From an uncultured bacterium (GTDB lineage: Bacteria; Dictyoglomota; Dictyoglomia; Dictyoglomales; Dictyoglomaceae): a DNA stretch of 60,555 nucleotides. The notes beneath the pieces were generated by a model. That model saw only the letters and a program-made list of their open reading frames with translations, ran no database searches and was not told the origin of the DNA. Position numbers and translations under genes: made by a program. Numbering within the stretch: position 1 is the first letter of the stretch; each line of letters begins with the position of its first letter. The stretch is from contig CALHLF010000027.1 of assembly GCA_938034905.1 (NCBI GenBank), forward strand, positions 1 through 60,555, written 5' to 3'. Below, piece by piece: positions 1 through 60,555 of this stretch.

Positions 1-145
1 GGTACAGATGGTGATGCCAGGGGACAATTTAGAGATGGAGATAAAGTTAATAAAGCCTGTAGCCTTAGAAGAAGGTTTAAGATTTGCCATAAGGGAAGGT
101 GGCAAAACTGTTGGAGCCGGTGTCGTTACTAAGATCATTGAGTAG
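1..145 (+). CDS. tuf: Elongation factor Tu, C-terminal end (partial)
   Basis: This is the 3' end of a tuf gene cut by the window edge; reading begins at base 2. The last 47 codons encode the EF-Tu C-terminal beta-barrel, including the typical stretch MVMPGDN and the ending [10 protein letters not shown] before a TAG stop. EF-Tu delivers aminoacyl-tRNA to the ribosome as a GTP complex. It lies 16 bp before rpsJ, the usual str-to-S10 operon junction (rpsL-rpsG-fusA-tuf-rpsJ), so co-transcription into the ribosomal protein genes is likely. A second tuf gene starts at the other end of the window. Confidence 0.93.
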
Positions 146-161
146 GGAGGAATGATATTTT

Positions 162-482
162 ATGGGTAGCTATTTAGAAAAACAAAGAATTAGAATCCGG
201 CTCAAAGCTTTTGACCACAGAATCTTAGATCAATCAACTAAAAAGATTATTGATACTGTAAGGGGTACAGGAGCAAAGATTTCTGGTCCTATACCTTTAC
301 CTACTAAGGTTAGTAGGTATTGGGTACTGCGTTCTCCTCATGTAAATAAAAATTCTGGAGAGCATTTTGAGATTCGAATACATAAAAGACTTATTGATAT
401 TATAGAACCTACTGCAAAAACTGTAGAGGCTCTTATGAATTTGGAGCTTCCTGCAGGAGTTGAAGTGGAAATTAAAACTTAG
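162..482 (+). CDS. rpsJ: 30S ribosomal protein S10 (NusE)
   Basis: S10 of the 30S head, which also acts as NusE in transcription antitermination. The 106-residue product has the family hallmarks [10 protein letters not shown] near the N-terminus and [16 protein letters not shown] in the middle. It is the normal length; the N-terminus is a few residues longer than the common MAKQKIRIRL form. A GGGAGG Shine-Dalgarno (SD) sequence at about 145-150 supports the ATG at 162. It follows tuf and heads the S10 operon. Confidence 0.97.
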
Positions 483-499
483 AGAAGAGGGGATTAAAA

Positions 500-1159
500 A
501 TGTCTGCACCAACAACAAAGGCGATTTTAGGAAGAAAGATTGGTATGACTCAAATTTTTGGTAAAAATGGGGAGGTAATCCCTGTTACAGTAGTAAAGGG
601 AGGACCATGTTTTGTACTCTCTCTAAAAGTAGAAGAGAAGGATGGATATAATGCTATTCAATTAGGGTATGAGCAGTGTAAGGAAACAAAGTTAAATAAA
701 CCTCAAAGAGGGTTTTTCAAGAAACTTGGTTTTCCACCTTTTAAGATTGTTAAGGAAATAAGGGTCTTAAATCCCTATGAATATAAACAAGGACAACAAA
801 TTACAGTTGATATTTTTAAAGAAGGAGAATTAGTGGATATAACAGGAAGAACTAAAGGCAGAGGTTTTACAAGTCATATAAAACTTTGGAATTTTAGCAG
901 AGGAAGAATGTCACATGGATCTAAGTGTCATAGGAGACGTGCATCGATTGGAGCAGGTGGTGTTCAGCATGTTATGAAAGGACAAAAAATGGCGGGTAGA
1001 TATGGAAACGAGTTAGTAACCATTCAAAATTTAGAGATTGTTCAGGTTGATAAGGAGAAAAGTCTGCTACTTATAAAAGGTGCAATTCCAGGTCCTCCGG
1101 GAAATTTACTTACAATTAGAAAAGCTGTTAAAACTCTAAGGAAGGGGATAGAAAAATGA
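500..1159 (+). CDS. rplC: 50S ribosomal protein L3
   Basis: L3 binds near the 3' end of 23S rRNA and helps start 50S assembly. The product is 219 residues, normal for the family, begins with a typical ILGRKIGMTQIF motif and contains the basic finger with MSHGSKCHRR that reaches toward the peptidyl transferase centre. An AGAGGGG-like SD lies before the ATG. Its stop overlaps the rplD start by 4 bp, indicating translational coupling within the S10 operon. Confidence 0.97.
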   Translation: MSAPTTKAILGRKIGMTQIFGKNGEVIPVTVVKGGPCFVLSLKVEEKDGYNAIQLGYEQCKETKLNKPQRGFFKKLGFPPFKIVKEIRVLNPYEYKQGQQITVDIFKEGELVDITGRTKGRGFTSHIKLWNFSRGRMSHGSKCHRRRASIGAGGVQHVMKGQKMAGRYGNELVTIQNLEIVQVDKEKSLLLIKGAIPGPPGNLLTIRKAVKTLRKGIEK

Positions 1160-1785
1160 TTCAAGTTCCTGTTTATAATCAAAATGCGGAAAAGGTTTCT
1201 GAAATAGAACTTAAAGAAGAACTGTTTGGAGTAAAAACAAGACCAGATTTATTCCATATGTGTGTTGTTATGCATTTAGCAAATGGAAGACAGGGGACTC
1301 ATTCTACAAAAAGAAGATCAGAAGTCAATAGGAGTGGAAGAAAGGTCTGGCCTCAAAAGGGAACAGGACATGCTCGTCAAGGAGATAGAAAGGCAACCCA
1401 TTGGGTAGGCGGAGGAAGACCCTTTGGGCCAAAACCTAGGGACTATTCTTACAAAATGCCTAAGAAGATGAGAAGGTTAGCCATTAGATCTGCTTTATCT
1501 ACAAAATTAAGAGAGAATAGCCTGATAATTTTAGATAAAATTGAACTTTCTCAGCCAAAAACAAAAGAGTTTTTGAAAATTTTAGATAATTTTGGATTAA
1601 GGAATTCCTCTGTTCTTGTAAGTCTTCCAGTGAAAGATGAATCTGTAAAAAGAGCAACTTTAAATATTAAGAATGTTAAAACAATGATTGCCTCTTGCTT
1701 AAATGTTTATGATTTATTAAAATATGACTATTTGATACTCACTGTAGATGCAATTTCTGTTTTAGAGGAGGCATTTTTAAAATGA
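1156..1785 (+). CDS. rplD: 50S ribosomal protein L4
   Basis: L4 of the large subunit, which lines the peptide exit tunnel and in enterobacteria represses its own S10 operon. The 209-residue protein carries the long basic tunnel loop, recognisable as GTGHARQGDRKATHW followed by GGGRPFGPKPRDYSY around residues 70-100. It overlaps rplC by 4 bp and rplW by 4 bp. No L4-type leader can be judged because the operon start lies outside the window. Confidence 0.97.
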   Translation: MIQVPVYNQNAEKVSEIELKEELFGVKTRPDLFHMCVVMHLANGRQGTHSTKRRSEVNRSGRKVWPQKGTGHARQGDRKATHWVGGGRPFGPKPRDYSYKMPKKMRRLAIRSALSTKLRENSLIILDKIELSQPKTKEFLKILDNFGLRNSSVLVSLPVKDESVKRATLNIKNVKTMIASCLNVYDLLKYDYLILTVDAISVLEEAFLK

Positions 1786-2069
1786 AGGATCCATATCTTG
1801 TAGTTTTAAGACCTATAATCTCAGAAAAAAGTACAAGCTTATCAAAATATGGGAAGTATGTTTTTGAAATAGCAAGAGATGCAAATAAGATTGATGTTAG
1901 AAGGGCAATAGAAGAAATTTTTAAGGTTAAAGTTAAGAAAGTTTCAATTATAAATGAAAAACCTAAGTTAAGAAGATTAGGAATGGCTCAAGGTTATACT
2001 TCAAGAAGAAAAAAGGCAATTGTAACTTTACAGCCAGGATATAAAATTGAGCTAATTAGTGGAGTATAG
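1782..2069 (+). CDS. rplW: 50S ribosomal protein L23
   Basis: L23 sits at the tunnel exit and docks trigger factor and SRP. The 95-residue sequence has the family start [13 protein letters not shown] and the region [19 protein letters not shown] followed by a basic loop. Length is normal. The ATG overlaps the rplD stop by 4 bp, preceded by GAGGAGG at about 1766-1772, so start choice is firm. Confidence 0.97.
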
Positions 2070-2080
2070 GAGGTATTGTT

Positions 2081-2926
2081 ATGCCACTTAAGAAGTTACG
2101 ACCTATTACACCAGGAACAAGACATGCTCTTCTTCCAGATTTTTCTGAGATAACAAAGGAAGAGCCAGAAAAATCTTTAGTTATTCCTTTGAAAAAATCT
2201 GGAGGAAGGAATAATTTTGGTCATGTAACAGTAAGATTTAGAGGTGGAGGACATAAAAGACTTTATAGAATAATTGATTTTAAAAGAGATAAGGATAATA
2301 TTCCAGCAAAAGTAATAAGTATCGAATACGATCCAAATAGATCAGCAAGAATTGCTTTATTAAGTTATTTAGATGGTGAAAAAAGATATATTATAGCCCC
2401 AGAAGGATTGAAGGTTGGAGATATGGTAGTTTCTGGAGAAGAAGTAGATATAAAGGTGGGAAATAATCTTCCTCTAAAAAATATTCCAGATGGTACTTTA
2501 ATACATAATTTAGAACTCTATCCTGGAAAAGGAGGGCAATTAGTAAGAGCTGCTGGAACTTATGCTCAAATCCTTGGAAAAGAAGGAAATTGGGCTTACG
2601 TTCGTCTTCCTTCTGGAGAAATAAGACTCTTTGATCTAAGATGTAGAGCGACTATTGGACAAGTGGGAAATATTGATCATAAGAATGTTATTTTAGGAAA
2701 AGCAGGTAGGAATAGATGGTTGGGAAGAAGACCTCATGTTAGGGGTTCTGCTATGAATCCTGTAGATCATCCTCATGGTGGAGGCGAAGGTAAAGCTCCT
2801 ATAGGACATCCAGGTCCTCTTACTCCATGGGGTAAACCAACCTTAGGATATAAGACCCGTAAGAGAAAAAAGTGGTCTGACCGATTTATTATTCAAAGGG
2901 CTAATGAGAAGAAAGAGATAAAGTAG
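2081..2926 (+). CDS. rplB: 50S ribosomal protein L2
   Basis: L2 is a core 50S protein needed for subunit association and peptidyl transfer. The 281-residue product shows the conserved segment [16 protein letters not shown] near residue 225, containing the histidine long implicated near the peptidyl transferase centre, and a lysine/arginine-rich C-terminus. AGGAGG lies 7 bases before the ATG. It is in the standard position between rplW and rpsS. Confidence 0.98.
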
Positions 2927-2938
2927 AGGTGAAAGTTT

Positions 2939-3223
2939 ATGGGACGATCATTAAAAAAAGGACCTTATGTAGATCCAAAACTCTTGGCTAAAGTTCGAAA
3001 ACTTAATGAAAGAGGAGAAAAACTGATAATCAAAACATGGTCAAGAAGATCTGTTATAGTACCAGAAATGGTAGGACATACTATTGCAGTTTATAATGGG
3101 AGAAAACATATTCCTATTTATATTACGGAAAATATGATAGGACATAGATTAGGGGAATTTGCACCTACTCGTACTTTTACAGGGCACAGAATTCCTACAG
3201 CGAGAATTACAGCTATCAAATAA
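2939..3223 (+). CDS. rpsS: 30S ribosomal protein S19
   Basis: S19 of the 30S head, near the A-site finger and S13. The 94-residue protein begins [15 protein letters not shown] and contains [20 protein letters not shown] and [13 protein letters not shown], all family signatures. Length is normal. An AGAGGTGA SD precedes the ATG. It stands between rplB and rplV as in most bacteria. Confidence 0.98.
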
Positions 3224-3238
3224 GGAGGTAAATTATAA

Positions 3239-3583
3239 ATGTTTGAAGTAAAAGCGGAAAGTAAATATGTAAGGATATCTCCTTATAAAGCAAGAAGAGT
3301 TTTGGATTTAGTAAGAGGGAAAATGGTAAATGAAGCAGAGGCGATTTTAGAGGCTTTACCTCATAAGGCTGCATATTTTATATTAAAATGCTTAAGATCT
3401 GCAAAAGCAAATGCAGAACATAACTTTGGATTAAGAGGAGATAGATTATATATCTCTCGTGCATGGATAAATGAGGCTTCAAGATGGAAAAGAATTAATC
3501 CAAGAGCTCGAGGGCGTGCTGATATAATTCAGAAAAGAAATAGTCATATAGTTATATACGTTCAAGAAAAAGAGGAGGGATAA
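3239..3583 (+). CDS. rplV: 50S ribosomal protein L22
   Basis: L22 lines the exit tunnel beside L4 and is a known site of macrolide-resistance changes in other bacteria. The 114-residue protein has [18 protein letters not shown] at the start and ending features of the beta-hairpin, [24 protein letters not shown] at about 3223-3228 supports the ATG. One base separates it from rpsC. Confidence 0.97.
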
Positions 3584-3584
3584 A

Positions 3585-4316
3585 GTGGGACAGAAGACAC
3601 ACCCTTATGGTTTTAGATTGGGTATTATAAAAAATTGGAAAAGTCATTGGTTTGCAGTAAAATTAGATTATTCTACTTTATTACACGAAGATTGGAGTAT
3701 AAGAAATTATATTAAAACAAACTATTCTCAAGCAGGTGTTTCTTTAATTGAGATAGAAAGGAAAGTAGCAAATAGAGTAGACATTACTATCCATACTGCA
3801 AGACCGGGAATGCTTATTGGACGTGGAGGTATGGAGATAGAAAATATTCGTAAAAATCTAATAAAATTAACAGGAAAGAATGTCTTTATATCTGTAAAAG
3901 AGATAAAAAATCCTGAAACTGATGCTCAACTGGTTGCAGAGAATATTGCTGCTCAGATTGAAAGAAGGGTGAATTATAAAAGAGCAATGAAACAAGCAAT
4001 AAATAGAGCTTTACGTGCAGGAGTAAAGGGGATAAAGGTAATGTGTTCTGGAAGATTAAATGGAGCTGAAATTGCAAGATCTGAATGGTTTAGGGAAGGA
4101 AGAATTCCCCTTCAAACTCTGAGAGCAGATATTGATTATGGTTTTGCAGAAGCGAGGACTATCTCAGGAGTTATAGGAGTAAAGGTATGGATTTATCATG
4201 GAGATAAACCAGAATTAGGAAAGGAAATTACAGAAGAAATTCCTACTGGAACAACTGGAATTTTACTTGACGAAGATTTTGAAAGAGATGAGGTGGATTA
4301 CGATGTTGATGCCTAA
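3585..4316 (+). CDS. rpsC: 30S ribosomal protein S3
   Basis: S3 forms the mRNA entry site of the 30S subunit. The 243-residue product starts with [14 protein letters not shown] and has a type II KH domain with [16 protein letters not shown] at about residues 74-90. The start is GTG at 3585, placed just after the rplV stop and after GAGGAGG. The acidic C-terminal tail is longer than in the shortest homologues. The gene overlaps rplP by 14 bp, suggesting coupling. Confidence 0.97.
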
Positions 4317-4722
4317 GAGGGTTAAATATAGAAAACAGCATCGGGGTAGGTTGAAGGGAAAAGCAAGCCGTGGAAATAGAGTAATTTTTGGGGAGTACGG
4401 AATTCAATCCTTAGCCCCTGCATGGATTACTAGTGAACAAATCGAAGCAGTTCGTAGGACTCTTACTCGTTATGCAGGGAAAAATGGAAGGGTATGGATT
4501 AGAATATTCCCTGATAAGTCTGTTACTGCAAGACCCGCAGAAAGTAGAATGGGTGGTGGCAAGGGTGATGTAAAGGATTGGGTGGCTGTTGTAAGACCAG
4601 GAACTATTCTTTTTGAGATAGCTGGAATACCTGAAGAGGATGCAAAAGAAGCAGTAAGAGTAGCAGGATCAAAACTTCCTATTAAAGTGCGTTTTGTATC
4701 TCGGGAGATAGGTGGTGAATAA
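4303..4722 (+). CDS. rplP: 50S ribosomal protein L16
   Basis: L16 organises the tRNA binding sites of the 50S subunit. The chosen ATG at 4303 gives a 139-residue protein with the very common beginning [16 protein letters not shown]; an AGGTGG SD lies at 4291-4296. The open frame extends upstream to a TTG at 4267, but that part overlaps rpsC and matches no L16. Family signatures GSQxL-like [14 protein letters not shown] and [19 protein letters not shown] are present. Confidence 0.95.
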
Positions 4723-4724
4723 TT

Positions 4725-4922
4725 ATGGTTAAGGCAAGAGAATTGCGAGAAAAAACTGACGAAGAGTTAAAAGAGGAGTTAAAAAGGCTCAGGCTTGAAC
4801 TTTTTAATCTTCGATTTCAATTTAAAACTGGGGGTCTTACAAATCCTCATAAGATAAAAGCAGTTAGAAAGGATATAGCAAGAATCTTGACAATATTAAG
4901 AGAACGAGAGCTTAAATCTTGA
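4725..4922 (+). CDS. rpmC: 50S ribosomal protein L29
   Basis: L29 is a small helical protein near the tunnel exit. The 65-residue product has the standard helix-turn-helix pattern [18 protein letters not shown] followed by [14 protein letters not shown]. It begins 2 bp after rplP, whose end supplies a GGTGG SD. Length and position are normal. Confidence 0.96.
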
Positions 4923-4939
4923 AGTGAGGAGAGAAAGAT

Positions 4940-5254
4940 ATGGCAGGTAAAAGGAGAGAAATGATTGGTAGGGTAGTTAGTGCTAAAATGCAAAAGACTA
5001 TTGTAGTTCGTGTAGAGACTACTTTTTCTCATCCGTTATATAAAAAAACAGTTAAAAAGATAAAAAAATATAAAGTTCATGATGAAAAACAAGAAGCGAG
5101 AGAAGGAGATCTTGTTTTAATTCAAGAAACAAGACCATTAAGTAAAGAAAAAAGATGGAGATTAGTAAAAATATTAAGAAAAGAAGAGGCTCTTCCTACT
5201 TTAACTGAAGAAACATTAGAGGAAGGTGATGTAAATGATTCGTCCTCAAACTAG
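4940..5254 (+). CDS. rpsQ: 30S ribosomal protein S17
   Basis: S17 is a primary 16S rRNA binder with an OB fold. The first 80 or so residues match the family ([47 protein letters not shown]). At 104 residues it is longer than the usual 80-90, with an extra C-terminal tail rich in Leu, Glu and Ser. That tail overlaps the first 20 bp of rplN, so it may have arisen by read-through into the next gene's start. An SD GTGAGGAGAG precedes the ATG. Confidence 0.95.
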
Positions 5255-5597
5255 ATTAGTTGTAGCAGATAATAGTGGAGCAAAAGAAATAATGTGTTTT
5301 AGAATATTAGGGAAAAAAACCGTTGCAGAAGTTGGAGATATAATTGTTGCCAGTGTTAAAGATGCTATTCCTCGAGCAAATATTAAAAAGGGAGATGTGG
5401 TTTATGCAGTTATTATTAGAACAAGAAAAGAAATAAGAAGAAAAGATGGGTCTTATGTAAGGTTTGATGATAATGCTGCAGTTATTATAGATAAACAAGG
5501 AAATCCTAAAGGAACAAGAGTCTTTGGTCCAGTAGCAAGGGAATTGAGAGATAAGAATTTTACAAAAATTATATCCTTAGCTGCCGAAGTAGTATAA
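5235..5597 (+). CDS. rplN: 50S ribosomal protein L14
   Basis: L14 lies at the subunit interface and binds the silencing factor RsfS in other bacteria. The 120-residue product is of standard length, begins [18 protein letters not shown] and has the conserved [11 protein letters not shown] and [13 protein letters not shown] segments. Its ATG lies within the end of rpsQ (20 bp overlap), with a GGAAGGTGA SD. Start choice is firm from conservation. Confidence 0.97.
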
Positions 5598-5609
5598 GGA
5601 GGAAAGATT

Positions 5610-5933
5610 ATGAGTTTTGGTATAAAAAAAGGAGATTTAGTGTTAGTTATAGCGGGTAAAGATAAAGGGAAAAGAGGGAAAGTAATAAGCGTTCTTCCTA
5701 AGGAAGAGAAAATAGTTATAGAAGGTATAAATATGGTTAAAAGACATACTAGACCTACCCCTAAAAATAGACAAGGGGGTATTGTTGAGAAACCTGCCCC
5801 TCTCTTTAAATGTAAGGTTATGTTAATTTGTCCCCGTTGTAATCAGCCAACAAGAGTTAAATATTCCTTTTTAGAAAGTGGACAAAAGGTGAGAGTATGT
5901 AAAAAATGTAATGAAATTATTGATCAGGTGTGA
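5610..5933 (+). CDS. rplX: 50S ribosomal protein L24
   Basis: L24 is an early 50S assembly protein with a KOW domain ([19 protein letters not shown] at residues 7-25). The 107-residue protein also has a C-terminal CPRC...CKKC pair that could bind zinc. Length is normal. AAGGAGG lies before the ATG. It is followed by rplE after a short gap, the standard spc order. Confidence 0.96.
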
Positions 5934-5948
5934 TAGGGAGGAATATAT

Positions 5949-6488
5949 ATGGAAATTCTGAAACAAAAATACAAAGAGGAAATTATTCCAGAAATGATGA
6001 GAAAGTTTGGATATAAAAATCCAATGGCTGTTCCTCGATTAGAGAAGATTGTGGTAAATATAGGAGTAAGTGATGCTGTACAAAACCCTTCTGCTATTGA
6101 TTCTGCCTTGAAAGATTTGGCTATAATAACAGGACAGAAGCCCTTGATAAGAAGAGCAAGAAAGTCGATATCAAATTTCCATTTAAGAAAAGGTATGCCC
6201 ATAGGACTAAAGGTAACATTAAGAGGAGAAAGAATGTATGCCTTCTTGTATAAGTTGATAAATATTGCTCTACCAAGAGTAAGGGATTTTCAGGGCGTTT
6301 CCCCTAACTCCTTTGATGGTAGAGGTAATTATACTCTTGGAATAAAAGAACAATTAATTTTTCCGGAAATTGAATATGATAAAATAGATAAAATAAGGGG
6401 AATGGATATTACTATAGTTACTACTGCAAAAACTGATGAGGAAGCAAAAGAACTTTTGTCTCTTTTTGGTATGCCCTTTAGAAAATAA
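5949..6488 (+). CDS. rplE: 50S ribosomal protein L5
   Basis: L5 of the central protuberance binds 5S rRNA. The 179-residue product has the family motifs [34 protein letters not shown] and [19 protein letters not shown]-like sequence (here [19 protein letters not shown]). Length is normal. A GGGAGGA SD supports the ATG at 5949. Confidence 0.97.
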
Positions 6489-6512
6489 AAATTTAAAGTG
6501 AGGGAGGAAATT

Positions 6513-6698
6513 GTGGCAAAAAAATCTCAAATTGTTAAATGGTTAAAACCAAAAAAATTTAAGGTTAGAGAATATAATAGATGTAAAATCTGTGGAAGAC
6601 CAAGGGGATACATAAGAAAATTTGGTCTTTGTAGACTTTGCTTTAGAGAATTAGCTCTTAAAGGAGAAATTCCTGGAGTTAGAAAGGCAAGTTGGTAG
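6513..6698 (+). CDS. rpsZ: 30S ribosomal protein S14, zinc-binding short form
   Basis: Short S14 of the type Z family, 61 residues from the GTG at 6513, which has GGGAGG at 6502-6507. An in-frame GTG at 6498 would add five unlikely residues (REEIV), so I reject it. Two CxxC pairs (CKIC near residue 24 and CRLC near residue 40) form a zinc ribbon, the ancestral C+ form. S14 completes 30S head assembly. It sits between rplE and rpsH. Confidence 0.95.
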
Positions 6699-6710
6699 GA
6701 GGTTTTTGCT

Positions 6711-7106
6711 ATGACACTTACAGATCCCATTGCAGATATGTTAGTAAGAATTAATAATGCGAATCAAAGAAGAAAATCTATAGTTGATATCCCATTTTCA
6801 AAATTAAAGCTTAATATAACAGAACTTTTATTGAGAGAAGGGTATATTGAGAAATATGAAGTTAGTGGGGAGGAACCTAAAAAATTTATTCGTATCTACT
6901 TAAAATATTTCAACAAGGAACCAGTGATTCAAGGGGTTAAAAGGGTCAGTAAACCCGGAAGAAGATATTATGTAAGTAAAGATGAGATACCTAGGGTTCT
7001 TGGAGGATTAGGAGTTGTTATACTTTCTACCTCAAAAGGAATAATGACCGATAAAGAAGCAAGGGCTTTAGGAATTGGTGGTGAAGTTCTTTGTATGATT
7101 TGGTAA
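6711..7106 (+). CDS. rpsH: 30S ribosomal protein S8
   Basis: S8 binds the central domain of 16S rRNA and in E. coli represses the spc operon. The 131-residue protein starts with [14 protein letters not shown] and ends with the family pattern [34 protein letters not shown] lies 8 bases before the ATG at 6711. Length and position are normal. Confidence 0.97.
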
Positions 7107-7121
7107 AGGAGGAAGATAAAA

Positions 7122-7664
7122 ATGTCAAGAATAGGTAAGAAACCAATAACAATACCAGAGAAAGTAGAGGTAGAGCTTATAGGAGAAAATAGTTTAAGAG
7201 TAAAAGGTCCTTTGGGAGTTTTAGAAAAAACTTTTCATCCGTTGATATCAATAAGAACTCAAGACCATCAAATTATAGTAGAAAGATCTAATGATGAAAA
7301 ATTTACTAAAGCTCTTCATGGATTAACAAGAGCTCTTATTAATAATATGGTTCTTGGGGTTACTCAGGGTTTTGAAAAGAAATTAGAAATACAAGGTACG
7401 GGATATAGAGCGAGAATTCAAGGAAATAAATTAGTTATGGATTTAGGATTTTCTCATACAGTGGAGTTGGAAATACCTGAAGACTTAAGTGTAAATGTAG
7501 AAGATAATACTAAAATAACAGTAAAAGGAATAGATAAAGAGAAGGTAGGCCAATTTGCTGCTTATATTCGTAGTATTAAACCTGCAGAGCCTTACAAGGG
7601 TAAGGGTATTAGATATCTTGGCGAAAGAATTCGTCAAAAAGCTGGCAAGGCAGGTAAAAAATAG
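7122..7664 (+). CDS. rplF: 50S ribosomal protein L6
   Basis: L6 near the factor-binding site of the 50S subunit. The 180-residue product begins [16 protein letters not shown] and has the C-terminal signature [16 protein letters not shown] followed by [11 protein letters not shown]. Two related beta-rich halves are expected and the length fits. AAAGGAGG precedes the ATG. Confidence 0.97.
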
Positions 7665-7675
7665 GAGGTAAATAT

Positions 7676-8044
7676 ATGATTATAAAAGAGTCAAGAAAAG
7701 AAAAGAGAAAGATAAGACATCTAAGAATAAGAAAGAAAATTTTGGGAACTCCAGAAAGGCCACGTTTATCTGTTTATAAGAGTTTAAGATATATCTACGC
7801 TCAGATAATTGACGATACAAAAGGGCATACATTGGTTTCTGCTTCTTCTTTAGAGAAGGAGTTAAGATCCCAACTAAAATCTACAGATAATATTGAAGCA
7901 GCACAATTAATAGGGAAAACTATTGCAAAAAGGGCTTTGGAAAAAGGAATAAAAAAAGTAGTTTTTGATAGAGGTGGATTTTTATATCATGGAAAAATAA
8001 AAGCTCTTGCTGATAGTGCAAGGGCAGAAGGATTGGAATTTTAG
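7676..8044 (+). CDS. rplR: 50S ribosomal protein L18
   Basis: L18 bridges 5S and 23S rRNA. The 122-residue protein has the pattern [20 protein letters not shown] and a C-terminus [22 protein letters not shown], typical of the family. An AGGAGG SD precedes the ATG at 7676. Position between rplF and rpsE is standard. Confidence 0.97.
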
Positions 8045-8064
8045 AAAGTAGGGAGGGAAAATAA

Positions 8065-8595
8065 TTGAGTAAAGAATTAGAACCTATTTTTAAAGAAAGG
8101 GTTGTAGAAATTAGAAGAGTGGCGAAGGTTGTTAAAGGAGGAAAAAATTTAAGATTTAGAGCTTTAGTTGTTGTTGGAGATGAGCAGGGAACTGTGGGAG
8201 TTGGAATCGCAAAAGCAGCAGAAGTACCTGATGCTATTAGAAAAGCAATAAGAAAGGCGAAAAAAAACGCTGTAAAAATTGCTTTGACTAAAGGCACTAT
8301 TCCTCATGAGGCTATTGGTAGACTAGGTGCTTCTAAGATCTTGTTGAAACCTGCCGCTCCTGGTACTGGGGTTATTGCTGGAGGAGCTGCGAGAGCTGTG
8401 TTAGAGTTAGCAGGAGTTAAGAATGTTTTAGCAAAATCCTTAGGATCAACTACTGCTATAAATTTAGCCCAAGCAACTTTAAATGCATTAAAATCTTTAA
8501 GGGGACTTCCTGAGATAGCAAAAATGAGAGGAAAGAGAATAAACGAAATTATAGGAATTTCTCAGAGGTCCTTAGGTGAGGAGGGAGAAAATTGA
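8065..8595 (+). CDS. rpsE: 30S ribosomal protein S5
   Basis: S5 helps maintain decoding accuracy. The 176-residue protein starts at TTG 8065 behind GGGAGG at about 8051-8056. It has the double-stranded RNA-binding part ([19 protein letters not shown]) and the conserved [18 protein letters not shown] region. The next gene, rplO, overlaps its stop by 4 bp, leaving no room for rpmD, which usually sits here. Confidence 0.96.
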
Positions 8596-9038
8596 AACTT
8601 TTTGAATTAAGGCCAAAACCAGGATCAAAAAAAAAGCCCAAAAGAATAGGTTGTGGATATGCTGCTTCAGGGAAATATGCTGGAAGGGGAATGAGTGGAC
8701 AGAATTCAAGAACAGGAGATGGTACTCGTCCAGGTTTTGAGGGTGGTCAAACACCTCTTACCCGACGACTTCCAAAGCTTGGTGGTATACCAAATGCTCC
8801 TTATAGAAAATATACTGTAGTTAATTTAAAAGTTTTAGAGGAAAAATTTAATCCCAATGATGTTGTAGATCCAGAGGTTTTACTACAGAAAAAAATAATC
8901 AAAAAAATCAATTTTGGCGTAAAAATATTAGGGGATGGAGAACTTTCAAAACCATTAATTGTGAAGGCTCATTCCTTTAGTGCCTCAGCTCAAGAGAAAA
9001 TTGAGAGAGTAGGCGGAAAAGTAGAGGTGATTAAATAG
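8592..9038 (+). CDS. rplO: 50S ribosomal protein L15
   Basis: L15 is a late 50S assembly protein. The 148-residue product has the Gly/Arg-rich start [19 protein letters not shown], then [18 protein letters not shown], both family marks. Start is TTG 8592, overlapping the rpsE stop by 4 bp, behind GAGGAGGGAG. It is directly followed by secY with a 1-bp overlap. Confidence 0.96.
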
Positions 9039-10297
9039 TGTTTGATACATTAATAAGAGCTTTTAAACTCCCTGACTTAAGAAAGAAAATATTATTTACA
9101 TTGTTTATTTTTGCTGTGTATAGATTTGGTGCACATATTCCAGTTCCAGGAGTGGATAGAGTTGCCTTGAGTAATTTGTTTAAGACTCAAGGATTTCTCG
9201 GCTTTTTAGACCTTTTTACAGGTGGAGCTCTTGCAAGATTTTCTATATTTGCTATGGGTATTACTCCTTATATTAATGCTTCAATCATGATGGAACTTCT
9301 GACTGTGGTTTTTCCTTCTTTGGGAGCTTTAAAAAAAGAAGAAGATGGTAGAAGAAAACTCACTCGTTATGCGAGAAATTTAACGGTACTTCTTGCTGCT
9401 ATAGAGGCTTTTGGTTTGACCATTTTTATGCATAATTATAAAGTTATTCCTCAACTTTCTTTTGTATATATTCTCACTACTGTAATTACTCTGACTGCTG
9501 GAACTACTTTTATAATGTGGTTAGGAGAACAAATCTCTCAGTATGGTGTAGGGAATGGAGTTTCTTTATTAATTTTAGCTTCTATTTTAGCTCGTTTTCC
9601 CACTGATATTACAAGAACATTTTTATTATTACAACGAGGGGAGATAGGTATTTTAAATGTAATAGTTTTCTTTATATTATTAATTGCAATAATTGTAGGA
9701 GTAGTATGGGAAGAAAATGCAGAAAGGAGAATTCCAGTACAATATTCTCGAAGGGTAGTAGGAAGAAGGGTATATGGAGGACAATCTACATATCTTCCTT
9801 TAAAGTTAAATCAAGCAGGAGTTATTCCAATTATATTTGCAATTACTATTTTAATGATTCCTCCTACAATAGGAGAATTTGTCAATATTTCATGGTTAAA
9901 AACTTTCTTTAATATTTTTTCTCCTAACTCCTTTCTCTATCCTATATTTTATTTTCTTCTTGTTTTAGGCTTTACCTACTTCTATGCATCTATTGTTTTT
10001 AATCCTAATGAATTATCAGAAAACTTTAAAAAATACGGCGGTTTTATTCCGGGTGTAAGACCTGGTAAGCCTACAGAGGAGTATTTGGCAAATACTTTGA
10101 ACAGACTTAATTTCTTCGGTGGAGTATTTTTGGGATTAATTGCTCTAATACCTACTTTTATTGAACGTCTTACTGGAGTTACCGAATTCCAGTTAGGGGG
10201 AACAAGTATTCTAATTATGGTGGGAGTTATTTTAGATACTATTAAGACTTTGGAAGCTCAAATGATAATGAAAAGTTATGAGGGGTTTTTAAAATGA
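9038..10297 (+). CDS. secY: Protein translocase subunit SecY
   Basis: SecY is the channel of the Sec translocon in the inner membrane. The 419-residue product begins FKLPDLRKKILFTLF, has the plug region IPVPGVDR after the first membrane helix, and shows about ten hydrophobic helices with conserved loops such as QYGVGNGVSLLI and GFIPGVRPGKPTEEYL. Start is GTG 9038, sharing a base with the rplO stop and preceded by AGAGGTGA. It overlaps adk by 4 bp. Confidence 0.97.
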   Translation: MFDTLIRAFKLPDLRKKILFTLFIFAVYRFGAHIPVPGVDRVALSNLFKTQGFLGFLDLFTGGALARFSIFAMGITPYINASIMMELLTVVFPSLGALKKEEDGRRKLTRYARNLTVLLAAIEAFGLTIFMHNYKVIPQLSFVYILTTVITLTAGTTFIMWLGEQISQYGVGNGVSLLILASILARFPTDITRTFLLLQRGEIGILNVIVFFILLIAIIVGVVWEENAERRIPVQYSRRVVGRRVYGGQSTYLPLKLNQAGVIPIIFAITILMIPPTIGEFVNISWLKTFFNIFSPNSFLYPIFYFLLVLGFTYFYASIVFNPNELSENFKKYGGFIPGVRPGKPTEEYLANTLNRLNFFGGVFLGLIALIPTFIERLTGVTEFQLGGTSILIMVGVILDTIKTLEAQMIMKSYEGFLK

Positions 10298-10938
10298 GGA
10301 TATTAATATTTTTTGGCCCTCCAGGGGCAGGAAAAGGGACTCATGCTAAGATAATAAGTGAGATTTTAAATATTCCTCATATCTCTACAGGGGATATTTT
10401 TAGAGATGCGGTAAAGAATGAAACACCTTTGGGAAAAAAAGTTAAGGAATATTTAGATAATGGAAAGTTGGTACCTGATGAGTTGGTATGGGAAGTGGTT
10501 AAGGAAAGAATAACAAAAGAAGATTGTAAATTTGGATTTATTTTGGATGGATATCCTCGGACAATTCCACAAGCAGAGTTTTTAAAGAAATTTTTATCAA
10601 ATGCAGAAATAAAGGTTATATATCTTAGAGTATCTGATGAAGTTGTAATAAATAGGCTAACATCTCGTAGAGTATGTAAAAACTGTGGAGCTATTTATAA
10701 TTTAGTATCTATGCCTCCAAAAGAAAACAACAAATGTGACTTTTGTGGCGGAGAACTTTATCAAAGAAGTGATGATACTGAAGAAGTTATTAGAAAAAGA
10801 CTTGATGCTTATTATAAAGAAAGTCAAGGATTGTTAGAATATTATAAAAATGAAGGTTTGTTATATGAAATAAATGGAGAGGAAGATAAAGAAATTGTAA
10901 CTCAGAAAATATTAAAGGTGGTTAATAATGGAGTTTAA
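10294..10938 (+). CDS. adk: Adenylate kinase
   Basis: Adenylate kinase catalyses ATP + AMP to 2 ADP in the cytoplasm. The 214-residue protein has the P-loop GPPGAGKGT at residues 8-16, AMP-site motif HISTGDIFR, and DGYPRT. The LID has two cysteine pairs (CKNC near residue 129 and CDFC near residue 149), so this is the long zinc-LID type. The residue after GKGT is His instead of the usual Gln. It overlaps secY by 4 bp and map by 11 bp. Confidence 0.96.
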   Translation: MRILIFFGPPGAGKGTHAKIISEILNIPHISTGDIFRDAVKNETPLGKKVKEYLDNGKLVPDELVWEVVKERITKEDCKFGFILDGYPRTIPQAEFLKKFLSNAEIKVIYLRVSDEVVINRLTSRRVCKNCGAIYNLVSMPPKENNKCDFCGGELYQRSDDTEEVIRKRLDAYYKESQGLLEYYKNEGLLYEINGEEDKEIVTQKILKVVNNGV

Positions 10939-11677
10939 GGTTAAAGAGGATATAGAGAATATGAAAAAAGGAGGAAAGATCTTAGCACAAGTTTTTAAAG
11001 AATTGGAGAAGTATATCCAAGAAGGTATTTCAACTTATGAATTGTCCCGTAAGGCTGAGGAATTAATTTATAAATATAGAGCAAAACCTGCTTTTAAAGG
11101 ATACAGAGGATACCCTGAAGTAATTTGTGTTTCTATAAATGAGGAGATAGTTCATGGAATACCAAGGAAAGATAGAGTATTAAAAAATGGGGATATTGTA
11201 AGTATAGATATAGGATTAGAATATAATGGGTTTTATGTTGATTCTGCAAAAACTTATTCTGTAGGAGAGGTATCTCCTTTAGTTTTAAAACTTATTGAAG
11301 TTACAGAATCTGCCTTGTGGAAGGGTATAGAAAAAGCAAGGGTGGGAAATTATTTATCGGATATATCTTGGGCTATACAGGAATATGTTGAAAAGAATGG
11401 TTTTAGTATTATAAGAGATTTTACAGGACATGGAATAGGGAGAAATCTTCATGAGCCTCCCAGTGTTCCCAATTTTGGGTCTCCGGGCCAGGGTCCCATT
11501 TTAGTAGAAGGATTAGCCTTAGCAATAGAACCAATGGTATCTATAGGAGACTATAAGGTTAAAATTTTGGATGATGGATGGACTGCAGTAACTCTTGATG
11601 GAAGTTTATCAGCCCATTTTGAACATACTATAATAATTACAAAAAATGGTCCTGAAGTTTTAACTCAAGAAGGATAA
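10928..11677 (+). CDS. map: Methionine aminopeptidase, type I
   Basis: Removes N-terminal methionine from new proteins using two metal ions. The 249-residue protein has the expected ligands: the Asp pair in SIDIGLEYNGFYVDSA, His in GHGIGRNLHEPP, Glu in AIEPM and the final Glu in HFEHTIII. The N-terminal part lacks a zinc-finger extension, as in E. coli. It overlaps the adk end by 11 bp, in the standard secY-adk-map-infA order. Confidence 0.96.
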   Translation: MEFKVKEDIENMKKGGKILAQVFKELEKYIQEGISTYELSRKAEELIYKYRAKPAFKGYRGYPEVICVSINEEIVHGIPRKDRVLKNGDIVSIDIGLEYNGFYVDSAKTYSVGEVSPLVLKLIEVTESALWKGIEKARVGNYLSDISWAIQEYVEKNGFSIIRDFTGHGIGRNLHEPPSVPNFGSPGQGPILVEGLALAIEPMVSIGDYKVKILDDGWTAVTLDGSLSAHFEHTIIITKNGPEVLTQEG

Positions 11678-11686
11678 GGAAGATGT

Positions 11687-11935
11687 ATGTCTAAGAAAGA
11701 GGTAATTGTGGTTTTAGGTACTGTTAAGGAAGCTCTGCCTAATGCAACTTTTAAGGTGGAGCTGGAGAATGGTTTTGAAATCTTAGCATATGTATCTGGT
11801 AAAATGAGAATGAATTTTATTAGAGTTATGCCTGGAGATAGAGTTAAAGTAGAATTGTCCCCTTATGACTTAACTAAAGGGAGAATTATATACAGATTTT
11901 CAGCAGGCAATAAGGAGGTTAAAAATGAAAGTTAG
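11687..11935 (+). CDS. infA: Translation initiation factor IF-1
   Basis: IF-1 blocks the ribosomal A site during initiation. The 82-residue product has the OB-fold pattern [35 protein letters not shown] and [18 protein letters not shown]. The usual length is about 72; the extra C-terminal residues ([10 protein letters not shown]) run into the rpmJ start, overlapping it by 11 bp. The ATG at 11687 has GGAAG just upstream, a weak SD. Confidence 0.95.
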
Positions 11936-12038
11936 AGCTTCCGTTAAAAAAATATGTGATAAATGTAAAATTATAAGAAGAAAAGGTAAAGTAATGATAA
12001 TTTGTGAAAATCCGAGACATAAACAAAAGCAAGGTTAA
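11925..12038 (+). CDS. rpmJ: 50S ribosomal protein L36
   Basis: A 37-residue gene starting with ATG 11925 behind AAGGAGG at about 11912-11918. The sequence [15 protein letters not shown] then [11 protein letters not shown] shows the three Cys and one His of the zinc-binding C+ form of L36. It overlaps infA by 11 bp and precedes rpsM, the normal position. L36 sits near the GTPase-associated centre of the large subunit. Confidence 0.95.
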
Positions 12039-12053
12039 GGAGGTGTAAGATAA

Positions 12054-12428
12054 ATGGCTCGTATTGCAGGAGTGGATTTGCCAAAAGAGAAAAAGATTGA
12101 AATTGCTTTAACATATATTTATGGTATTGGTCGTACTACTAGTAAAAAAATATTAGAAGTAACAAAAGTAGACCCTAACAAAAGAGTTAAGGATCTAACG
12201 GAAGAGGAAATTAGTAGATTACGTGAGGAAATTGAAAATAAATATAAAGTTGAAGGAGATTTAAGGCAAGAATTGGCTTCCAATATCAGGAGATTGATAG
12301 AAATTGGTTGTTATAGAGGAATCAGACACAAGCTTGGTCTACCTGTAAGAGGACAAAGAACTCGTTGCAATGCAAGGACAAGAAAGGGTCCACGTAAAAC
12401 TGTAGGTGCAAGACGTAAAGAAAAATAA
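12054..12428 (+). CDS. rpsM: 30S ribosomal protein S13
   Basis: S13 forms intersubunit bridges from the 30S head. The 124-residue protein starts [25 protein letters not shown] and has the C-terminal signature [17 protein letters not shown] then [20 protein letters not shown] lies before the ATG at 12054. Length and alpha-operon position are normal. Confidence 0.97.
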
Positions 12429-12458
12429 AAACTTGAATTTGGGGAGGTTAAAAAATTA

Positions 12459-12851
12459 ATGGCAAAGAAAAGAAGAGTTAGAGGAGCAAGAAGAGAGAAG
12501 AAAGTTATACCTGAAGGAATTGCTCATATAAGTGCAACATTTAATAACACAATTGTCACAATAACTGACCATGCAGGGAATGTTATCGCATGGGGAAGTG
12601 GTGGTACTGCAGGATTTAAAGGAACAAAGAAAGGCACCCCTTTTGCTGCTCAACTTGCGGCAGAGATGGCTGCTAAAAAAGCAATCGAATATGGAATGAA
12701 AAGAGTAGATGTATTAGTAAAGGGGCCAGGTCCGGGAAGAGAAACTGCAATCAGATCTCTTCAGGCTGCTGGCTTAGAGATTAATTTAATTAAAGATGTC
12801 ACTCCTATACCCCATAATGGGTGTAGGCCACCACGAAGACGTAGAGTATAA
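12459..12851 (+). CDS. rpsK: 30S ribosomal protein S11
   Basis: S11 of the 30S platform near the E site. The 130-residue product contains [32 protein letters not shown] and the ending [16 protein letters not shown], all family hallmarks. GGGGAGG lies before the ATG at 12459. Spacing to rpsM is 30 bp. Confidence 0.97.
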
Positions 12852-12869
12852 ATAAGGAGGAAGGAGAAT

Positions 12870-13490
12870 ATGGCAAGATATACAGGACCAGCCTGTCGTT
12901 TATGTAGAAGAGAAGGAATTAAATTATTTCTTAAAGGGACAAAATGTTTTAGTAATAAATGTCCTTTTGATAGGAGAAAATCTGCACCTGGACAACATGG
13001 TAAAGCTCAAAGAAAACTTACAGAATATGGATTGAGATTAAGAGAAAAACAAAAACTAAAGAGGATTTATGGTGTATTAGAAAGGCAATTTAGAAGATAT
13101 TTTGAGGAGGCTTCTAAAGGAAAAGGTGTTACAGGCGAAAGACTTCTTCAAATTTTAGAAACTCGATTAGATAATGTAGTTTATCGTTTGGGATGGGCTT
13201 TAAGTAGGGATCAGGCAAGACAACTGGTCTCTCATAAAAAAATTCTCGTTAATGGGAAAAGAGTAAATATTCCTTCTTACAATGTCAAAGTTGGAGATAT
13301 AATTGAAATTGCAGAAAAGGATCTTGTTCCCATTCAAGAAGCTCTTGAGACTTTCTCTAATAGATATGTTCCTTCTTGGTTGGAAGTAGATAATGTAAAT
13401 CTTAGAGGTAAAGTTTTGAGATTACCTACAAGAGAAGAGATAGATGTTCCTGTACAAGAACAACTAGTTGTTGAGTTCTATTCTCGTTAA
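12870..13490 (+). CDS. rpsD: 30S ribosomal protein S4, zinc form
   Basis: S4 nucleates 30S assembly and belongs to the S4-domain family. The 206-residue protein has an N-terminal zinc motif CRLC with two further Cys in [12 protein letters not shown] (residues 9-35), the C+ form, then an S4 domain ([26 protein letters not shown] split by usual spacing). AAGGAGGA precedes the ATG. The gene ends 13 bp before the rpoA TTG start. Confidence 0.96.
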
Positions 13491-13495
13491 GGAGG
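13491..13495 (+). promoter_or_regulatory. SD sequence that sets the rpoA start
   Basis: GGAGG lies 8 bases before the TTG at 13504. The longer open frame would begin at a TTG inside rpsD with no SD, so this site decides the rpoA start. Confidence 0.8.
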
Positions 13496-13503
13496 TTGAT
13501 AAA

Positions 13504-14460
13504 TTGATTGAAGAAACGAGAAGAGTTTATATTGAAGAAATAAATGATACTTATGGAAAATTCGTGATAGAGCCTTTAGAAAGGGGATTTGGATGGACTA
13601 TTGGCAATTCTTTAAGAAGAATTTTACTATCTTCTATTGAGGGAGCAGCAGTAACTGCAGTAAGAATAGAAGGAATAAGGCATGAGTTGGATGTTTATAA
13701 GGGAATGAAGGAGGACATTTTAGAAGTTTTATTAAATCTTAAAAAATTAGTTGTAAAAATTGAGGATAACGAAGCCCATACCCTTCAATTAGATGTTGTA
13801 GGACCTAAAGTAGTTAAAGCAGAGGATTTTAAAGTTCCTGCTAATGTAAAAATAATAAATCCTGATTTAACAATTGCCACTTTAGTTGAAGAAGTTCCTT
13901 TATATATGGAGGTAGAAGTAAGAAAAGGAAAGGGTTATGTATCTGCAGAAGAAAATAAAATCCCAGGTCAACCTATTGGGGTAATAAATTTAGATTCTAT
14001 ATTCTCCCCTGTTAAAAAAGTAAGTTATGAGGTTGAAAAAACAAGGGTTGGAAGAAGAACAGATCTCGACCGATTAGTGATAAATATATGGACTAATGGG
14101 GCTCTTTCTCCAGAACTTGCCTTGAGGGAAGCTGCTAAAATTTTAATGGATCATGCAAGATTTATCTTAGAGCAGGAATACTCTATTTCGGAAATAAAGA
14201 AGGAAGAAGTTCCTTTAATCAAGGAAGAAGAGAAGAAAGTTTTAACATTAGAAGATTTAGGATTATCCACAAGAGCCTATAATGCTTTAAGAATGGCAGG
14301 AATTCATACTCTTGATGAATTACTCACTAAAACAGAGCAAGAATTAATTAATATAAAGAATTTTGGACAAAAATCTCTTCAAGAACTTAAGGAGAAACTT
14401 AAAGAAAAGGGCTATTTTTTAGCTACTACGAAAGGAGAGGAATCTGATGAGGCATCGTAA
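13504..14460 (+). CDS. rpoA: RNA polymerase alpha subunit
   Basis: Alpha subunit of RNA polymerase, the assembly platform for beta and beta prime. From TTG 13504 the product is 318 residues, close to the family norm. The N-terminal domain shows EPLERGFGWTIGNSLRRILL; the C-terminal domain after a charged linker has LGLSTRAYNALRMAGI and IKNFGQKSLQELKEKL, so DNA and activator contacts are retained. It overlaps rplQ by 14 bp. Confidence 0.96.
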   Translation: MIEETRRVYIEEINDTYGKFVIEPLERGFGWTIGNSLRRILLSSIEGAAVTAVRIEGIRHELDVYKGMKEDILEVLLNLKKLVVKIEDNEAHTLQLDVVGPKVVKAEDFKVPANVKIINPDLTIATLVEEVPLYMEVEVRKGKGYVSAEENKIPGQPIGVINLDSIFSPVKKVSYEVEKTRVGRRTDLDRLVINIWTNGALSPELALREAAKILMDHARFILEQEYSISEIKKEEVPLIKEEEKKVLTLEDLGLSTRAYNALRMAGIHTLDELLTKTEQELINIKNFGQKSLQELKEKLKEKGYFLATTKGEESDEAS

Positions 14461-14797
14461 AGCATATAGAAAATTAAGTAAGCCTACCCCTCAAAGAAAA
14501 GCGTTATTAAAATCTTTGCTGCTTTCTTTTTTTAAGCACGAAAAAATTATGACTACTTATCCAAGGGCAAAGGAGCTTACACGTTTGGCAGAAAAAATTA
14601 TAACCTTGGCAAAGGAAGATTCTATATATAATCGCAGATTAGTTTATAGTTGGATTCAAGATCGAGAAATTGTAAAAAAGATATTTGCTGAGATTGCACC
14701 TAAATATCGACAGAGAGATGGTGGATACACGAGAGTACTTAAGGCAAGTACTCGTAGAGGTGATGGAGCTCAAGAGGCAGTGGTTGAATTGATATAG
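14447..14797 (+). CDS. rplQ: 50S ribosomal protein L17
   Basis: L17 of the large subunit. The 116-residue protein starts MRHRKAYRKLSKPTPQRKAL and has TYPRAKELTRLAEKIITLAK and RRGDGAQEAVVELI at the end, matching the family. The ATG lies in the end of rpoA behind GAAAGGAGAGG. Its TAG stop is directly followed by the ATG of the first ECF ATPase, with no spacer. Confidence 0.96.
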   Translation: MRHRKAYRKLSKPTPQRKALLKSLLLSFFKHEKIMTTYPRAKELTRLAEKIITLAKEDSIYNRRLVYSWIQDREIVKKIFAEIAPKYRQRDGGYTRVLKASTRRGDGAQEAVVELI

Positions 14798-15616
14798 ATG
14801 ATAGAAGTAAAAAAAGTAACTTTTATTTATAAAGAAGAAAATAAAAAGGAGAAGGTGGCCATTAAGAATCTTAATTTAAACATACCTTCTCCTTCTTTTT
14901 GGGCCATAGTAGGAGCGAATGGCTCAGGGAAATCCACTTTAGCACGTCTTATGAATGGGCTTTTAATTCCTACATACGGTGATGTAATAGTGGATGGAAT
15001 AAATACAAAAGAGGAAGAGAGAATTTGGGAGATAAGACAAAAAGTTGGATTAGTTTTTCAGAATCCAGAAAATCAGATTATAGGTATGACAGTTGAAGAA
15101 GATGTGGCTTTTGGATGTGAAAACTTGGGCTTATCTCCAAAGGAAATTGAGGAAAGAATAAATTTTGCCCTTTCCTCTGTAGGTATGGATGAATATAGAA
15201 ATTATCCTCCTCATTTATTGTCTGGCGGTCAAAAACAACGAGTTGCTATAGCAGGTGTTTTAGCAATGCTTCCTAAATATATTATTCTAGATGAGCCAAC
15301 TACGATGTTAGATCTCCGAGGAAGGAAAGAGATATTGAATATTGTAAGAGAACTCTATGAAAAAGAAAAAATTTCTATAATATTAATTACCCATAATATG
15401 GAAGAAGCTGTCTTAGCTGAAAGAGTTATAATATTGGATAATGGTGAGATTAAGTTTATAGGAACTCCAAGAGAGGTTTTTAATCTTGAATCAGAAATTT
15501 TTAAATGGGGATTAGATCTACCATTGGTTACAAAGTTGTCAAAAATTCTTCAAGAGAGAGGATTTGATATTTATTATCCCATCTTGACAATTGAGGAGTT
15601 AAGGAAATGTCTTTAA
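14798..15616 (+). CDS. ecfA1: ECF transporter ATPase, first subunit
   Basis: One of two ABC ATPases that drive energy-coupling factor (ECF) vitamin and metal importers. The 272-residue protein has Walker A GANGSGKST (about residues 39-47), Q-loop QNPENQIIG, signature LSGGQKQRV and Walker B YIILDEPT. The Q-loop QNP(E/D)NQ form is typical of EcfA. It starts directly after rplQ, and overlaps the second ATPase by 10 bp, so the ECF module is an extension of the alpha operon, a common arrangement in Firmicutes. Confidence 0.92.
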   Translation: MIEVKKVTFIYKEENKKEKVAIKNLNLNIPSPSFWAIVGANGSGKSTLARLMNGLLIPTYGDVIVDGINTKEEERIWEIRQKVGLVFQNPENQIIGMTVEEDVAFGCENLGLSPKEIEERINFALSSVGMDEYRNYPPHLLSGGQKQRVAIAGVLAMLPKYIILDEPTTMLDLRGRKEILNIVRELYEKEKISIILITHNMEEAVLAERVIILDNGEIKFIGTPREVFNLESEIFKWGLDLPLVTKLSKILQERGFDIYYPILTIEELRKCL

Positions 15617-16467
15617 TTTTCCTTGAAAATGTAAGTTTTTATTATCTAAAGAATACCCCCTTAGAAAGAATGGCTTTAGAAGAAATTAATCTTTCTATTA
15701 ATGAAGGAGAAAGAATAGGTATTATTGGTGAAACGGGATCTGGAAAATCTACATTAATTCAATTATTTAATGGACTTTTACAACCTACTAAAGGAAAAGT
15801 ATACTTGAAGGATAAAGATATAAAAGAATGGTCTATTAAAGAAATATGCAAGACCATAGGATTAGTTTTTCAATATCCTGAACATCAGTTTTTTGGAGAA
15901 ACTGTTTTTGAAGAAGTAGCTTTTGGGCCAAGAAATTTAGGTTTTAAGGAAGAAGAGATGGAAAAAATTGTTAAAAGGGCTTTAGACACTGTGGGACTAA
16001 AATATGAGGAAATTAAGGAGAGAACTCCCTTTTCTTTATCAGGAGGAGAAAAAAGAAGATTGGCTATTGCAAGTATTTTAGCTATGGATCCTGAGGTTTT
16101 AGTTTTGGATGAACCTACTGCAAATCTGGATCCTCGAGGAAAACGCGAATTGATGGAATATTTGAATAAATGGGGAAGGGGAAATAAAACTTTAATAATA
16201 GTTTCTCATGATTTAGATGAAATTATTCCTTTAATAAGAAGAGTGATAATACTACATAAAGGGAGAATTATATTTGATGATTCTATTGATTTTCTATTTA
16301 GAGAAAAGCAGAAACTGATTGAGTTTGGTTTAGAACTTCCTCAAATCCTTCAAATTGTAAAAGTTCTAGTGGAGAAAGGATATCCTATTGAAGGATATAT
16401 GACATTAAATGAGATAGCAGAAGTAGTTCTTGCATATAAAGGTTATTTAGCATCATGGAAGCATTAA
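15607..16467 (+). CDS. ecfA2: ECF transporter ATPase, second subunit
   Basis: Second ATPase of the ECF module, 286 residues. Walker A GETGSGKST, Q-loop QYPEHQFFGETVFEEVAFG, signature LSGGEKRRLAI and Walker B VLVLDEPTANLDP are all present. The QYPEHQ sequence is characteristic of EcfA2 (EcfA'). It overlaps its partner by 10 bp at the start and ecfT by 13 bp at the end, consistent with an obligate heterodimer made in equal amounts. Confidence 0.92.
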   Translation: MSLIFLENVSFYYLKNTPLERMALEEINLSINEGERIGIIGETGSGKSTLIQLFNGLLQPTKGKVYLKDKDIKEWSIKEICKTIGLVFQYPEHQFFGETVFEEVAFGPRNLGFKEEEMEKIVKRALDTVGLKYEEIKERTPFSLSGGEKRRLAIASILAMDPEVLVLDEPTANLDPRGKRELMEYLNKWGRGNKTLIIVSHDLDEIIPLIRRVIILHKGRIIFDDSIDFLFREKQKLIEFGLELPQILQIVKVLVEKGYPIEGYMTLNEIAEVVLAYKGYLASWKH

Positions 16468-17255
16468 AAGCCTTTCCCTTGGGGCAATACATCCCAGCAA
16501 ATTCTTTTTTACATAATTTAGATGCTCGATCTAAATTAGTATCCTCCTTTTGGTTAATAATATTATTGTTTCTCTTAAAATTAAATCTCTCTTATCTGAT
16601 TTTCTTTTTATTCATAATCTTAGAAATTTTTATTTCTCGGATTTCTTTAAAATATTTTATAAGAAGCTTAAAACCTATATATTTTTTAGTAATATTTACT
16701 TTTATAGTGCATTTCTTTTTTGGAGAAGAAGGGGGAAGAGTATTTTTTAAATATGGAATTTTACATATAACTGAAAAAGGAATCAAAATGGCTGTATTTA
16801 TGTCCACAAGACTTATTTTTCTTGTTATGATTACGTCTCTTTTGACTTTGACTACTTCAGTCTTGGATTTGGCACATGGTTTAGAGGATATATTAAAACC
16901 TCTAAATTATATTAATTTTCCTGTTCATGAATTTTCAATGATGATGACTATTGCTTTAAGATTCGTCCCAACCCTCTTAGAAGAGACAGATAAAATAATT
17001 AAAGCTCAAAAATCTCGAGGTGCAGAATTTGGGAAGGGTAATCTTTTGGAACAAGCTAAAAAGCTTTTACCTATTATCATCCCTCTTTTTCTTAGTGCCT
17101 TTAGAAGGGCTGGAGAGTTAGCGGAAGCTATGGAAGCAAGGGGGTACAGGGGAGGAAGAGGTAGAACTCGTTATAAAAAAGTTTCCTGGGGAAAAAAGGA
17201 AAACCTATATATTTCTTTTATAATCTTGCTTTCTCTAGTTTTATTAAGCTTATAA
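16455..17255 (+). CDS. ecfT: ECF transporter transmembrane protein EcfT
   Basis: EcfT couples the ATPase pair to substrate-binding S proteins. The 266-residue protein starts with the family pattern FPLGQYIPANSFLHNLDARSK, has about five or six hydrophobic helices, and two coupling motifs containing Ala-Arg-Gly or its variant: SRGAEFGKG and EARGYRGGRGRT. No S component lies nearby, so it probably serves several S proteins encoded elsewhere (group II ECF). Confidence 0.92.
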   Translation: MEALKAFPLGQYIPANSFLHNLDARSKLVSSFWLIILLFLLKLNLSYLIFFLFIILEIFISRISLKYFIRSLKPIYFLVIFTFIVHFFFGEEGGRVFFKYGILHITEKGIKMAVFMSTRLIFLVMITSLLTLTTSVLDLAHGLEDILKPLNYINFPVHEFSMMMTIALRFVPTLLEETDKIIKAQKSRGAEFGKGNLLEQAKKLLPIIIPLFLSAFRRAGELAEAMEARGYRGGRGRTRYKKVSWGKKENLYISFIILLSLVLLSL

Positions 17256-17256
17256 A

Positions 17257-17988
17257 ATGTATAATTGGAAATTGACCATCTCCTACATAGGTAAAAATTT
17301 TTACGGTTTTCAGAAGCAACCAAACAAAAGAACAGTCCAGGGGGTTTTAGAAAAAATATTAAGAGAGATTTTTCAGGAGGATATAAAGATTTTCGGAGCA
17401 GGTAGAACTGATACAGGGGTTCATGCAATAAAACAAGTAGTAAGTTTTAAATCCTCCAAAAATTGGGATTTATATAAATTAAAGGGGGCAATAGATGCGC
17501 TTCTGCCTGACGATATAGTTTTAAGAAATATTGAAAGGGTTGATGAGATGTTTCATGCAAGATATAGTGCAAAAAGCAAAACATATATTTATATTATTTA
17601 TAATTCTAAATGTCCATCGTTATTCTTAAAGGATTTTGTTTGGTGGATAAAATATCCTTTAGATAGAGAAATTCTATCAATTTCTGCAAACTTACTTATA
17701 GGAAAGCATGATTTTATAAATTTTTGTATAAATGAGGAGAATAAAAATACAATAATTGAAATTGAAAATTCTTACTGGAAATTTTATGATAAATTCTTGA
17801 TTTTTTATATTTCTGCTTCTCATTTTTTAAGAAAAATGATAAGATTTCTAATAGGAGGCATGGTAGAATTGGGATGTGGAAAAAAGAACCTTAATGATTG
17901 GATTACTTATTTTGAGAAGAAACTTGATAAGAGGTTTGCTCCCTGTGCTCCACCTCAGGGTTTATATCTTTTTGATGTGAAATATTGA
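17257..17988 (+). CDS. truA: tRNA pseudouridine(38-40) synthase TruA
   Basis: TruA makes pseudouridine at positions 38-40 of tRNA anticodon arms. The 243-residue protein has the catalytic Asp52 in GAGRTDTGVHA and the family segment FHARYSAKSKTYIYII. It starts 1 bp after ecfT with no clear SD. Its TGA stop lies inside the -35 box of the rplM promoter. The ecfA-ecfT-truA-rplM-rpsI order is shared by many Firmicutes. Confidence 0.95.
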   Translation: MYNWKLTISYIGKNFYGFQKQPNKRTVQGVLEKILREIFQEDIKIFGAGRTDTGVHAIKQVVSFKSSKNWDLYKLKGAIDALLPDDIVLRNIERVDEMFHARYSAKSKTYIYIIYNSKCPSLFLKDFVWWIKYPLDREILSISANLLIGKHDFINFCINEENKNTIIEIENSYWKFYDKFLIFYISASHFLRKMIRFLIGGMVELGCGKKNLNDWITYFEKKLDKRFAPCAPPQGLYLFDVKY

Positions 17989-18014
17989 CAGAAATTAAAA
18001 AATTGTATTATATT
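17985..18014 (+). promoter_or_regulatory. Promoter for rplM-rpsI
   Basis: TTGACA at 17985-17990 and TATATT at 18009-18014 are separated by 18 bp, a good housekeeping sigma promoter. The -35 box contains the TGA stop codon of truA. Transcription should start near 18021, about 23 bases before the rplM ATG. Confidence 0.7.
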
Positions 18015-18043
18015 ATTTAATCTTAAAGAAAGGAGGAAAGGAA

Positions 18044-18472
18044 ATGTCAACTTATATGGCAAAAAAGGAAGAGATTAAAAGAGAATGGTTTTTAGTAGAT
18101 GCGAAGGGTAAAGTTTTGGGAAGATTAGCTTCTGAGATTGCAAAAATTTTGAGGGGCAAACATAAGCCTATATACACACCCCATGTAGATACAGGAGATT
18201 TTGTAATAGTAATTAATGCAAAGGATGTGATATTAACAGGGAAAAAGGAAAGTACTAAGATCTATTTTAGGCATTCAGGATATCCGGGGGGTGCAAAGGT
18301 TCTCACTGCTAAAGAAATGAAAATGAAATTTCCAGAAAGAGTCATTTATTTTGCAGTTAAAGGAATGCTTCCAAAGAATTCCTTAGGTAGAAAGATGATT
18401 AAAAAACTTAAAATTTATTCTGGACCGAATCATCCTCATCAAGCTCAACAACCAAAGATATTAAATATTTAG
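18044..18472 (+). CDS. rplM: 50S ribosomal protein L13
   Basis: L13 is an early-assembly 50S protein. The 142-residue product has the family patterns [39 protein letters not shown] and [20 protein letters not shown] ends 7 bases before the ATG at 18044. It is led by its own promoter, so the rplM-rpsI pair can be transcribed independently of the alpha operon. Confidence 0.97.
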
Positions 18473-18481
18473 GAGGGATCA

Positions 18482-18898
18482 ATGTTGGAATTAAGTATTA
18501 AAGAGAGGAAAGTAATACATGAAGTAGGAAGTAGAAAAACTGCAAGAGTTAAAGTTTGGCTCCATTACCCAGGAGAAGGGAAAATAATTGTGAATGATAA
18601 GAATATAGAAGAATACTTTGGTGGAAGATTATTTTTTCATGTTTTAGTTAAAAAACCATTAGAGCTCACAGGAATGAAAGATCAAGTAGATGTTATTGCA
18701 GATGCTATGGGTGGAGGCCCATCGGCTCAGGCTCAAGCTTTAGCTCATGGTATTGCTAAAGCTCTTACTTCTCTTAACCCAGAATTTAGAGGTATATTGA
18801 AGAAAGAAGGATTATTAAAAAGAGATCCCAGAGAAAAAGAAAGAAAGAAATATGGTTTAAAGAGAGCAAGAAGAGCTCCTCAATATTCAAAGCGTTAA
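18482..18898 (+). CDS. rpsI: 30S ribosomal protein S9
   Basis: S9 contacts P-site tRNA through its C-terminal tail. The 138-residue protein has GRRK-like GSRKTARVKVWL, the GGGPSAQAQALAHGIAKAL helix, and the ending GLKRARRAPQYSKR with the conserved terminal Lys-Arg. AGGAGG precedes the ATG. It lies 9 bp after rplM. Confidence 0.97.
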   Translation: MLELSIKERKVIHEVGSRKTARVKVWLHYPGEGKIIVNDKNIEEYFGGRLFFHVLVKKPLELTGMKDQVDVIADAMGGGPSAQAQALAHGIAKALTSLNPEFRGILKKEGLLKRDPREKERKKYGLKRARRAPQYSKR

Positions 18899-18901
18899 AT
18901 T

Positions 18902-19423
18902 ATGGAATTGAAGGATTATATTATTTCTTTAGCTAAAAGGGCTATTGAGACATATTTAAGAGAGAAGAAGGTTATAGAACCTCCAAAAGATGTCCCTCTG
19001 GAATTAAAACGAAGAGGCGGTGCTTTTGTTTCTATTCATACAAAAACAGGTAGGCTTCGGGGTTGTATAGGAACTATACAGCCATTATATGAGAATTTAG
19101 CTCAAGAAATTATACAGAATGCTATAAGTTCTGCTTTTAGAGACCCAAGATTTCCACCTATTAGTTTGGAAGAATTAGATGATTTGGAGTTTTCTGTGGA
19201 TATTCTTTCTCCCTTAGAGGAAGTAAAAAACTTAGAGGAATTAGACCCTAAAAAATTTGGAATAGTAGTGGAAAAAGACTGGAGAAGGGGAGTGCTTTTG
19301 CCTGATCTTGAAGGAGTAGATACCGTTAAGAAACAATTGGAAATTGCATTAGCAAAAGCAGGCATCGATCCTTCGGAAGATTTTAAAATTTACAAGTTTA
19401 CAGTTATTAGATATAAGGAATGA
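18902..19423 (+). CDS. amrA: AMMECR1 domain protein (AmmeMemoRadiSam component A)
   Basis: A 173-residue AMMECR1 family protein, recognised by the conserved [10 protein letters not shown] motif near residue 44 and [10 protein letters not shown]. The biochemical activity of the family is not established. In many prokaryotes it is linked to, or fused with, a MEMO domain and lies beside a radical SAM enzyme; here the radical SAM gene follows with no gap (stop at 19423, next ATG at 19424). No MEMO domain is present in this protein or window. It starts 3 bp after rpsI. Confidence 0.88.
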
Positions 19424-20422
19424 ATGAAAGAAGCTTTATACTATGAAAAATTAGAAGATGAAAAGGTTCAGTGTTTTCTCTGTCCAAATCATTGTTTGAT
19501 AATCTCTGGGAAGAGAGGAGCTTGTGGGGTCAGAGAAAATAAGAATGGTATTTTATATTCCCTCAATTATAATCTTATAAGTTCCATAGCCTTAGATCCT
19601 ATCGAAAAAAAACCGTTATACCACTTTCATCCAGGAAAACTTATTTTATCAGTAGGCACAGTAGGATGTAACTTTAAATGTCCTTTTTGCCAAAATTGGA
19701 GTATTTCTCAAGTTTCTCCCGAAGAATTAAAACTTGAAAAAATTGATAGCTATAAATTAATTTCTCTTGCAAAGTCTTATAAATCCTTTGGGATTGCCTA
19801 TACCTACAATGAGCCCTTTATATGGTATGAATTTGTCTTAGAAACTTCTAAGATTGCTAAAGAAGAAGGATTAGATAATGTTCTTGTAACCAATGGCTAT
19901 ATAGAAGAAAAGCCCTTTTTGGAATTAGCCCCATATATTTCTGCTATGAATATTGATCTAAAAGCTTTTACTCAAGAATTTTATTTAAAATTATGTAAAG
20001 GTAAATTAGATGCAGTATTAAACACTATATATTTAGCCCACAAAAAGAACATTCATGTAGAAATAACTACTCTTATTATTCCTACATGGAATGATGGAGA
20101 AGAAGAAATTGAAAATTTAGTTGACTGGATAGCAAGTATAGATAAAAATATTCCCCTCCACTTCTCTCGATACTTCCCAGCTTACAAGTTTAACTTATCT
20201 CCTACCTCTTTTGACACTTTATTAAAAGCTTATTCTATTGGTAAAAAAAAGTTAAATTATGTTTATTTAGGCAATATATGGGATTTGGAAACTTCTACAA
20301 CCTTTTGTCCTAAATGTAAAAGTCCACTTATTGTTAGGGATGGTTATTCTATTAAAAAAAATCTTTTAGTAAGTAGTAACTTATGTCCCTTTTGTGGTGA
20401 GGAAATTTCTATTATAATATAA
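19424..20422 (+). CDS. amrS: Radical SAM enzyme of the AmmeMemoRadiSam type
   Basis: A 332-residue radical SAM protein. The [4Fe-4S] motif CxxxCxxC appears as CNFKCPFC near residue 79. An N-terminal cysteine segment (CFLCPNHC) and a C-terminal zinc ribbon (CPKC...CPFC, residues 296-325) match the AmrS group, formerly annotated as pyruvate formate-lyase activating-like. YTYNEPFIWYEF and MNIDLKAF are also conserved. The product of the reaction is unknown. Close coupling to the AMMECR1 gene supports the assignment. Confidence 0.88.
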   Translation: MKEALYYEKLEDEKVQCFLCPNHCLIISGKRGACGVRENKNGILYSLNYNLISSIALDPIEKKPLYHFHPGKLILSVGTVGCNFKCPFCQNWSISQVSPEELKLEKIDSYKLISLAKSYKSFGIAYTYNEPFIWYEFVLETSKIAKEEGLDNVLVTNGYIEEKPFLELAPYISAMNIDLKAFTQEFYLKLCKGKLDAVLNTIYLAHKKNIHVEITTLIIPTWNDGEEEIENLVDWIASIDKNIPLHFSRYFPAYKFNLSPTSFDTLLKAYSIGKKKLNYVYLGNIWDLETSTTFCPKCKSPLIVRDGYSIKKNLLVSSNLCPFCGEEISIII

Positions 20423-20429
20423 AGAAATT

Positions 20430-20831
20430 ATGAAAATTCGTAAATTCTTTTATATAATTTTGGGGATATTATTTTTGGGATTTTGGGGTTATAGCTATTA
20501 TCAGTGGTGGTTAGATATTCCATGGAGGGAAAGATGGAAGAAACTTAAAGAAAACCCAGAACTTTTTTATTCGAAAGAGATAGAACTTAAAGGAGAAGTT
20601 ATAAATCCTTATACTATTGTAGGAACAACTATATCAGTATATGTTTTGGAGTTTGAGAACTATAGATATGATGTAGTAAGTTATACAGGAATTCCTGAAG
20701 AGAAATCTAAGATAATTGTTAAGGGTAAAATTAAAAGGGATTTTAAAGTGGAAACTCATTTTGGAAATAGAAAGATTATCAAGACTTTCCCTTGGGTAAT
20801 TATAGAAGAGGAAAGGAGAGAGGCACAATGA
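20430..20831 (+). CDS. Small membrane-anchored protein of unknown function
   Basis: A 133-residue protein that I do not recognise. Residues 6-24 form one hydrophobic helix followed by an aromatic stretch (YYQWWLDIPW), so it is probably anchored with the bulk outside the cytoplasm. The rest alternates short beta-like segments (EIELKGEVI, ISVYVLEF, KIIVKGKI), compatible with a small OB-like barrel; that is inference. It sits 7 bp after the radical SAM gene and overlaps glmM by 4 bp, so it is co-transcribed with both. Confidence 0.75.
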   Translation: MKIRKFFYIILGILFLGFWGYSYYQWWLDIPWRERWKKLKENPELFYSKEIELKGEVINPYTIVGTTISVYVLEFENYRYDVVSYTGIPEEKSKIIVKGKIKRDFKVETHFGNRKIIKTFPWVIIEEERREAQ

Positions 20832-22156
20832 GAAAGTTTTTTGGGACAGACGGAATAAGGGGGAAAGTTAATGAAGATTTAACTCCCGAGTTTACTTTAA
20901 AATTAGGAAAAATATTAGCAAGTTATTTAAAAAATGAAAATGGGAAAATAATTATTGGATATGATACAAGAATATCTAAGGATATGTTAAATTTTGCTTT
21001 ACAATCGGGGATACTTTCTGCAGGAATAGATACTTTGGATGTAGGAATTATTCCTACACCAGGAATTGCCTATCTTGTCAAAAATTTGGATTCTATTTCT
21101 GCAGGTATTATGATTTCAGCATCCCATAATCCTGTAGAGTATAATGGTATTAAAATATTTGGAAAAGATGGTTTTAAACTTCCTGATGACGTCGAAGACG
21201 AGATAGAGAGGTTACTTGAGTCTCCAAGACCTCTTTATTTTGGGGAGAAAATAGGAAAGAGAATTGATTTTTCAGAGGGAAGAGAACTTTATGTAGAATT
21301 TCTTAAGAATATTGTAAATATTGAGTTAGAAGGTTGGAAAATCTTTTTAGATTGTGCTTATGGTTCTGTTTCTGATATTGCCCCTAAGTTATATAGAGAT
21401 TTAGGTGCAGAAGTTATTGCTATAAACTATAATTATGATGGAACAAATATAAATAAGAATTGTGGAGCAGTTTATCCTGAAGTTGGTCTTGATAATTTTA
21501 GGAAATCTGATGCAACAATTGGTTTTACCTTTGATGGAGATGGGGATAGAGTTTTAGCTTTTTCTAAGGATTTTACTATTGTTAATGGAGACAAGATCCT
21601 GGGAATTATTGCATTATATTTAAAGAAAAGAAATAAGCTTAATAAAAATGTAGTAGTTGGAACAATAATGACCAACTGTGGGCTTGAAGAATTTCTTAAA
21701 AAAGAAGATATTTCCCTTATTAGGACTAAAGTTGGGGATAGATATATTTTAGAAGAAATATTGAACAATAAATTAAATCTTGGAGGAGAACCTTCAGGAC
21801 ATATTATTATTTTTGATTATTTACCTACAGGGGATGGCCTCTTAACTTCTCTTTTTCTTTTAAAAGTTTTGAAAGAAGAAAACGTCTCCTTAGAAGAATT
21901 GGCACATTCTATACCCCAGTTTCCACAAATAACTGAAAATTTATCTTTAAACAAAAAATATCCAAAGGAAATCCTAAAAGATCTTGAAGAATATGTTAGG
22001 GAGGTGATAAAGGAAAAAAATATTAGATATATAGTAAGATTCTCAGGGACGGAATCTTCAGTTTTGAGAATTACTTTAGAGGGAGATGTTCCTGAAAGCC
22101 TTTTAGAAGAATATATGAAGGAAATTAAAGAGAAGATAAATTTCCTTCTAAGTTAA
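20828..22156 (+). CDS. glmM: Phosphoglucosamine mutase
   Basis: GlmM converts glucosamine-6-phosphate to glucosamine-1-phosphate for UDP-GlcNAc and cell wall synthesis. From ATG 20828 (AAAGGAGAG upstream; 4-bp overlap with the previous gene) the product is 442 residues. The phosphoserine is Ser99 in ISASHNP, the metal loop is FDGDGDR, and the sugar-binding GGEPSGHI and phosphate-binding RFSGTESS loops are present. The open frame continues upstream to 20792 but that part is not conserved. Its TAA stop abuts the first base of the glmS ribozyme. Confidence 0.95.
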   Translation: MRKFFGTDGIRGKVNEDLTPEFTLKLGKILASYLKNENGKIIIGYDTRISKDMLNFALQSGILSAGIDTLDVGIIPTPGIAYLVKNLDSISAGIMISASHNPVEYNGIKIFGKDGFKLPDDVEDEIERLLESPRPLYFGEKIGKRIDFSEGRELYVEFLKNIVNIELEGWKIFLDCAYGSVSDIAPKLYRDLGAEVIAINYNYDGTNINKNCGAVYPEVGLDNFRKSDATIGFTFDGDGDRVLAFSKDFTIVNGDKILGIIALYLKKRNKLNKNVVVGTIMTNCGLEEFLKKEDISLIRTKVGDRYILEEILNNKLNLGGEPSGHIIIFDYLPTGDGLLTSLFLLKVLKEENVSLEELAHSIPQFPQITENLSLNKKYPKEILKDLEEYVREVIKEKNIRYIVRFSGTESSVLRITLEGDVPESLLEEYMKEIKEKINFLLS

Positions 22157-22300
22157 GCGCCTGAACTTACTCTATATAGAGTAAGTTGACGAGGTGGAGG
22201 TTTATCGAAGTTTTCGGCGGATGCCTCCAGGCAATTGCTACTTGCCTTAAGGAAACTTACAAAACTGGTGGGTGACCGCCAGGACAAAAGGTTTCCAGTA
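22157..22300 (+). ncRNA. glmS ribozyme: glmS self-cleaving ribozyme riboswitch
   Basis: The sequence matches the glmS ribozyme core: GCGCC at 22157-22161, a P1 hairpin (22164-22187, perfectly palindromic), then GTTGACGAGG, GGTTTATCGAAG, TTTTCGGCGGATGCC, and the P4 region with CTGGTGGGTGACCGCCAG. GGAAAC (near 22251) and GTTTCC (22291-22296) can close around P4. In the known mechanism glucosamine-6-phosphate is the coenzyme for cleavage before the first G, here between A22156 and G22157, and the cleaved glmS mRNA is degraded. A22156 is the last base of the glmM stop codon. The downstream limit is approximate. Confidence 0.95.
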
Positions 22301-22358
22301 GCAAGGCAAGTAAGGAAGTCTCCTTCTCATAAAATTTTTACTATGAGGAGGAGAGAAA

Positions 22359-24179
22359 ATGTGCGGTATTATTGGCTATGTTGGAAAAAATCCGTGTGTA
22401 CCTTATATTATAAAGGGATTAAAAATGTTGGAATATAGAGGATACGATTCTGCAGGATTAGCTACTTTGGTGGATGGAGAAATAAAAATTAAAAAGGTCG
22501 TTGGTAAGGTAAATCAGTTGGAAAAAATTGTGGTAAATAATGAGGAGGGTTATATAGGAATTGGACACACTCGGTGGGCGACCCATGGAGAGCCTACCTT
22601 AAACAATGCACATCCCCATATAGATTGTAACGGTCGTTTTGTTGTAGTTCATAACGGTATTATAGAAAACTACAAAGAACTAAAGGACTATCTATTAGGA
22701 AGAGGACACATATTCAGAAGTCAAACAGATACGGAAGTTATAGTACATCTTTTGGAAGAATTTTTTGAAGAAAATATTGTATATTCATTTAAAAGAGTTG
22801 TTGAAAAATTAGAAGGTTCTTTTGCATTAGTAATATTAGATAAAAATAATCCTCAGAGTCTTTATGGAATAAAAAGACAGAGCCCCTTAATAATTGGTTT
22901 AGGAGATGGAGAGGTATTTGTTGCTTCTGATATACCTGCACTTTCTCTTTGGGTTGAAGATTATATTTTCCCAGAAGATGATCAATTGGCTATTCTCAAT
23001 CCCAAAAAATTAGAGATTTATAATCTTAAAGATAAATTGGAAAAGTTAAATATAAAACCTGTTAAAATTTCAAAGGAAAAGATTTCTATTGATAAAGGTG
23101 GTTATCCCCATTACATGCTAAAGGAAATACATGAACAACCTACAATACTAAGGGAGATATTTACTGAAGGGATAGAGAAAAAAGGGAATTTCTTCTTTTT
23201 TAAAGATTTTAAAGAAGATGATAACCTATGGAAAAATATAAACAAAATATCCATAGTTGCTTGTGGAACTTCTTATCATGCGGGATATTTTGCAAAATAC
23301 CTCTGGGAGGAAGAATTACCTTATAATGTAGAAGTTGATTACTCCTCGGAATTTAGATATAGAAAGCCTAAAATAGATAAAAATACTCTTTTTATCGCCA
23401 TAAGTCAATCAGGAGAAACTGCAGATACTATTGCAGCCTTAAGATTAGCAAGAGAGAAAGGAGCTAAAATTCTTTCCTTGACGAATAATCTTAGAAGTAC
23501 TATAGCGAGAGAAAGTGATCTTAACCTATATTTAAGATCAGGAATAGAAATAGGTGTAGCGGCTACAAAGACATTTATGGCAGAATTAGCCTTTATTTTT
23601 CTTCTAAAAGAATATATAAAACAAGAATTATATGGGGAAAACAGTATAAATTGGGATGATTTAAGAAAAATACCTGTTTATTTAGAAAAGATTTTATCTG
23701 AATCTAATTTAATAAAAGAAATAGCTTATAAATATTCAAAAAATAAGAATTTTCTTTATATTGCACGGGGAAAGAATTTTCCATTAATTTTGGAAGGGGC
23801 TTTAAAGTTAAAGGAGATATCCTATATTCATGCTGAAGGTGTTTCTGCGGGAGAAATGAAACATGGTCCTATTGCATTATTGGATGAAAATACTCCTGTA
23901 ATGACAATAGCAGTTCAGGATGAGACTTATAACAAGATTTTCTCAAATTTAGAAGAAGTAAAAGCAAGAAAAGCACCTATCATTGCTATTGCTACTGAGA
24001 ATGATCAAAAAATTATGGATGTTGCTGATGATCTTATATATGTTCCTAAACACAATTCGAAGTATTACTACTTCTTCGTAACAATTCCCTTACAACTTTT
24101 TGCCTATTACGTGGCTGAGAAATTAGAAAGAGAAATTGACCAGCCAAGAAATTTAGCTAAGTCTGTAACGGTAGAATAG
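22359..24179 (+). CDS. glmS: Glutamine--fructose-6-phosphate aminotransferase
   Basis: Makes glucosamine-6-phosphate from fructose-6-phosphate and glutamine, the first step to UDP-GlcNAc. The 606-residue protein starts MCGIIGYVG, giving the catalytic Cys after Met removal; the glutaminase half also shows GHTRWATHGEP. Two SIS domains follow, with SQSGETADT and the ending QPRNLAKSVTVE. GAGGAGGAGAG lies before the ATG at 22359. Expression should be repressed by its product through the upstream ribozyme. Confidence 0.97.
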   Translation: MCGIIGYVGKNPCVPYIIKGLKMLEYRGYDSAGLATLVDGEIKIKKVVGKVNQLEKIVVNNEEGYIGIGHTRWATHGEPTLNNAHPHIDCNGRFVVVHNGIIENYKELKDYLLGRGHIFRSQTDTEVIVHLLEEFFEENIVYSFKRVVEKLEGSFALVILDKNNPQSLYGIKRQSPLIIGLGDGEVFVASDIPALSLWVEDYIFPEDDQLAILNPKKLEIYNLKDKLEKLNIKPVKISKEKISIDKGGYPHYMLKEIHEQPTILREIFTEGIEKKGNFFFFKDFKEDDNLWKNINKISIVACGTSYHAGYFAKYLWEEELPYNVEVDYSSEFRYRKPKIDKNTLFIAISQSGETADTIAALRLAREKGAKILSLTNNLRSTIARESDLNLYLRSGIEIGVAATKTFMAELAFIFLLKEYIKQELYGENSINWDDLRKIPVYLEKILSESNLIKEIAYKYSKNKNFLYIARGKNFPLILEGALKLKEISYIHAEGVSAGEMKHGPIALLDENTPVMTIAVQDETYNKIFSNLEEVKARKAPIIAIATENDQKIMDVADDLIYVPKHNSKYYYFFVTIPLQLFAYYVAEKLEREIDQPRNLAKSVTVE

Positions 24180-24182
24180 TTT

Positions 24183-24569
24183 ATGACTGAGAATTTAAGA
24201 ATACTTGGAGTAGGTTTGGATATTATAGAAATTGATAGAATAAGAGAAATAGCTCTAAAATACAGAAATTTTTTAGAGAGAATATTGTCTATAGAGGAAA
24301 GAAGACAAATAATTAATAAGAAGGATAAGTTTCCATCTATTGCTGTAAGATTTTCTGCAAAGGAAGCATTTATTAAAGCCTTAGGTGGAAGATTTGAGGG
24401 ATGGCGTTGGCAAGATGTGGAGGTTTTAACAGGAATAAATGGGGCTCCAGAAATAAGATTAAAAAATAAAGCTTTAGAGGAAGCTGTAAAAAGAGGAATT
24501 AAAGAAATAAAGATTAGTCTTTCTCATTCTAACAAATATGCAGTAGCAGTGGTTATAATACTAGGATAA
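24183..24569 (+). CDS. acpS: Holo-[acyl-carrier-protein] synthase
   Basis: Transfers phosphopantetheine from CoA to acyl carrier protein. The 128-residue protein has the two metal-site motifs: GVGLDIIEIDRI near residue 10 and FSAKEAFIKALG near residue 58, plus ISLSHSNKYAVAV at the end. Length is normal. It starts 3 bp after glmS without a strong SD. Confidence 0.95.
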   Translation: MTENLRILGVGLDIIEIDRIREIALKYRNFLERILSIEERRQIINKKDKFPSIAVRFSAKEAFIKALGGRFEGWRWQDVEVLTGINGAPEIRLKNKALEEAVKRGIKEIKISLSHSNKYAVAVVIILG

Positions 24570-24587
24570 GGGGGGAGAAATATTCCT

Positions 24588-25514
24588 ATGAAGGAAAGCC
24601 CATTGGAAAATTTAAGAAAAAAACTAGAAGAGATGAAGAAGATTTTAGGGGACATAATTGTTCCCAATCCTAAGAAACTTCAAGAAAATTGTGAAAAATT
24701 TATTACTCTTAGGCAAGAGATACAAGACTTAATTGATGAATTAGATAAATTAAAGGTTCCTATAGAGCCGGAATTAGTTCGATTAAGAGAGATTGACTCA
24801 TTGGTAAGATCAAATCTAAGGATATTTAATAGAGGGCTTAGAAATTCTTCTATATTTTCAAAAGCTTCTTGTTATCCTAAGGAGTTTTGGTGGTGGCATA
24901 TATCGGAAATTGTAAAAATAGAAAAAAAGAAGAAATTAAAAAAAATTATACTCTCTACAGGAATATTGGGGATTATTATAATAGGGATAATATTAATATT
25001 TACATTTTATAAGACTCCAGAAGAGGAATTTCTAACTGCTTTATCTTATGTGGATAAGTTAATAGAAGAAAAGAAATATGAGATAGCAGAGGTGGAAGCA
25101 AGAAAAATTTTAGAAAAATATCCCAATAGAATAGAAATTTGGATAAAATTAGGAATTATTCAAGAAATGAAGGGTCATCCTGATTTTACTTCCACCTATA
25201 ATAGAGCTAAAAGTTTATGTAAAAATGAAGAAGAATTTTATATGAGTAGAGCGATGGAATATTTTAGGATAAAGGAATTTGAAAGAGCAGAAAGGGATAT
25301 AGATAAAATTTTAAAGAAGGATAGTGAAAATCCCAGGGCTTTATATATATTGGGATCTATATATGAAGAGAAAGGAGAGATATTTGAGGCATTGAAAGTA
25401 TATAAAAAAATAGAATCCTTAGGAGATAAAGTTGATCCACAACTTATGGCAATGACAAAGGTCAGATTAGGTTTAATCATGCAAAAAATTCCATCTACTC
25501 TTCCTTTAAAATAG
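24588..25514 (+). CDS. TPR-containing membrane protein of unknown function
   Basis: A 308-residue protein I cannot assign to a named family. Residues 1-110 are charged and probably coiled coil. A single hydrophobic segment at about residues 118-142 (ILSTGILGIIIIGIILI) crosses the membrane. The C-terminal half has TPR-like helical repeats (for example AEVEARKILEKYPNRIEIWIKL-like spacing, then ALYILGSIYEEKGEIFEALK). GGGGGAG precedes the ATG at 24588. It ends the glmM-glmS-acpS run and precedes the 6S-like RNA. Confidence 0.75.
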   Translation: MKESPLENLRKKLEEMKKILGDIIVPNPKKLQENCEKFITLRQEIQDLIDELDKLKVPIEPELVRLREIDSLVRSNLRIFNRGLRNSSIFSKASCYPKEFWWWHISEIVKIEKKKKLKKIILSTGILGIIIIGIILIFTFYKTPEEEFLTALSYVDKLIEEKKYEIAEVEARKILEKYPNRIEIWIKLGIIQEMKGHPDFTSTYNRAKSLCKNEEEFYMSRAMEYFRIKEFERAERDIDKILKKDSENPRALYILGSIYEEKGEIFEALKVYKKIESLGDKVDPQLMAMTKVRLGLIMQKIPSTLPLK

Positions 25515-25619
25515 GTCGAAGCTTGAAGCTGATAAAAAGGGTGGGATTGGAGATCTAGATGGAAAGCTCTCTCATGAAAAAGAGAAAACTAGTCAATTTT
25601 GTCCTTTCAAAAATGGCAC

Positions 25620-25648
25620 TTGAAAAAAGAATTTAAAAGTGCTATATT
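25620..25648 (+). promoter_or_regulatory. Promoter of the 6S-like RNA
   Basis: TTGAAA at 25620-25625 and TATATT at 25643-25648 are 17 bp apart, with TG one base before the -10 (TGCTATATT), an extended -10. Predicted start is near 25655, a few bases before the closing stem of the RNA. Confidence 0.75.
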
Positions 25649-25654
25649 GAAAAC

Positions 25655-25835
25655 AAAGAGCCCTGCTGTGTGCGTGATGTGAACGTGTCCTTGGCTCAAC
25701 ACCTTTTCTTGGGAAGCCAATATCTTATTTTGGGATTGCGGCTCTAACGAGCTACATAACCAAAATAAGTGAGGCTTAAAAGTTTTGGGAAGAGGGCGCA
25801 AAGGCATGTAGCATCACGGCACAGCGGGGATTTTT
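25655..25835 (+). ncRNA. ssrS: 6S RNA (RNA polymerase regulator), probable
   Basis: No protein gene fits here. The stretch folds into one long interrupted hairpin: 25661-25679 pairs with 25812-25829 (CCCTGCTGTG with CACAGCGGGG and GCGTGATG with CATCACG, G-U pairs and one bulge allowed), and an inner stem pairs CTTATTTTGG (near 25725) with CCAAAATAAG (near 25761), capped by GCTCTAACGAGC. Between them is a largely unpaired bubble. The length near 180, the closing stem followed by TTTTT, and AGGCTTAAAAG in the 3' half resemble 6S RNA, which mimics an open promoter and sequesters housekeeping RNA polymerase. A strong promoter is positioned exactly. The rest of the gap 25515-25862 (first 105 bases) holds nothing I recognise. 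Confidence 0.75.
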
Positions 25836-25862
25836 AATAATAAATAGAAACCTGATGAAAAA

Positions 25863-28469
25863 ATGAGAGTAAGTCAAAATATAAGAGAAAAGTTCATTAA
25901 GTATTTTGTAGGGAAGGGACACTTGCATCTTCCAAGTTCTTCTTTAGTCCCCAGTGATGATCCCACTTTGCTTTTTACTACTGCAGGAATGGTGCCTTTT
26001 AAACCCTATTTCTTAGGTCAAGGGGTTCCTCCAGCAAAAAGAATAACAACAATCCAAAAATGCTTTAGAACTACAGATATAGAGAAAATTGGAATTACTC
26101 CACGTCATCTCACCTTCTTAGAAATGCTCGGAAATTTCTCCTTAGGGGATTATTTTAAAAAAGAGGCTATAGAATTTGCATATGAGTTTCTTGTTAAAGA
26201 ACTTCACTTACCTTTATCTTCTTTATGGATTTCCATATATGAAGAAGATGATGAAGCCTTTGAGATTTGGAATAAACACATTGGTATACCTAAGGAGAAA
26301 ATAGTGAGATTGGGAAAAGAGGATAATTTTTGGGGACCACCAGGACCTACAGGACCTTGTGGTCCATGTTCTGAAATTTATTATGATTTTGGTCCTAAAA
26401 ATAAACAGGAAGAAGCTTTGAAGCCTGGAGACCCTGGTGATAGATTTATGGAAATATGGAATCTTGTATTTATGACCTACTATATGGATGAACAAGGAAA
26501 AATGACTCCTCTTCCTCAAAAAAATATTGATACAGGTATGGGTTTGGAAAGAATTACTGCTGTGGTGGAGGAAGTAAGTAATGTCTTTGAGACAGATCTT
26601 TTTAAGCCATTAATAGAAGAAACAAGAAGATTGATAAATCAAGAAGATAAAGTAGTAGAAAGAATAATATCTGATCATATAAGGGGAATAACCTTTCTGA
26701 TGGGAGATGGTGTTGTTCCTACCAATGATGGACGAGGTTATGTTTTGAGGAGATTAATTAGGAGAGCTGAAAGAAAAGCTTTTGAGAAGGGAATAAAAGA
26801 GCCTTTCTTGTATAATTTGGTTCCTAAGGTTATTGAAATCATGAAATCTTTCTATCCTGAGCTCGTTTCTAAAAGGGATTTTATAATGAAAATATTAAAA
26901 CGGGAAGAAGAACAATTTTTAAGAACCTTAGAGCAAGGACTTTATCTTTTAGATTCTTTATCAAGAGAAGGAAAAACTGAATTATCAGGAGAATTTGTAT
27001 TTAAACTTTATGATACTTATGGTTTTCCTTTTGAGTTGACTCTTGAAATTGCTCAGGAGAGAGGATGGAAGATAGATTTAGAAGGTTTTAATAGACTAAT
27101 GGAGGAGCAAAAAAGAAGGGCAAGAATTTCACTAGAAGAAAAACTAGAAAGTGTCTGGATAAATCTCTCTGATGAAGAAATATATAGGTTAAGGGAAATT
27201 CCTCCTACTGAGTTTTTAGGATATGAAGTTTTAGAAGCAAAGTCTAAGGTTTTATTTTTCCTGCAGGGAAGACATGAAAAAGTAATTAAGCCCTTTGAGG
27301 AAGTCTATTTTATATTAGATAAAACACCTTTTTATGCAGAAAGTGGAGGACAAGTATCCGATAAAGGAATAATAATTGGAGAAGAAATAGAGATTGTAGT
27401 AGAAGATGTTCAAAAATTAGGAGAAAAATTTTATGCTCATAAAGGAAAAGTAGTGAAAGGAGAATTTAGAGAGGGAATAGAAGTTATAGCAAGGGTTGAT
27501 AAGGATTTAAGAGAAGCTGTTCAGAGACATCATACTGCTACTCATTTATTACATGCTGCTTTAAGAAGAATTTTAGGAAATCATGTTATACAATCGGGAT
27601 CTCTTGTTTCACCTGATTTTTTAAGGTTTGATTTTACTCACTATCAACCTTTGACATCATCAGAGATTGAGGAGATAGAAAGAATAGTAAATAATTACAT
27701 AATTTCTAATCATAGGGTAGAAAAAATATATACTACTTTGGATAAAGCAAGGGATATGGGAGCTTTAGCTTTATTTACTGAAAAATATCAAAAGGATGTG
27801 AGGGTTATTAGAATAGATGATATAAGTATAGAACTTTGTGGTGGAACTCATGTTGACTCTACAGGGGAAATTGGACTGTTCCTAATAACAAAGGAAGAGG
27901 GAATTGGAAGTGGAATAAGAAGAATCTTTGCATTATGTGGTCTAAAAGCATGGGAATATATTAATTCTCAGAGAAAGGTATTAAGCAATATTTATAGAGA
28001 AATGAATGTTAATAATTTGGAGGAATTAGATCAACGATTATCAAAAATATTAACTCTTTTGGAAGAAAAGGATAAAAGGATTAGAGAGCTTGAAAATGTA
28101 ATATTGGAACATGAGGCTAAGAGAATATTAGATAAGGCTATTGTAAGAGATAACATAAATATTTTTATTGAGAAGATAAATGTTCCATCTTTAGAGATGG
28201 TAAGGAAATTAGGAGATTATTTAAAAAGTAGAAAATCTAATAGTTTAATTATTCTTGGTATAGATCAAGAGAATAATACCTCTTTAAATATAATGTTATC
28301 TCCGAGCTTAGTTAAAAAAGGAATACTTGCTAAGGATATTGCAAGATTATTAACTGAGAGATTAAATGGAAAAGGAGGAGGAAAAGATACCTTTGCTCAA
28401 ATAAATATAAATAAGATTGAAGATCTAAAAATTATTAAAGATATATTAATAGAATGGATAAAAATATAA
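25863..28469 (+). CDS. alaS: Alanine--tRNA ligase
   Basis: Charges tRNA-Ala and edits mischarged Ser and Gly. The 868-residue protein has the class II core (FTTAGMVPFKPYF, LEMLGNFSLGDYF, GDGVVPTNDGRGYVLRRLIRR), an editing domain with zinc ligands HHTATHLLHAA and CGGTHVDSTGEIG, and a C-terminal oligomerisation domain with GKGGGKDTFAQ. No SD sequence is visible before ATG 25863. No promoter is evident between the 6S-like RNA and this gene. It overlaps the longest version of ruvX. Confidence 0.96.
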   Translation: MRVSQNIREKFIKYFVGKGHLHLPSSSLVPSDDPTLLFTTAGMVPFKPYFLGQGVPPAKRITTIQKCFRTTDIEKIGITPRHLTFLEMLGNFSLGDYFKKEAIEFAYEFLVKELHLPLSSLWISIYEEDDEAFEIWNKHIGIPKEKIVRLGKEDNFWGPPGPTGPCGPCSEIYYDFGPKNKQEEALKPGDPGDRFMEIWNLVFMTYYMDEQGKMTPLPQKNIDTGMGLERITAVVEEVSNVFETDLFKPLIEETRRLINQEDKVVERIISDHIRGITFLMGDGVVPTNDGRGYVLRRLIRRAERKAFEKGIKEPFLYNLVPKVIEIMKSFYPELVSKRDFIMKILKREEEQFLRTLEQGLYLLDSLSREGKTELSGEFVFKLYDTYGFPFELTLEIAQERGWKIDLEGFNRLMEEQKRRARISLEEKLESVWINLSDEEIYRLREIPPTEFLGYEVLEAKSKVLFFLQGRHEKVIKPFEEVYFILDKTPFYAESGGQVSDKGIIIGEEIEIVVEDVQKLGEKFYAHKGKVVKGEFREGIEVIARVDKDLREAVQRHHTATHLLHAALRRILGNHVIQSGSLVSPDFLRFDFTHYQPLTSSEIEEIERIVNNYIISNHRVEKIYTTLDKARDMGALALFTEKYQKDVRVIRIDDISIELCGGTHVDSTGEIGLFLITKEEGIGSGIRRIFALCGLKAWEYINSQRKVLSNIYREMNVNNLEELDQRLSKILTLLEEKDKRIRELENVILEHEAKRILDKAIVRDNINIFIEKINVPSLEMVRKLGDYLKSRKSNSLIILGIDQENNTSLNIMLSPSLVKKGILAKDIARLLTERLNGKGGGKDTFAQININKIEDLKIIKDILIEWIKI

Positions 28470-28471
28470 TT

Positions 28472-28888
28472 ATGGGAAGATGGCTAGCAATTGATTGGGG
28501 AGAAAAATATATTGGATTGGCTATTTCTGATCCCCTCGGGGTAATTCCCCAGGGATTAGGAGTATTTGCGAATAAGGGAAAAAAGGAATTTTTAGAACTT
28601 ATTGAAAAAATAATAAAGGATTATTCAATTAAAGGATTTGTAATTGGATTACCCATTTCTTTAAAAGGTGAAGAAACACAAAGAAGCACAGAGGTAAAAA
28701 AAATTGGTATAATTTTGGAAAAAATTTTTTCATTACCAGTGTATTTTGTTGATGAAAGATTTTCTACAATTGAAGCAGAAAGAATTTTGATTCAGGGAGA
28801 TGTGAAAAGAGGTAAAAGGAAAATTATTAGAAATCAACAATCTGCTATAATAATTCTTGCTAAGTTTCTCTCACAATTTTCTTCTTGA
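28472..28888 (+). CDS. ruvX: Putative pre-16S rRNA nuclease / RuvX-YqgF family
   Basis: YqgF/RuvX family nuclease with an RNase H fold, implicated in 16S rRNA 5' maturation in E. coli. The ATG at 28472 gives 138 residues beginning MGRWLAIDWGEKYIGLAISDP, the family start; an in-frame ATG at 28454 inside alaS would add six residues, and neither has a clear SD. The motifs GFVIGLPISLKG and YFVDERFSTIEAERIL follow. Its TGA stop forms part of the -35 box of the next promoter. alaS-ruvX pairing is common in Firmicutes. Confidence 0.92.
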   Translation: MGRWLAIDWGEKYIGLAISDPLGVIPQGLGVFANKGKKEFLELIEKIIKDYSIKGFVIGLPISLKGEETQRSTEVKKIGIILEKIFSLPVYFVDERFSTIEAERILIQGDVKRGKRKIIRNQQSAIIILAKFLSQFSS

Positions 28889-28913
28889 CTATGATAGTAA
28901 CAAAAATTATAAT
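28885..28913 (+). promoter_or_regulatory. Promoter for tRNA-Val and probably thrS
   Basis: TTGACT at 28885-28890 and TATAAT at 28908-28913 with a 17-bp spacer, near consensus. The -35 includes the TGA stop of ruvX. Start is expected near 28920, 5 bases before the tRNA. No other promoter is visible before the T-box leader, so thrS is probably read from here. Confidence 0.8.
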
Positions 28914-28924
28914 TTGGTTCAAAA

Positions 28925-28999
28925 GGGCGCGTAGCTCAGTGGGAGAGCACTATCTTGACGCGGTAGGGGTCGGTGGTTCAATCCCACCCGCGCCCACCA
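28925..28999 (+). tRNA. tRNA-Val (anticodon GAC)
   Basis: A complete cloverleaf with 7-bp acceptor stem GGGCGCG/CGCGCCC, D arm GTAGCTCAGTGGGAGAGC, anticodon stem CTATC/GGTAG around loop TTGACGC (anticodon GAC, reads GTC and GTT), T arm GGTGGTTCAATCCCACC, discriminator A and encoded CCA. Position 37 is G. It is followed within a few bases by the thrS T-box leader. Confidence 0.95.
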
Positions 29000-29002
29000 T
29001 AT

Positions 29003-29238
29003 AGGAAAGGCAAAGAAGAGGAGAGTACCCTTACAGAGGCTTCCAGAGAGGAAGGGGAGTGGTGAAATCCTTCTAAGCTTCATAAGGGGAAGACCACCTC
29101 AGAGCTTTTTTACTGAAATCTATTATAAAGAGAGTAGGTAAAAACGGGTAATTCCGTTAAAGATTAAAAGTGGGTGAAGATAACCAATTAAGGTGGAACC
29201 ACGGAGCTCCCGTCCTTTAAGGCGGGAGCTTTATTTTT
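29003..29238 (+). promoter_or_regulatory. T-box riboswitch leader of thrS (threonine specific)
   Basis: The leader has the T-box AAGGTGGAACCACGG at 29190-29204 just before a terminator hairpin. In Stem I, GAGG and CTTCC on the 5' side pair with GGAAG and CCTC on the 3' side, leaving ACCA unpaired; ACC at 29093-29095 is a threonine codon followed by the conserved purine. The TGGA of the T-box would pair with the end UCCA of an uncharged tRNA with discriminator U. In the known mechanism uncharged tRNA-Thr stabilises the antiterminator and permits thrS transcription. The 5' limit is approximate. Confidence 0.93.
29205..29238 (+). terminator. T-box controlled intrinsic terminator before thrS
   Basis: AGCTCCCG at 29205-29212 pairs with CGGGAGCT at 29223-29230, extended by CC/GG, and is followed by TTATTTTT. 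Part of its 5' arm overlaps the antiterminator region, giving the switch. Confidence 0.92.
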
Positions 29239-29256
29239 AAAAGTTAAGGAGAGGAG

Positions 29257-31164
29257 ATGGAATATATGGCATGGACTATGAAGTGGAAAGACAATGTTTG
29301 GAAATGTAAAGGAAGTATTTTATCGGCAATTGAGGAGAAAGGTTTAAATAGTATTGCTTTAGGGGCTAAAATTAACAATAAACTATATGATCTCTCTCAT
29401 ATTCCTGAGGATGATTCTGAGGTGATAATATTAGACTGGGATTCGCCTGAAGGAAGAGAAATATATAGACATACCACTTCTCATATCATGGCAAATGCTG
29501 TAAAAGAGCTATTCCCAGAGATAAAATTAGGAATTGGTCCTGCTATAGAAGATGGGTTTTATTATGATTTCTATAAAAAAGATCCTTTCACTAAAGAAGA
29601 TTTAGAAAAAATTGAAAAAAAGATGCAAGAAATAATAGAAAGAGATTTACCCTTGGAAAGATTTGAATTGTCAAAGGATGAGGCAAGAAAACTTTTGCAA
29701 AGTTTAGATGAGGACTTTAAACTTGAACTCTTAGAGGAGATTCCTGAAGATGAGCCGATAACTTTTTATAAGCAGGGAAATTTTATAGATTTATGTAGAG
29801 GTCCCCATCTTCCATCTACAGGAAGGGTGAAATATTTTAAACTTCTTAGTACTTCGGCGGCATATTGGAGGGGGAATGAGAAAAATCCAATGTTTCAAAG
29901 AATATATGGAACCTCATTTCTAACTAAGGAGGATCTTGAAGAATATTTAAAAATAAGGGAGGAAGTAATAAAAAGAGATCATAGAAGATTAGGAAAGGAG
30001 CTAAACTTGTTTTTTATTTTTGAAGACGCTGGTCCAGGTTTAATATTTTATCCCCCAAAGGGAGCAATTGTAAGATATATTATTGAAGAATTCGAGAGGA
30101 AGGAACATATGAAGAGGGGGTATCTTCCAGTCATTACCCCACATATTATGAAAATAGATCTTTGGGAAAAATCTGGACATTGGGATAATTTTAGAGAGAA
30201 TATGTTCTTTTTAGAAATAGAAGAGCAAAAATATGCGATAAAGCCTATGAATTGTCCTGGACATATACTTATATATAAATCCTTTATTCACAGTTATAGG
30301 GATCTACCCTTGAGATTTTTTGAAATGGGAACAGTCTATAGATATGAAAGGTCTGGAGTTCTTTACGGACTTCAAAGGGTAAGAGGATTTACTCAGGATG
30401 ATGCTCACATCTTTTGTACCCCTGAACAGTTGGAAGATGAGATAAAAGAAATTTTGAATTTTGCTTTCTTTATGCTTAATTCCTTTGGTTTAAAGGATTT
30501 TGAGATAACCCTATCAACTCGACCGGAAAAATATATTGGGAGCGATGAAATTTGGGAGAAGGCAACAAATTCCCTAAGGAATGCTTTAGATTCATTAGGG
30601 GTGGAATATAAAATTGCAGAAGGAGAAGGAGCTTTTTATGGTCCTAAAATAGATATTGGATTAAAGAGCCTATATGGAAAATCCTGGCAGGGCCCCACAA
30701 TTCAAGTGGATTTTAATCTTCCTGAAAGGTTTGATTTGACTTATGATGCTCCTGATGGAACAAGAAGAAGACCTGTTATGATTCATAGAACTCTTTTAGG
30801 TTCTTTGGAAAGATTTATGGGGGTATTAATAGAACATTATGCTGGAAGGTTTCCTCTTTGGCTTTCTCCTACTCAAATTATTATTTTACCTATTGCAGAT
30901 AGACATAAAAGTTATGCTTTAGAGATAGCAAATATATTTAGAGGAGAAAACTTCAGGGTTGATGTAGATTTAGATCAAGCAAGTTTAAATTATAAGATAA
31001 AGAAGGCTATTTCTCAAAAAATTCCTTATTTATTTATTGCTGGAGATAGAGAGATGAAGGAGAGGAAGATAAGTGTTAGAAAACATGATAGAGATTTAGG
31101 AGTATTTTCTGTAGAAGAAATATTAAAAGCACTCAAGGAAGAGGTGGAGAAACGCTTAGCATGA
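29257..31164 (+). CDS. thrS: Threonine--tRNA ligase
   Basis: Charges tRNA-Thr. The 635-residue protein has a short TGS-like start, an editing domain with HTTSHIMANAV and DLCRGPHLPSTG, the class II core with zinc ligand Cys in MKPMNCPGH, motif 2 FFEMGTVYRYERSG, and an anticodon-binding C-terminus. AAGGAGAGG lies before ATG 29257. A T-box leader responding to uncharged tRNA-Thr controls it. It overlaps the prepilin peptidase by 4 bp, so the pilus genes could be transcribed with thrS. Confidence 0.96.
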   Translation: MEYMAWTMKWKDNVWKCKGSILSAIEEKGLNSIALGAKINNKLYDLSHIPEDDSEVIILDWDSPEGREIYRHTTSHIMANAVKELFPEIKLGIGPAIEDGFYYDFYKKDPFTKEDLEKIEKKMQEIIERDLPLERFELSKDEARKLLQSLDEDFKLELLEEIPEDEPITFYKQGNFIDLCRGPHLPSTGRVKYFKLLSTSAAYWRGNEKNPMFQRIYGTSFLTKEDLEEYLKIREEVIKRDHRRLGKELNLFFIFEDAGPGLIFYPPKGAIVRYIIEEFERKEHMKRGYLPVITPHIMKIDLWEKSGHWDNFRENMFFLEIEEQKYAIKPMNCPGHILIYKSFIHSYRDLPLRFFEMGTVYRYERSGVLYGLQRVRGFTQDDAHIFCTPEQLEDEIKEILNFAFFMLNSFGLKDFEITLSTRPEKYIGSDEIWEKATNSLRNALDSLGVEYKIAEGEGAFYGPKIDIGLKSLYGKSWQGPTIQVDFNLPERFDLTYDAPDGTRRRPVMIHRTLLGSLERFMGVLIEHYAGRFPLWLSPTQIIILPIADRHKSYALEIANIFRGENFRVDVDLDQASLNYKIKKAISQKIPYLFIAGDREMKERKISVRKHDRDLGVFSVEEILKALKEEVEKRLA

Positions 31165-31925
31165 TCAAGGTTATATTAACCATATGGATGTTTTTCTTAG
31201 GAGCAAGCATAGGAAGTTTCTTAAATGTAGTAATATATAGATTACCTAAGGGGGAGTCTATAATTACTCCCCCTTCTCATTGCCCTAAATGTAATCATAG
31301 ATTAGTTCTATGGGATTTAATTCCAGTTTTTAGTTATGTTTTTTTAAGGGGAAGATGTAGGTATTGTGGAGAAAGAATTTCTATAAGATATCTATTAGTG
31401 GAAACTTTTTTGGGTTTGTGTTTTTCAATTTTATTTTTAAATTTTGATTTTACCTTCTTTACTTTAAAATCCCTAATATTCATTTCCTTTTTACTACCTA
31501 TTTTTTTTATAGATTTAGAACATATGTTAATACCTGATATTCTCTCTATTCCTGGTGCTCTATCAGGAATTATATTATCCCTTTTTGAAGGTAGATTAAT
31601 AGAAAGCCTAAAAGGGGGTATAGTTGTTGGGATAATACTTTTATTAATCTATTTTTTAGCGCTGATTTTTTATAAACAGGAAGGCATGGGACAAGGTGAT
31701 ATTAAATTGGGGTTTTTATTAGGAAGTTTTTTAGGGATTAAAATGGGTATTTTGGCCTTATTCTTAGGATTTATTTTAGGAGGATTAGTTTCAATAGTCC
31801 TTGTTATTCTAAAAACTAAAAGATTAAAGGAATATATTCCCTTTGGTCCTTTTCTTATAATCTCGGGAATTTTTAGCTATTTTTGGGGTGAAGAATTAAT
31901 TAGATTTTATTTTACTTTATTTTAA
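31161..31925 (+). CDS. pilD: Prepilin peptidase / N-methyltransferase
   Basis: Inner-membrane aspartyl protease that cleaves type IV prepilin leaders and methylates the new N-terminus. The 254-residue protein has the methylase cysteine motif (CPKC near residue 41, CRYC near residue 66) and two catalytic Asp motifs, FIDLEHMLIPD and GQGDIKLGF. Several hydrophobic helices are visible. It overlaps thrS by 4 bp and precedes four pilin-like genes by 3 bp, which supports its role. Confidence 0.95.
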   Translation: MIKVILTIWMFFLGASIGSFLNVVIYRLPKGESIITPPSHCPKCNHRLVLWDLIPVFSYVFLRGRCRYCGERISIRYLLVETFLGLCFSILFLNFDFTFFTLKSLIFISFLLPIFFIDLEHMLIPDILSIPGALSGIILSLFEGRLIESLKGGIVVGIILLLIYFLALIFYKQEGMGQGDIKLGFLLGSFLGIKMGILALFLGFILGGLVSIVLVILKTKRLKEYIPFGPFLIISGIFSYFWGEELIRFYFTLF

Positions 31926-31928
31926 TTT

Positions 31929-32408
31929 ATGAATTATAGAAACCTTGGTTTTACACTTTTAGAATTGTTAATTGCTTTCTCAATTTTTTCAATCATTGTT
32001 ATTGTTTTGAGTTATAATTTTATAAATTTTTTTGAGAGGTTAAGTTTAGAAGAAGCAACAGTTTATTTATTTACAACATTAAAACTTTTTCAAGAAAGTG
32101 CCTGTTCCCAGAAGGATTATTATGATCTTTTCGAATTTTATCCAACTATTGAATTATGTATTTGGAAAGTATATAATCCAAGTAGTAATAGCTATAAGAA
32201 TTATCGTATAATTGATTTAAAAAAATATAAAGTTGATCTAATATCTGCTAATTTTGGGACCTTAAATTCCTTACACTTTACTAATTTAGGAATACCTTCT
32301 TCGGGAGGTACAATAATTTTAGGAAAAGGAAGTTTAAGAAAATATATAATTATCACACCGGCAACAGGGAGGATAAGGATAAGTGATTCTCCACCAGAAA
32401 GTTGGTAA
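31929..32408 (+). CDS. Minor pilin-like protein, GspH/FimT type
   Basis: A 159-residue protein with a type IV prepilin leader: cleavage expected after Gly7 in NYRNLG, giving FTLLELLIAFSIFSI with Glu5. Its position first in an H-I-J-K-like series and its length suggest a GspH/FimT/FimU-like minor pilin. Two Cys are in the globular part (residues 58 and 75). The downstream pilin overlaps it by 26 bp. Confidence 0.82.
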   Translation: MNYRNLGFTLLELLIAFSIFSIIVIVLSYNFINFFERLSLEEATVYLFTTLKLFQESACSQKDYYDLFEFYPTIELCIWKVYNPSSNSYKNYRIIDLKKYKVDLISANFGTLNSLHFTNLGIPSSGGTIILGKGSLRKYIIITPATGRIRISDSPPESW

Positions 32409-32772
32409 TGAGGGTTTTAATTTAATAGAAGTGTTAATTGTAGGTTTAATAATTTCTATTGCAATGTTTGCTGTATTCCAGATGTATTCCTATGGACTAT
32501 TTCAATATCCTAAAATAAGCAATCTTGTTCAAGCTAATCATCTTTTAGTTAGAGAGGCGGAAAATATAAATTCACAAAAATTTAATCAATTAGAAAATTT
32601 TCTTTCTAATAACTATCCTAAGGTGATCAATATTGGAGATTTAAGTTTTAGTCTATCCTATACTTTAAATACTCCCTATTCATGGTGTAAGGTAATTACC
32701 CTTATTGTATCCTGGAAAGATGGAACTTATACTAGAAGTTTGTCATTAGAAATACTGAGGTCCATACCATGA
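32383..32772 (+). CDS. Minor pilin-like protein, GspI/PilV type
   Basis: A 129-residue prepilin-like protein, starting at GTG 32383 within the previous gene because no later start exists before the leader. Cleavage after the Gly in KVGNEG would give FNLIEVLIVGLIISIAMF with Glu5. Small size and position suggest the GspI/PilV slot. It overlaps the next gene by 4 bp. Confidence 0.8.
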   Translation: MILHQKVGNEGFNLIEVLIVGLIISIAMFAVFQMYSYGLFQYPKISNLVQANHLLVREAENINSQKFNQLENFLSNNYPKVINIGDLSFSLSYTLNTPYSWCKVITLIVSWKDGTYTRSLSLEILRSIP

Positions 32773-33326
32773 TGAAGAAGGGATTTACATTAACGGAACT
32801 TTTGATTAGTATTGCAGTATCTTTTATAGTAATTACTGCTATTGTCAACTTTCTTATTATAGGTTCTCAAAGTTATCAAAAAATAAATCAAAAAATAGAT
32901 TTACAAAGGAATGCAAGATTAGTATCCGATAGACTGATTAGAGAAGTAAAAAGGGCTTATTCTATTGATCCCTCCTCCGATGGTAATAATCTTATATTTA
33001 ACTACTATATATATACTCTTCAATCTAATATTGTTTCTTCCTCTTTATCTACTATTAGATATTATGTAAATACTTCTGGTATCTTAAAAAGACAGGTAAA
33101 ACAGGGGTTTTTATGGGTTGGAGATAATCCTTTAACAGAAGATAATATAAAGGTTTTAACACCTGTTTTTTACTATTTAGATAAATCCTTTAATCCTACC
33201 CCTCCAAACTTGGCTAAAATAATTCTTGTGAATCTTAAATTGGATGCTAATAAAGATAATCAGGCAGATTATACATTATCTTTTTCCATTTATTTACCTC
33301 TTAAAGAAAATTATTTCTTGAGGTAA
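32769..33326 (+). CDS. Minor pilin-like protein, GspJ/PilW type
   Basis: A 185-residue prepilin-like protein. The leader MMKKG is followed by FTLTELLISIAVSFIVI with Glu5. The region QRNARLVSDRLIREVKRA after the helix is characteristic of the PilW/GspJ group. It overlaps the previous gene by 4 bp. Confidence 0.83.
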   Translation: MMKKGFTLTELLISIAVSFIVITAIVNFLIIGSQSYQKINQKIDLQRNARLVSDRLIREVKRAYSIDPSSDGNNLIFNYYIYTLQSNIVSSSLSTIRYYVNTSGILKRQVKQGFLWVGDNPLTEDNIKVLTPVFYYLDKSFNPTPPNLAKIILVNLKLDANKDNQADYTLSFSIYLPLKENYFLR

Positions 33327-33346
33327 AATATAAATGAGGTGGTAAA

Positions 33347-34531
33347 ATGAAAGAAAAGGGACAATTAATCTTGGTTATTTCCATAGTTCTTTTCTTATTT
33401 ATTCTTGGAGGAATAATTTTATCTTTAATTCCTCCTGAGAATTTAATGGCGAGAAGACAAATAGAGAGTAATCAGGCTTTTTATCTTAGTCAAGCTGGAT
33501 TAGAAAATGCAATTTATCTAATCAATAATGATAGAAATTTAAAAGATTTAGTGATCTCATCCAATAAAGGATCCTATGGCTTAAATGTCAATTATACTAT
33601 TACTCAAACATCAGGAACAAAATTAACAGGGTCTTTTATTTTTCCTATTCAATTAGGAGAATACGTGGTATCTGCTAATTATACAAATGCCTTGATTAAC
33701 GAAGGTGGATTATTGGCTCAGGGTGATTTCTTTGTAATAAAAAGTACAGGTTATATTCCATCAGTTTCAAATTATACTGCAAAAAGAAATATTGAAATAT
33801 TTGGGAGAGTAGATCAAATTTCATTAGATCCCTTTAAATATGCAGTTTTTGCTGGAACTAGTGTGAGCATTAAAGGAAATGCTGTTATTCGTGGTGAATC
33901 CTTAGAGGAAGGAGGATTTGATACTGCTATATATTCTCGGGGAGATGTTAGATTAATAGGTAATGCCTTTGATGTTAATGGAACAAATTCACCTATTCCA
34001 GGGGTTGATTATATAGCCAATGATACTTCATTACAGCTACCTCAATTAAATATGGCCTATTTAAGGGCTATCTCTATAATGCAAGGATTATATAGAAGTG
34101 GAAGAAATGTTGATTTAAAACAAATTGTGGATATAGCTCAGAGTAATCCTTCATGGTATAATTCTGCAACTAAAACTTATAATACCTGGTCCTTAGTTAT
34201 TTTCATAGATGGCTCTGCCAAAATGGATGGAAATGTTGAATTTCAAGGAATTGTTGTTGTCAATGGAGATTTAAGAATTAGTGGAAGGGGAAATAAGGTG
34301 AGAGGTATTGTTTTTGCTTCAAATATGGATACTGTCCCTAAAGATTTAAGTATATACGGAGATCCTGTTATTGATGGTTGTTCCCTTGGAGAGATTGTGG
34401 ATATAGGAGGTAATAGTACTGTAAGACATAATAAAGACTTTTTAAATAACGTATTTATTACCCATGGGATAGAAAATATAGTTCAGAAGACAAGGGGAAA
34501 GCTAAGAGCTCTTTCTTGGAGGGAGTATTAA
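33347..34531 (+). CDS. Large minor pilin-like protein, PilX/GspK-like
   Basis: A 394-residue protein with an N-terminal hydrophobic helix after MKEKG: QLILVISIVLFLFILGG. It lacks Glu5, as expected of GspK/PilX tip subunits. The segment ARRQIESNQAFYLSQAGLENAI is the PilX-type N-terminal motif. The C-terminal part (GNVEFQGIVVVNGDLRISG) looks like repetitive beta structure. It follows the three smaller pilin-like genes, filling the K position of the tip complex. Confidence 0.78.
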   Translation: MKEKGQLILVISIVLFLFILGGIILSLIPPENLMARRQIESNQAFYLSQAGLENAIYLINNDRNLKDLVISSNKGSYGLNVNYTITQTSGTKLTGSFIFPIQLGEYVVSANYTNALINEGGLLAQGDFFVIKSTGYIPSVSNYTAKRNIEIFGRVDQISLDPFKYAVFAGTSVSIKGNAVIRGESLEEGGFDTAIYSRGDVRLIGNAFDVNGTNSPIPGVDYIANDTSLQLPQLNMAYLRAISIMQGLYRSGRNVDLKQIVDIAQSNPSWYNSATKTYNTWSLVIFIDGSAKMDGNVEFQGIVVVNGDLRISGRGNKVRGIVFASNMDTVPKDLSIYGDPVIDGCSLGEIVDIGGNSTVRHNKDFLNNVFITHGIENIVQKTRGKLRALSWREY

Positions 34532-34537
34532 TTAAAT

Positions 34538-35527
34538 ATGGATATTAAAGATTTATTTTCCTCAGAAGAACAGATAATAGGAATAGATTTTAATAACCCT
34601 ATAAGAGTAATTCATGCAGGAAGAAGAAAGAATAAGATTACTATAAAAAATATTTATGAAGAGAATTTTTCTGATGATATATTTCAAGGGGGACAAATTT
34701 CTAAACCAGAAGTTATAAAAGAGACATTAAGAAAGATTTTGAAGGCTTTTAAAATCAAAAAAGGAAAAGCTCTTTTTTCAATCCCTGCTCAAAATACAGT
34801 GGTAAGATTTATAAACTTTACCTATATGCCTGAAGAGGAGATTAGAGAAGCTTTAAGATGGGAGTTGGAAAGATATATCCCCTTTCCAGTGGAAGATGTG
34901 TATTTTGATTATCAAATATTAGGTATAACAGAAAGGGAAAATGCAAAGGAATATCAGTTGTTATTAGTTGCTTCTCCTTCGGAGATTCTAAATTCTTATT
35001 TAGAAATTATAAAAGATTTAAATTTAGAACCAGAACTTATAGATATAAGCTCCTTTTGTGCTATAAGAACTGCAATTAAAGAGAGAAAGGATATTCCTGA
35101 TGAATCAACTTTATTTATCTATGCTCGAAACAGATTTGTTGATTTAGTAATTTCGAAAAATAAAAAGCCCTTCTTTTTTAGAACTCTGATTACCAAGCAT
35201 TGGTTTGAAGATAAAGAATTGGATGATCTAAGTAGGTCATATGCTTTAGAAGAGTATTTAAAAGAGATTTCTCAAAATATTAACCTCTTCTATATGCAAT
35301 ATCCTGAGGAACGTATTGAAAGATTAATTCTCTTAGGGGATAATGTATTAAATCAAGATTTTATAGAAATGTTAGAATCAATGATGGGATTAACAATAGA
35401 AGTGTTTCCTATGTCCTTGAATGAGATGAATATGCAAATTAAAAGCAAAGATGTATTATCTACTTTTCAAAAGGATCTTCCAAAGTGGTGTGTTCCATTG
35501 GGACTTCTTCTGTGGGGAAGAGTGTAA
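34538..35527 (+). CDS. pilM: Type IV pilus assembly protein PilM
   Basis: Cytoplasmic actin-like protein that binds the PilN tail in the pilus alignment complex. The 329-residue protein has IIGIDFNNPIRVIHA at the start, SIPAQNTVVRFINFTYMPEEE and LRWELERYIPFPVEDVYFDY, the most conserved PilM segment. It starts the classic pilM-N-O-P-Q order. AGGGAG lies just before the ATG. Confidence 0.92.
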   Translation: MDIKDLFSSEEQIIGIDFNNPIRVIHAGRRKNKITIKNIYEENFSDDIFQGGQISKPEVIKETLRKILKAFKIKKGKALFSIPAQNTVVRFINFTYMPEEEIREALRWELERYIPFPVEDVYFDYQILGITERENAKEYQLLLVASPSEILNSYLEIIKDLNLEPELIDISSFCAIRTAIKERKDIPDESTLFIYARNRFVDLVISKNKKPFFFRTLITKHWFEDKELDDLSRSYALEEYLKEISQNINLFYMQYPEERIERLILLGDNVLNQDFIEMLESMMGLTIEVFPMSLNEMNMQIKSKDVLSTFQKDLPKWCVPLGLLLWGRV

Positions 35528-35530
35528 ATT

Positions 35531-36082
35531 ATGTTTAGAATAAATTTATTACCTAAGGTAGCGAAAAAGAAGGAAGTAATAAGAATTCCCTTTTTGGGTA
35601 TATTATTCTTTATTGTTTTATTTATCCTCCTTTTAGGGGGATTAACCCTTTATAGAAACCTATTAATAGAAGTTAGAAGTTTGAGAAATGAGAATATCTC
35701 TTTAGAGCAACAGATAACTTCTATGAAGGATAGATTGAGAGAACTTCAAAAGATAGATGAATTAAAGAAGCAATACAGTGAGAAATTGAAACTTTTGGAT
35801 GAAATTTCCCAAAGGGAAATTTCCTGGTTATCCTTGTTTGAAAATTTGAATAAAAACACTCCAAGAAACTTATGGTTTAAAAATTTTTCCATGGAAGATT
35901 TGAATTTAAGCATAGAGGGTTTTGCATTATCTTATAATGATATAGCAGTTTTTCTTGCTCAAATGGAAAATTTAGGTATGTGGGAGAATATAAAATTAGT
36001 CTTTGCTTCGAGAGTAGGGAATCCACCCTATGAATCTATCAATTTTCAGTTGTCTGCTCAGTATAAGAGGGTAATAGAATGA
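35531..36082 (+). CDS. pilN: Type IV pilus assembly protein PilN
   Basis: PilN spans the inner membrane and links PilM to PilO. The 183-residue protein starts MFRINLLPKVAKKKE, the conserved PilM-binding INLLP motif, followed by one hydrophobic helix (about residues 22-44), a coiled coil and a ferredoxin-like domain. It starts 3 bp after pilM and overlaps pilO by 4 bp. Confidence 0.92.
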   Translation: MFRINLLPKVAKKKEVIRIPFLGILFFIVLFILLLGGLTLYRNLLIEVRSLRNENISLEQQITSMKDRLRELQKIDELKKQYSEKLKLLDEISQREISWLSLFENLNKNTPRNLWFKNFSMEDLNLSIEGFALSYNDIAVFLAQMENLGMWENIKLVFASRVGNPPYESINFQLSAQYKRVIE

Positions 36083-36624
36083 AGATAAATATTTGGATCA
36101 TCCTTTCGATATTTTTATTATTAATAATAGTTGGTTTTTATTTTCTCATATACCGCCCCCTTGATCAGGAGAAAACACTCCTTTTAGAAAATATTGAAAC
36201 TAATAGGCAGACTCTATTGAGGTATCAAGCAAGTTATAAGAAATTATTGGAAGAATGGGATAAGTTTAGAGAAGCTCTCCAGAGATATTCAGAATTACAA
36301 GAGAAACTTCCTCTAAGGGAGGATCTACCAAAGCTTCTAATTTATGTAGAAAAGATATCTCGAGATTCAAAATTAAAGATAAACTCTTTTAAGCCCCTTC
36401 CGTCTACAACACCCAAATCTGATGATAAAACTCCTCCCCCTTATGAAGAGTATAATTATAGTATAGATATGGAAGGAAGTTATGGTGGTTTTTTACTCTT
36501 TCTTTCTAAGATTAAAACAGCACCTCGATTAATATTAATTAAAAATTTAAAGATAAATCCTGTTAATGTTGAGGCTTCTTCATTGAAATATAATTTTATT
36601 TTATCTACATTTATAACTCGTTGA
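36079..36624 (+). CDS. pilO: Type IV pilus assembly protein PilO
   Basis: PilO pairs with PilN in the periplasm. The 181-residue protein has an N-terminal membrane helix (residues 4-24), a coiled coil with LEEWDKFREALQRYSELQEKLP, and a C-terminal alpha/beta domain containing the pattern YGGFLLFLSKIKTAPRLILI. Order and size support the call, since sequence conservation is low. Confidence 0.88.
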   Translation: MKINIWIILSIFLLLIIVGFYFLIYRPLDQEKTLLLENIETNRQTLLRYQASYKKLLEEWDKFREALQRYSELQEKLPLREDLPKLLIYVEKISRDSKLKINSFKPLPSTTPKSDDKTPPPYEEYNYSIDMEGSYGGFLLFLSKIKTAPRLILIKNLKINPVNVEASSLKYNFILSTFITR

Positions 36625-36632
36625 GGGAGAAG

Positions 36633-37217
36633 ATGATGAATTTGAGTTCTTTATTTAAAGAACCAAAATTTAGATTAGTAATGTTAATAATTGGAAGTTT
36701 GTTATTAATAGGAGGAGTGGGCTATTATTACTATGCTAATTTTTTAGTTTTTCCGCCTGAACCTGAGGTAAAGCCTAAGATTACTTCTACTATTCCTGTT
36801 ACTAACACTTTAACCCAAATTTTAAGTACTTTGACTTATAAAGAGGTAGTTTATACATATATAAATATCAGTTTGGGAAGAAGTAACCCATTTGCTCCTG
36901 TGATTACTCTTCCTAAGGAGGGAACAGCTGTTTCTACTACAAAACAAGTTGTAGAAATTACCCAAAAAGAGGAAAAAGTGTCTACACCCATTAAAATAAT
37001 TTCACAAGTTAAGACCTTTGCAAAGGATTTTAGATTAACGGGAATAATTAAAGTTGGGAATATGTATTACGCTATTCTTGAAGAAGGAGATAGAGGATAC
37101 TTTGTTAAAACGGGACAATTTTTGAAAAATGATATATTTGTTTCAAAAATAGATGATAAAAGTTTAACTTTAAAGAAGGGAAATGAGGTTGCCATATTAA
37201 AATTAGGAGGTGAATGA
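36633..37217 (+). CDS. pilP: Type IV pilus assembly protein PilP-like
   Basis: A protein of about 194 residues with one membrane helix near the N-terminus, a Thr/Pro-rich linker, the motif RSNPFAP typical of PilP/GspC linkers, and a C-terminal beta domain (FRLTGIIKVGNMYYAILEEGDRGYFVKTGQ) like the HR domain that binds the secretin. The open frame extends to TTG 36621; I choose ATG 36633 behind GAGGGAGAAG. Its end supplies the SD of the secretin gene. Confidence 0.8.
   Translation: MMNLSSLFKEPKFRLVMLIIGSLLLIGGVGYYYYANFLVFPPEPEVKPKITSTIPVTNTLTQILSTLTYKEVVYTYINISLGRSNPFAPVITLPKEGTAVSTTKQVVEITQKEEKVSTPIKIISQVKTFAKDFRLTGIIKVGNMYYAILEEGDRGYFVKTGQFLKNDIFVSKIDDKSLTLKKGNEVAILKLGGE
37205..37210 (+). 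promoter_or_regulatory. SD sequence that sets the secretin start
   Basis: AGGAGG lies 8 bases before TTG 37219. The first in-frame candidate, GTG 37210, overlaps this box and is therefore unlikely. Confidence 0.75.
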
Positions 37218-37218
37218 T

Positions 37219-40200
37219 TTGAAATTTATTAAAAGTTTTATATTTTTATTGCTTGTTCTAATAGTAATAAATTTTGCATCGATAACTTCCTTGGTAAGTA
37301 TTCAAATTAAGGAACCAAGTCCGGGATCTATGGATATTATATTGTTTTTCTCTTCACCTACAATTCCTAAATATAATGTGTCTCAAAAAGGATCTCAACT
37401 ATTTTTAGTATTAGAAAAAGTTGAAAACAAGATTAAAGGAAAGTCCTTAGATATAAATAAAGGGTTTTTAAGTAAGATTGACTTTCAGGAGGATGCTAAA
37501 AAAGAAACTCTTACTTTAATTTTTAACTTTATTGGTACAATTCCTAAATATAATATATCTACAAAATTGGGAAATATAACATTGTCTATTAATCCACAGA
37601 TTATAACTGAAGCTGAAGTGAAAACTCCTATTCCCACTAAAAGGGAAGAATATAAATTATTAGGGATTACAATAGATAAAAACCTTAAACCCCCTTTAAT
37701 TATAATAAATACGGAAAACAAATTAATACCTCCCTATAAAACTTTGTTATTAAAAAATCCTTTAAGATTTGTTGTAGATTTAGAAAATACCTTAGATAAA
37801 ACTTCTATAAAGAATTACAATATAAATATCAGTCCCTTTTTAGTCTTAAGAATTTCTCAATTTTCAAAGGAACCATTAATAACTCGATTAGTCTTTGATT
37901 TAAAAGTTTCTTATCCAAAAGTAAATATTAAAGAGACAGATCAAGGGTTAGTTGTGGGAACGGAGGAAATTCTTGCTAAACTTCCTGGAAGAACAGTAAA
38001 AATTGAGGTAAAACCCAAAGAGATAGTTTTAGAGGAAAAACCTAAAGAAGTCACAATACCATCTCTTCCTACAATTTCTGAGACCTCTAAAACTCCCTCC
38101 CCCGAAACTCAAGTAATTACTCAACCTAAAACTACAACAGATAAATTTTTACAAAAAGTTTCTTTAACCTTTGATAGGGCAGAAATAAGAGATGTATTAA
38201 AGGCAATGGGACAACTTATAGGGATAAATATTATAACTGATGTTAGTGTGCAAGGAAGAATAAGTGTTTACCTAAAAGATGTGACCTTTAAAGATGCTTT
38301 CTATTCTCTACTTGCTGCAAGTGATCTTGGATATATTCAGCAGGGAGAAGTTCTAATAGTAAGTACCTTAGACAAGATGCAAAAATTAGAGAGCAGAGAT
38401 ATAACAACTAAAATATTTCCTTTAAAATATTTTGATTCAAAGAAAGCTAAAGATCTTATAAGTAATATAAATAAAAATCTTATTGTGGCTACCGAAGAAG
38501 ATAGAAATTGGTTAATTATCTCTGGACCCTCTTCTGATCTTGTTAAGATTGAAAATTTTGTAAAATCCTTAGATATTCCCGCCGAAAAGATTATTACCGA
38601 ATTGCCTGTTCCTCCTGAAAAAATTCTTATAGAAAAAGTCGACGGTAATATTTATATATCTACAAGTTTGCAGGGAGAGGATATTAAAACCATTTTACAG
38701 GAAATTGCAAAAAAGACAGGTAAAAGTATATTTATTGAAGGTGATATAAGTAGTAACGTATTTGTTACTCTTAATAGGATTTCAGTAGATCGCGCTTTAG
38801 ATTTGATAATTAGAGGGAGTGGCTTATCTTATGAGATTAAAGAGGGAGGAGAATTATTAGTTAAGAAAAAACTACAAGAAAAAGTAGAAACACCACCTTT
38901 AGCTTTAACAGAATTTTTGAAAATAGATAAGATTGGTGAGAAAGTATATGTTACTGCAGAGCTTGGGAAAGTTGACATAAGAGAAATCTTAAAGGAGTTA
39001 GGGAAGAAGGCAAATATAAATTTTGTTATAGATCCTAAGGTTTCAGGAGAGGTTGAATTTTACATAAATAAAGTACCTGTCGAAGAATTTCTTCCCCTTT
39101 TAGGTAGAATAGTAGGATTTAGTATTGAGAAAGTAGGAGAAATAAACTATGTTAAATCTTTTGAGGAGAAGGTAGTATTACCAGTAGAGGTAGCAAAGAC
39201 GAAGATATATGCATTAAGGTATATAGGGATAGGGGATATACAGAGGGTAGGAGGAGCCCTAATAAAGAACCTAAGCTTATCCTATGATGAGAGGACAGGT
39301 TTACTAATAGCCCAAGGGAAAGAAGAAGATCTAAAGGTATTAGAGGAATTAATATCAAGGATAGATATACCGAAGAAGGAGGAAGTAGTACAAGTAGAGA
39401 GGGAGCTAATAAAGGTAGAGAAGGAAGGGGATAAATATCTAATAAGTGGAGAGATAAAGAGGGTAGACATAAAAGAAGTGATAAGGGAGATAGGGAAGAA
39501 GACAGGTATAAACTTTGTAATAGATCCGAAGGTAGGAGGGGAATTAGAGCTATACTTAAACAGGGTAGAGTTAAGCGAAGTACTAAAGATACTAAGCAGT
39601 ATAGGTAATGTAAGCATAGAGGAGAGGGAAAAGATAACATATGTAAAGCCGAAGGAGGAGAAGGTAGTATTACCAGTAGAGGTAGCAAAGACGAAGATAT
39701 ATGCATTAAGGTACATAGGGATAGGGGATATACAGAGGGTAGGAGGAGCCCTAATAAAGAACCTAAGCTTATCCTATGATGAGAGGACAGGTTTACTAAT
39801 AGCCCAAGGGAAAGAAGAAGATCTAAAAGTATTAGAGGAATTAATAGGTAAAATAGATATTCCAAGAAAAGAAGAAGTAACTGTTATCTCTGAAAGTATT
39901 CGACTGTTTGTCTTAAAATATGTTACTGTTGAAGATATAAAAAGAGTATGGAGTGATTTGTCAGAAAGATTAAAATTAAGTTATGATGAAAATACTAAGC
40001 TTCTTTTAGCACGGGGTAGCGATTCAGATTTAAGAAGTCTTGAAGAATTAATATCAAAGATAGATAGAGAGGATGTTATAAAAATAAAGGCTGGAGAAGT
40101 TGTGGAAGTTAGTAAACCTTTGTTAAAAGCTGATAAAGAAAATGGGAAAATATTGATATCAGGAGATCTAAGAAAAGCAGATATTAGAGAGGTGATAAGA

Positions 40201-41247
40201 GAATTAGCAAGAATTGGAGATATAAGTTTCATAATAGATGCTAAGGTTAATGGAACAATAGACTTATACTTAAGCAAAGTTGAGTGGGAGAGAGCTTTAG
40301 AGTTGATAAGTAAGGCAGGAAGAATAAATATTGAAAGAGTAAATAATCAAGCATATTATATTGTTTCTCCAATAGAAGATAAGGTCGTGACTATTCTAGA
40401 AATGAAACCCCAGATAAAAACAGAGAAGAAGGAGCTTAATTATATTACCTTTGATGTTTTAAAACCTTTGGTTTCTGAGAAAGCAAAGGATGTTTCATTT
40501 AGATATGATTCGAGGACAAGTATATTATTTATGGAAGGTCCTTCGGATCAAATAGATGAAGTATTAAGAATTATAAAGGAAATAGATAAACCTACCCCTC
40601 AGGTTCGTGTAGATGTAAACGTTCTTGAAGTTACAAGAGGAAAAACAAAAGAGTTAGGAATTGATTGGAGTACTGGTGCTATTGGTTTGGGAGTTAAAAT
40701 TTCAGCTCCTGCTGACTGGTCCAGCTTAAGAGTAAGTATGATATCTACCGAAGTTTCTATTCCTGCAATTTTAAAGGCTTTAGAAACACAACAAGATGCA
40801 AAAATTTTAGCTCAACCCAGCATGACCACTTTAAGTGATAAACAGACAAAAATAATGATTGGAGACAGAGTTCCCTTAGTAACAACAAAACCCGATGGAA
40901 CAAGAGAGGTTACTTATATAGATGCTGGAATAATATTAGAAGTTACACCAAAGGTAAATCCAGATAGAACTATTACTGCTGTAATTAGACCTCAGGTGAG
41001 CACTTTATCTGGATTTGTTCAAGGAGTACCTCAAATAAGTACTAGAGAAGCCCAAACAACGGTAACTTTATTGGATGGACAGACATTAGCAATTGGTGGA
41101 CTTATCCGTACTGAAGATATACAAAGTGTTAATAAAGTACCTATATTAGGGGATATTCCTATTATTGGAGAATTATTTAAATCTAAGAGAATAGAGCAAA
41201 CTGATAAGGAGTTAGTAATACTTATTACCTTAAAAATTTTAGAGTAA
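37219..41247 (+). CDS. pilQ: Giant type IV pilus secretin (PilQ-like)
   Basis: Outer-membrane channel of the pilus machine. The 1342-residue protein, about twice the common PilQ length, has a signal peptide, two AMIN-like domains (about 30-130 and 150-255), then at least five STN-like modules (starting near 313, 475, 575, 740 and 977) interleaved with secretin N modules, and a secretin core from about 1125 with IDWSTGAIGLG, VPLVTT, LDGQTLAIGGL and VPILGDIPIIGELF. Residues 649-712 and 813-876 come from near-identical DNA. It is the last gene of the pilus block. Confidence 0.93.
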   Translation: MKFIKSFIFLLLVLIVINFASITSLVSIQIKEPSPGSMDIILFFSSPTIPKYNVSQKGSQLFLVLEKVENKIKGKSLDINKGFLSKIDFQEDAKKETLTLIFNFIGTIPKYNISTKLGNITLSINPQIITEAEVKTPIPTKREEYKLLGITIDKNLKPPLIIINTENKLIPPYKTLLLKNPLRFVVDLENTLDKTSIKNYNINISPFLVLRISQFSKEPLITRLVFDLKVSYPKVNIKETDQGLVVGTEEILAKLPGRTVKIEVKPKEIVLEEKPKEVTIPSLPTISETSKTPSPETQVITQPKTTTDKFLQKVSLTFDRAEIRDVLKAMGQLIGINIITDVSVQGRISVYLKDVTFKDAFYSLLAASDLGYIQQGEVLIVSTLDKMQKLESRDITTKIFPLKYFDSKKAKDLISNINKNLIVATEEDRNWLIISGPSSDLVKIENFVKSLDIPAEKIITELPVPPEKILIEKVDGNIYISTSLQGEDIKTILQEIAKKTGKSIFIEGDISSNVFVTLNRISVDRALDLIIRGSGLSYEIKEGGELLVKKKLQEKVETPPLALTEFLKIDKIGEKVYVTAELGKVDIREILKELGKKANINFVIDPKVSGEVEFYINKVPVEEFLPLLGRIVGFSIEKVGEINYVKSFEEKVVLPVEVAKTKIYALRYIGIGDIQRVGGALIKNLSLSYDERTGLLIAQGKEEDLKVLEELISRIDIPKKEEVVQVERELIKVEKEGDKYLISGEIKRVDIKEVIREIGKKTGINFVIDPKVGGELELYLNRVELSEVLKILSSIGNVSIEEREKITYVKPKEEKVVLPVEVAKTKIYALRYIGIGDIQRVGGALIKNLSLSYDERTGLLIAQGKEEDLKVLEELIGKIDIPRKEEVTVISESIRLFVLKYVTVEDIKRVWSDLSERLKLSYDENTKLLLARGSDSDLRSLEELISKIDREDVIKIKAGEVVEVSKPLLKADKENGKILISGDLRKADIREVIRELARIGDISFIIDAKVNGTIDLYLSKVEWERALELISKAGRINIERVNNQAYYIVSPIEDKVVTILEMKPQIKTEKKELNYITFDVLKPLVSEKAKDVSFRYDSRTSILFMEGPSDQIDEVLRIIKEIDKPTPQVRVDVNVLEVTRGKTKELGIDWSTGAIGLGVKISAPADWSSLRVSMISTEVSIPAILKALETQQDAKILAQPSMTTLSDKQTKIMIGDRVPLVTTKPDGTREVTYIDAGIILEVTPKVNPDRTITAVIRPQVSTLSGFVQGVPQISTREAQTTVTLLDGQTLAIGGLIRTEDIQSVNKVPILGDIPIIGELFKSKRIEQTDKELVILITLKILE
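39163..39354 (+). repeat. Direct repeat in pilQ, copy 1
   Basis: 192 bp, encoding EEKVVLPVEVAKTKIYALRY and the following secretin N module. Aligned by eye to copy 2 at 39655-39846 with only two differences (T/C and G/A, both silent). Period is 492 bp, a multiple of 3. Confidence 0.95.
39655..39846 (+). repeat. Direct repeat in pilQ, copy 2
   Basis: Second 192-bp copy, same reading frame, separated from copy 1 by 300 bp that encode an STN-like module. Recombination between copies would remove or add exactly 164 codons. Confidence 0.95.
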
Positions 41248-41259
41248 AGGAATTGAACA

Positions 41260-42327
41260 ATGAATTTAGATAAAATTCAGGAAAGATTAAAAAAAGAAGA
41301 GTTTGATGCCATATTGATAACAAATTTAAAGAATATTCGTTACCTTACTAATTTTTCTGGTTCTACCGCAGTTCTTTTGATAAAGCCAGAAAAATCTTAT
41401 ATTCTTGTAGACTCAAGATATTTGGAACAGGCAAAGAATGAAGTAATTGATGCAGAGCCTATATTGGTTAATAGTGGGAAAACCTCTCTTGATTATATTA
41501 AAGAAAAGAAAGAAAAAGAAAAATGGAAAAAATTAGGTTTCGAGGGAAATTATATTTCATATAACGATTGGCTTAAATGGAAAAATGTTTTTAGTGATTG
41601 TGAGTTTGTTTCGCTAAATGGATGGGTAGAAAATTTAAGAGTGATAAAAACTGAGGAAGAAATAAAAAATATTAGAAAAGCATTAGAAATTGCAGAAATG
41701 GCCTTCAAAAAGACATTAGAACTGATCAAACCAGGAGTAAAAGAGAAAGATATTGCTATAGAATTAGAATATCAAATGGTAAAATTAGGTGCTGAAAAAC
41801 CTGCTTTTGATACTATCGTTGCTTCTGGGTGGAGATCTGCTCTTCCCCATGGAAGAGCAAGTAGTAAGGAAATTTTACCTCAAGAATTTGTTGTTATTGA
41901 TTTTGGAGCTCTTTACAATGGATATCACTCCGATATAACGAGAACGCTTTTTTTAGGTAATCCCTCGGAAGAAGAGCTTTTAATTTATAATATAGTTTTA
42001 GAAGCTCAAAATAGGGCAGAGGAGCTTATAAAAGAAGGGATCAGTATTGAGCTTGTAGATAAATCTGCACGTGATATAATTCAAGAGAATGGTTTTGGGG
42101 AATATTTTGGACATGGATTAGGACATGGGGTAGGTTTGGACATTCATGAAGATCCAAGACTTACTCCTAAAGGGGAGGGTACACTGAAGGAAAATATGGT
42201 TATCACTGTTGAGCCTGGAATTTATATACCAAAGAAATTTGGTATCAGAATAGAAGATTTGGTTGTGGTAAAAAAAGAAAAAGGGGAAATATTGAACCAT
42301 TTCCCAAAGGAACTAATAATTCTATAA
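41260..42327 (+). CDS. Xaa-Pro peptidase, M24 family
   Basis: Metallopeptidase that removes residues before proline. The 355-residue protein has a creatinase-like N-terminal domain and a pita-bread catalytic domain with metal ligands in DFGALYNGYHSDITRT, GHGLGHGVGLDIHEDP, VEPGIYIP and GIRIEDLVVV. It lies 15 bp before efp, the same pairing as in many Firmicutes, and is probably co-transcribed. Confidence 0.93.
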   Translation: MNLDKIQERLKKEEFDAILITNLKNIRYLTNFSGSTAVLLIKPEKSYILVDSRYLEQAKNEVIDAEPILVNSGKTSLDYIKEKKEKEKWKKLGFEGNYISYNDWLKWKNVFSDCEFVSLNGWVENLRVIKTEEEIKNIRKALEIAEMAFKKTLELIKPGVKEKDIAIELEYQMVKLGAEKPAFDTIVASGWRSALPHGRASSKEILPQEFVVIDFGALYNGYHSDITRTLFLGNPSEEELLIYNIVLEAQNRAEELIKEGISIELVDKSARDIIQENGFGEYFGHGLGHGVGLDIHEDPRLTPKGEGTLKENMVITVEPGIYIPKKFGIRIEDLVVVKKEKGEILNHFPKELIIL

Positions 42328-42341
42328 AGGAGGTATAAAGG

Positions 42342-42899
42342 ATGATTTCAACAAACGATTTTTATCCAGGTCTTACTATTGAATTAGATGGTGAAATATA
42401 TATAGTATTGGAAACCCAGCATGTGCATATGGCACAAGGACAAGCTACAGTTCGAGTAAAACTTAAAAATATAAAAACGGGGAGTGTTTTGAGAAAGACT
42501 TTTAAATCAGAAGATTTTGTCCCTCAAGCATTTATTGATAAGAAAGAAGCAGAATATTTATATAATAAAGGTGATGAATATTATTTCATAGATCAAGAGA
42601 CCTATGAACAGTATATGCTAACTTCAGATCAGATAGGAGAATCTTTAAATTACTTAAAAGAAGGAGTTATAGTAAATATTCTATTCTATGAGAATGCTCC
42701 TATTGGGATAGAATTACCTACTACAGTGATTTTAGAAGTAGTAGAAACGGATCCTGGTTTAAGGGGAGATACTGTTTCTGGAGGTTCGAAACCTGCAAAA
42801 TTAGAAACAGGTTTAGTAATTCAAGTACCTTTATTTATTCAAATAGGAGATAAGGTTGTTGTTGATACTAGAAATGCGAAATATGTTGAAAGAGCATAA
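42342..42899 (+). CDS. efp: Elongation factor P, unusual tip loop
   Basis: EF-P relieves ribosome stalling at polyproline. The 185-residue protein has the family start MISTNDFYPGLTIELDGE, KTFKSEDF and the C-terminal signature TVSGGSKPAKLETGLVIQVPLFI. The domain I tip, usually KPGKG or similar with a modified Lys or Arg, reads HMAQG here, so Gln32 occupies the place of E. coli Lys34. AAGGAGG precedes the ATG. The accB-accC genes follow. Confidence 0.95.
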   Translation: MISTNDFYPGLTIELDGEIYIVLETQHVHMAQGQATVRVKLKNIKTGSVLRKTFKSEDFVPQAFIDKKEAEYLYNKGDEYYFIDQETYEQYMLTSDQIGESLNYLKEGVIVNILFYENAPIGIELPTTVILEVVETDPGLRGDTVSGGSKPAKLETGLVIQVPLFIQIGDKVVVDTRNAKYVERA

Positions 42900-42919
42900 A
42901 ATAAAAAGGAGAAATATTT

Positions 42920-43351
42920 ATGAGAGAATGGAGTCTTGAGGATATAAAGGAAATAATTTATCTTTTTACGCAAACTAATCTTGCGGAATTAGTATTAGAA
43001 GATGGCTCAATAAAATTAATTCTTAAAAGAGCTGATAATATGGGAGGAAATGTATTATCTGCTCCAACAATCTCAAGTATTGAAGAGAAAAAAATAGAAG
43101 AAATTGAAAATGGTAAGTATATCATTGCTCCTTTAGTTGGGGTATTCTACAGGGCTCCTGCTCCTGGTGCTCCTCCTTTTGTAAATGAAGGTGATTTAGT
43201 AGAGGTAGGGCAAACTTTATGTATAATAGAAGCTATGAAGTTAATGAATGAACTAAAATCTGATATTCGTGGCAGAATAAAAAAGATATTAGTGGAAAAT
43301 GGACAACCAGTAGAATATGGACAGAAATTATTTCTTATAGAACCTGAATAG
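42920..43351 (+). CDS. accB: Biotin carboxyl carrier protein of acetyl-CoA carboxylase
   Basis: Carries biotin between the carboxylase and carboxyltransferase of fatty acid synthesis. The 143-residue protein has an N-terminal helical part, a linker, the thumb region FYRAPAPGAPPFVNEGD, and the biotin site EAMKLMNEL with Lys near residue 110 (Met-Lys-Leu instead of the more common Met-Lys-Met). accC follows after 3 bp; accA and accD are not in the window. Confidence 0.95.
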   Translation: MREWSLEDIKEIIYLFTQTNLAELVLEDGSIKLILKRADNMGGNVLSAPTISSIEEKKIEEIENGKYIIAPLVGVFYRAPAPGAPPFVNEGDLVEVGQTLCIIEAMKLMNELKSDIRGRIKKILVENGQPVEYGQKLFLIEPE

Positions 43352-43354
43352 ACT

Positions 43355-44698
43355 ATGTTTAAGAAAATTCTAATTGCAAATAGGGGAGAAATAGCTATAA
43401 GAATTATTAGAGCATGTCAGGAGTTGGGAATAAAAACTGTTGCTATATACTCAGAAGCAGATAGAGATTCTTTACATGTTCAAATGGCAGATGAGGCTGT
43501 CTGTGTTGGCCCACCCTTAGCTTCGCAGAGTTATTTGAATATTCCTAATATAATTAGTGCAGCTTTAATAACTAATGCGGAGGCAATTCATCCAGGATAT
43601 GGATTTTTAGCAGAATCAGCAAGGTTTGCAGAAATCTGTGAAGAGCATGGTTTAGTATTTATTGGACCAAGTAAAGAAACTATAGAAAAGCTTGGTGATA
43701 AGGCTGGAGCAAAAAGAATAATGAAAGAGGCTGGTGTTCCTCTAATTCCTGGTTCAAACGGATTAATAGAGGATGAGAAACAAGCTCTTAAAATAGCAAA
43801 AGAAATTGGATTTCCGATATTGATCAAGGCTACCGCAGGGGGTGGAGGAAAAGGAATGAGAGTTGCTTATCATCCTGAAGACCTGACTCAAAGCTTAAGG
43901 GTAGCTAAAATGGAAGCAGAGAAAGCTTTTGGTAATCCAGGAGTTTATATTGAAAAATATATAGAAGAACCAAGACATGTAGAAATTCAGATTTTGGGTG
44001 ATAAATATGGAAATATTATTTCCTTAGGAGAAAGGGACTGCTCTATTCAAAGAAGACATCAAAAACTTATAGAAGAATCACCTTCTCCTGTAGTAGATCA
44101 TAGGTTAAGGGAGGCTATGAGTAGAGCAGCTATAAAGGGGGCTTATAAAGTTGGTTATGTAGGACCAGGAACCTTTGAATTTCTTTTAGATAAAAATGGA
44201 CATTTTTATTTTATGGAAGTTAATACAAGAATTCAGGTAGAGCATACTGTTTCTGAGATGGCAACAGGAATTGATCTTGTAAAATGGCAAATATTAGTAT
44301 CTGCTGGAGAAAAAATAAACTTTAAGGATGTTTCTATTCGAGGACACACTATTGAATGCAGAATAAATGCTGAAGATCCTTTTGATGATTTTGCTCCTTC
44401 TTCAGGAAAGATAATGAAATTTATACCTCCAGGGGGACCCTTTGTAAGAGTTGATACTCATCTATATGAAGGTTATACTGTACCTCCTTTTTATGATTCT
44501 CTACTAGCGAAGGTTATAGTTTGGGGAAAAGATAGAGAGGAAGCTATAGAAAGAATGAAAAGAGCATTAAGAGAATTTATTATTGTCGGGGTAAAAACTA
44601 CTATTCCTCTTCTTCTAAAAATTCTTGAAAATAGTTTCTTTATTAAAGGACAGTTTTCTACAGATTTTTTACAAAGAAGAATTTTGAATGAGGAGTGA
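43355..44698 (+). CDS. accC: Biotin carboxylase
   Basis: ATP-dependent carboxylation of biotin on AccB. The 447-residue protein starts [20 protein letters not shown], has the Gly-rich ATP loop [11 protein letters not shown], the biotin/ATP-grasp segments [16 protein letters not shown] and [15 protein letters not shown]. Length is normal. It lies directly after accB and just before the Asp23 gene. Confidence 0.96.
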
Positions 44699-44703
44699 AT
44701 AAT

Positions 44704-45075
44704 ATGAAGGAAGAACTTTCCTACGGATCTGTTAAAATTTCTAAAGAAGTAATTTCAGTTATAGCTGGAATTGCTGCACAGGAAGTAAAAGGTGTTTCAA
44801 GAATAGGGGATAGTCTCCCCTCAGCATTTGAGAGGTTAGTTTCAGGAATACCTATAGGAAGGGGGATAAAAGTTGAATTGAAGGATAAAGATGTATGTAT
44901 ATTTATTCCTCTATATGTTCTACCTAATTATTCTTTTCCAGAGGTTTCAAGAGAAGTGCAGGCTCATGTTAAAGAAGTTGTAGAAAGTATGACAGGACTT
45001 AATGTTCAAGAGGTTAATATCTTGATAAAAGGTATATATTTGGAAGAGAAAAGTAAAAAGGAGGAAAAAAAGTGA
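44704..45075 (+). CDS. Asp23/Gls24 family protein
   Basis: A 123-residue Asp23/Gls24 (DUF322) protein; the family is linked to alkaline or envelope stress in Gram-positives. Conserved parts are YGSVKISKEVISVIAGIAA and VSREVQAHVKEVVESMTGL with VNILIKGI. ATG 44704 is 8 bases after AGGAG; the upstream GTG 44695 overlaps accC and the SD. The next gene overlaps by 4 bp and encodes its probable membrane anchor. Confidence 0.88.
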   Translation: MKEELSYGSVKISKEVISVIAGIAAQEVKGVSRIGDSLPSAFERLVSGIPIGRGIKVELKDKDVCIFIPLYVLPNYSFPEVSREVQAHVKEVVESMTGLNVQEVNILIKGIYLEEKSKKEEKK

Positions 45076-45608
45076 AAATTAATTGGTATCAAAGACTTTT
45101 GTTTATTATATTAGGACTGGGTTTATCTCTCCTCTCATTAGTTTCTATTTTGGCTATACTTCAGTTTGGTCCTATTTTAAAGTTTATTAATTGGATAACT
45201 AAAGAAGGTATTGTCTTTTCTCTAGTAGTTCTCATAATTCTTTTTATTCTTAGTTTTATTACTTTTGTTTCCTCTTTTATATATAAAGAAAATCCTATGT
45301 TATATATTGGAGATACTTCTGGTTTGGGAAGTATAAAGATTTCATTACAGGGGCTTAAAAATTCTATTAAAGATATTGCTCAGTATTTTAGTGAGATTCA
45401 AGAAATTAAGCCAGAGATTAATATTATAAGAAATAAAGTGAGTTTAATACTTAGAATAAAAATACCTGTTGGTGTCGATGTAAATAGAATTGTAAGTGAA
45501 CTTCAACAAAGAGTAAGAGTCTATTTTGAAAATGTTTTAAATATTAACTTAGAAAAGGTAGAGGTTATTATTGAAGACATTATTGTCCCTGTTAAGAGGA
45601 GTAAGTGA
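45072..45608 (+). CDS. amaP: AmaP-like membrane anchor protein
   Basis: A 178-residue protein with two hydrophobic helices (about 8-32 and 46-70) followed by a soluble domain with IRNKVSLILRIKIPVGVDVNRIV, itself Asp23-like. This matches AmaP, which anchors Asp23 at the membrane in Staphylococcus. Start is GTG 45072 behind AAGGAGG. It lies between the Asp23 and DUF2273 genes, the characteristic trio. Confidence 0.85.
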   Translation: MKINWYQRLLFIILGLGLSLLSLVSILAILQFGPILKFINWITKEGIVFSLVVLIILFILSFITFVSSFIYKENPMLYIGDTSGLGSIKISLQGLKNSIKDIAQYFSEIQEIKPEINIIRNKVSLILRIKIPVGVDVNRIVSELQQRVRVYFENVLNINLEKVEVIIEDIIVPVKRSK

Positions 45609-45826
45609 TGAATTGGAAGGAATATAAAGGTAGAATAATTGGAACATTAATTGGAATTATTTTAGCTATATCCTTTTTAACAATAGGATTTTGGAGAACT
45701 TTATTTTGGTTTAGTTTAGCTATTTTAGGATTCATTTTAGGTTCTTTCTTTGATAATAAAGAAAGCCTTATTGAATTGTGGGATAGATTAAAAGAAATAT
45801 TTATAAATATAGGAAGGGAAAGATGA
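45608..45826 (+). CDS. DUF2273 family small membrane protein
   Basis: A 72-residue protein with two hydrophobic helices ([20 protein letters not shown], then LFWFSLAILGFILGSFFD) and a charged C-terminus, matching DUF2273, which accompanies AmaP and Asp23. ATG 45608 shares a base with the amaP stop; GAGGAG lies 6 bases upstream. Function unknown. nusB overlaps its end by 4 bp. Confidence 0.85.
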   Translation: MNWKEYKGRIIGTLIGIILAISFLTIGFWRTLFWFSLAILGFILGSFFDNKESLIELWDRLKEIFINIGRER

Positions 45827-46248
45827 GTAAAGAAAGGACAAGATGTAGAGAACAAATACTTACCTATTTATTTCAGAAGGATTTGGGACAAGAAGTAGAA
45901 ATAGATTTTCAAGATTTTTCCCCAAATGCTCAAATATTTGCCCATAGACTGTGGGAAGCCTGTTTAAAATATAAGGATTTTGCAGATAGAATTATTTCAG
46001 AATTTAGTTATGGATGGAAGATTGAGAGATTAGGAGTAATAGAAAGAAATGCTCTAAGAATGGCAATCTGTGAAATTTTGAGTTTTGATGATATCCCAGT
46101 GGGAGTTTCTGTGAATGAGGCAGTGGAGTTGACAAAAAAATATGTTGGTATTTCAGCAAGTAAATTTGTAAATGGAGTCTTGAGAAATATTTTGAGAAAT
46201 TGGGATAAGGTTTTGGATTTAAAAACACGGGAAGAGATATGTTATTGA
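45823..46248 (+). CDS. nusB: Transcription antitermination protein NusB
   Basis: NusB pairs with S10 (NusE) at boxA to allow rRNA antitermination. The 141-residue helical protein has RTRCREQILTYLFQKD, RLGVIERNALRMAICEIL, VGVSVNEAVELTKKY and SKFVNGVLRNI, all family hallmarks. Length is normal. It overlaps its neighbours on both sides, so this is one operon. Confidence 0.95.
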   Translation: MSKERTRCREQILTYLFQKDLGQEVEIDFQDFSPNAQIFAHRLWEACLKYKDFADRIISEFSYGWKIERLGVIERNALRMAICEILSFDDIPVGVSVNEAVELTKKYVGISASKFVNGVLRNILRNWDKVLDLKTREEICY

Positions 46249-48113
46249 AAAAAATAAAGGAACCTAAAGACATTAAAAAATTATCATTTTCTCAATTAAA
46301 GGAACTCTCTTCAGAAATAAGAAAAGTTATTATTGATACAGTAGAGCAAAATGGTGGACATTTAGCATCAAATTTAGGAGTTGTTGAGCTTACTCTTGCA
46401 GTTCATTACGTGTTTAATGCTCCAGAAGACAAGATAGTTTGGGATGTTGGGCATCAGTGTTACACTCATAAATTAATCACAGGAAGATTTGAAAAATTTA
46501 ATACTATAAGAAAATATGGAGGAATAAGTGGTTTTATTGCCCCTTGGGAAAGTATCTATGATACTTTTGCAGTAGGACATGCTGGGACTTCTCTTTCTTC
46601 AGCTCTTGGTATTGCAAAGGCAAGAGATTTAAAAGGAGAAAAATATAAAGTAATAGCTATAATAGGCGATGGAGCTTTGACTTCAGGGATGGCATGGGAA
46701 GCATTAAATCAAATTGGTTTTTTAAAAACAGATTTAATTGTAATTTTAAACGATAATGAACACTCAATCTCTCTTAATATAGGAGCTTTAGCAATATACT
46801 TGGCAAAGTTAAGAAATCATCCTTTATTTAGGTTATTTAAACAAACAACCCAAAATCTTCTAAAATCTTCTTCCTTTGGAAAATTTTTATTAGACTTAAG
46901 TTTAAAAGTCGAAAGGGGAATAAAAAGTTTTCTAATAGCAAAACCTATCTTTGAAGACTTAGGATTTAAATATTTTGGCCCCTTTGATGGACATGACATT
47001 CCTCTTTTAATCTCAGCTTTAAATAGTGTAAAAAGAAATTTTAACACTCCTGTTCTAATTCATGTATTGACTAAAAAGGGAAGTGGGCATAACGAAGCTG
47101 AGGCATGTCCTCCTAAATATCATAGTATTTCTGCAAAATCTGAGAGATTAAGTAAACGTCTTACTTATACTGAGGTTTTTGGAAGAACTTTAGTAGAGTT
47201 AGCTAAAAAAGATAATAGGATAGTTGGAATAACAGCAGCTATGCCTGAGGGGACAGGATTAATATATTTCGCAAAGGAATTTCCAGATAGATTTTTTGAT
47301 GTGGGAATTGCAGAAGAGCACGCAGTAACTTTTGCTGCAGGACTTGCTATCTCAGGATTTAAGCCTGTTGTTGCTATTTATTCTACTTTTCTACAAAGAG
47401 CCTTTGATCAGATAATCCATGATGTATGTCTCCAAAAATTGCCAGTAGTTTTTGTTTTAGATAGAGCAGGAATTGTAAGTGATGATGGTCCCACCCATCA
47501 AGGTATATATGATTTTTCATATCTTCGAATAATTCCTAACATGGTTATTATGGCTCCAAAAGACGAAATGGAGCTTAAATCTATGCTTTATACAGCGGTA
47601 AATTATAATGGTCCAATTGCTATACGTTTTCCTAAAGGAAGTGGATATGGAGTTGATATAAATAAACCCTATGAGAAACTTAATATAGGAAAAGGAGAGA
47701 TTTTAAGAGAAGGTAGAGATATATTGTTTTGTGCCATAGGATCTATGGTTTATCCTGCTTTAAAAACCGCAGAAATTCTTTCAGAAAAAGGTATAAATCC
47801 TACAGTTGTAAATATGAGATTCTTAAAGCCATTAGATTATATATTACTTGATGATCTTATTAAATCTCATTCCATATTAATAACTTTTGAGGAAAATATT
47901 ATTACAGGAGGATTATTTACTGCAATTTCCGAATGGCTTCATAAAAATGATTTATCTATTAAACTTTTACCCTTTGCTTTACCTGAGAAGTTTTTAGAAC
48001 AAGGTAATGCAGAATTTTTAAAAGAAATTTATAACTTAACTCCACCTAAAATATCAAAAATTTTAGAGGAGATATTATTACCAAAGTTAGAAGTCTATGA
48101 AGGAAAGAATTGA
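46239..48113 (+). CDS. dxs: 1-Deoxy-D-xylulose-5-phosphate synthase
   Basis: First enzyme of the MEP isoprenoid pathway: pyruvate plus glyceraldehyde-3-phosphate to DXP, thiamine diphosphate dependent. The 624-residue protein has HQCYTHKLITGR, the TPP motif GDGALTSGMAWEALN with DNEHSISLN, and the transketolase part VGIAEEHAVTFAAGLA and DRAGIVSDDGPTHQG. It overlaps nusB by 10 bp and tlyA by 17 bp. Confidence 0.96.
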   Translation: MLLKKIKEPKDIKKLSFSQLKELSSEIRKVIIDTVEQNGGHLASNLGVVELTLAVHYVFNAPEDKIVWDVGHQCYTHKLITGRFEKFNTIRKYGGISGFIAPWESIYDTFAVGHAGTSLSSALGIAKARDLKGEKYKVIAIIGDGALTSGMAWEALNQIGFLKTDLIVILNDNEHSISLNIGALAIYLAKLRNHPLFRLFKQTTQNLLKSSSFGKFLLDLSLKVERGIKSFLIAKPIFEDLGFKYFGPFDGHDIPLLISALNSVKRNFNTPVLIHVLTKKGSGHNEAEACPPKYHSISAKSERLSKRLTYTEVFGRTLVELAKKDNRIVGITAAMPEGTGLIYFAKEFPDRFFDVGIAEEHAVTFAAGLAISGFKPVVAIYSTFLQRAFDQIIHDVCLQKLPVVFVLDRAGIVSDDGPTHQGIYDFSYLRIIPNMVIMAPKDEMELKSMLYTAVNYNGPIAIRFPKGSGYGVDINKPYEKLNIGKGEILREGRDILFCAIGSMVYPALKTAEILSEKGINPTVVNMRFLKPLDYILLDDLIKSHSILITFEENIITGGLFTAISEWLHKNDLSIKLLPFALPEKFLEQGNAEFLKEIYNLTPPKISKILEEILLPKLEVYEGKN

Positions 48114-48900
48114 TATTATTTTAGTGAAAAAGGGAATTTTTGAGAGTAGAGAAAAGGCTAAGAGAGCACTAATGGCAGGATTAGTGTTGGTTAATGGAAA
48201 ATTAGTAGATAAACCTGATATGAAATTTCTCGAGGAAATTAATATTGAAATTAAAGAGCCTCCCCTTTATGTTAGTAAGGGAGGATTTAAATTAAAAAAA
48301 GCGTTAGAAGTGTTTAATCTTAATGTAAAGGATTTTGTCGTTTTAGACATTGGTGCAAGTACCGGGGGTTTTACTGATTGTCTTTTAAAAGAAGGTGCAA
48401 AAAAGGTCTATGCCTTAGATGTGGGAAAGGGAATAATTCATGAAAGTTTGAGAAACAATCCTAAGGTAGTTGTTATGGAGGGAATTAATGCAAGATATAT
48501 AAAAAGTGAAGATTTCCCAGAGAAATTTGATCTTATAACCATTGATGTATCTTTTATTTCGATATTGAAAATTTTTCCAAGACTTCCTAATCTTTTAAGA
48601 GAAAATAGTAAAATAATTGCACTAATAAAACCTCAATTTGAAGCTGGGCCTGATAAGGTTAAAAAGGGAGGTATTGTTAAGGATTTGGAGGTACATATTG
48701 AAGTATTTGAGAAAATTACTAAGGAAGTTGAACCTTTGGGATTTTATTTGGAAAATGTTACTTATTATTTCAGTAAAGAAGGAAGGGGAAATATTGAATA
48801 TCCATCACTTTTTGGAAAGGAGAAAAAAGAGTTAGATTTTAAAAAAGTTGTAAAGGAGGCTTGGAATCTCTGGAGCTCAAAATTTTATTACAAAAGATAG
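48097..48900 (+). CDS. tlyA: TlyA family rRNA 2'-O-methyltransferase
   Basis: TlyA-type RNA methyltransferase of 267 residues. An S4 RNA-binding domain (RIDIILVKKGIFESREKAKRAL) is followed by an FtsJ-like fold with SAM motif LDIGASTGGFTDCLL and the catalytic-region segment IALIKPQFEAGP. In mycobacteria TlyA methylates 16S and 23S rRNA; the target here is inferred. It overlaps dxs and nadK, as in Firmicute dxs-tlyA-nadK clusters. Confidence 0.92.
   Translation: MKERIDIILVKKGIFESREKAKRALMAGLVLVNGKLVDKPDMKFLEEINIEIKEPPLYVSKGGFKLKKALEVFNLNVKDFVVLDIGASTGGFTDCLLKEGAKKVYALDVGKGIIHESLRNNPKVVVMEGINARYIKSEDFPEKFDLITIDVSFISILKIFPRLPNLLRENSKIIALIKPQFEAGPDKVKKGGIVKDLEVHIEVFEKITKEVEPLGFYLENVTYYFSKEGRGNIEYPSLFGKEKKELDFKKVVKEAWNLWSSKFYYKR
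48854..48859 (+). promoter_or_regulatory. SD sequence near the nadK start
   Basis: AGGAGG sits only 1 base before TTG 48861 but 10 bases before CTG 48870 in the same frame. The strong SD shows initiation occurs here, while the exact codon is uncertain. Confidence 0.55.
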
Positions 48901-49694
48901 GGATTATATATAATCCTCGAAAAAGAGAGGCAAAAAAATTAATCCCAGAATTACAAAAATGGGGTGAAAATAATTTAAAGGAGATATATCTTTTAAATAA
49001 CAAAGAAAATTCTTTTATTAATGATATTGATTTAGTTATTGCCATAGGGGGAGATGGTACAGTATTATATGCTCTTCAAAAAGTTGCAAAATATAATATC
49101 CCTGTCTTAGGAATTAATACAGGAAGATTAGGATTTTTAACTACCTTAGAAGCAAAAGATTTTGAAAAAAATTTTCATATATTAGAGAGGGGAGAATTTT
49201 TTGTAGAGAAACATCCTGTGTTAGAGTTAAAAGTTATTCCTAAAAATGTAACATACTATATATTTAATGAAGCAGTTTTATTAAAAGCTGAAAACACTCC
49301 CCTTATATCCTTTGAACTTTTTTATGGACAGGAAAGTATAACTACCTCTCCTGCTGATGGTTTAATTATAGCCTCTGCCTCAGGTTCTACAGCATATGCT
49401 CTTTCTGCTGGGGGACCAGTTATTTTTCCAGAATTAAATGTAGTAGAAGTTCTTTCTATATGTGCCCATTCTCTTTCTTCTCGTCCATTACTTCTTTCCT
49501 TTGATAGAGAAATTATGTTTTCATTACCTCGAAGATCCTGGCAAGTGGAAATATGGATTGATGGAAAGCAGGTGGATTTGATAGGAAAAAATGAAAGAGT
49601 GATCATTAAGAAAGCTCCATTTAATGCAGAATTGCTTTTTCTAAAAGATTGGAATTTTTTTAAAAGATTGAAGAAAAAACTCCATTGGAGGTAG
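48861..49694 (+). CDS. nadK: NAD kinase
   Basis: Phosphorylates NAD to NADP. The protein, up to 277 residues, begins with KIGIIYNPRKREAK, has GGDGTVLYAL, GINTGRLGFLT and SPADGLIIASASGSTAYALSAGG around residues 155-180. Start is uncertain: TTG 48861 is the only standard codon, but a good SD fits CTG 48870 better. It overlaps tlyA by 40 bp and ends shortly before recN. Confidence 0.94.
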   Translation: MESLELKILLQKIGIIYNPRKREAKKLIPELQKWGENNLKEIYLLNNKENSFINDIDLVIAIGGDGTVLYALQKVAKYNIPVLGINTGRLGFLTTLEAKDFEKNFHILERGEFFVEKHPVLELKVIPKNVTYYIFNEAVLLKAENTPLISFELFYGQESITTSPADGLIIASASGSTAYALSAGGPVIFPELNVVEVLSICAHSLSSRPLLLSFDREIMFSLPRRSWQVEIWIDGKQVDLIGKNERVIIKKAPFNAELLFLKDWNFFKRLKKKLHWR

Positions 49695-49699
49695 GAAAG

Positions 49700-51463
49700 A
49701 TGCTTTTAGCCTTACATGTAAAGGATTTTGCTATAATAGATGAAATAACTTTAGATTTTCATGAGGGTTTAAATGTAATTACTGGAGAGACTGGTGCAGG
49801 TAAATCTCTTTTAATAGATGCATTGTCATTTTTGTTAGGAGAAAAAGCATCTACAGATATTATTAGAACAGGAAGTAATAAGGCTATAGTTGAAGCCCTT
49901 TTCTCAGTTAATTCCTTTGTTGAAGGAATATTAGATGAATGGGGAATACCAAAAGAAGAGGATAGAACACTTTTAGTGTATAGGGAGATTAATAGGGCAG
50001 GAAGAAGTAAATGTAGAGTAAATGGAGAATTAGTTACAGTTGGCATGTTGGAAAAACTTCTTTCTAATATAATGGAAATTCATGGACAATATGAGCATCA
50101 AAGGATTCTTCATAGGGATACTCAGTTGGAATTTTTAGATCTTTTTGGGGGAGAGGAATGTTTAAAACAAAAAAGAATTTTTAAAGAGATATTTGAATCC
50201 CTCAAAAAGCTATACTCTGAAAGAGAGAATATGTATGAAAGGGAAAAAGAAAGACAGCAAAGAATTGATCTTTTTAAGTTTCAAATAGAGGAAATAGATA
50301 AAGCCAAATTAGTAGAGGGAGAAGAGGAAACATTACTTGAGGAAAGAAGATTTCTTCAGAATCTTGAGAAAATAAGGAATAGTTTAGAGGAAGCTTATAT
50401 TTTACTTTATGACTCTCAAGAACCCAAAATTTCTGCTTTAGATCAAATAAGTAGAAGTCTTAATCTTTTATCTTCTTTATCTAACTTAGATAAAAATATT
50501 GAGAACATATGTGAGTTATTATCTAATGCAAAATTATATTTACAGGAAGGAGTAGATTCCTTAATTCGATTTAAAGATAGTCTAAATATGGAGTCTTCTA
50601 GATTAGAGGAAATTGAGGAAAGATTATATAAGATTTCACAACTTAAAAGAAAGTATGGAAGAACAATTAATGAGATTCTTGAGTATAGAAAAAAAATAGA
50701 ATTGGAATTAAGGGAACTTTTAAGTAGTGAAGAGAGATTAGAAGAAATTGAAAAAGAGATACAAATATTAGAGGAACAAATAGTTTCAGAAGCTCAAAAA
50801 TTATCAGAAATTAGAAGGAAAATTGCCAAGAATCTAGAAGAGAATGTAGAGAAGGAACTTAAAGATTTAGGAATTGAGAATGCAAAGTTTTCTGTAAGAT
50901 TTTTGGTACCTATGGGACCTCATGTTCTTGTGATAAATGATATAAAAATTAGTAGCAAGGGTTTAGAAGATATAGAATTTCTTCTTTCTACCAATCCTGG
51001 AGAAGATTTAAAACCTCTTAAGAATATTGCCTCAGGAGGAGAGATATCAAGAATTATGTTGGCCTTAAGAACTATTATCAATAAGATAGATCAAACTCCT
51101 ATACTAATTTTCGATGAAATAGATGTTGGAATTGGAGGAGAAACTTCGTATCTATTAGCCCAAAAGCTTTGGAATCTTTCTCTTGGAAGGCAAGTATTTT
51201 GTGTCACTCATTTACCTCAGATTGCAGCATGGGCAGATGCACATTTTTATGTGGAGAAAAAGGTAATAAATGAACAGACACGTATTAAAGTAAGTTTATT
51301 AGAAGAAAAATCAAGAATAATTGAGTTGTCAAGAATGTTTGGAGGGAGTATTGTTTCTGAGATTAGTCAACAACATGCAAGGGAAATGTTGCTAAAAGCA
51401 AATGAAATGAAAAAAAGTTTAAGAGAAAAGTATTCTTCTGAAATTCTTTCTACTAATAATTAA
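49700..51463 (+). CDS. recN: DNA repair protein RecN
   Basis: SMC-like ATPase for double-strand break repair. From ATG 49700 (GGAGGTAGGAAAG upstream) the product is 587 residues. Walker A is GETGAGKSLL near residue 31, a long coiled-coil arm fills the middle (about 150-370), and the C-terminus has the ABC signature ASGGEISRIMLALR and Walker B ILIFDEIDVGIGG. The upstream in-frame start at 49685 lies in nadK and is less likely. Confidence 0.95.
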   Translation: MLLALHVKDFAIIDEITLDFHEGLNVITGETGAGKSLLIDALSFLLGEKASTDIIRTGSNKAIVEALFSVNSFVEGILDEWGIPKEEDRTLLVYREINRAGRSKCRVNGELVTVGMLEKLLSNIMEIHGQYEHQRILHRDTQLEFLDLFGGEECLKQKRIFKEIFESLKKLYSERENMYEREKERQQRIDLFKFQIEEIDKAKLVEGEEETLLEERRFLQNLEKIRNSLEEAYILLYDSQEPKISALDQISRSLNLLSSLSNLDKNIENICELLSNAKLYLQEGVDSLIRFKDSLNMESSRLEEIEERLYKISQLKRKYGRTINEILEYRKKIELELRELLSSEERLEEIEKEIQILEEQIVSEAQKLSEIRRKIAKNLEENVEKELKDLGIENAKFSVRFLVPMGPHVLVINDIKISSKGLEDIEFLLSTNPGEDLKPLKNIASGGEISRIMLALRTIINKIDQTPILIFDEIDVGIGGETSYLLAQKLWNLSLGRQVFCVTHLPQIAAWADAHFYVEKKVINEQTRIKVSLLEEKSRIIELSRMFGGSIVSEISQQHAREMLLKANEMKKSLREKYSSEILSTNN

Positions 51464-51476
51464 ATAAGGTGAAGTA

Positions 51477-52010
51477 ATGAAGGAAAAAATATTAAGAGAG
51501 AAAATATTATATAAAGGAAAAATTGTAAATGTTAAAGAAGTAGAAGTAGAGTTACCAAATGGCAAAATTGGAATAAGAGAAGTTGTAGAACATCCAGGTG
51601 CTGTTGCAATACTTCCCATAAATCATGATGGTAGTATTTTTTTTGTAAAGCAATATAGAATGTGTACTGGTGAAATATTATTAGAAATTCCTGCAGGAAA
51701 ATTAAATTTTGGTGAAGATCCATATCAATGTGCTATAAGGGAGTTAGAGGAGGAGATTGGATATAGAGCGAAAAGATTAGAATTGATTCACTCCTTTTAT
51801 ACATCTCCTGGAATAACTAATGAAGTCTTATATCTTTTTGAGGCAGGGAATCTTGAAAAAACTAAGGTAAATCCTGAGGAAGATGAATTTTTGGAAATAA
51901 TTTCTCTAAGGAGAGAAGATGTAGAGAGATTATTAAAGGAAAATAAAATTAAAGATGCGAAAACCTTAATAGCTATTTATTATTATCTTGCAGGGAGGCA
52001 TAGATTATGA
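51477..52010 (+). CDS. NUDIX hydrolase, ADP-ribose pyrophosphatase type
   Basis: Probably hydrolyses ADP-ribose to AMP and ribose-5-phosphate. The 177-residue protein carries the NUDIX box GKLNFGE followed by DPYQCAIRELEEEIGY, fitting GX5EX7REUXEEXGU, and the ADPRase-like VVEHPGAVAILPI and SFYTSPGITNE segments. It overlaps the alanine dehydrogenase gene by 4 bp. Confidence 0.9.
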   Translation: MKEKILREKILYKGKIVNVKEVEVELPNGKIGIREVVEHPGAVAILPINHDGSIFFVKQYRMCTGEILLEIPAGKLNFGEDPYQCAIRELEEEIGYRAKRLELIHSFYTSPGITNEVLYLFEAGNLEKTKVNPEEDEFLEIISLRREDVERLLKENKIKDAKTLIAIYYYLAGRHRL

Positions 52011-53125
52011 TCATTGGAATTCCTAAGGAAATTAAATCTGAAGAAAACCGAGTTGCAATTGTTCCTGGAGGGGTAGAGACCTTAGTTCAAAGGGGACATA
52101 GGGTAATTATAGAAAAAGGGGCAGGTATTGGAAGTGGTTTTTCTGATGAAGAATATAAATGGGCAGGTGCAGAAATTATACTAAGACATGAGGATGTTTT
52201 TTACGAATCAGAGTTAATTTTAAAAGTGAAAGAGCCATTACCTGAAGAGTATTCTTTATTAAAAGAGGGACAAGTATTATTTACTTATTTACATCTTGCT
52301 GCTTCATACGATCTAACCTTGAATCTTTTAAATAAGAAAATAATTGGAATAGCATACGAAACAGTTCAAAATGAAGATGGGTTTTTGCCGTTACTTGCTC
52401 CTATGAGTGAAATTGCTGGCAGGATGGCACCCTTAGAAGGAGCAAAGTATTTAGAAAAGCCTTATGGAGGAAGAGGTATCCTTCTTTCTGGAGTTGCGGG
52501 AGTTCCTCCAGCTACAGTTGTAATTCTTGGTGGAGGAACTGTAGGTTTTAATGCTGCGAGAATAGCCTTAGGTATGGGGGCTCAAGTAACAGTATTAGAT
52601 ATTAATCCTCGAAGATTAAGATTTTTAGATGAATTTTTCCAAGGAAGAGTAACTACTATGATTGCTGATAATTATAACATTAGAATGGTTGTAAAATATG
52701 CAGATCTTCTTATAGGAGCAGTATTAATTCCTGGGGCAAAGGCTCCTAAAATTATTACCCGGGAGATGCTAAGAAGTATGAAACCTGGCGCAGTTTTTGT
52801 TGATGTTGCTATTGATCAAGGGGGATGTTCTGAAACTTCAAAACCTACAACCCATTTAAATCCTATTTATGAAGAAGAGGGAATTATACATTATTCTGTT
52901 TCTAACATGCCTGGAGCTGTACCTCGAACTGCAACCCGTGCTTTAACCTTAAATACTCTACCCTATGTTTTAGAATTAGCAGATAAGGGTTGGAAGAGGG
53001 CAGTAAAGGAAAATTTGTCATTAAGAAAGGGAGTTAATTTAGTAGAAGGTAAAATTACTTATAAGGCTGTCGCCGAAGCTTTTAATCTCTCCTATACTCC
53101 ATTGGAAGAAGTATTAGAAGATTAG
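52007..53125 (+). CDS. ald: Alanine dehydrogenase
   Basis: NAD-dependent interconversion of alanine and pyruvate plus ammonia. The 372-residue protein starts MIIGIPKEIKSEENRVAIVPGG, has the NAD fold VVILGGGTVGFNAARIALGMGA with Asp after the second strand (VLDINPRRL), and the conserved VDVAIDQGGCSETS and SNMPGAVPRTAT. It is convergent with hslO, with 2 bp between stops and no terminator hairpin visible. Confidence 0.95.
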   Translation: MIIGIPKEIKSEENRVAIVPGGVETLVQRGHRVIIEKGAGIGSGFSDEEYKWAGAEIILRHEDVFYESELILKVKEPLPEEYSLLKEGQVLFTYLHLAASYDLTLNLLNKKIIGIAYETVQNEDGFLPLLAPMSEIAGRMAPLEGAKYLEKPYGGRGILLSGVAGVPPATVVILGGGTVGFNAARIALGMGAQVTVLDINPRRLRFLDEFFQGRVTTMIADNYNIRMVVKYADLLIGAVLIPGAKAPKIITREMLRSMKPGAVFVDVAIDQGGCSETSKPTTHLNPIYEEEGIIHYSVSNMPGAVPRTATRALTLNTLPYVLELADKGWKRAVKENLSLRKGVNLVEGKITYKAVAEAFNLSYTPLEEVLED

Positions 53126-53127
53126 TT

Positions 53128-54012
53128 TTATTGTTTGTTTTTTAATAAATTAATTAGTTCTTCTAAATCTTTGGAGGTAAATTTGTATTTATTTCCACAG
53201 AATTCGCATTTTACCTCTGTTATTTCTTGTTTATTAATTAATTCCCTTAATTCCTTAATACCTAACGCTAAAAGCACATTCTCAGCTTTGACTCTGCTAC
53301 ATCTGCAAGAATAATTAAGTTTCTCAGAATCAAAAATTTTTTTATCTAAATTCTTTAATATTTTCTCTGCTATTTCTTCTGGAGAAATACCTTTTAAAAT
53401 AAGTTGACTTGGTGGGTCCATAGAGGATATGTTATTTTCAAGTTTCTCAATTAAATCCAAAGAAGTATCAGGAAGAACTTGAACTATATAACCTCCTGCT
53501 GAGGAGACCTTTCCTGATTTATCTACATATACTCCTGCAGCTACCACAGAAGGTTGTTGTTCAGAATAACTAAAATAATAAGCTAAGTCCTTTGCTATAC
53601 TACCGGAAACTAAGTTTGTAGATCCTCTATAAGGCTCCTTTAATCCTAAGTCTCTTACTATACTTATTATCCCCTTTTGTCCTACTGCACTTGAAACATC
53701 TAATTTCCCTTCAGGAGTAGGGGGAAGATCTATGTATGGTCTCTTCACATAACCTCTAACATTTCCATAAGCATCTGAATCTACGAAGATTCCACCTAAT
53801 GGTCCATTCCCTAATATTTGAAGACTTATAGTTTCTTTACCTTTAAGCATTTTTCCCATAATTGCTACTAAGGTCAATGCCCTACCCAAGGCTGCTATTG
53901 CTGTTGGTGAGGCATTGTGAATTATTCGAGCTTTTTCAACCAACTCTGTGGTTCTGGCTACATATACTGTAATTTTACCTTTTTCTCCTATACCTCTTAC
54001 TAAATAATCCAT
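53128..54012 (-). CDS. hslO: Redox-regulated chaperone Hsp33
   Basis: Hsp33 holds unfolding proteins during oxidative stress. The 294-residue protein has the family start YLVRGIGEKGKITVYVARTT, the ILGNGPLGGIFVDSD region, and the C-terminal redox switch CRC near residue 234 and CEFC near residue 271, which bind zinc when reduced. AAAGGGGAAG precedes the ATG on the minus strand. Its promoter lies divergent to that of the amino acid transporter. Confidence 0.95.
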   Translation of the reverse strand: MDYLVRGIGEKGKITVYVARTTELVEKARIIHNASPTAIAALGRALTLVAIMGKMLKGKETISLQILGNGPLGGIFVDSDAYGNVRGYVKRPYIDLPPTPEGKLDVSSAVGQKGIISIVRDLGLKEPYRGSTNLVSGSIAKDLAYYFSYSEQQPSVVAAGVYVDKSGKVSSAGGYIVQVLPDTSLDLIEKLENNISSMDPPSQLILKGISPEEIAEKILKNLDKKIFDSEKLNYSCRCSRVKAENVLLALGIKELRELINKQEITEVKCEFCGNKYKFTSKDLEELINLLKNKQ

Positions 54013-54042
54013 TTTTTATCTTCCCCTTTAAAAATCTATAAA

Positions 54043-54071
54043 AGAATAGCTCAGAATTTTAAAAAGTTCAA
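54043..54071 (-). promoter_or_regulatory. Promoter for hslO
   Basis: On the minus strand TTGAAC (54066-54071) and TATTCT (54043-54048) are separated by 17 bp; transcription would start about 25 bases before the hslO ATG. Confidence 0.55.
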
Positions 54072-54099
54072 TAGTGTATAGAAGGACTCTTTATCATGT

Positions 54100-54128
54100 T
54101 TGACTTTGCAAATTAATATTTTTATAAT
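54100..54128 (+). promoter_or_regulatory. Promoter for the amino acid ABC transporter
   Basis: TTGACT at 54100-54105 and TATAAT at 54123-54128, 17-bp spacer, near consensus. Start near 54135, about 26 bases before the first gene; no riboswitch fits in this short leader. Confidence 0.8.
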
Positions 54129-54160
54129 GAATAAAAGTTTAATAAGGAGGAGAAATAAAT

Positions 54161-54934
54161 ATGAGGAAAAATTTACTTTATCTATTAGTATTTTTTCTTC
54201 TCTTAACTATACCTCTCTTTTCTGCAGGTGCTTTAGAGAGAATTAAAAAAGCTGGAGTTTTAAAAGTTGGGAGTGATGTCGCTTATGCACCCTTTGAGTT
54301 TATGGAAGGAGATAAACCAGTGGGATTTGATATAGATATTGCTTATGAGATTGCGAATGCTTTAGGAGTAAAGTTGGAAATTATAAATACATCCTTTGAT
54401 GGAATTATTGCTGCTCTTAAAGCAAAGAAGTTTGATATTATTATCTCAGCTATGACTATTACAGAGGAAAGAAAAAAGGAAATTAATTTTTCTAAACCAT
54501 ATTTTGATTCAGGACAGATTATTGCAATAAGAGCAGATGATACTACTATAAAATCCGAAAAGGATTTAAAGGGAAAAATTGTAGGGGTCCAATTGGGGAC
54601 TACAGGAGAAATTGCTGCAAAAAAATTGAAGGACAAAATAGGTATTAAAGAAATTAGAAGTTATGAAACAATCCCTGAGGCATTTATGGATTTAGAATTG
54701 GGAAGAGTAGATGCTGTTATTAATGATATGCCTGTATCATTATATTATGCTAAGACTCATCCTAAGATCAAATGTATTGGAAAGCCTTTTACAATTGAGA
54801 GGTATGGAATTGCTGTAAGAAAGGAAGATACTGATCTTTTAATAAAAATAAATTTAATACTTGATCAATTGAAAAAAAGTGGGAAATACGATGAAATTTA
54901 TAAAAAATGGTTTGGATCTTTGCCTATTAGATAA
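54161..54934 (+). CDS. Polar amino acid ABC transporter, substrate-binding protein
   Basis: Periplasmic binding protein (SBP family 3). The 257-residue protein has a signal peptide with hydrophobic core and FSAGA, lacking a lipobox Cys, so it may be free in the periplasm. Mature features are LKVGSDVAYAPFEFMEGDKPVGFDIDIA and DIIISAMTITEERKKEINFSKPY, typical of Gln/Arg/His binders. Specific substrate cannot be told. AAGGAGGAG precedes the ATG; it leads a three-gene operon. Confidence 0.92.
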   Translation: MRKNLLYLLVFFLLLTIPLFSAGALERIKKAGVLKVGSDVAYAPFEFMEGDKPVGFDIDIAYEIANALGVKLEIINTSFDGIIAALKAKKFDIIISAMTITEERKKEINFSKPYFDSGQIIAIRADDTTIKSEKDLKGKIVGVQLGTTGEIAAKKLKDKIGIKEIRSYETIPEAFMDLELGRVDAVINDMPVSLYYAKTHPKIKCIGKPFTIERYGIAVRKEDTDLLIKINLILDQLKKSGKYDEIYKKWFGSLPIR

Positions 54935-54946
54935 AGGAGTGATAGC

Positions 54947-55603
54947 TTGGATTTTAATTTAGAAATTTTTGTTGAGGGTATTCCATATTTATTAAAAGGC
55001 GCAGTTATGACCCTGCGCCTTACTTTAATTTCTGTAAGTATTGGAATTATTCTTGGCTTAATTTTAAGCCTTGGAAGAATATCAAAAAATCCAGTCTTTA
55101 GATATTCCACAGGTTTATATATAGAAGTTATAAGGGGAACACCTCTCCTTATGCAATTGTTGATTATTTATTATGCTTTACCTTCTATTGGTTTAAATCT
55201 TCCTGCTGTAACAGCAGCAATAGTTGGTCTTTCTTTAAATTCTGCTGCTTATGTTGGTGAAATATTTAGAGGAGGAATTCAATCTATTGAAAAGGGACAA
55301 ATGGAGGCAGCTCGTTCCTTAGGAATGACATATTTTCAAGCAATGAGATATATAATTCTTCCCCAGGCATTTAGAAGAATATTACCTCCCTTGACTAATG
55401 AATTTGCCTCAATGCTTAAAGAAAGTTCTTTAGCTTCAACTTTAGCAGTTACAGAACTTTTAAGATCTGGGAGAGAATTGGTAGCTTGGAAAGCTAATGT
55501 TTTTAGCCCTTTTATTGGAGTTACTCTTTTCTATTTAATTATGACTATTCCGTTAACAAGATTATCAAGTTATTTGGAAAAGAGGTTGAAAAAGGGTGAT
55601 TAA
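54947..55603 (+). CDS. Polar amino acid ABC transporter, permease
   Basis: A 218-residue HisM/GlnP-type permease. Five hydrophobic helices are visible and the coupling (EAA) loop reads [41 protein letters not shown] is also characteristic. Start is TTG 54947 behind AAAGGAG. It overlaps the ATPase gene by 8 bp. Confidence 0.93.
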
Positions 55604-56318
55604 AGTTGTTAATTTACATAAAAAATTTAAAAATCTGCATGTCTTAAAAGGTATAAGTTTAGAGGTAAAAAAGGGAGAAGTTTTAGTTTTAATTGGTCCC
55701 AGTGGTGGAGGTAAAAGTACTTTATTAAAATGTATAAATCGTTTAGAAGAGCCTACCAGTGGAGAAATATATATAGGTGAAATATTAATTACAGATCAAA
55801 AGGTTGATATTAATAAAATAAGGCAAAAGGTAGGAATGGTCTTTCAGTTGTTTAACTTATTTCCCCATCTTTCAGTTTTAGATAATATTACCCTAGCTCC
55901 TATTAAAGTCAAAAAGATAAATCCTGAATTGGCGAAGGAAAAAGCTTATGAATTGTTGAAAAGAGTTGGATTATTGGATAAGGCTAAAAGTTTTCCCTCC
56001 CAACTCTCTGGTGGACAACAACAAAGGGTTGCTATTGCAAGAGCTTTAGCTATGGAGCCTGAGGTAATGCTTTTTGATGAACCAACTTCCTCTATTGATC
56101 CTGAGATGACAAAGGAAGTATTAGATGTTATAAGACAATTAGCTCTTGAGGGAATGACTATGATAATAGCAACTCATGAGATGGGCTTTGCGAGGGAAGT
56201 TGCAGATTGGGTTATCTTTTTGGATCAAGGAAAAATTATAGAACAGGGACCCCCATCTCAGATTTTCTTCTCTCCCCGTGAGGAAAGAACAATTTCTTTT
56301 TTAAGTAAAATTCTTTAA
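55596..56318 (+). CDS. Polar amino acid ABC transporter, ATP-binding protein
   Basis: A 240-residue GlnQ/HisP-type ATPase. Walker A is GPSGGGKST near residue 35, Q-loop [16 protein letters not shown], signature [15 protein letters not shown] and Walker [16 protein letters not shown] (the usual SALDP is SSIDP here). Start is GTG 55596. Its 3' end overlaps the serS 3' end by 18 bp on the opposite strand. Confidence 0.94.
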
Positions 56319-57602
56319 GGCTTTTCTTTTTGGTTTTATTTCTTTTATTCCTAAGGTGTATGGATGTAGAACCTCAGGAATTATAATTGATCCATCTTCC
56401 TGTTGGAAATTTTCCAATATTGCTATTAGAGCTCTTGAAATTGCTATTGCAGTTCCATTTAACATATGAACATATTCTACTTCGCCAGTTAATCTTCTAA
56501 ATCTAATATTAAGTCTTCTTGCTTGATAATCTGTACAATTGGAACAGCTGGTTACTTCCCCATATTCTCCTCTTCCGGGCATCCATGCTTCAATATCAAA
56601 CTTTCTTGCTGCAGGTGCTCCTAAATCTCCAGAGCAAATATCTATTACTCTATATGGAATATCTAATTTTTGAAAGATTTTTTCCTCAAGACTTAAAATA
56701 TATTCATGCATTTTTTTAGAATCTTCTGGTTTACAAAAGATAAAAATTTCTGCCTTACTAAATTGATGAACTCTATATAATCCTCTACTATACCTTCCAT
56801 ATGCTCCTGCTTCTGTTCTGAAGCAATGAGAAAAACCTAAATATTTTAATGGTAATTCCGTTTCGTCTATAATTTCATTTTTATGATATCCACCTAAGGT
56901 AATTTCTGCAGTTGCTATTAAACCCAAATTTGTTTCTTCAATTCTATATATTTGAGTTTCAGGCCCTCGAGGCTGAAATCCTATACCATCCAGAATTTCA
57001 TTTTTAGCTAAATCAGGTGTGATAAAGATTTTAAATCCCTCGGGTAAAAGTTGATCTATTATAAATTGAAAAAGGGCAAATTCTAATATGACTGCCTCAT
57101 TTTTTAAATAATAAAAATTACTTCCAGTAACCTTACTCCCTCTTTCAAAATCTATAAGATCATTCATTAAAGCTAATTCTAAATGATCTCGGGGAGGAAA
57201 AGAAAAGATCTTAGGTTCCTTCCATTTTTTTATTTCAATATTATCCTTTTCATCTTTACCTTTAGGAGTCTCAGGAAGTAGAAAGTTGGGGAGTTGCCAT
57301 AAATATTTATGCATCTCCTTTTCTAAACTCTCAAATTCTTTCTCAAGTTTGTCTATCTCTTCCTTTAGCTCCTTTGCTTTTTTTATTAATTCATTTTTTT
57401 CTTCTCCAGTTTTTTTGCCTATTTCTTGGGAGATTTTATTTCTTTCACTTTTTAATTCATCTAGTATCTTTTGCCTTTCTCTCCTTTTTCTATCTATCTC
57501 TAAAATTAAATCTATATTGTATTTTTCTAAGTCTAAATTCCTTAATAATATATTTTCCTTCATTTCCTGAGCTTTTTCCCTTAATACTTTAATGTCTATC
57601 AT
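56301..57602 (-). CDS. serS: Serine--tRNA ligase
   Basis: Charges tRNA-Ser. The 433-residue protein has the N-terminal coiled-coil arm (about residues 25-105), then the class II core with motif 2 [21 protein letters not shown] and motif 3 [23 protein letters not shown] precedes the ATG on the minus strand. It is last in the minus-strand operon after the S1 protein and membrane hydrolase genes, and converges on the ABC transporter. Confidence 0.95.
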
Positions 57603-57604
57603 AA

Positions 57605-58282
57605 TTAACCTCCTGTATTAGAAATAGTTCTCATTAACAAAATGAAATTCATAATATTAAAAAAATGAAAAAGAACTTTCTCTGTAAAGCTATTAGTTTT
57701 AAAAAGATTAAGACTTATTTTTAAATTAAAAGGGAAGAAAGGTCTTATTCCTGCAAATGTTAGGGAATCACCTAATAAATGGCTTGTATACCCTATATTT
57801 ATACCCCATATAGCACCATTATATAATGAAGCAAAAAGAGAGGGAAGAGAATAAATTGTATTCTGAGGAATAAGTAAAAAAATGTTCAGTATTATTATAC
57901 CCCAAATGCTGTGGACAATACCCCTGTGTATAAAATATTTTTTAAAAAAGACCTTTATAAAGAAATTTAGAATATTAAATCCGATAAGAGTAAATATTAG
58001 AAAGTAAAAGAAATTATTCTTGTTTACAAAGGAAAATAATTTTATTCCAAATAGTAAGGTTATAAAAAGACTTAAAAGGCTTATGAGAAAATTTTGAGAG
58101 ATAAATCTTTCTGAAAACTCAGAATGAGGTGCATCAATATCAGGAATTAAAGCTCCCCAAATAACTCCTAAAACAAATCCACTGGTCCAATAAATTTGAT
58201 TGTGAGGAATAGCGTTGATGAAATTAGGATAAAAAACTTGAGCTATCATTAAACCAAAACTTTGATGGGTTTTAGAAGTCAA
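57605..58282 (-). CDS. Membrane-bound metal-dependent hydrolase, YdjM/DUF457-like
   Basis: A 225-residue membrane protein with several hydrophobic helices and the family histidine/aspartate pattern: THQSFG at the start, GALIPDIDAPHSE near residue 45, HRGIVHSIWG near residue 120 and HLLGDSLTFAGIRPFFPF near residue 170. Biological substrate is unknown for this family. It starts at TTG behind AAAGGAG, overlapping the S1 gene by 11 bp, and lies 2 bp before serS. Confidence 0.85.
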   Translation of the reverse strand: MTSKTHQSFGLMIAQVFYPNFINAIPHNQIYWTSGFVLGVIWGALIPDIDAPHSEFSERFISQNFLISLLSLFITLLFGIKLFSFVNKNNFFYFLIFTLIGFNILNFFIKVFFKKYFIHRGIVHSIWGIIILNIFLLIPQNTIYSLPSLFASLYNGAIWGINIGYTSHLLGDSLTFAGIRPFFPFNLKISLNLFKTNSFTEKVLFHFFNIMNFILLMRTISNTGG

Positions 58283-59951
58283 TTTTATTCTCCTTTCTTC
58301 CTTTAAGTTTTATGTCCATTATTTCTCCAAGGGTTATCCGTGGAGGAAGATTTTGGAGTAAGTATTTTTCTAGTTCCTTTTCTTCTTTCTCTTTTATTAA
58401 AGCCTTTCTAGAAAGAATTATTCTTCTTGAAGAAGAATCTATTGAAATTATCTTTACTTCAACCTCTTGATTTAAATTTAGATCAAGATTATCATCTCTT
58501 GTTCCCTTTTGAGAGTTGGGAAGAAAGCCTTCAACTCCAGTTTCTATTTCTAAGACTACTCCTTGATTATTTATCCCAATTACTTTACCAACAACATTCA
58601 TCCCTTCGTGATATTTTTTTAATGCCTCTTCCCATGGATCTTTTAGTAATGCTTTTCTACTTAATAAAAGTCTTCTATTTTCTTTATTAATCTCTACAAC
58701 TTGAACCTCTAAAATATCTCCAATTTTGAACTTTTCTTCAATATTCTCTATCTTTTCCCAGCTTAATAACCTTTTCGGTATAAAACCCTCTAATCCAGGT
58801 TTAATCTCTAAGAAGAGCCCAAAATCAGTTATATTAATAATTTTTCCAGTTGTTTTTTCTCCTTCTTTAAGAATCTCATCTACTATCTCCCATGGATTTG
58901 GTTCCACCTGTTTTATACTCAGAAGTATCCTTCTATTTTCAGGATTTACATCTAATATTTTAACTTTTACTTTATCCCCTACGTTGAAATTATCTTTTAT
59001 ATTTCCAAGTCTTCCCCAAGATATTTCTGAGGGGGGAACAAAACCAATAAGATTATCTACTTTAACTACAAGTCCAGATGTTATCTTTATAATCTCTCCT
59101 TGCTGAATTGTTTCTTTTGGATATCTCTCTAAGAAGACTTCCCAAGGATTAGGTTGAGCCAATCTAATACTTAATTGAATTTCCTTTTTCTCTTCCTCAA
59201 TATTTAAAATTTTTGCTCTTATTATATCTCCCCTTTGGAAATTTCTATATATGTTTTTTATAGGAAACCACGATAATTCTTCGTAGGAAACAGTTCCTAA
59301 AATTCCTAATCCTAAGTCTACTTTTAGACCTTCATCACTAACTTCTCTTATTCTACCCCTTACAATCTCAGATTTTTTGATTCTCTCCCAAAGCTTTTGT
59401 CTTTTCTCCTCTAATTTCTCTTCTAAAACACTTCGAACAGATAAAATAATTTGCTTCCTCTCTGGATTGAGTTTAATGATTCTAGCATTTACTTTTCTAT
59501 TTATATAATTATTAGGATTTCTTGGTCGATAAATATCAATAAGATTAAGAGGAATAAATCCATTTATCTCTTCTCCTACTTCTACAATAAATCCTTTCCC
59601 ATTAAACTCTTTAACTCTTCCTTCTATGGTCTCATCGTTTTCAAATGCCCATATTAGATTTTCCCAACCTTGCTTTTCTATAGCCCTTTTCTGGGAAGTA
59701 TAAATTATTCCCTCTCTATGATTGATACTTTGAATTAATAGAGGAACAGAATCTTTGATTTGTCCCCTTTTTAATTTTGCACGAAAGCTTGGAGTTGTCT
59801 CTTCAAAATCTAAAAAAGCATTATATTTCCCTCCTATATCTAACCAAATTCCTTGTTTTTCAACCATTAGTATGTTTCCATGAACTATATTCCCTATCTC
59901 TAAATTTTCTAAAGAGATTTCTTCTAAATTAATTTCCATTATTTCCTCCAT
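58272..59951 (-). CDS. rpsA: S1 RNA-binding domain protein (ribosomal S1-like)
   Basis: A 559-residue protein with six S1 domains (starting near residues 17, 108, 193, 281, 366 and 450), the same number as E. coli S1. The later ones are clearest: TGKIINITDFGLFLEIKPGLEGFIP. S1 helps mRNA binding to the 30S subunit. Two ATG starts 12 bp apart (59951 and 59939) each have a good SD; I use the first. Its promoter interlocks with the tRNA-tuf promoter on the other strand. Confidence 0.88.
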   Translation of the reverse strand: MEEIMEINLEEISLENLEIGNIVHGNILMVEKQGIWLDIGGKYNAFLDFEETTPSFRAKLKRGQIKDSVPLLIQSINHREGIIYTSQKRAIEKQGWENLIWAFENDETIEGRVKEFNGKGFIVEVGEEINGFIPLNLIDIYRPRNPNNYINRKVNARIIKLNPERKQIILSVRSVLEEKLEEKRQKLWERIKKSEIVRGRIREVSDEGLKVDLGLGILGTVSYEELSWFPIKNIYRNFQRGDIIRAKILNIEEEKKEIQLSIRLAQPNPWEVFLERYPKETIQQGEIIKITSGLVVKVDNLIGFVPPSEISWGRLGNIKDNFNVGDKVKVKILDVNPENRRILLSIKQVEPNPWEIVDEILKEGEKTTGKIINITDFGLFLEIKPGLEGFIPKRLLSWEKIENIEEKFKIGDILEVQVVEINKENRRLLLSRKALLKDPWEEALKKYHEGMNVVGKVIGINNQGVVLEIETGVEGFLPNSQKGTRDDNLDLNLNQEVEVKIISIDSSSRRIILSRKALIKEKEEKELEKYLLQNLPPRITLGEIMDIKLKGRKENKIDF

Positions 59952-59980
59952 TTTTCTTGACCTCCTCTGTTTTTTTATTT

Positions 59981-59989
59981 ATTATAACA
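59981..59989 (-). promoter_or_regulatory. Extended -10 promoter for the S1 gene
   Basis: On the minus strand the sequence reads TGTTATAAT, an extended -10 with a perfect TATAAT. No good -35 is seen at the expected distance (about 60004-60009). Start near 59974 gives a leader of about 23 bases. Confidence 0.65.
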
Positions 59990-59995
59990 TAGGAC

Positions 59996-60024
59996 TTGAC
60001 TTTAAATTTATCTAAAGATATACT
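59996..60024 (+). promoter_or_regulatory. Promoter for the tRNA cluster and second tuf
   Basis: TTGACT at 59996-60001 and TATACT at 60019-60024, spacer 17 bp. Start near 60031, 6 bases before tRNA-Thr(TGT). No other promoter or terminator is evident before tuf. Confidence 0.8.
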
Positions 60025-60036
60025 TTTTTTGTTAAA

Positions 60037-60112
60037 GCCGAGGTAGCTCAGCTGGCAGAGCAGCTGATTTGTAATCAGCGGGTCGTGGGTTCGAGTCCCT
60101 CCCTCGGCTCCA
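60037..60112 (+). tRNA. tRNA-Thr (anticodon TGT)
   Basis: Cloverleaf with acceptor GCCGAGG/CCTCGGC, D arm GTAGCTCAGCTGGCAGAGC, anticodon stem GCTGA/TCAGC around TTTGTAA (anticodon TGT), T arm GTGGGTTCGAGTCCCTC, discriminator T and encoded CCA. First of four tRNAs before tuf. Confidence 0.95.
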
Positions 60113-60113
60113 T

Positions 60114-60199
60114 GGGGAGGTACCCAAGTGGATAAAGGGGGCAGACTGTAAATCTGCTGGCGGAGGCCTTCGGGGGTTCGAATCCCTCCCTCCCCACCA
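60114..60199 (+). tRNA. tRNA-Tyr (anticodon GTA)
   Basis: Type II tRNA with acceptor GGGGAGG/CCTCCCC, anticodon stem GCAGA/TCTGC around CTGTAAA (anticodon GTA), a long variable arm (GGCGGAGGCCTTC), T arm GGGGGTTCGAATCCCTC, discriminator A and encoded CCA. One base separates it from the preceding tRNA. Confidence 0.95.
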
Positions 60200-60205
60200 T
60201 GGGAT

Positions 60206-60282
60206 CGCGGGGTGGAGCAGTCAGGTAGCTCACCGGGCTCATAACCCGGAGGTCGAGGGTTCAAATCCCTCCCCCGCAACCA
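60206..60282 (+). tRNA. Initiator tRNA-Met (anticodon CAT)
   Basis: Anticodon stem CCGGG/CCCGG around CTCATAA has the three consecutive G-C pairs of initiator tRNAs. The first acceptor pair is a C1-A72 mismatch (5' CGCGGGG, 3' CCCCGCA), the formylase recognition mark. Discriminator A and CCA are encoded. These two features identify it as tRNA-fMet instead of elongator Met or Ile2. Confidence 0.94.
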
Positions 60283-60289
60283 CTAAAAA

Positions 60290-60365
60290 GCCCACGTAGC
60301 TCAGTTGGCAGAGCGTACCCTTGGTAAGGGTAAGGTCACCGGTTCGATCCCGGTCGTGGGCTCCA
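60290..60365 (+). tRNA. tRNA-Thr (anticodon GGT)
   Basis: Acceptor GCCCACG/CGTGGGC, D arm GTAGCTCAGTTGGCAGAGC, anticodon stem TACCC/GGGTA around TTGGTAA (anticodon GGT), T arm CCGGTTCGATCCCGG, discriminator T, encoded CCA. Its anticodon and U discriminator match the ACC specifier and TGGA box of the thrS T-box leader. Confidence 0.95.
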
Positions 60366-60422
60366 GTTTAGAATTTAAAACTTTAGAAAAAAAATAGATA
60401 AAGTTAGGAGGAAAAAGGAAGG

Positions 60423-60555
60423 ATGGCGAAGGAGAAATTTATAAGGACAAAGCCACATGTGAATATAGGGACCATAGGGCATGTAGATCATGGTAAGACG
60501 ACATTAACGTCAGCGATATCGAAGGTATTAGCTGCTGAAGGTTTAGCGAAGCCAT
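60423..60555 (+). CDS. tuf: Elongation factor Tu, N-terminal part (partial)
   Basis: The first 44 codons of a second tuf gene, cut by the window end: [20 protein letters not shown] then [17 protein letters not shown], with the GTP-binding P-loop [14 protein letters not shown] precedes the ATG. It is downstream of four tRNA genes, the arrangement known for E. coli tufB. Codon choice (AGG, ACG, GCG, TCG) resembles the T-poor island in pilQ more than the neighbouring genes. Confidence 0.95.

Follow-up and report, generated by a model that had tools for sequence, protein, structure and literature searches.

The glmS ribozyme is a self-cutting RNA switch that employs glucosamine-6-phosphate in its cleavage reaction and controls an enzyme of cell-wall sugar metabolism. 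In the DNA analyzed here, a stretch of 60,555 nucleotides from an uncultured bacterium of the Dictyoglomaceae (hereafter the window), the glmM gene ends on the very base after which such a ribozyme is predicted to cut. We sought to explain why a gene and a self-cleaving RNA should meet so exactly, and to judge whether the translation of glmM could be coupled to cleavage.

The glmM stop codon and the ribozyme cleavage site

The glmM gene (phosphoglucosamine mutase, 20828 to 22156 on the + strand; TIGR01455, 457.8 bits against a cut-off of 447.55) ends in AGT TAA, with its stop codon at 22154-22156, and the motif GCGCC starts at 22157, the next base. At its other end, the start codon of glmM and the stop codon of the open reading frame (ORF) before it overlap in the sequence ATGA. 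This ORF of 133 aa is unnamed and has no NCBIfam match; together with a radical SAM gene of the AmmeMemoRadiSam type (TIGR04337, 332.9 bits) it occupies positions 18902-20831, directly upstream of glmM. Downstream lies glmS (glutamine--fructose-6-phosphate aminotransferase, 22359-24179, + strand; TIGR01135, 750.6 bits), whose leader contains the ribozyme, its ATG being 202 nt after the cut.

The ribozyme was identified as a full-length match to RF00234 (22145-22306, + strand; model positions 1-167 of 167), scoring 118.9 bits against a gathering score of 37 (E 2.4e-27), with the RNA proper starting from 22156/22157. In the Rfam alignment, the A|G of the model maps to the predicted scissile bond between A22156 (A-1) and G22157 (G1), so that A22156 closes the glmM stop codon and at the same time is position -1 of the ribozyme. 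The hallmarks of the family are present: next to the A-1|GCGCC cleavage site, C2-C5 form the 5' strand of P2.2 (CGCC, 22158-22161), which is complementary to GGCG at 22216-22219, the 3' strand. Both strands are invariant in the 7 Dictyoglomota genomes that we compared; P2.2 is needed for catalysis, and its pairing controls catalysis (PMC7125110). Alignment and folding place a P1 hairpin of 10 bp with the loop AUAU at 22164-22187, and its arms co-vary among the same genomes. The peripheral elements are there as well, namely P4, as read from the Rfam alignment, and the P3/P3.1 pseudoknot known in B. subtilis (PMC11602151), in which the P3 loop UUGCUAC (22235-22241) is complementary to GUAGCAA (22298-22304). 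From the cut to the glmS ATG, the strand folds far better than shuffled sequences (z -7.4).

A preliminary description of this locus had recognized the ribozyme and placed its cut directly after the glmM stop, and our analysis bears out both. It had also given the spacer between the two genes as zero, which is correct for the distance from glmM to the ribozyme; between glmM and glmS lie 202 nt of ribozyme and hairpin. We found no description of a flush junction in the literature on the glmM stop codon and the glmS ribozyme. The ribozyme itself is an ordinary member of a known family; it is the setting that is new, in a variant whose junction is flush and shares a base.

Conservation of the junction within Dictyoglomota

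The preliminary description had proposed comparing the zero spacing among relatives. All 7 Dictyoglomota genomes carry a single ribozyme, and in 6 of them (the window, G006, G005, G002, G004 and G001) the glmM stop is in frame and flush with the cut; in G001 the contig breaks just after the junction, and the flush stop was still scored. As a bare trinucleotide, TAA abuts the cut in 7/7, and it is the zero frame of G003 that departs from the pattern. The GlmM proteins of the relatives with a flush junction are 56-83% identical to that of the window (56-62% for the divergent genomes). Across the six flush genomes, between one and three residues follow the last conserved Leu as a C-terminal tail. 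Since the tail varies in length and the stop still falls at the cut, coding sequence has been gained or lost just upstream of the junction. Judged from these sequences, the flush junction is a phylum-wide trait of Dictyoglomota, although seven related genomes of one family are a small sample, in which common ancestry accounts for part of the sharing.

In G003 (L005 1495-1546), TAA|GCGCC is present, but one base out of the glmM frame. The zero frame (..GAT TTT TTA AGA AGA TCT AAG CGC CAG..) ends inside the ribozyme, 34 nt past the cut, at the TGA of the conserved GTTGACGAGG. In the zero frame, the glmM of this genome therefore reads through the cut, so that a stop in this frame flush with the cut is no strict requirement. 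A perfect heptamer, U UUU UUA, lies 11 nt before the cut, and a -1 slip on it would give ..FLKKI followed by the flush TAA, like the tails of the relatives; the predicted GlmM C-terminus is ..DFLKKI with the slip and ..RRSKRQDLPSKGVS with read-through. As this DNA contains about 0.45 copies of TTTTTTA per kb, the heptamer may have arisen as a T run by chance, through a deletion of recent date or through an error in sequencing.

Comparison with Bacillota and with other operon junctions

Outside the phylum, 134 ribozyme loci could be scored, leaving out 16 in which our strict cleavage-site caller failed; glmM was upstream in the locus in 94 of these, 88 of them from Bacillota. The Bacillota loci resemble the window in the ribozyme itself (RF00234), in the gene order glmM-ribozyme-glmS (as in B. 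subtilis cdaA-cdaR-glmM-glmS), in cleavage between A and G (an A occupies position -1 in 126/128 Bacillota ribozymes), and in the availability of RNase J. They differ in the spacer from the glmM stop to the cut, which is at least 5 nt and usually more than 100 nt in the sampled Bacillota (median 191 nt; at most 30 nt in 7 of the 88 junctions, and zero or less in none), whereas in the window it is zero and A-1 lies inside the stop codon. A TAA stands just before the cut in 12 of the 128 Bacillota ribozymes, never as the stop of glmM. When 399 genomes from the same phylum as G013 (Bacillota) were scanned for this purpose, the site was abutted by TAA or TGA in 20 genomes, with glmM supplying the stop in 0/20. 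The ribozyme of a distant genome (G631) had no gene directly upstream within the stretch read. These counts (0/88 and 0/20) reject the idea that glmS ribozymes in general have zero spacing.

In the window, the genes around the ribozyme (..glmM-ribozyme-glmS-acpS..) form a compact Dictyoglomota operon, and 45 of the 51 operon spacers are 20 nt or shorter, including 17 overlaps. As a control for constraint, we considered all other junctions of these operons, with starts called by simple rules. Among the 28 non-overlapping window junctions of 0-20 nt for which G005 and G004 could both be compared, the spacing was identical in all three genomes in only 2, while several overlapping junctions in the control set kept their exact overlap length. 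The glmM-ribozyme junction behaves like an overlap, and on this sequence comparison it looks constrained because so few comparable spacers are identical. With 6/7 Dictyoglomota set against 0/88 and 0/20 in Bacillota, and with other spacers drifting, the flush junction is more than chance.

Predicted transcription across the junction

Another explanation would have glmS transcribed separately, from a promoter within the final part of glmM, in which case cleavage would merely trim a short leader and leave the glmM mRNA untouched. Between the last 350 bases of glmM and glmS, no promoter-like or terminator-like site was found on the + strand, and a sigma-70-type scan of the + strand from 21300 to 22380 returned no sigma-70-like site. 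Dictyoglomota promoters may not fit such a scan, which leaves this explanation some room, but the operon-style packing on both sides also speaks against it, and we regard it as very improbable. A separate promoter or terminator for glmS was dropped from further consideration, there being no + strand candidate. Genes for RNase J and for tmRNA are present in 7/7 Dictyoglomota.

A conserved hairpin at the glmS Shine-Dalgarno sequence

Between the ribozyme and the glmS start, folding predicts a hairpin of 13 bp (22319-22354, + strand; arms 22319-22331 and 22342-22354) that buries the Shine-Dalgarno sequence of glmS. This sequence (AGGAGGAG) is paired in a hairpin of at least 11 bp in 7/7 Dictyoglomota; the two genera differ by an A-U to C-G exchange, and the loops vary. 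Its probability of being unpaired is about 0 in the window, and among the Shine-Dalgarno sequences of 44 window genes none is more occluded. Folding predictions keep the hairpin closed even at 75-80 C, and by this measure an RNA thermometer is unlikely. We also looked for a ligand-dependent antisequestor partner and found none. In the 22290-22319 region, the 3' strand of P4 has a potential alternative to its P4 5' partner in GGAAGU at 22314-22319, just ahead of the anti-Shine-Dalgarno arm, and a similar option exists in 7/7; we dropped it as a candidate switch, as it co-varies by eye but its duplex energies are mostly no better than those of dinucleotide shuffles (p 0.04-0.41), and it would leave the hairpin intact. 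The simplest guess is that the hairpin constitutively damps the translation of glmS.

Such hairpins are not unique to Dictyoglomota: 9 of 116 Bacillota leaders have z < -3, and in 50 of 116 the Shine-Dalgarno sequence is largely paired. Two clostridial glmS leaders (L117 and L142) have a strong Shine-Dalgarno hairpin (GGTCCTTT..AAAGGATT). This suggests that several lineages either evolved hairpins of this kind or retained them. In Dictyoglomota, the conserved hairpin raises a separate question, namely whether translational control has been added to the ribozyme.

Elsewhere in the window (28925-29220), 4 nt separate the end of a tRNA-Val(GAC) gene from a T-box leader that scores 130.5 bits. The two do not form a matching pair: the T-box precedes an ORF resembling thrS (threonyl-tRNA synthetase).

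Explanations for the flush junction

The junction is probably best explained as tight packing around a shared base, in a compact operon with an ordinary glmS feedback ribozyme. The last A of UAA doubles as the almost invariant A-1 of the ribozyme, which would make the junction a one-base overlap and, because gene and ribozyme share that base, would make it flush. Flush would then be the tightest packing that keeps the stop codon upstream of the cut; were the junction one base shorter, every cut would yield a non-stop glmM mRNA. When glucosamine-6-phosphate is plentiful, the transcript is predicted to cut itself at A22156|G22157. The 3' product would carry glmS with a 5'-OH and be expected to be removed by RNase J, a decay step proposed from B. 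subtilis, where glmM and glmS share one operon (PMC6171935) and the 5'-OH cleavage product is degraded by RNase J1 (PMC11780869). The 5' product would keep the whole glmM frame including UAA, and may continue to be used for making GlmM. With RNase J encoded and, on the + strand, no candidate promoter or terminator between the two genes, cleavage should lower glmS and leave the glmM frame whole, so that the cell could go on making the enzyme that consumes glucosamine-6-phosphate while less of this metabolite is synthesized. We infer cleavage in vivo, and likewise that the sharing of a base is what has conserved the junction. Compaction and a shared A explain the layout more simply than coupling does. 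The argument requires just an A, however, which is common in such AT-rich DNA, and it may not fully explain the exact conservation; moreover, the zero-frame ORF of G003 crosses the cut, and a stop upstream of the cut is thus not absolute.

The exactness of the junction could instead reflect descent, a single event in the phylum's ancestor having made the stop flush, after which it stayed unchanged with nothing selected. The compact operons and the sampling of only seven genomes of one family, which share common descent, fit this account, but the junction has remained unchanged while GlmM has diverged to 56-62% identity between the window and the divergent genomes and its tail has changed in length, and 26 of the 28 comparable spacers have changed. 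We consider pure inheritance distinctly unlikely.

The preliminary description had suggested a regulatory role, in which a ribosome terminating on glmM would cover P1 and the cleavage core. Judging from the toeprint distance (PMC3834316), a terminating ribosome extends about 12 nt beyond the codon in its A site. Applied to the glmM stop, this distance gives a predicted covered stretch of 22157-22168 (+ strand), which would include all of the P2.2 5' strand; of P1, only half of the 5' strand would be covered. Because the footprint spans a strand that is essential for catalysis, steric interference is physically expected, on the basis of the sequence layout, while a ribosome sits on the glmM UAA. 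According to this explanation, the terminating ribosome would hold G1 to about U12, P2.2 would be blocked and no cut would occur, and the flush junction would have been selected for this effect; heavy glmM translation would protect glmS, and cut glmM mRNA, with no base after the stop, would undergo slow termination or ribosome rescue. The footprint (PMC3834316) over the catalytically essential P2.2 strand (PMC7125110) argues for it, as do the exact spacing kept in 6/7 genomes where comparable spacers drift, the tmRNA gene in 7/7, and the frame of G003, which runs 34 nt into the ribozyme and would strengthen the interference. Against this, the interference would be about as strong with a few nt of spacer, so that a steric block alone leaves the exact zero unexplained, and exact zero spacing occurs in no other sampled lineage. 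Completing the ribozyme core also requires transcription of about 75 nt of ribozyme, so that a terminating ribosome would be only a transient block; the effect of coupling would depend on termination time relative to cleavage rate. Selection for such coupling seems to us improbable.

Two studied systems are comparable in part. The metE and ppe2 B12 switches of M. tuberculosis (PMC11260477) are alike in that translation in the leader alters the output of the downstream gene, but they combine short uORFs with B12 aptamers and were established by experiment, whereas the window has a self-cleaving RNA directly against a complete enzyme gene, an arrangement known from sequence. Studies of tmRNA and A-site cleavage (PMC3834316) concern ribosomes on mRNA whose 3' end lies at the stop codon, as would be the case for cut glmM; there, the truncation is made by nucleases on stalled ribosomes, while in the window it is predicted from programmed cleavage by the ribozyme.

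Implications

Regulatory coupling is a testable idea to which we assign a low probability. In its fullest form, which we hold to be rather unlikely, ribosomes finishing glmM would gate the Dictyoglomota ribozyme through the shared A, cleavage would leave a stop-ended glmM mRNA, one ribozyme and the traffic on the gene upstream of it would together set both enzymes, which act consecutively in the pathway, and in G003 the ribosome would enter the ribozyme unless it slips by -1. Should packing be all that is at work, the Dictyoglomota junctions, six in-frame and flush and one read-through, would still offer a clean natural series on the proximity of a ribosome to a folding ribozyme. If glmM translation does gate the ribozyme, self-cleavage would be a natural source of a defined stop-ended mRNA, which is usually artificial in studies of termination and rescue, and a single shared nucleotide would let this riboswitch sense ribosome traffic as well as a metabolite.
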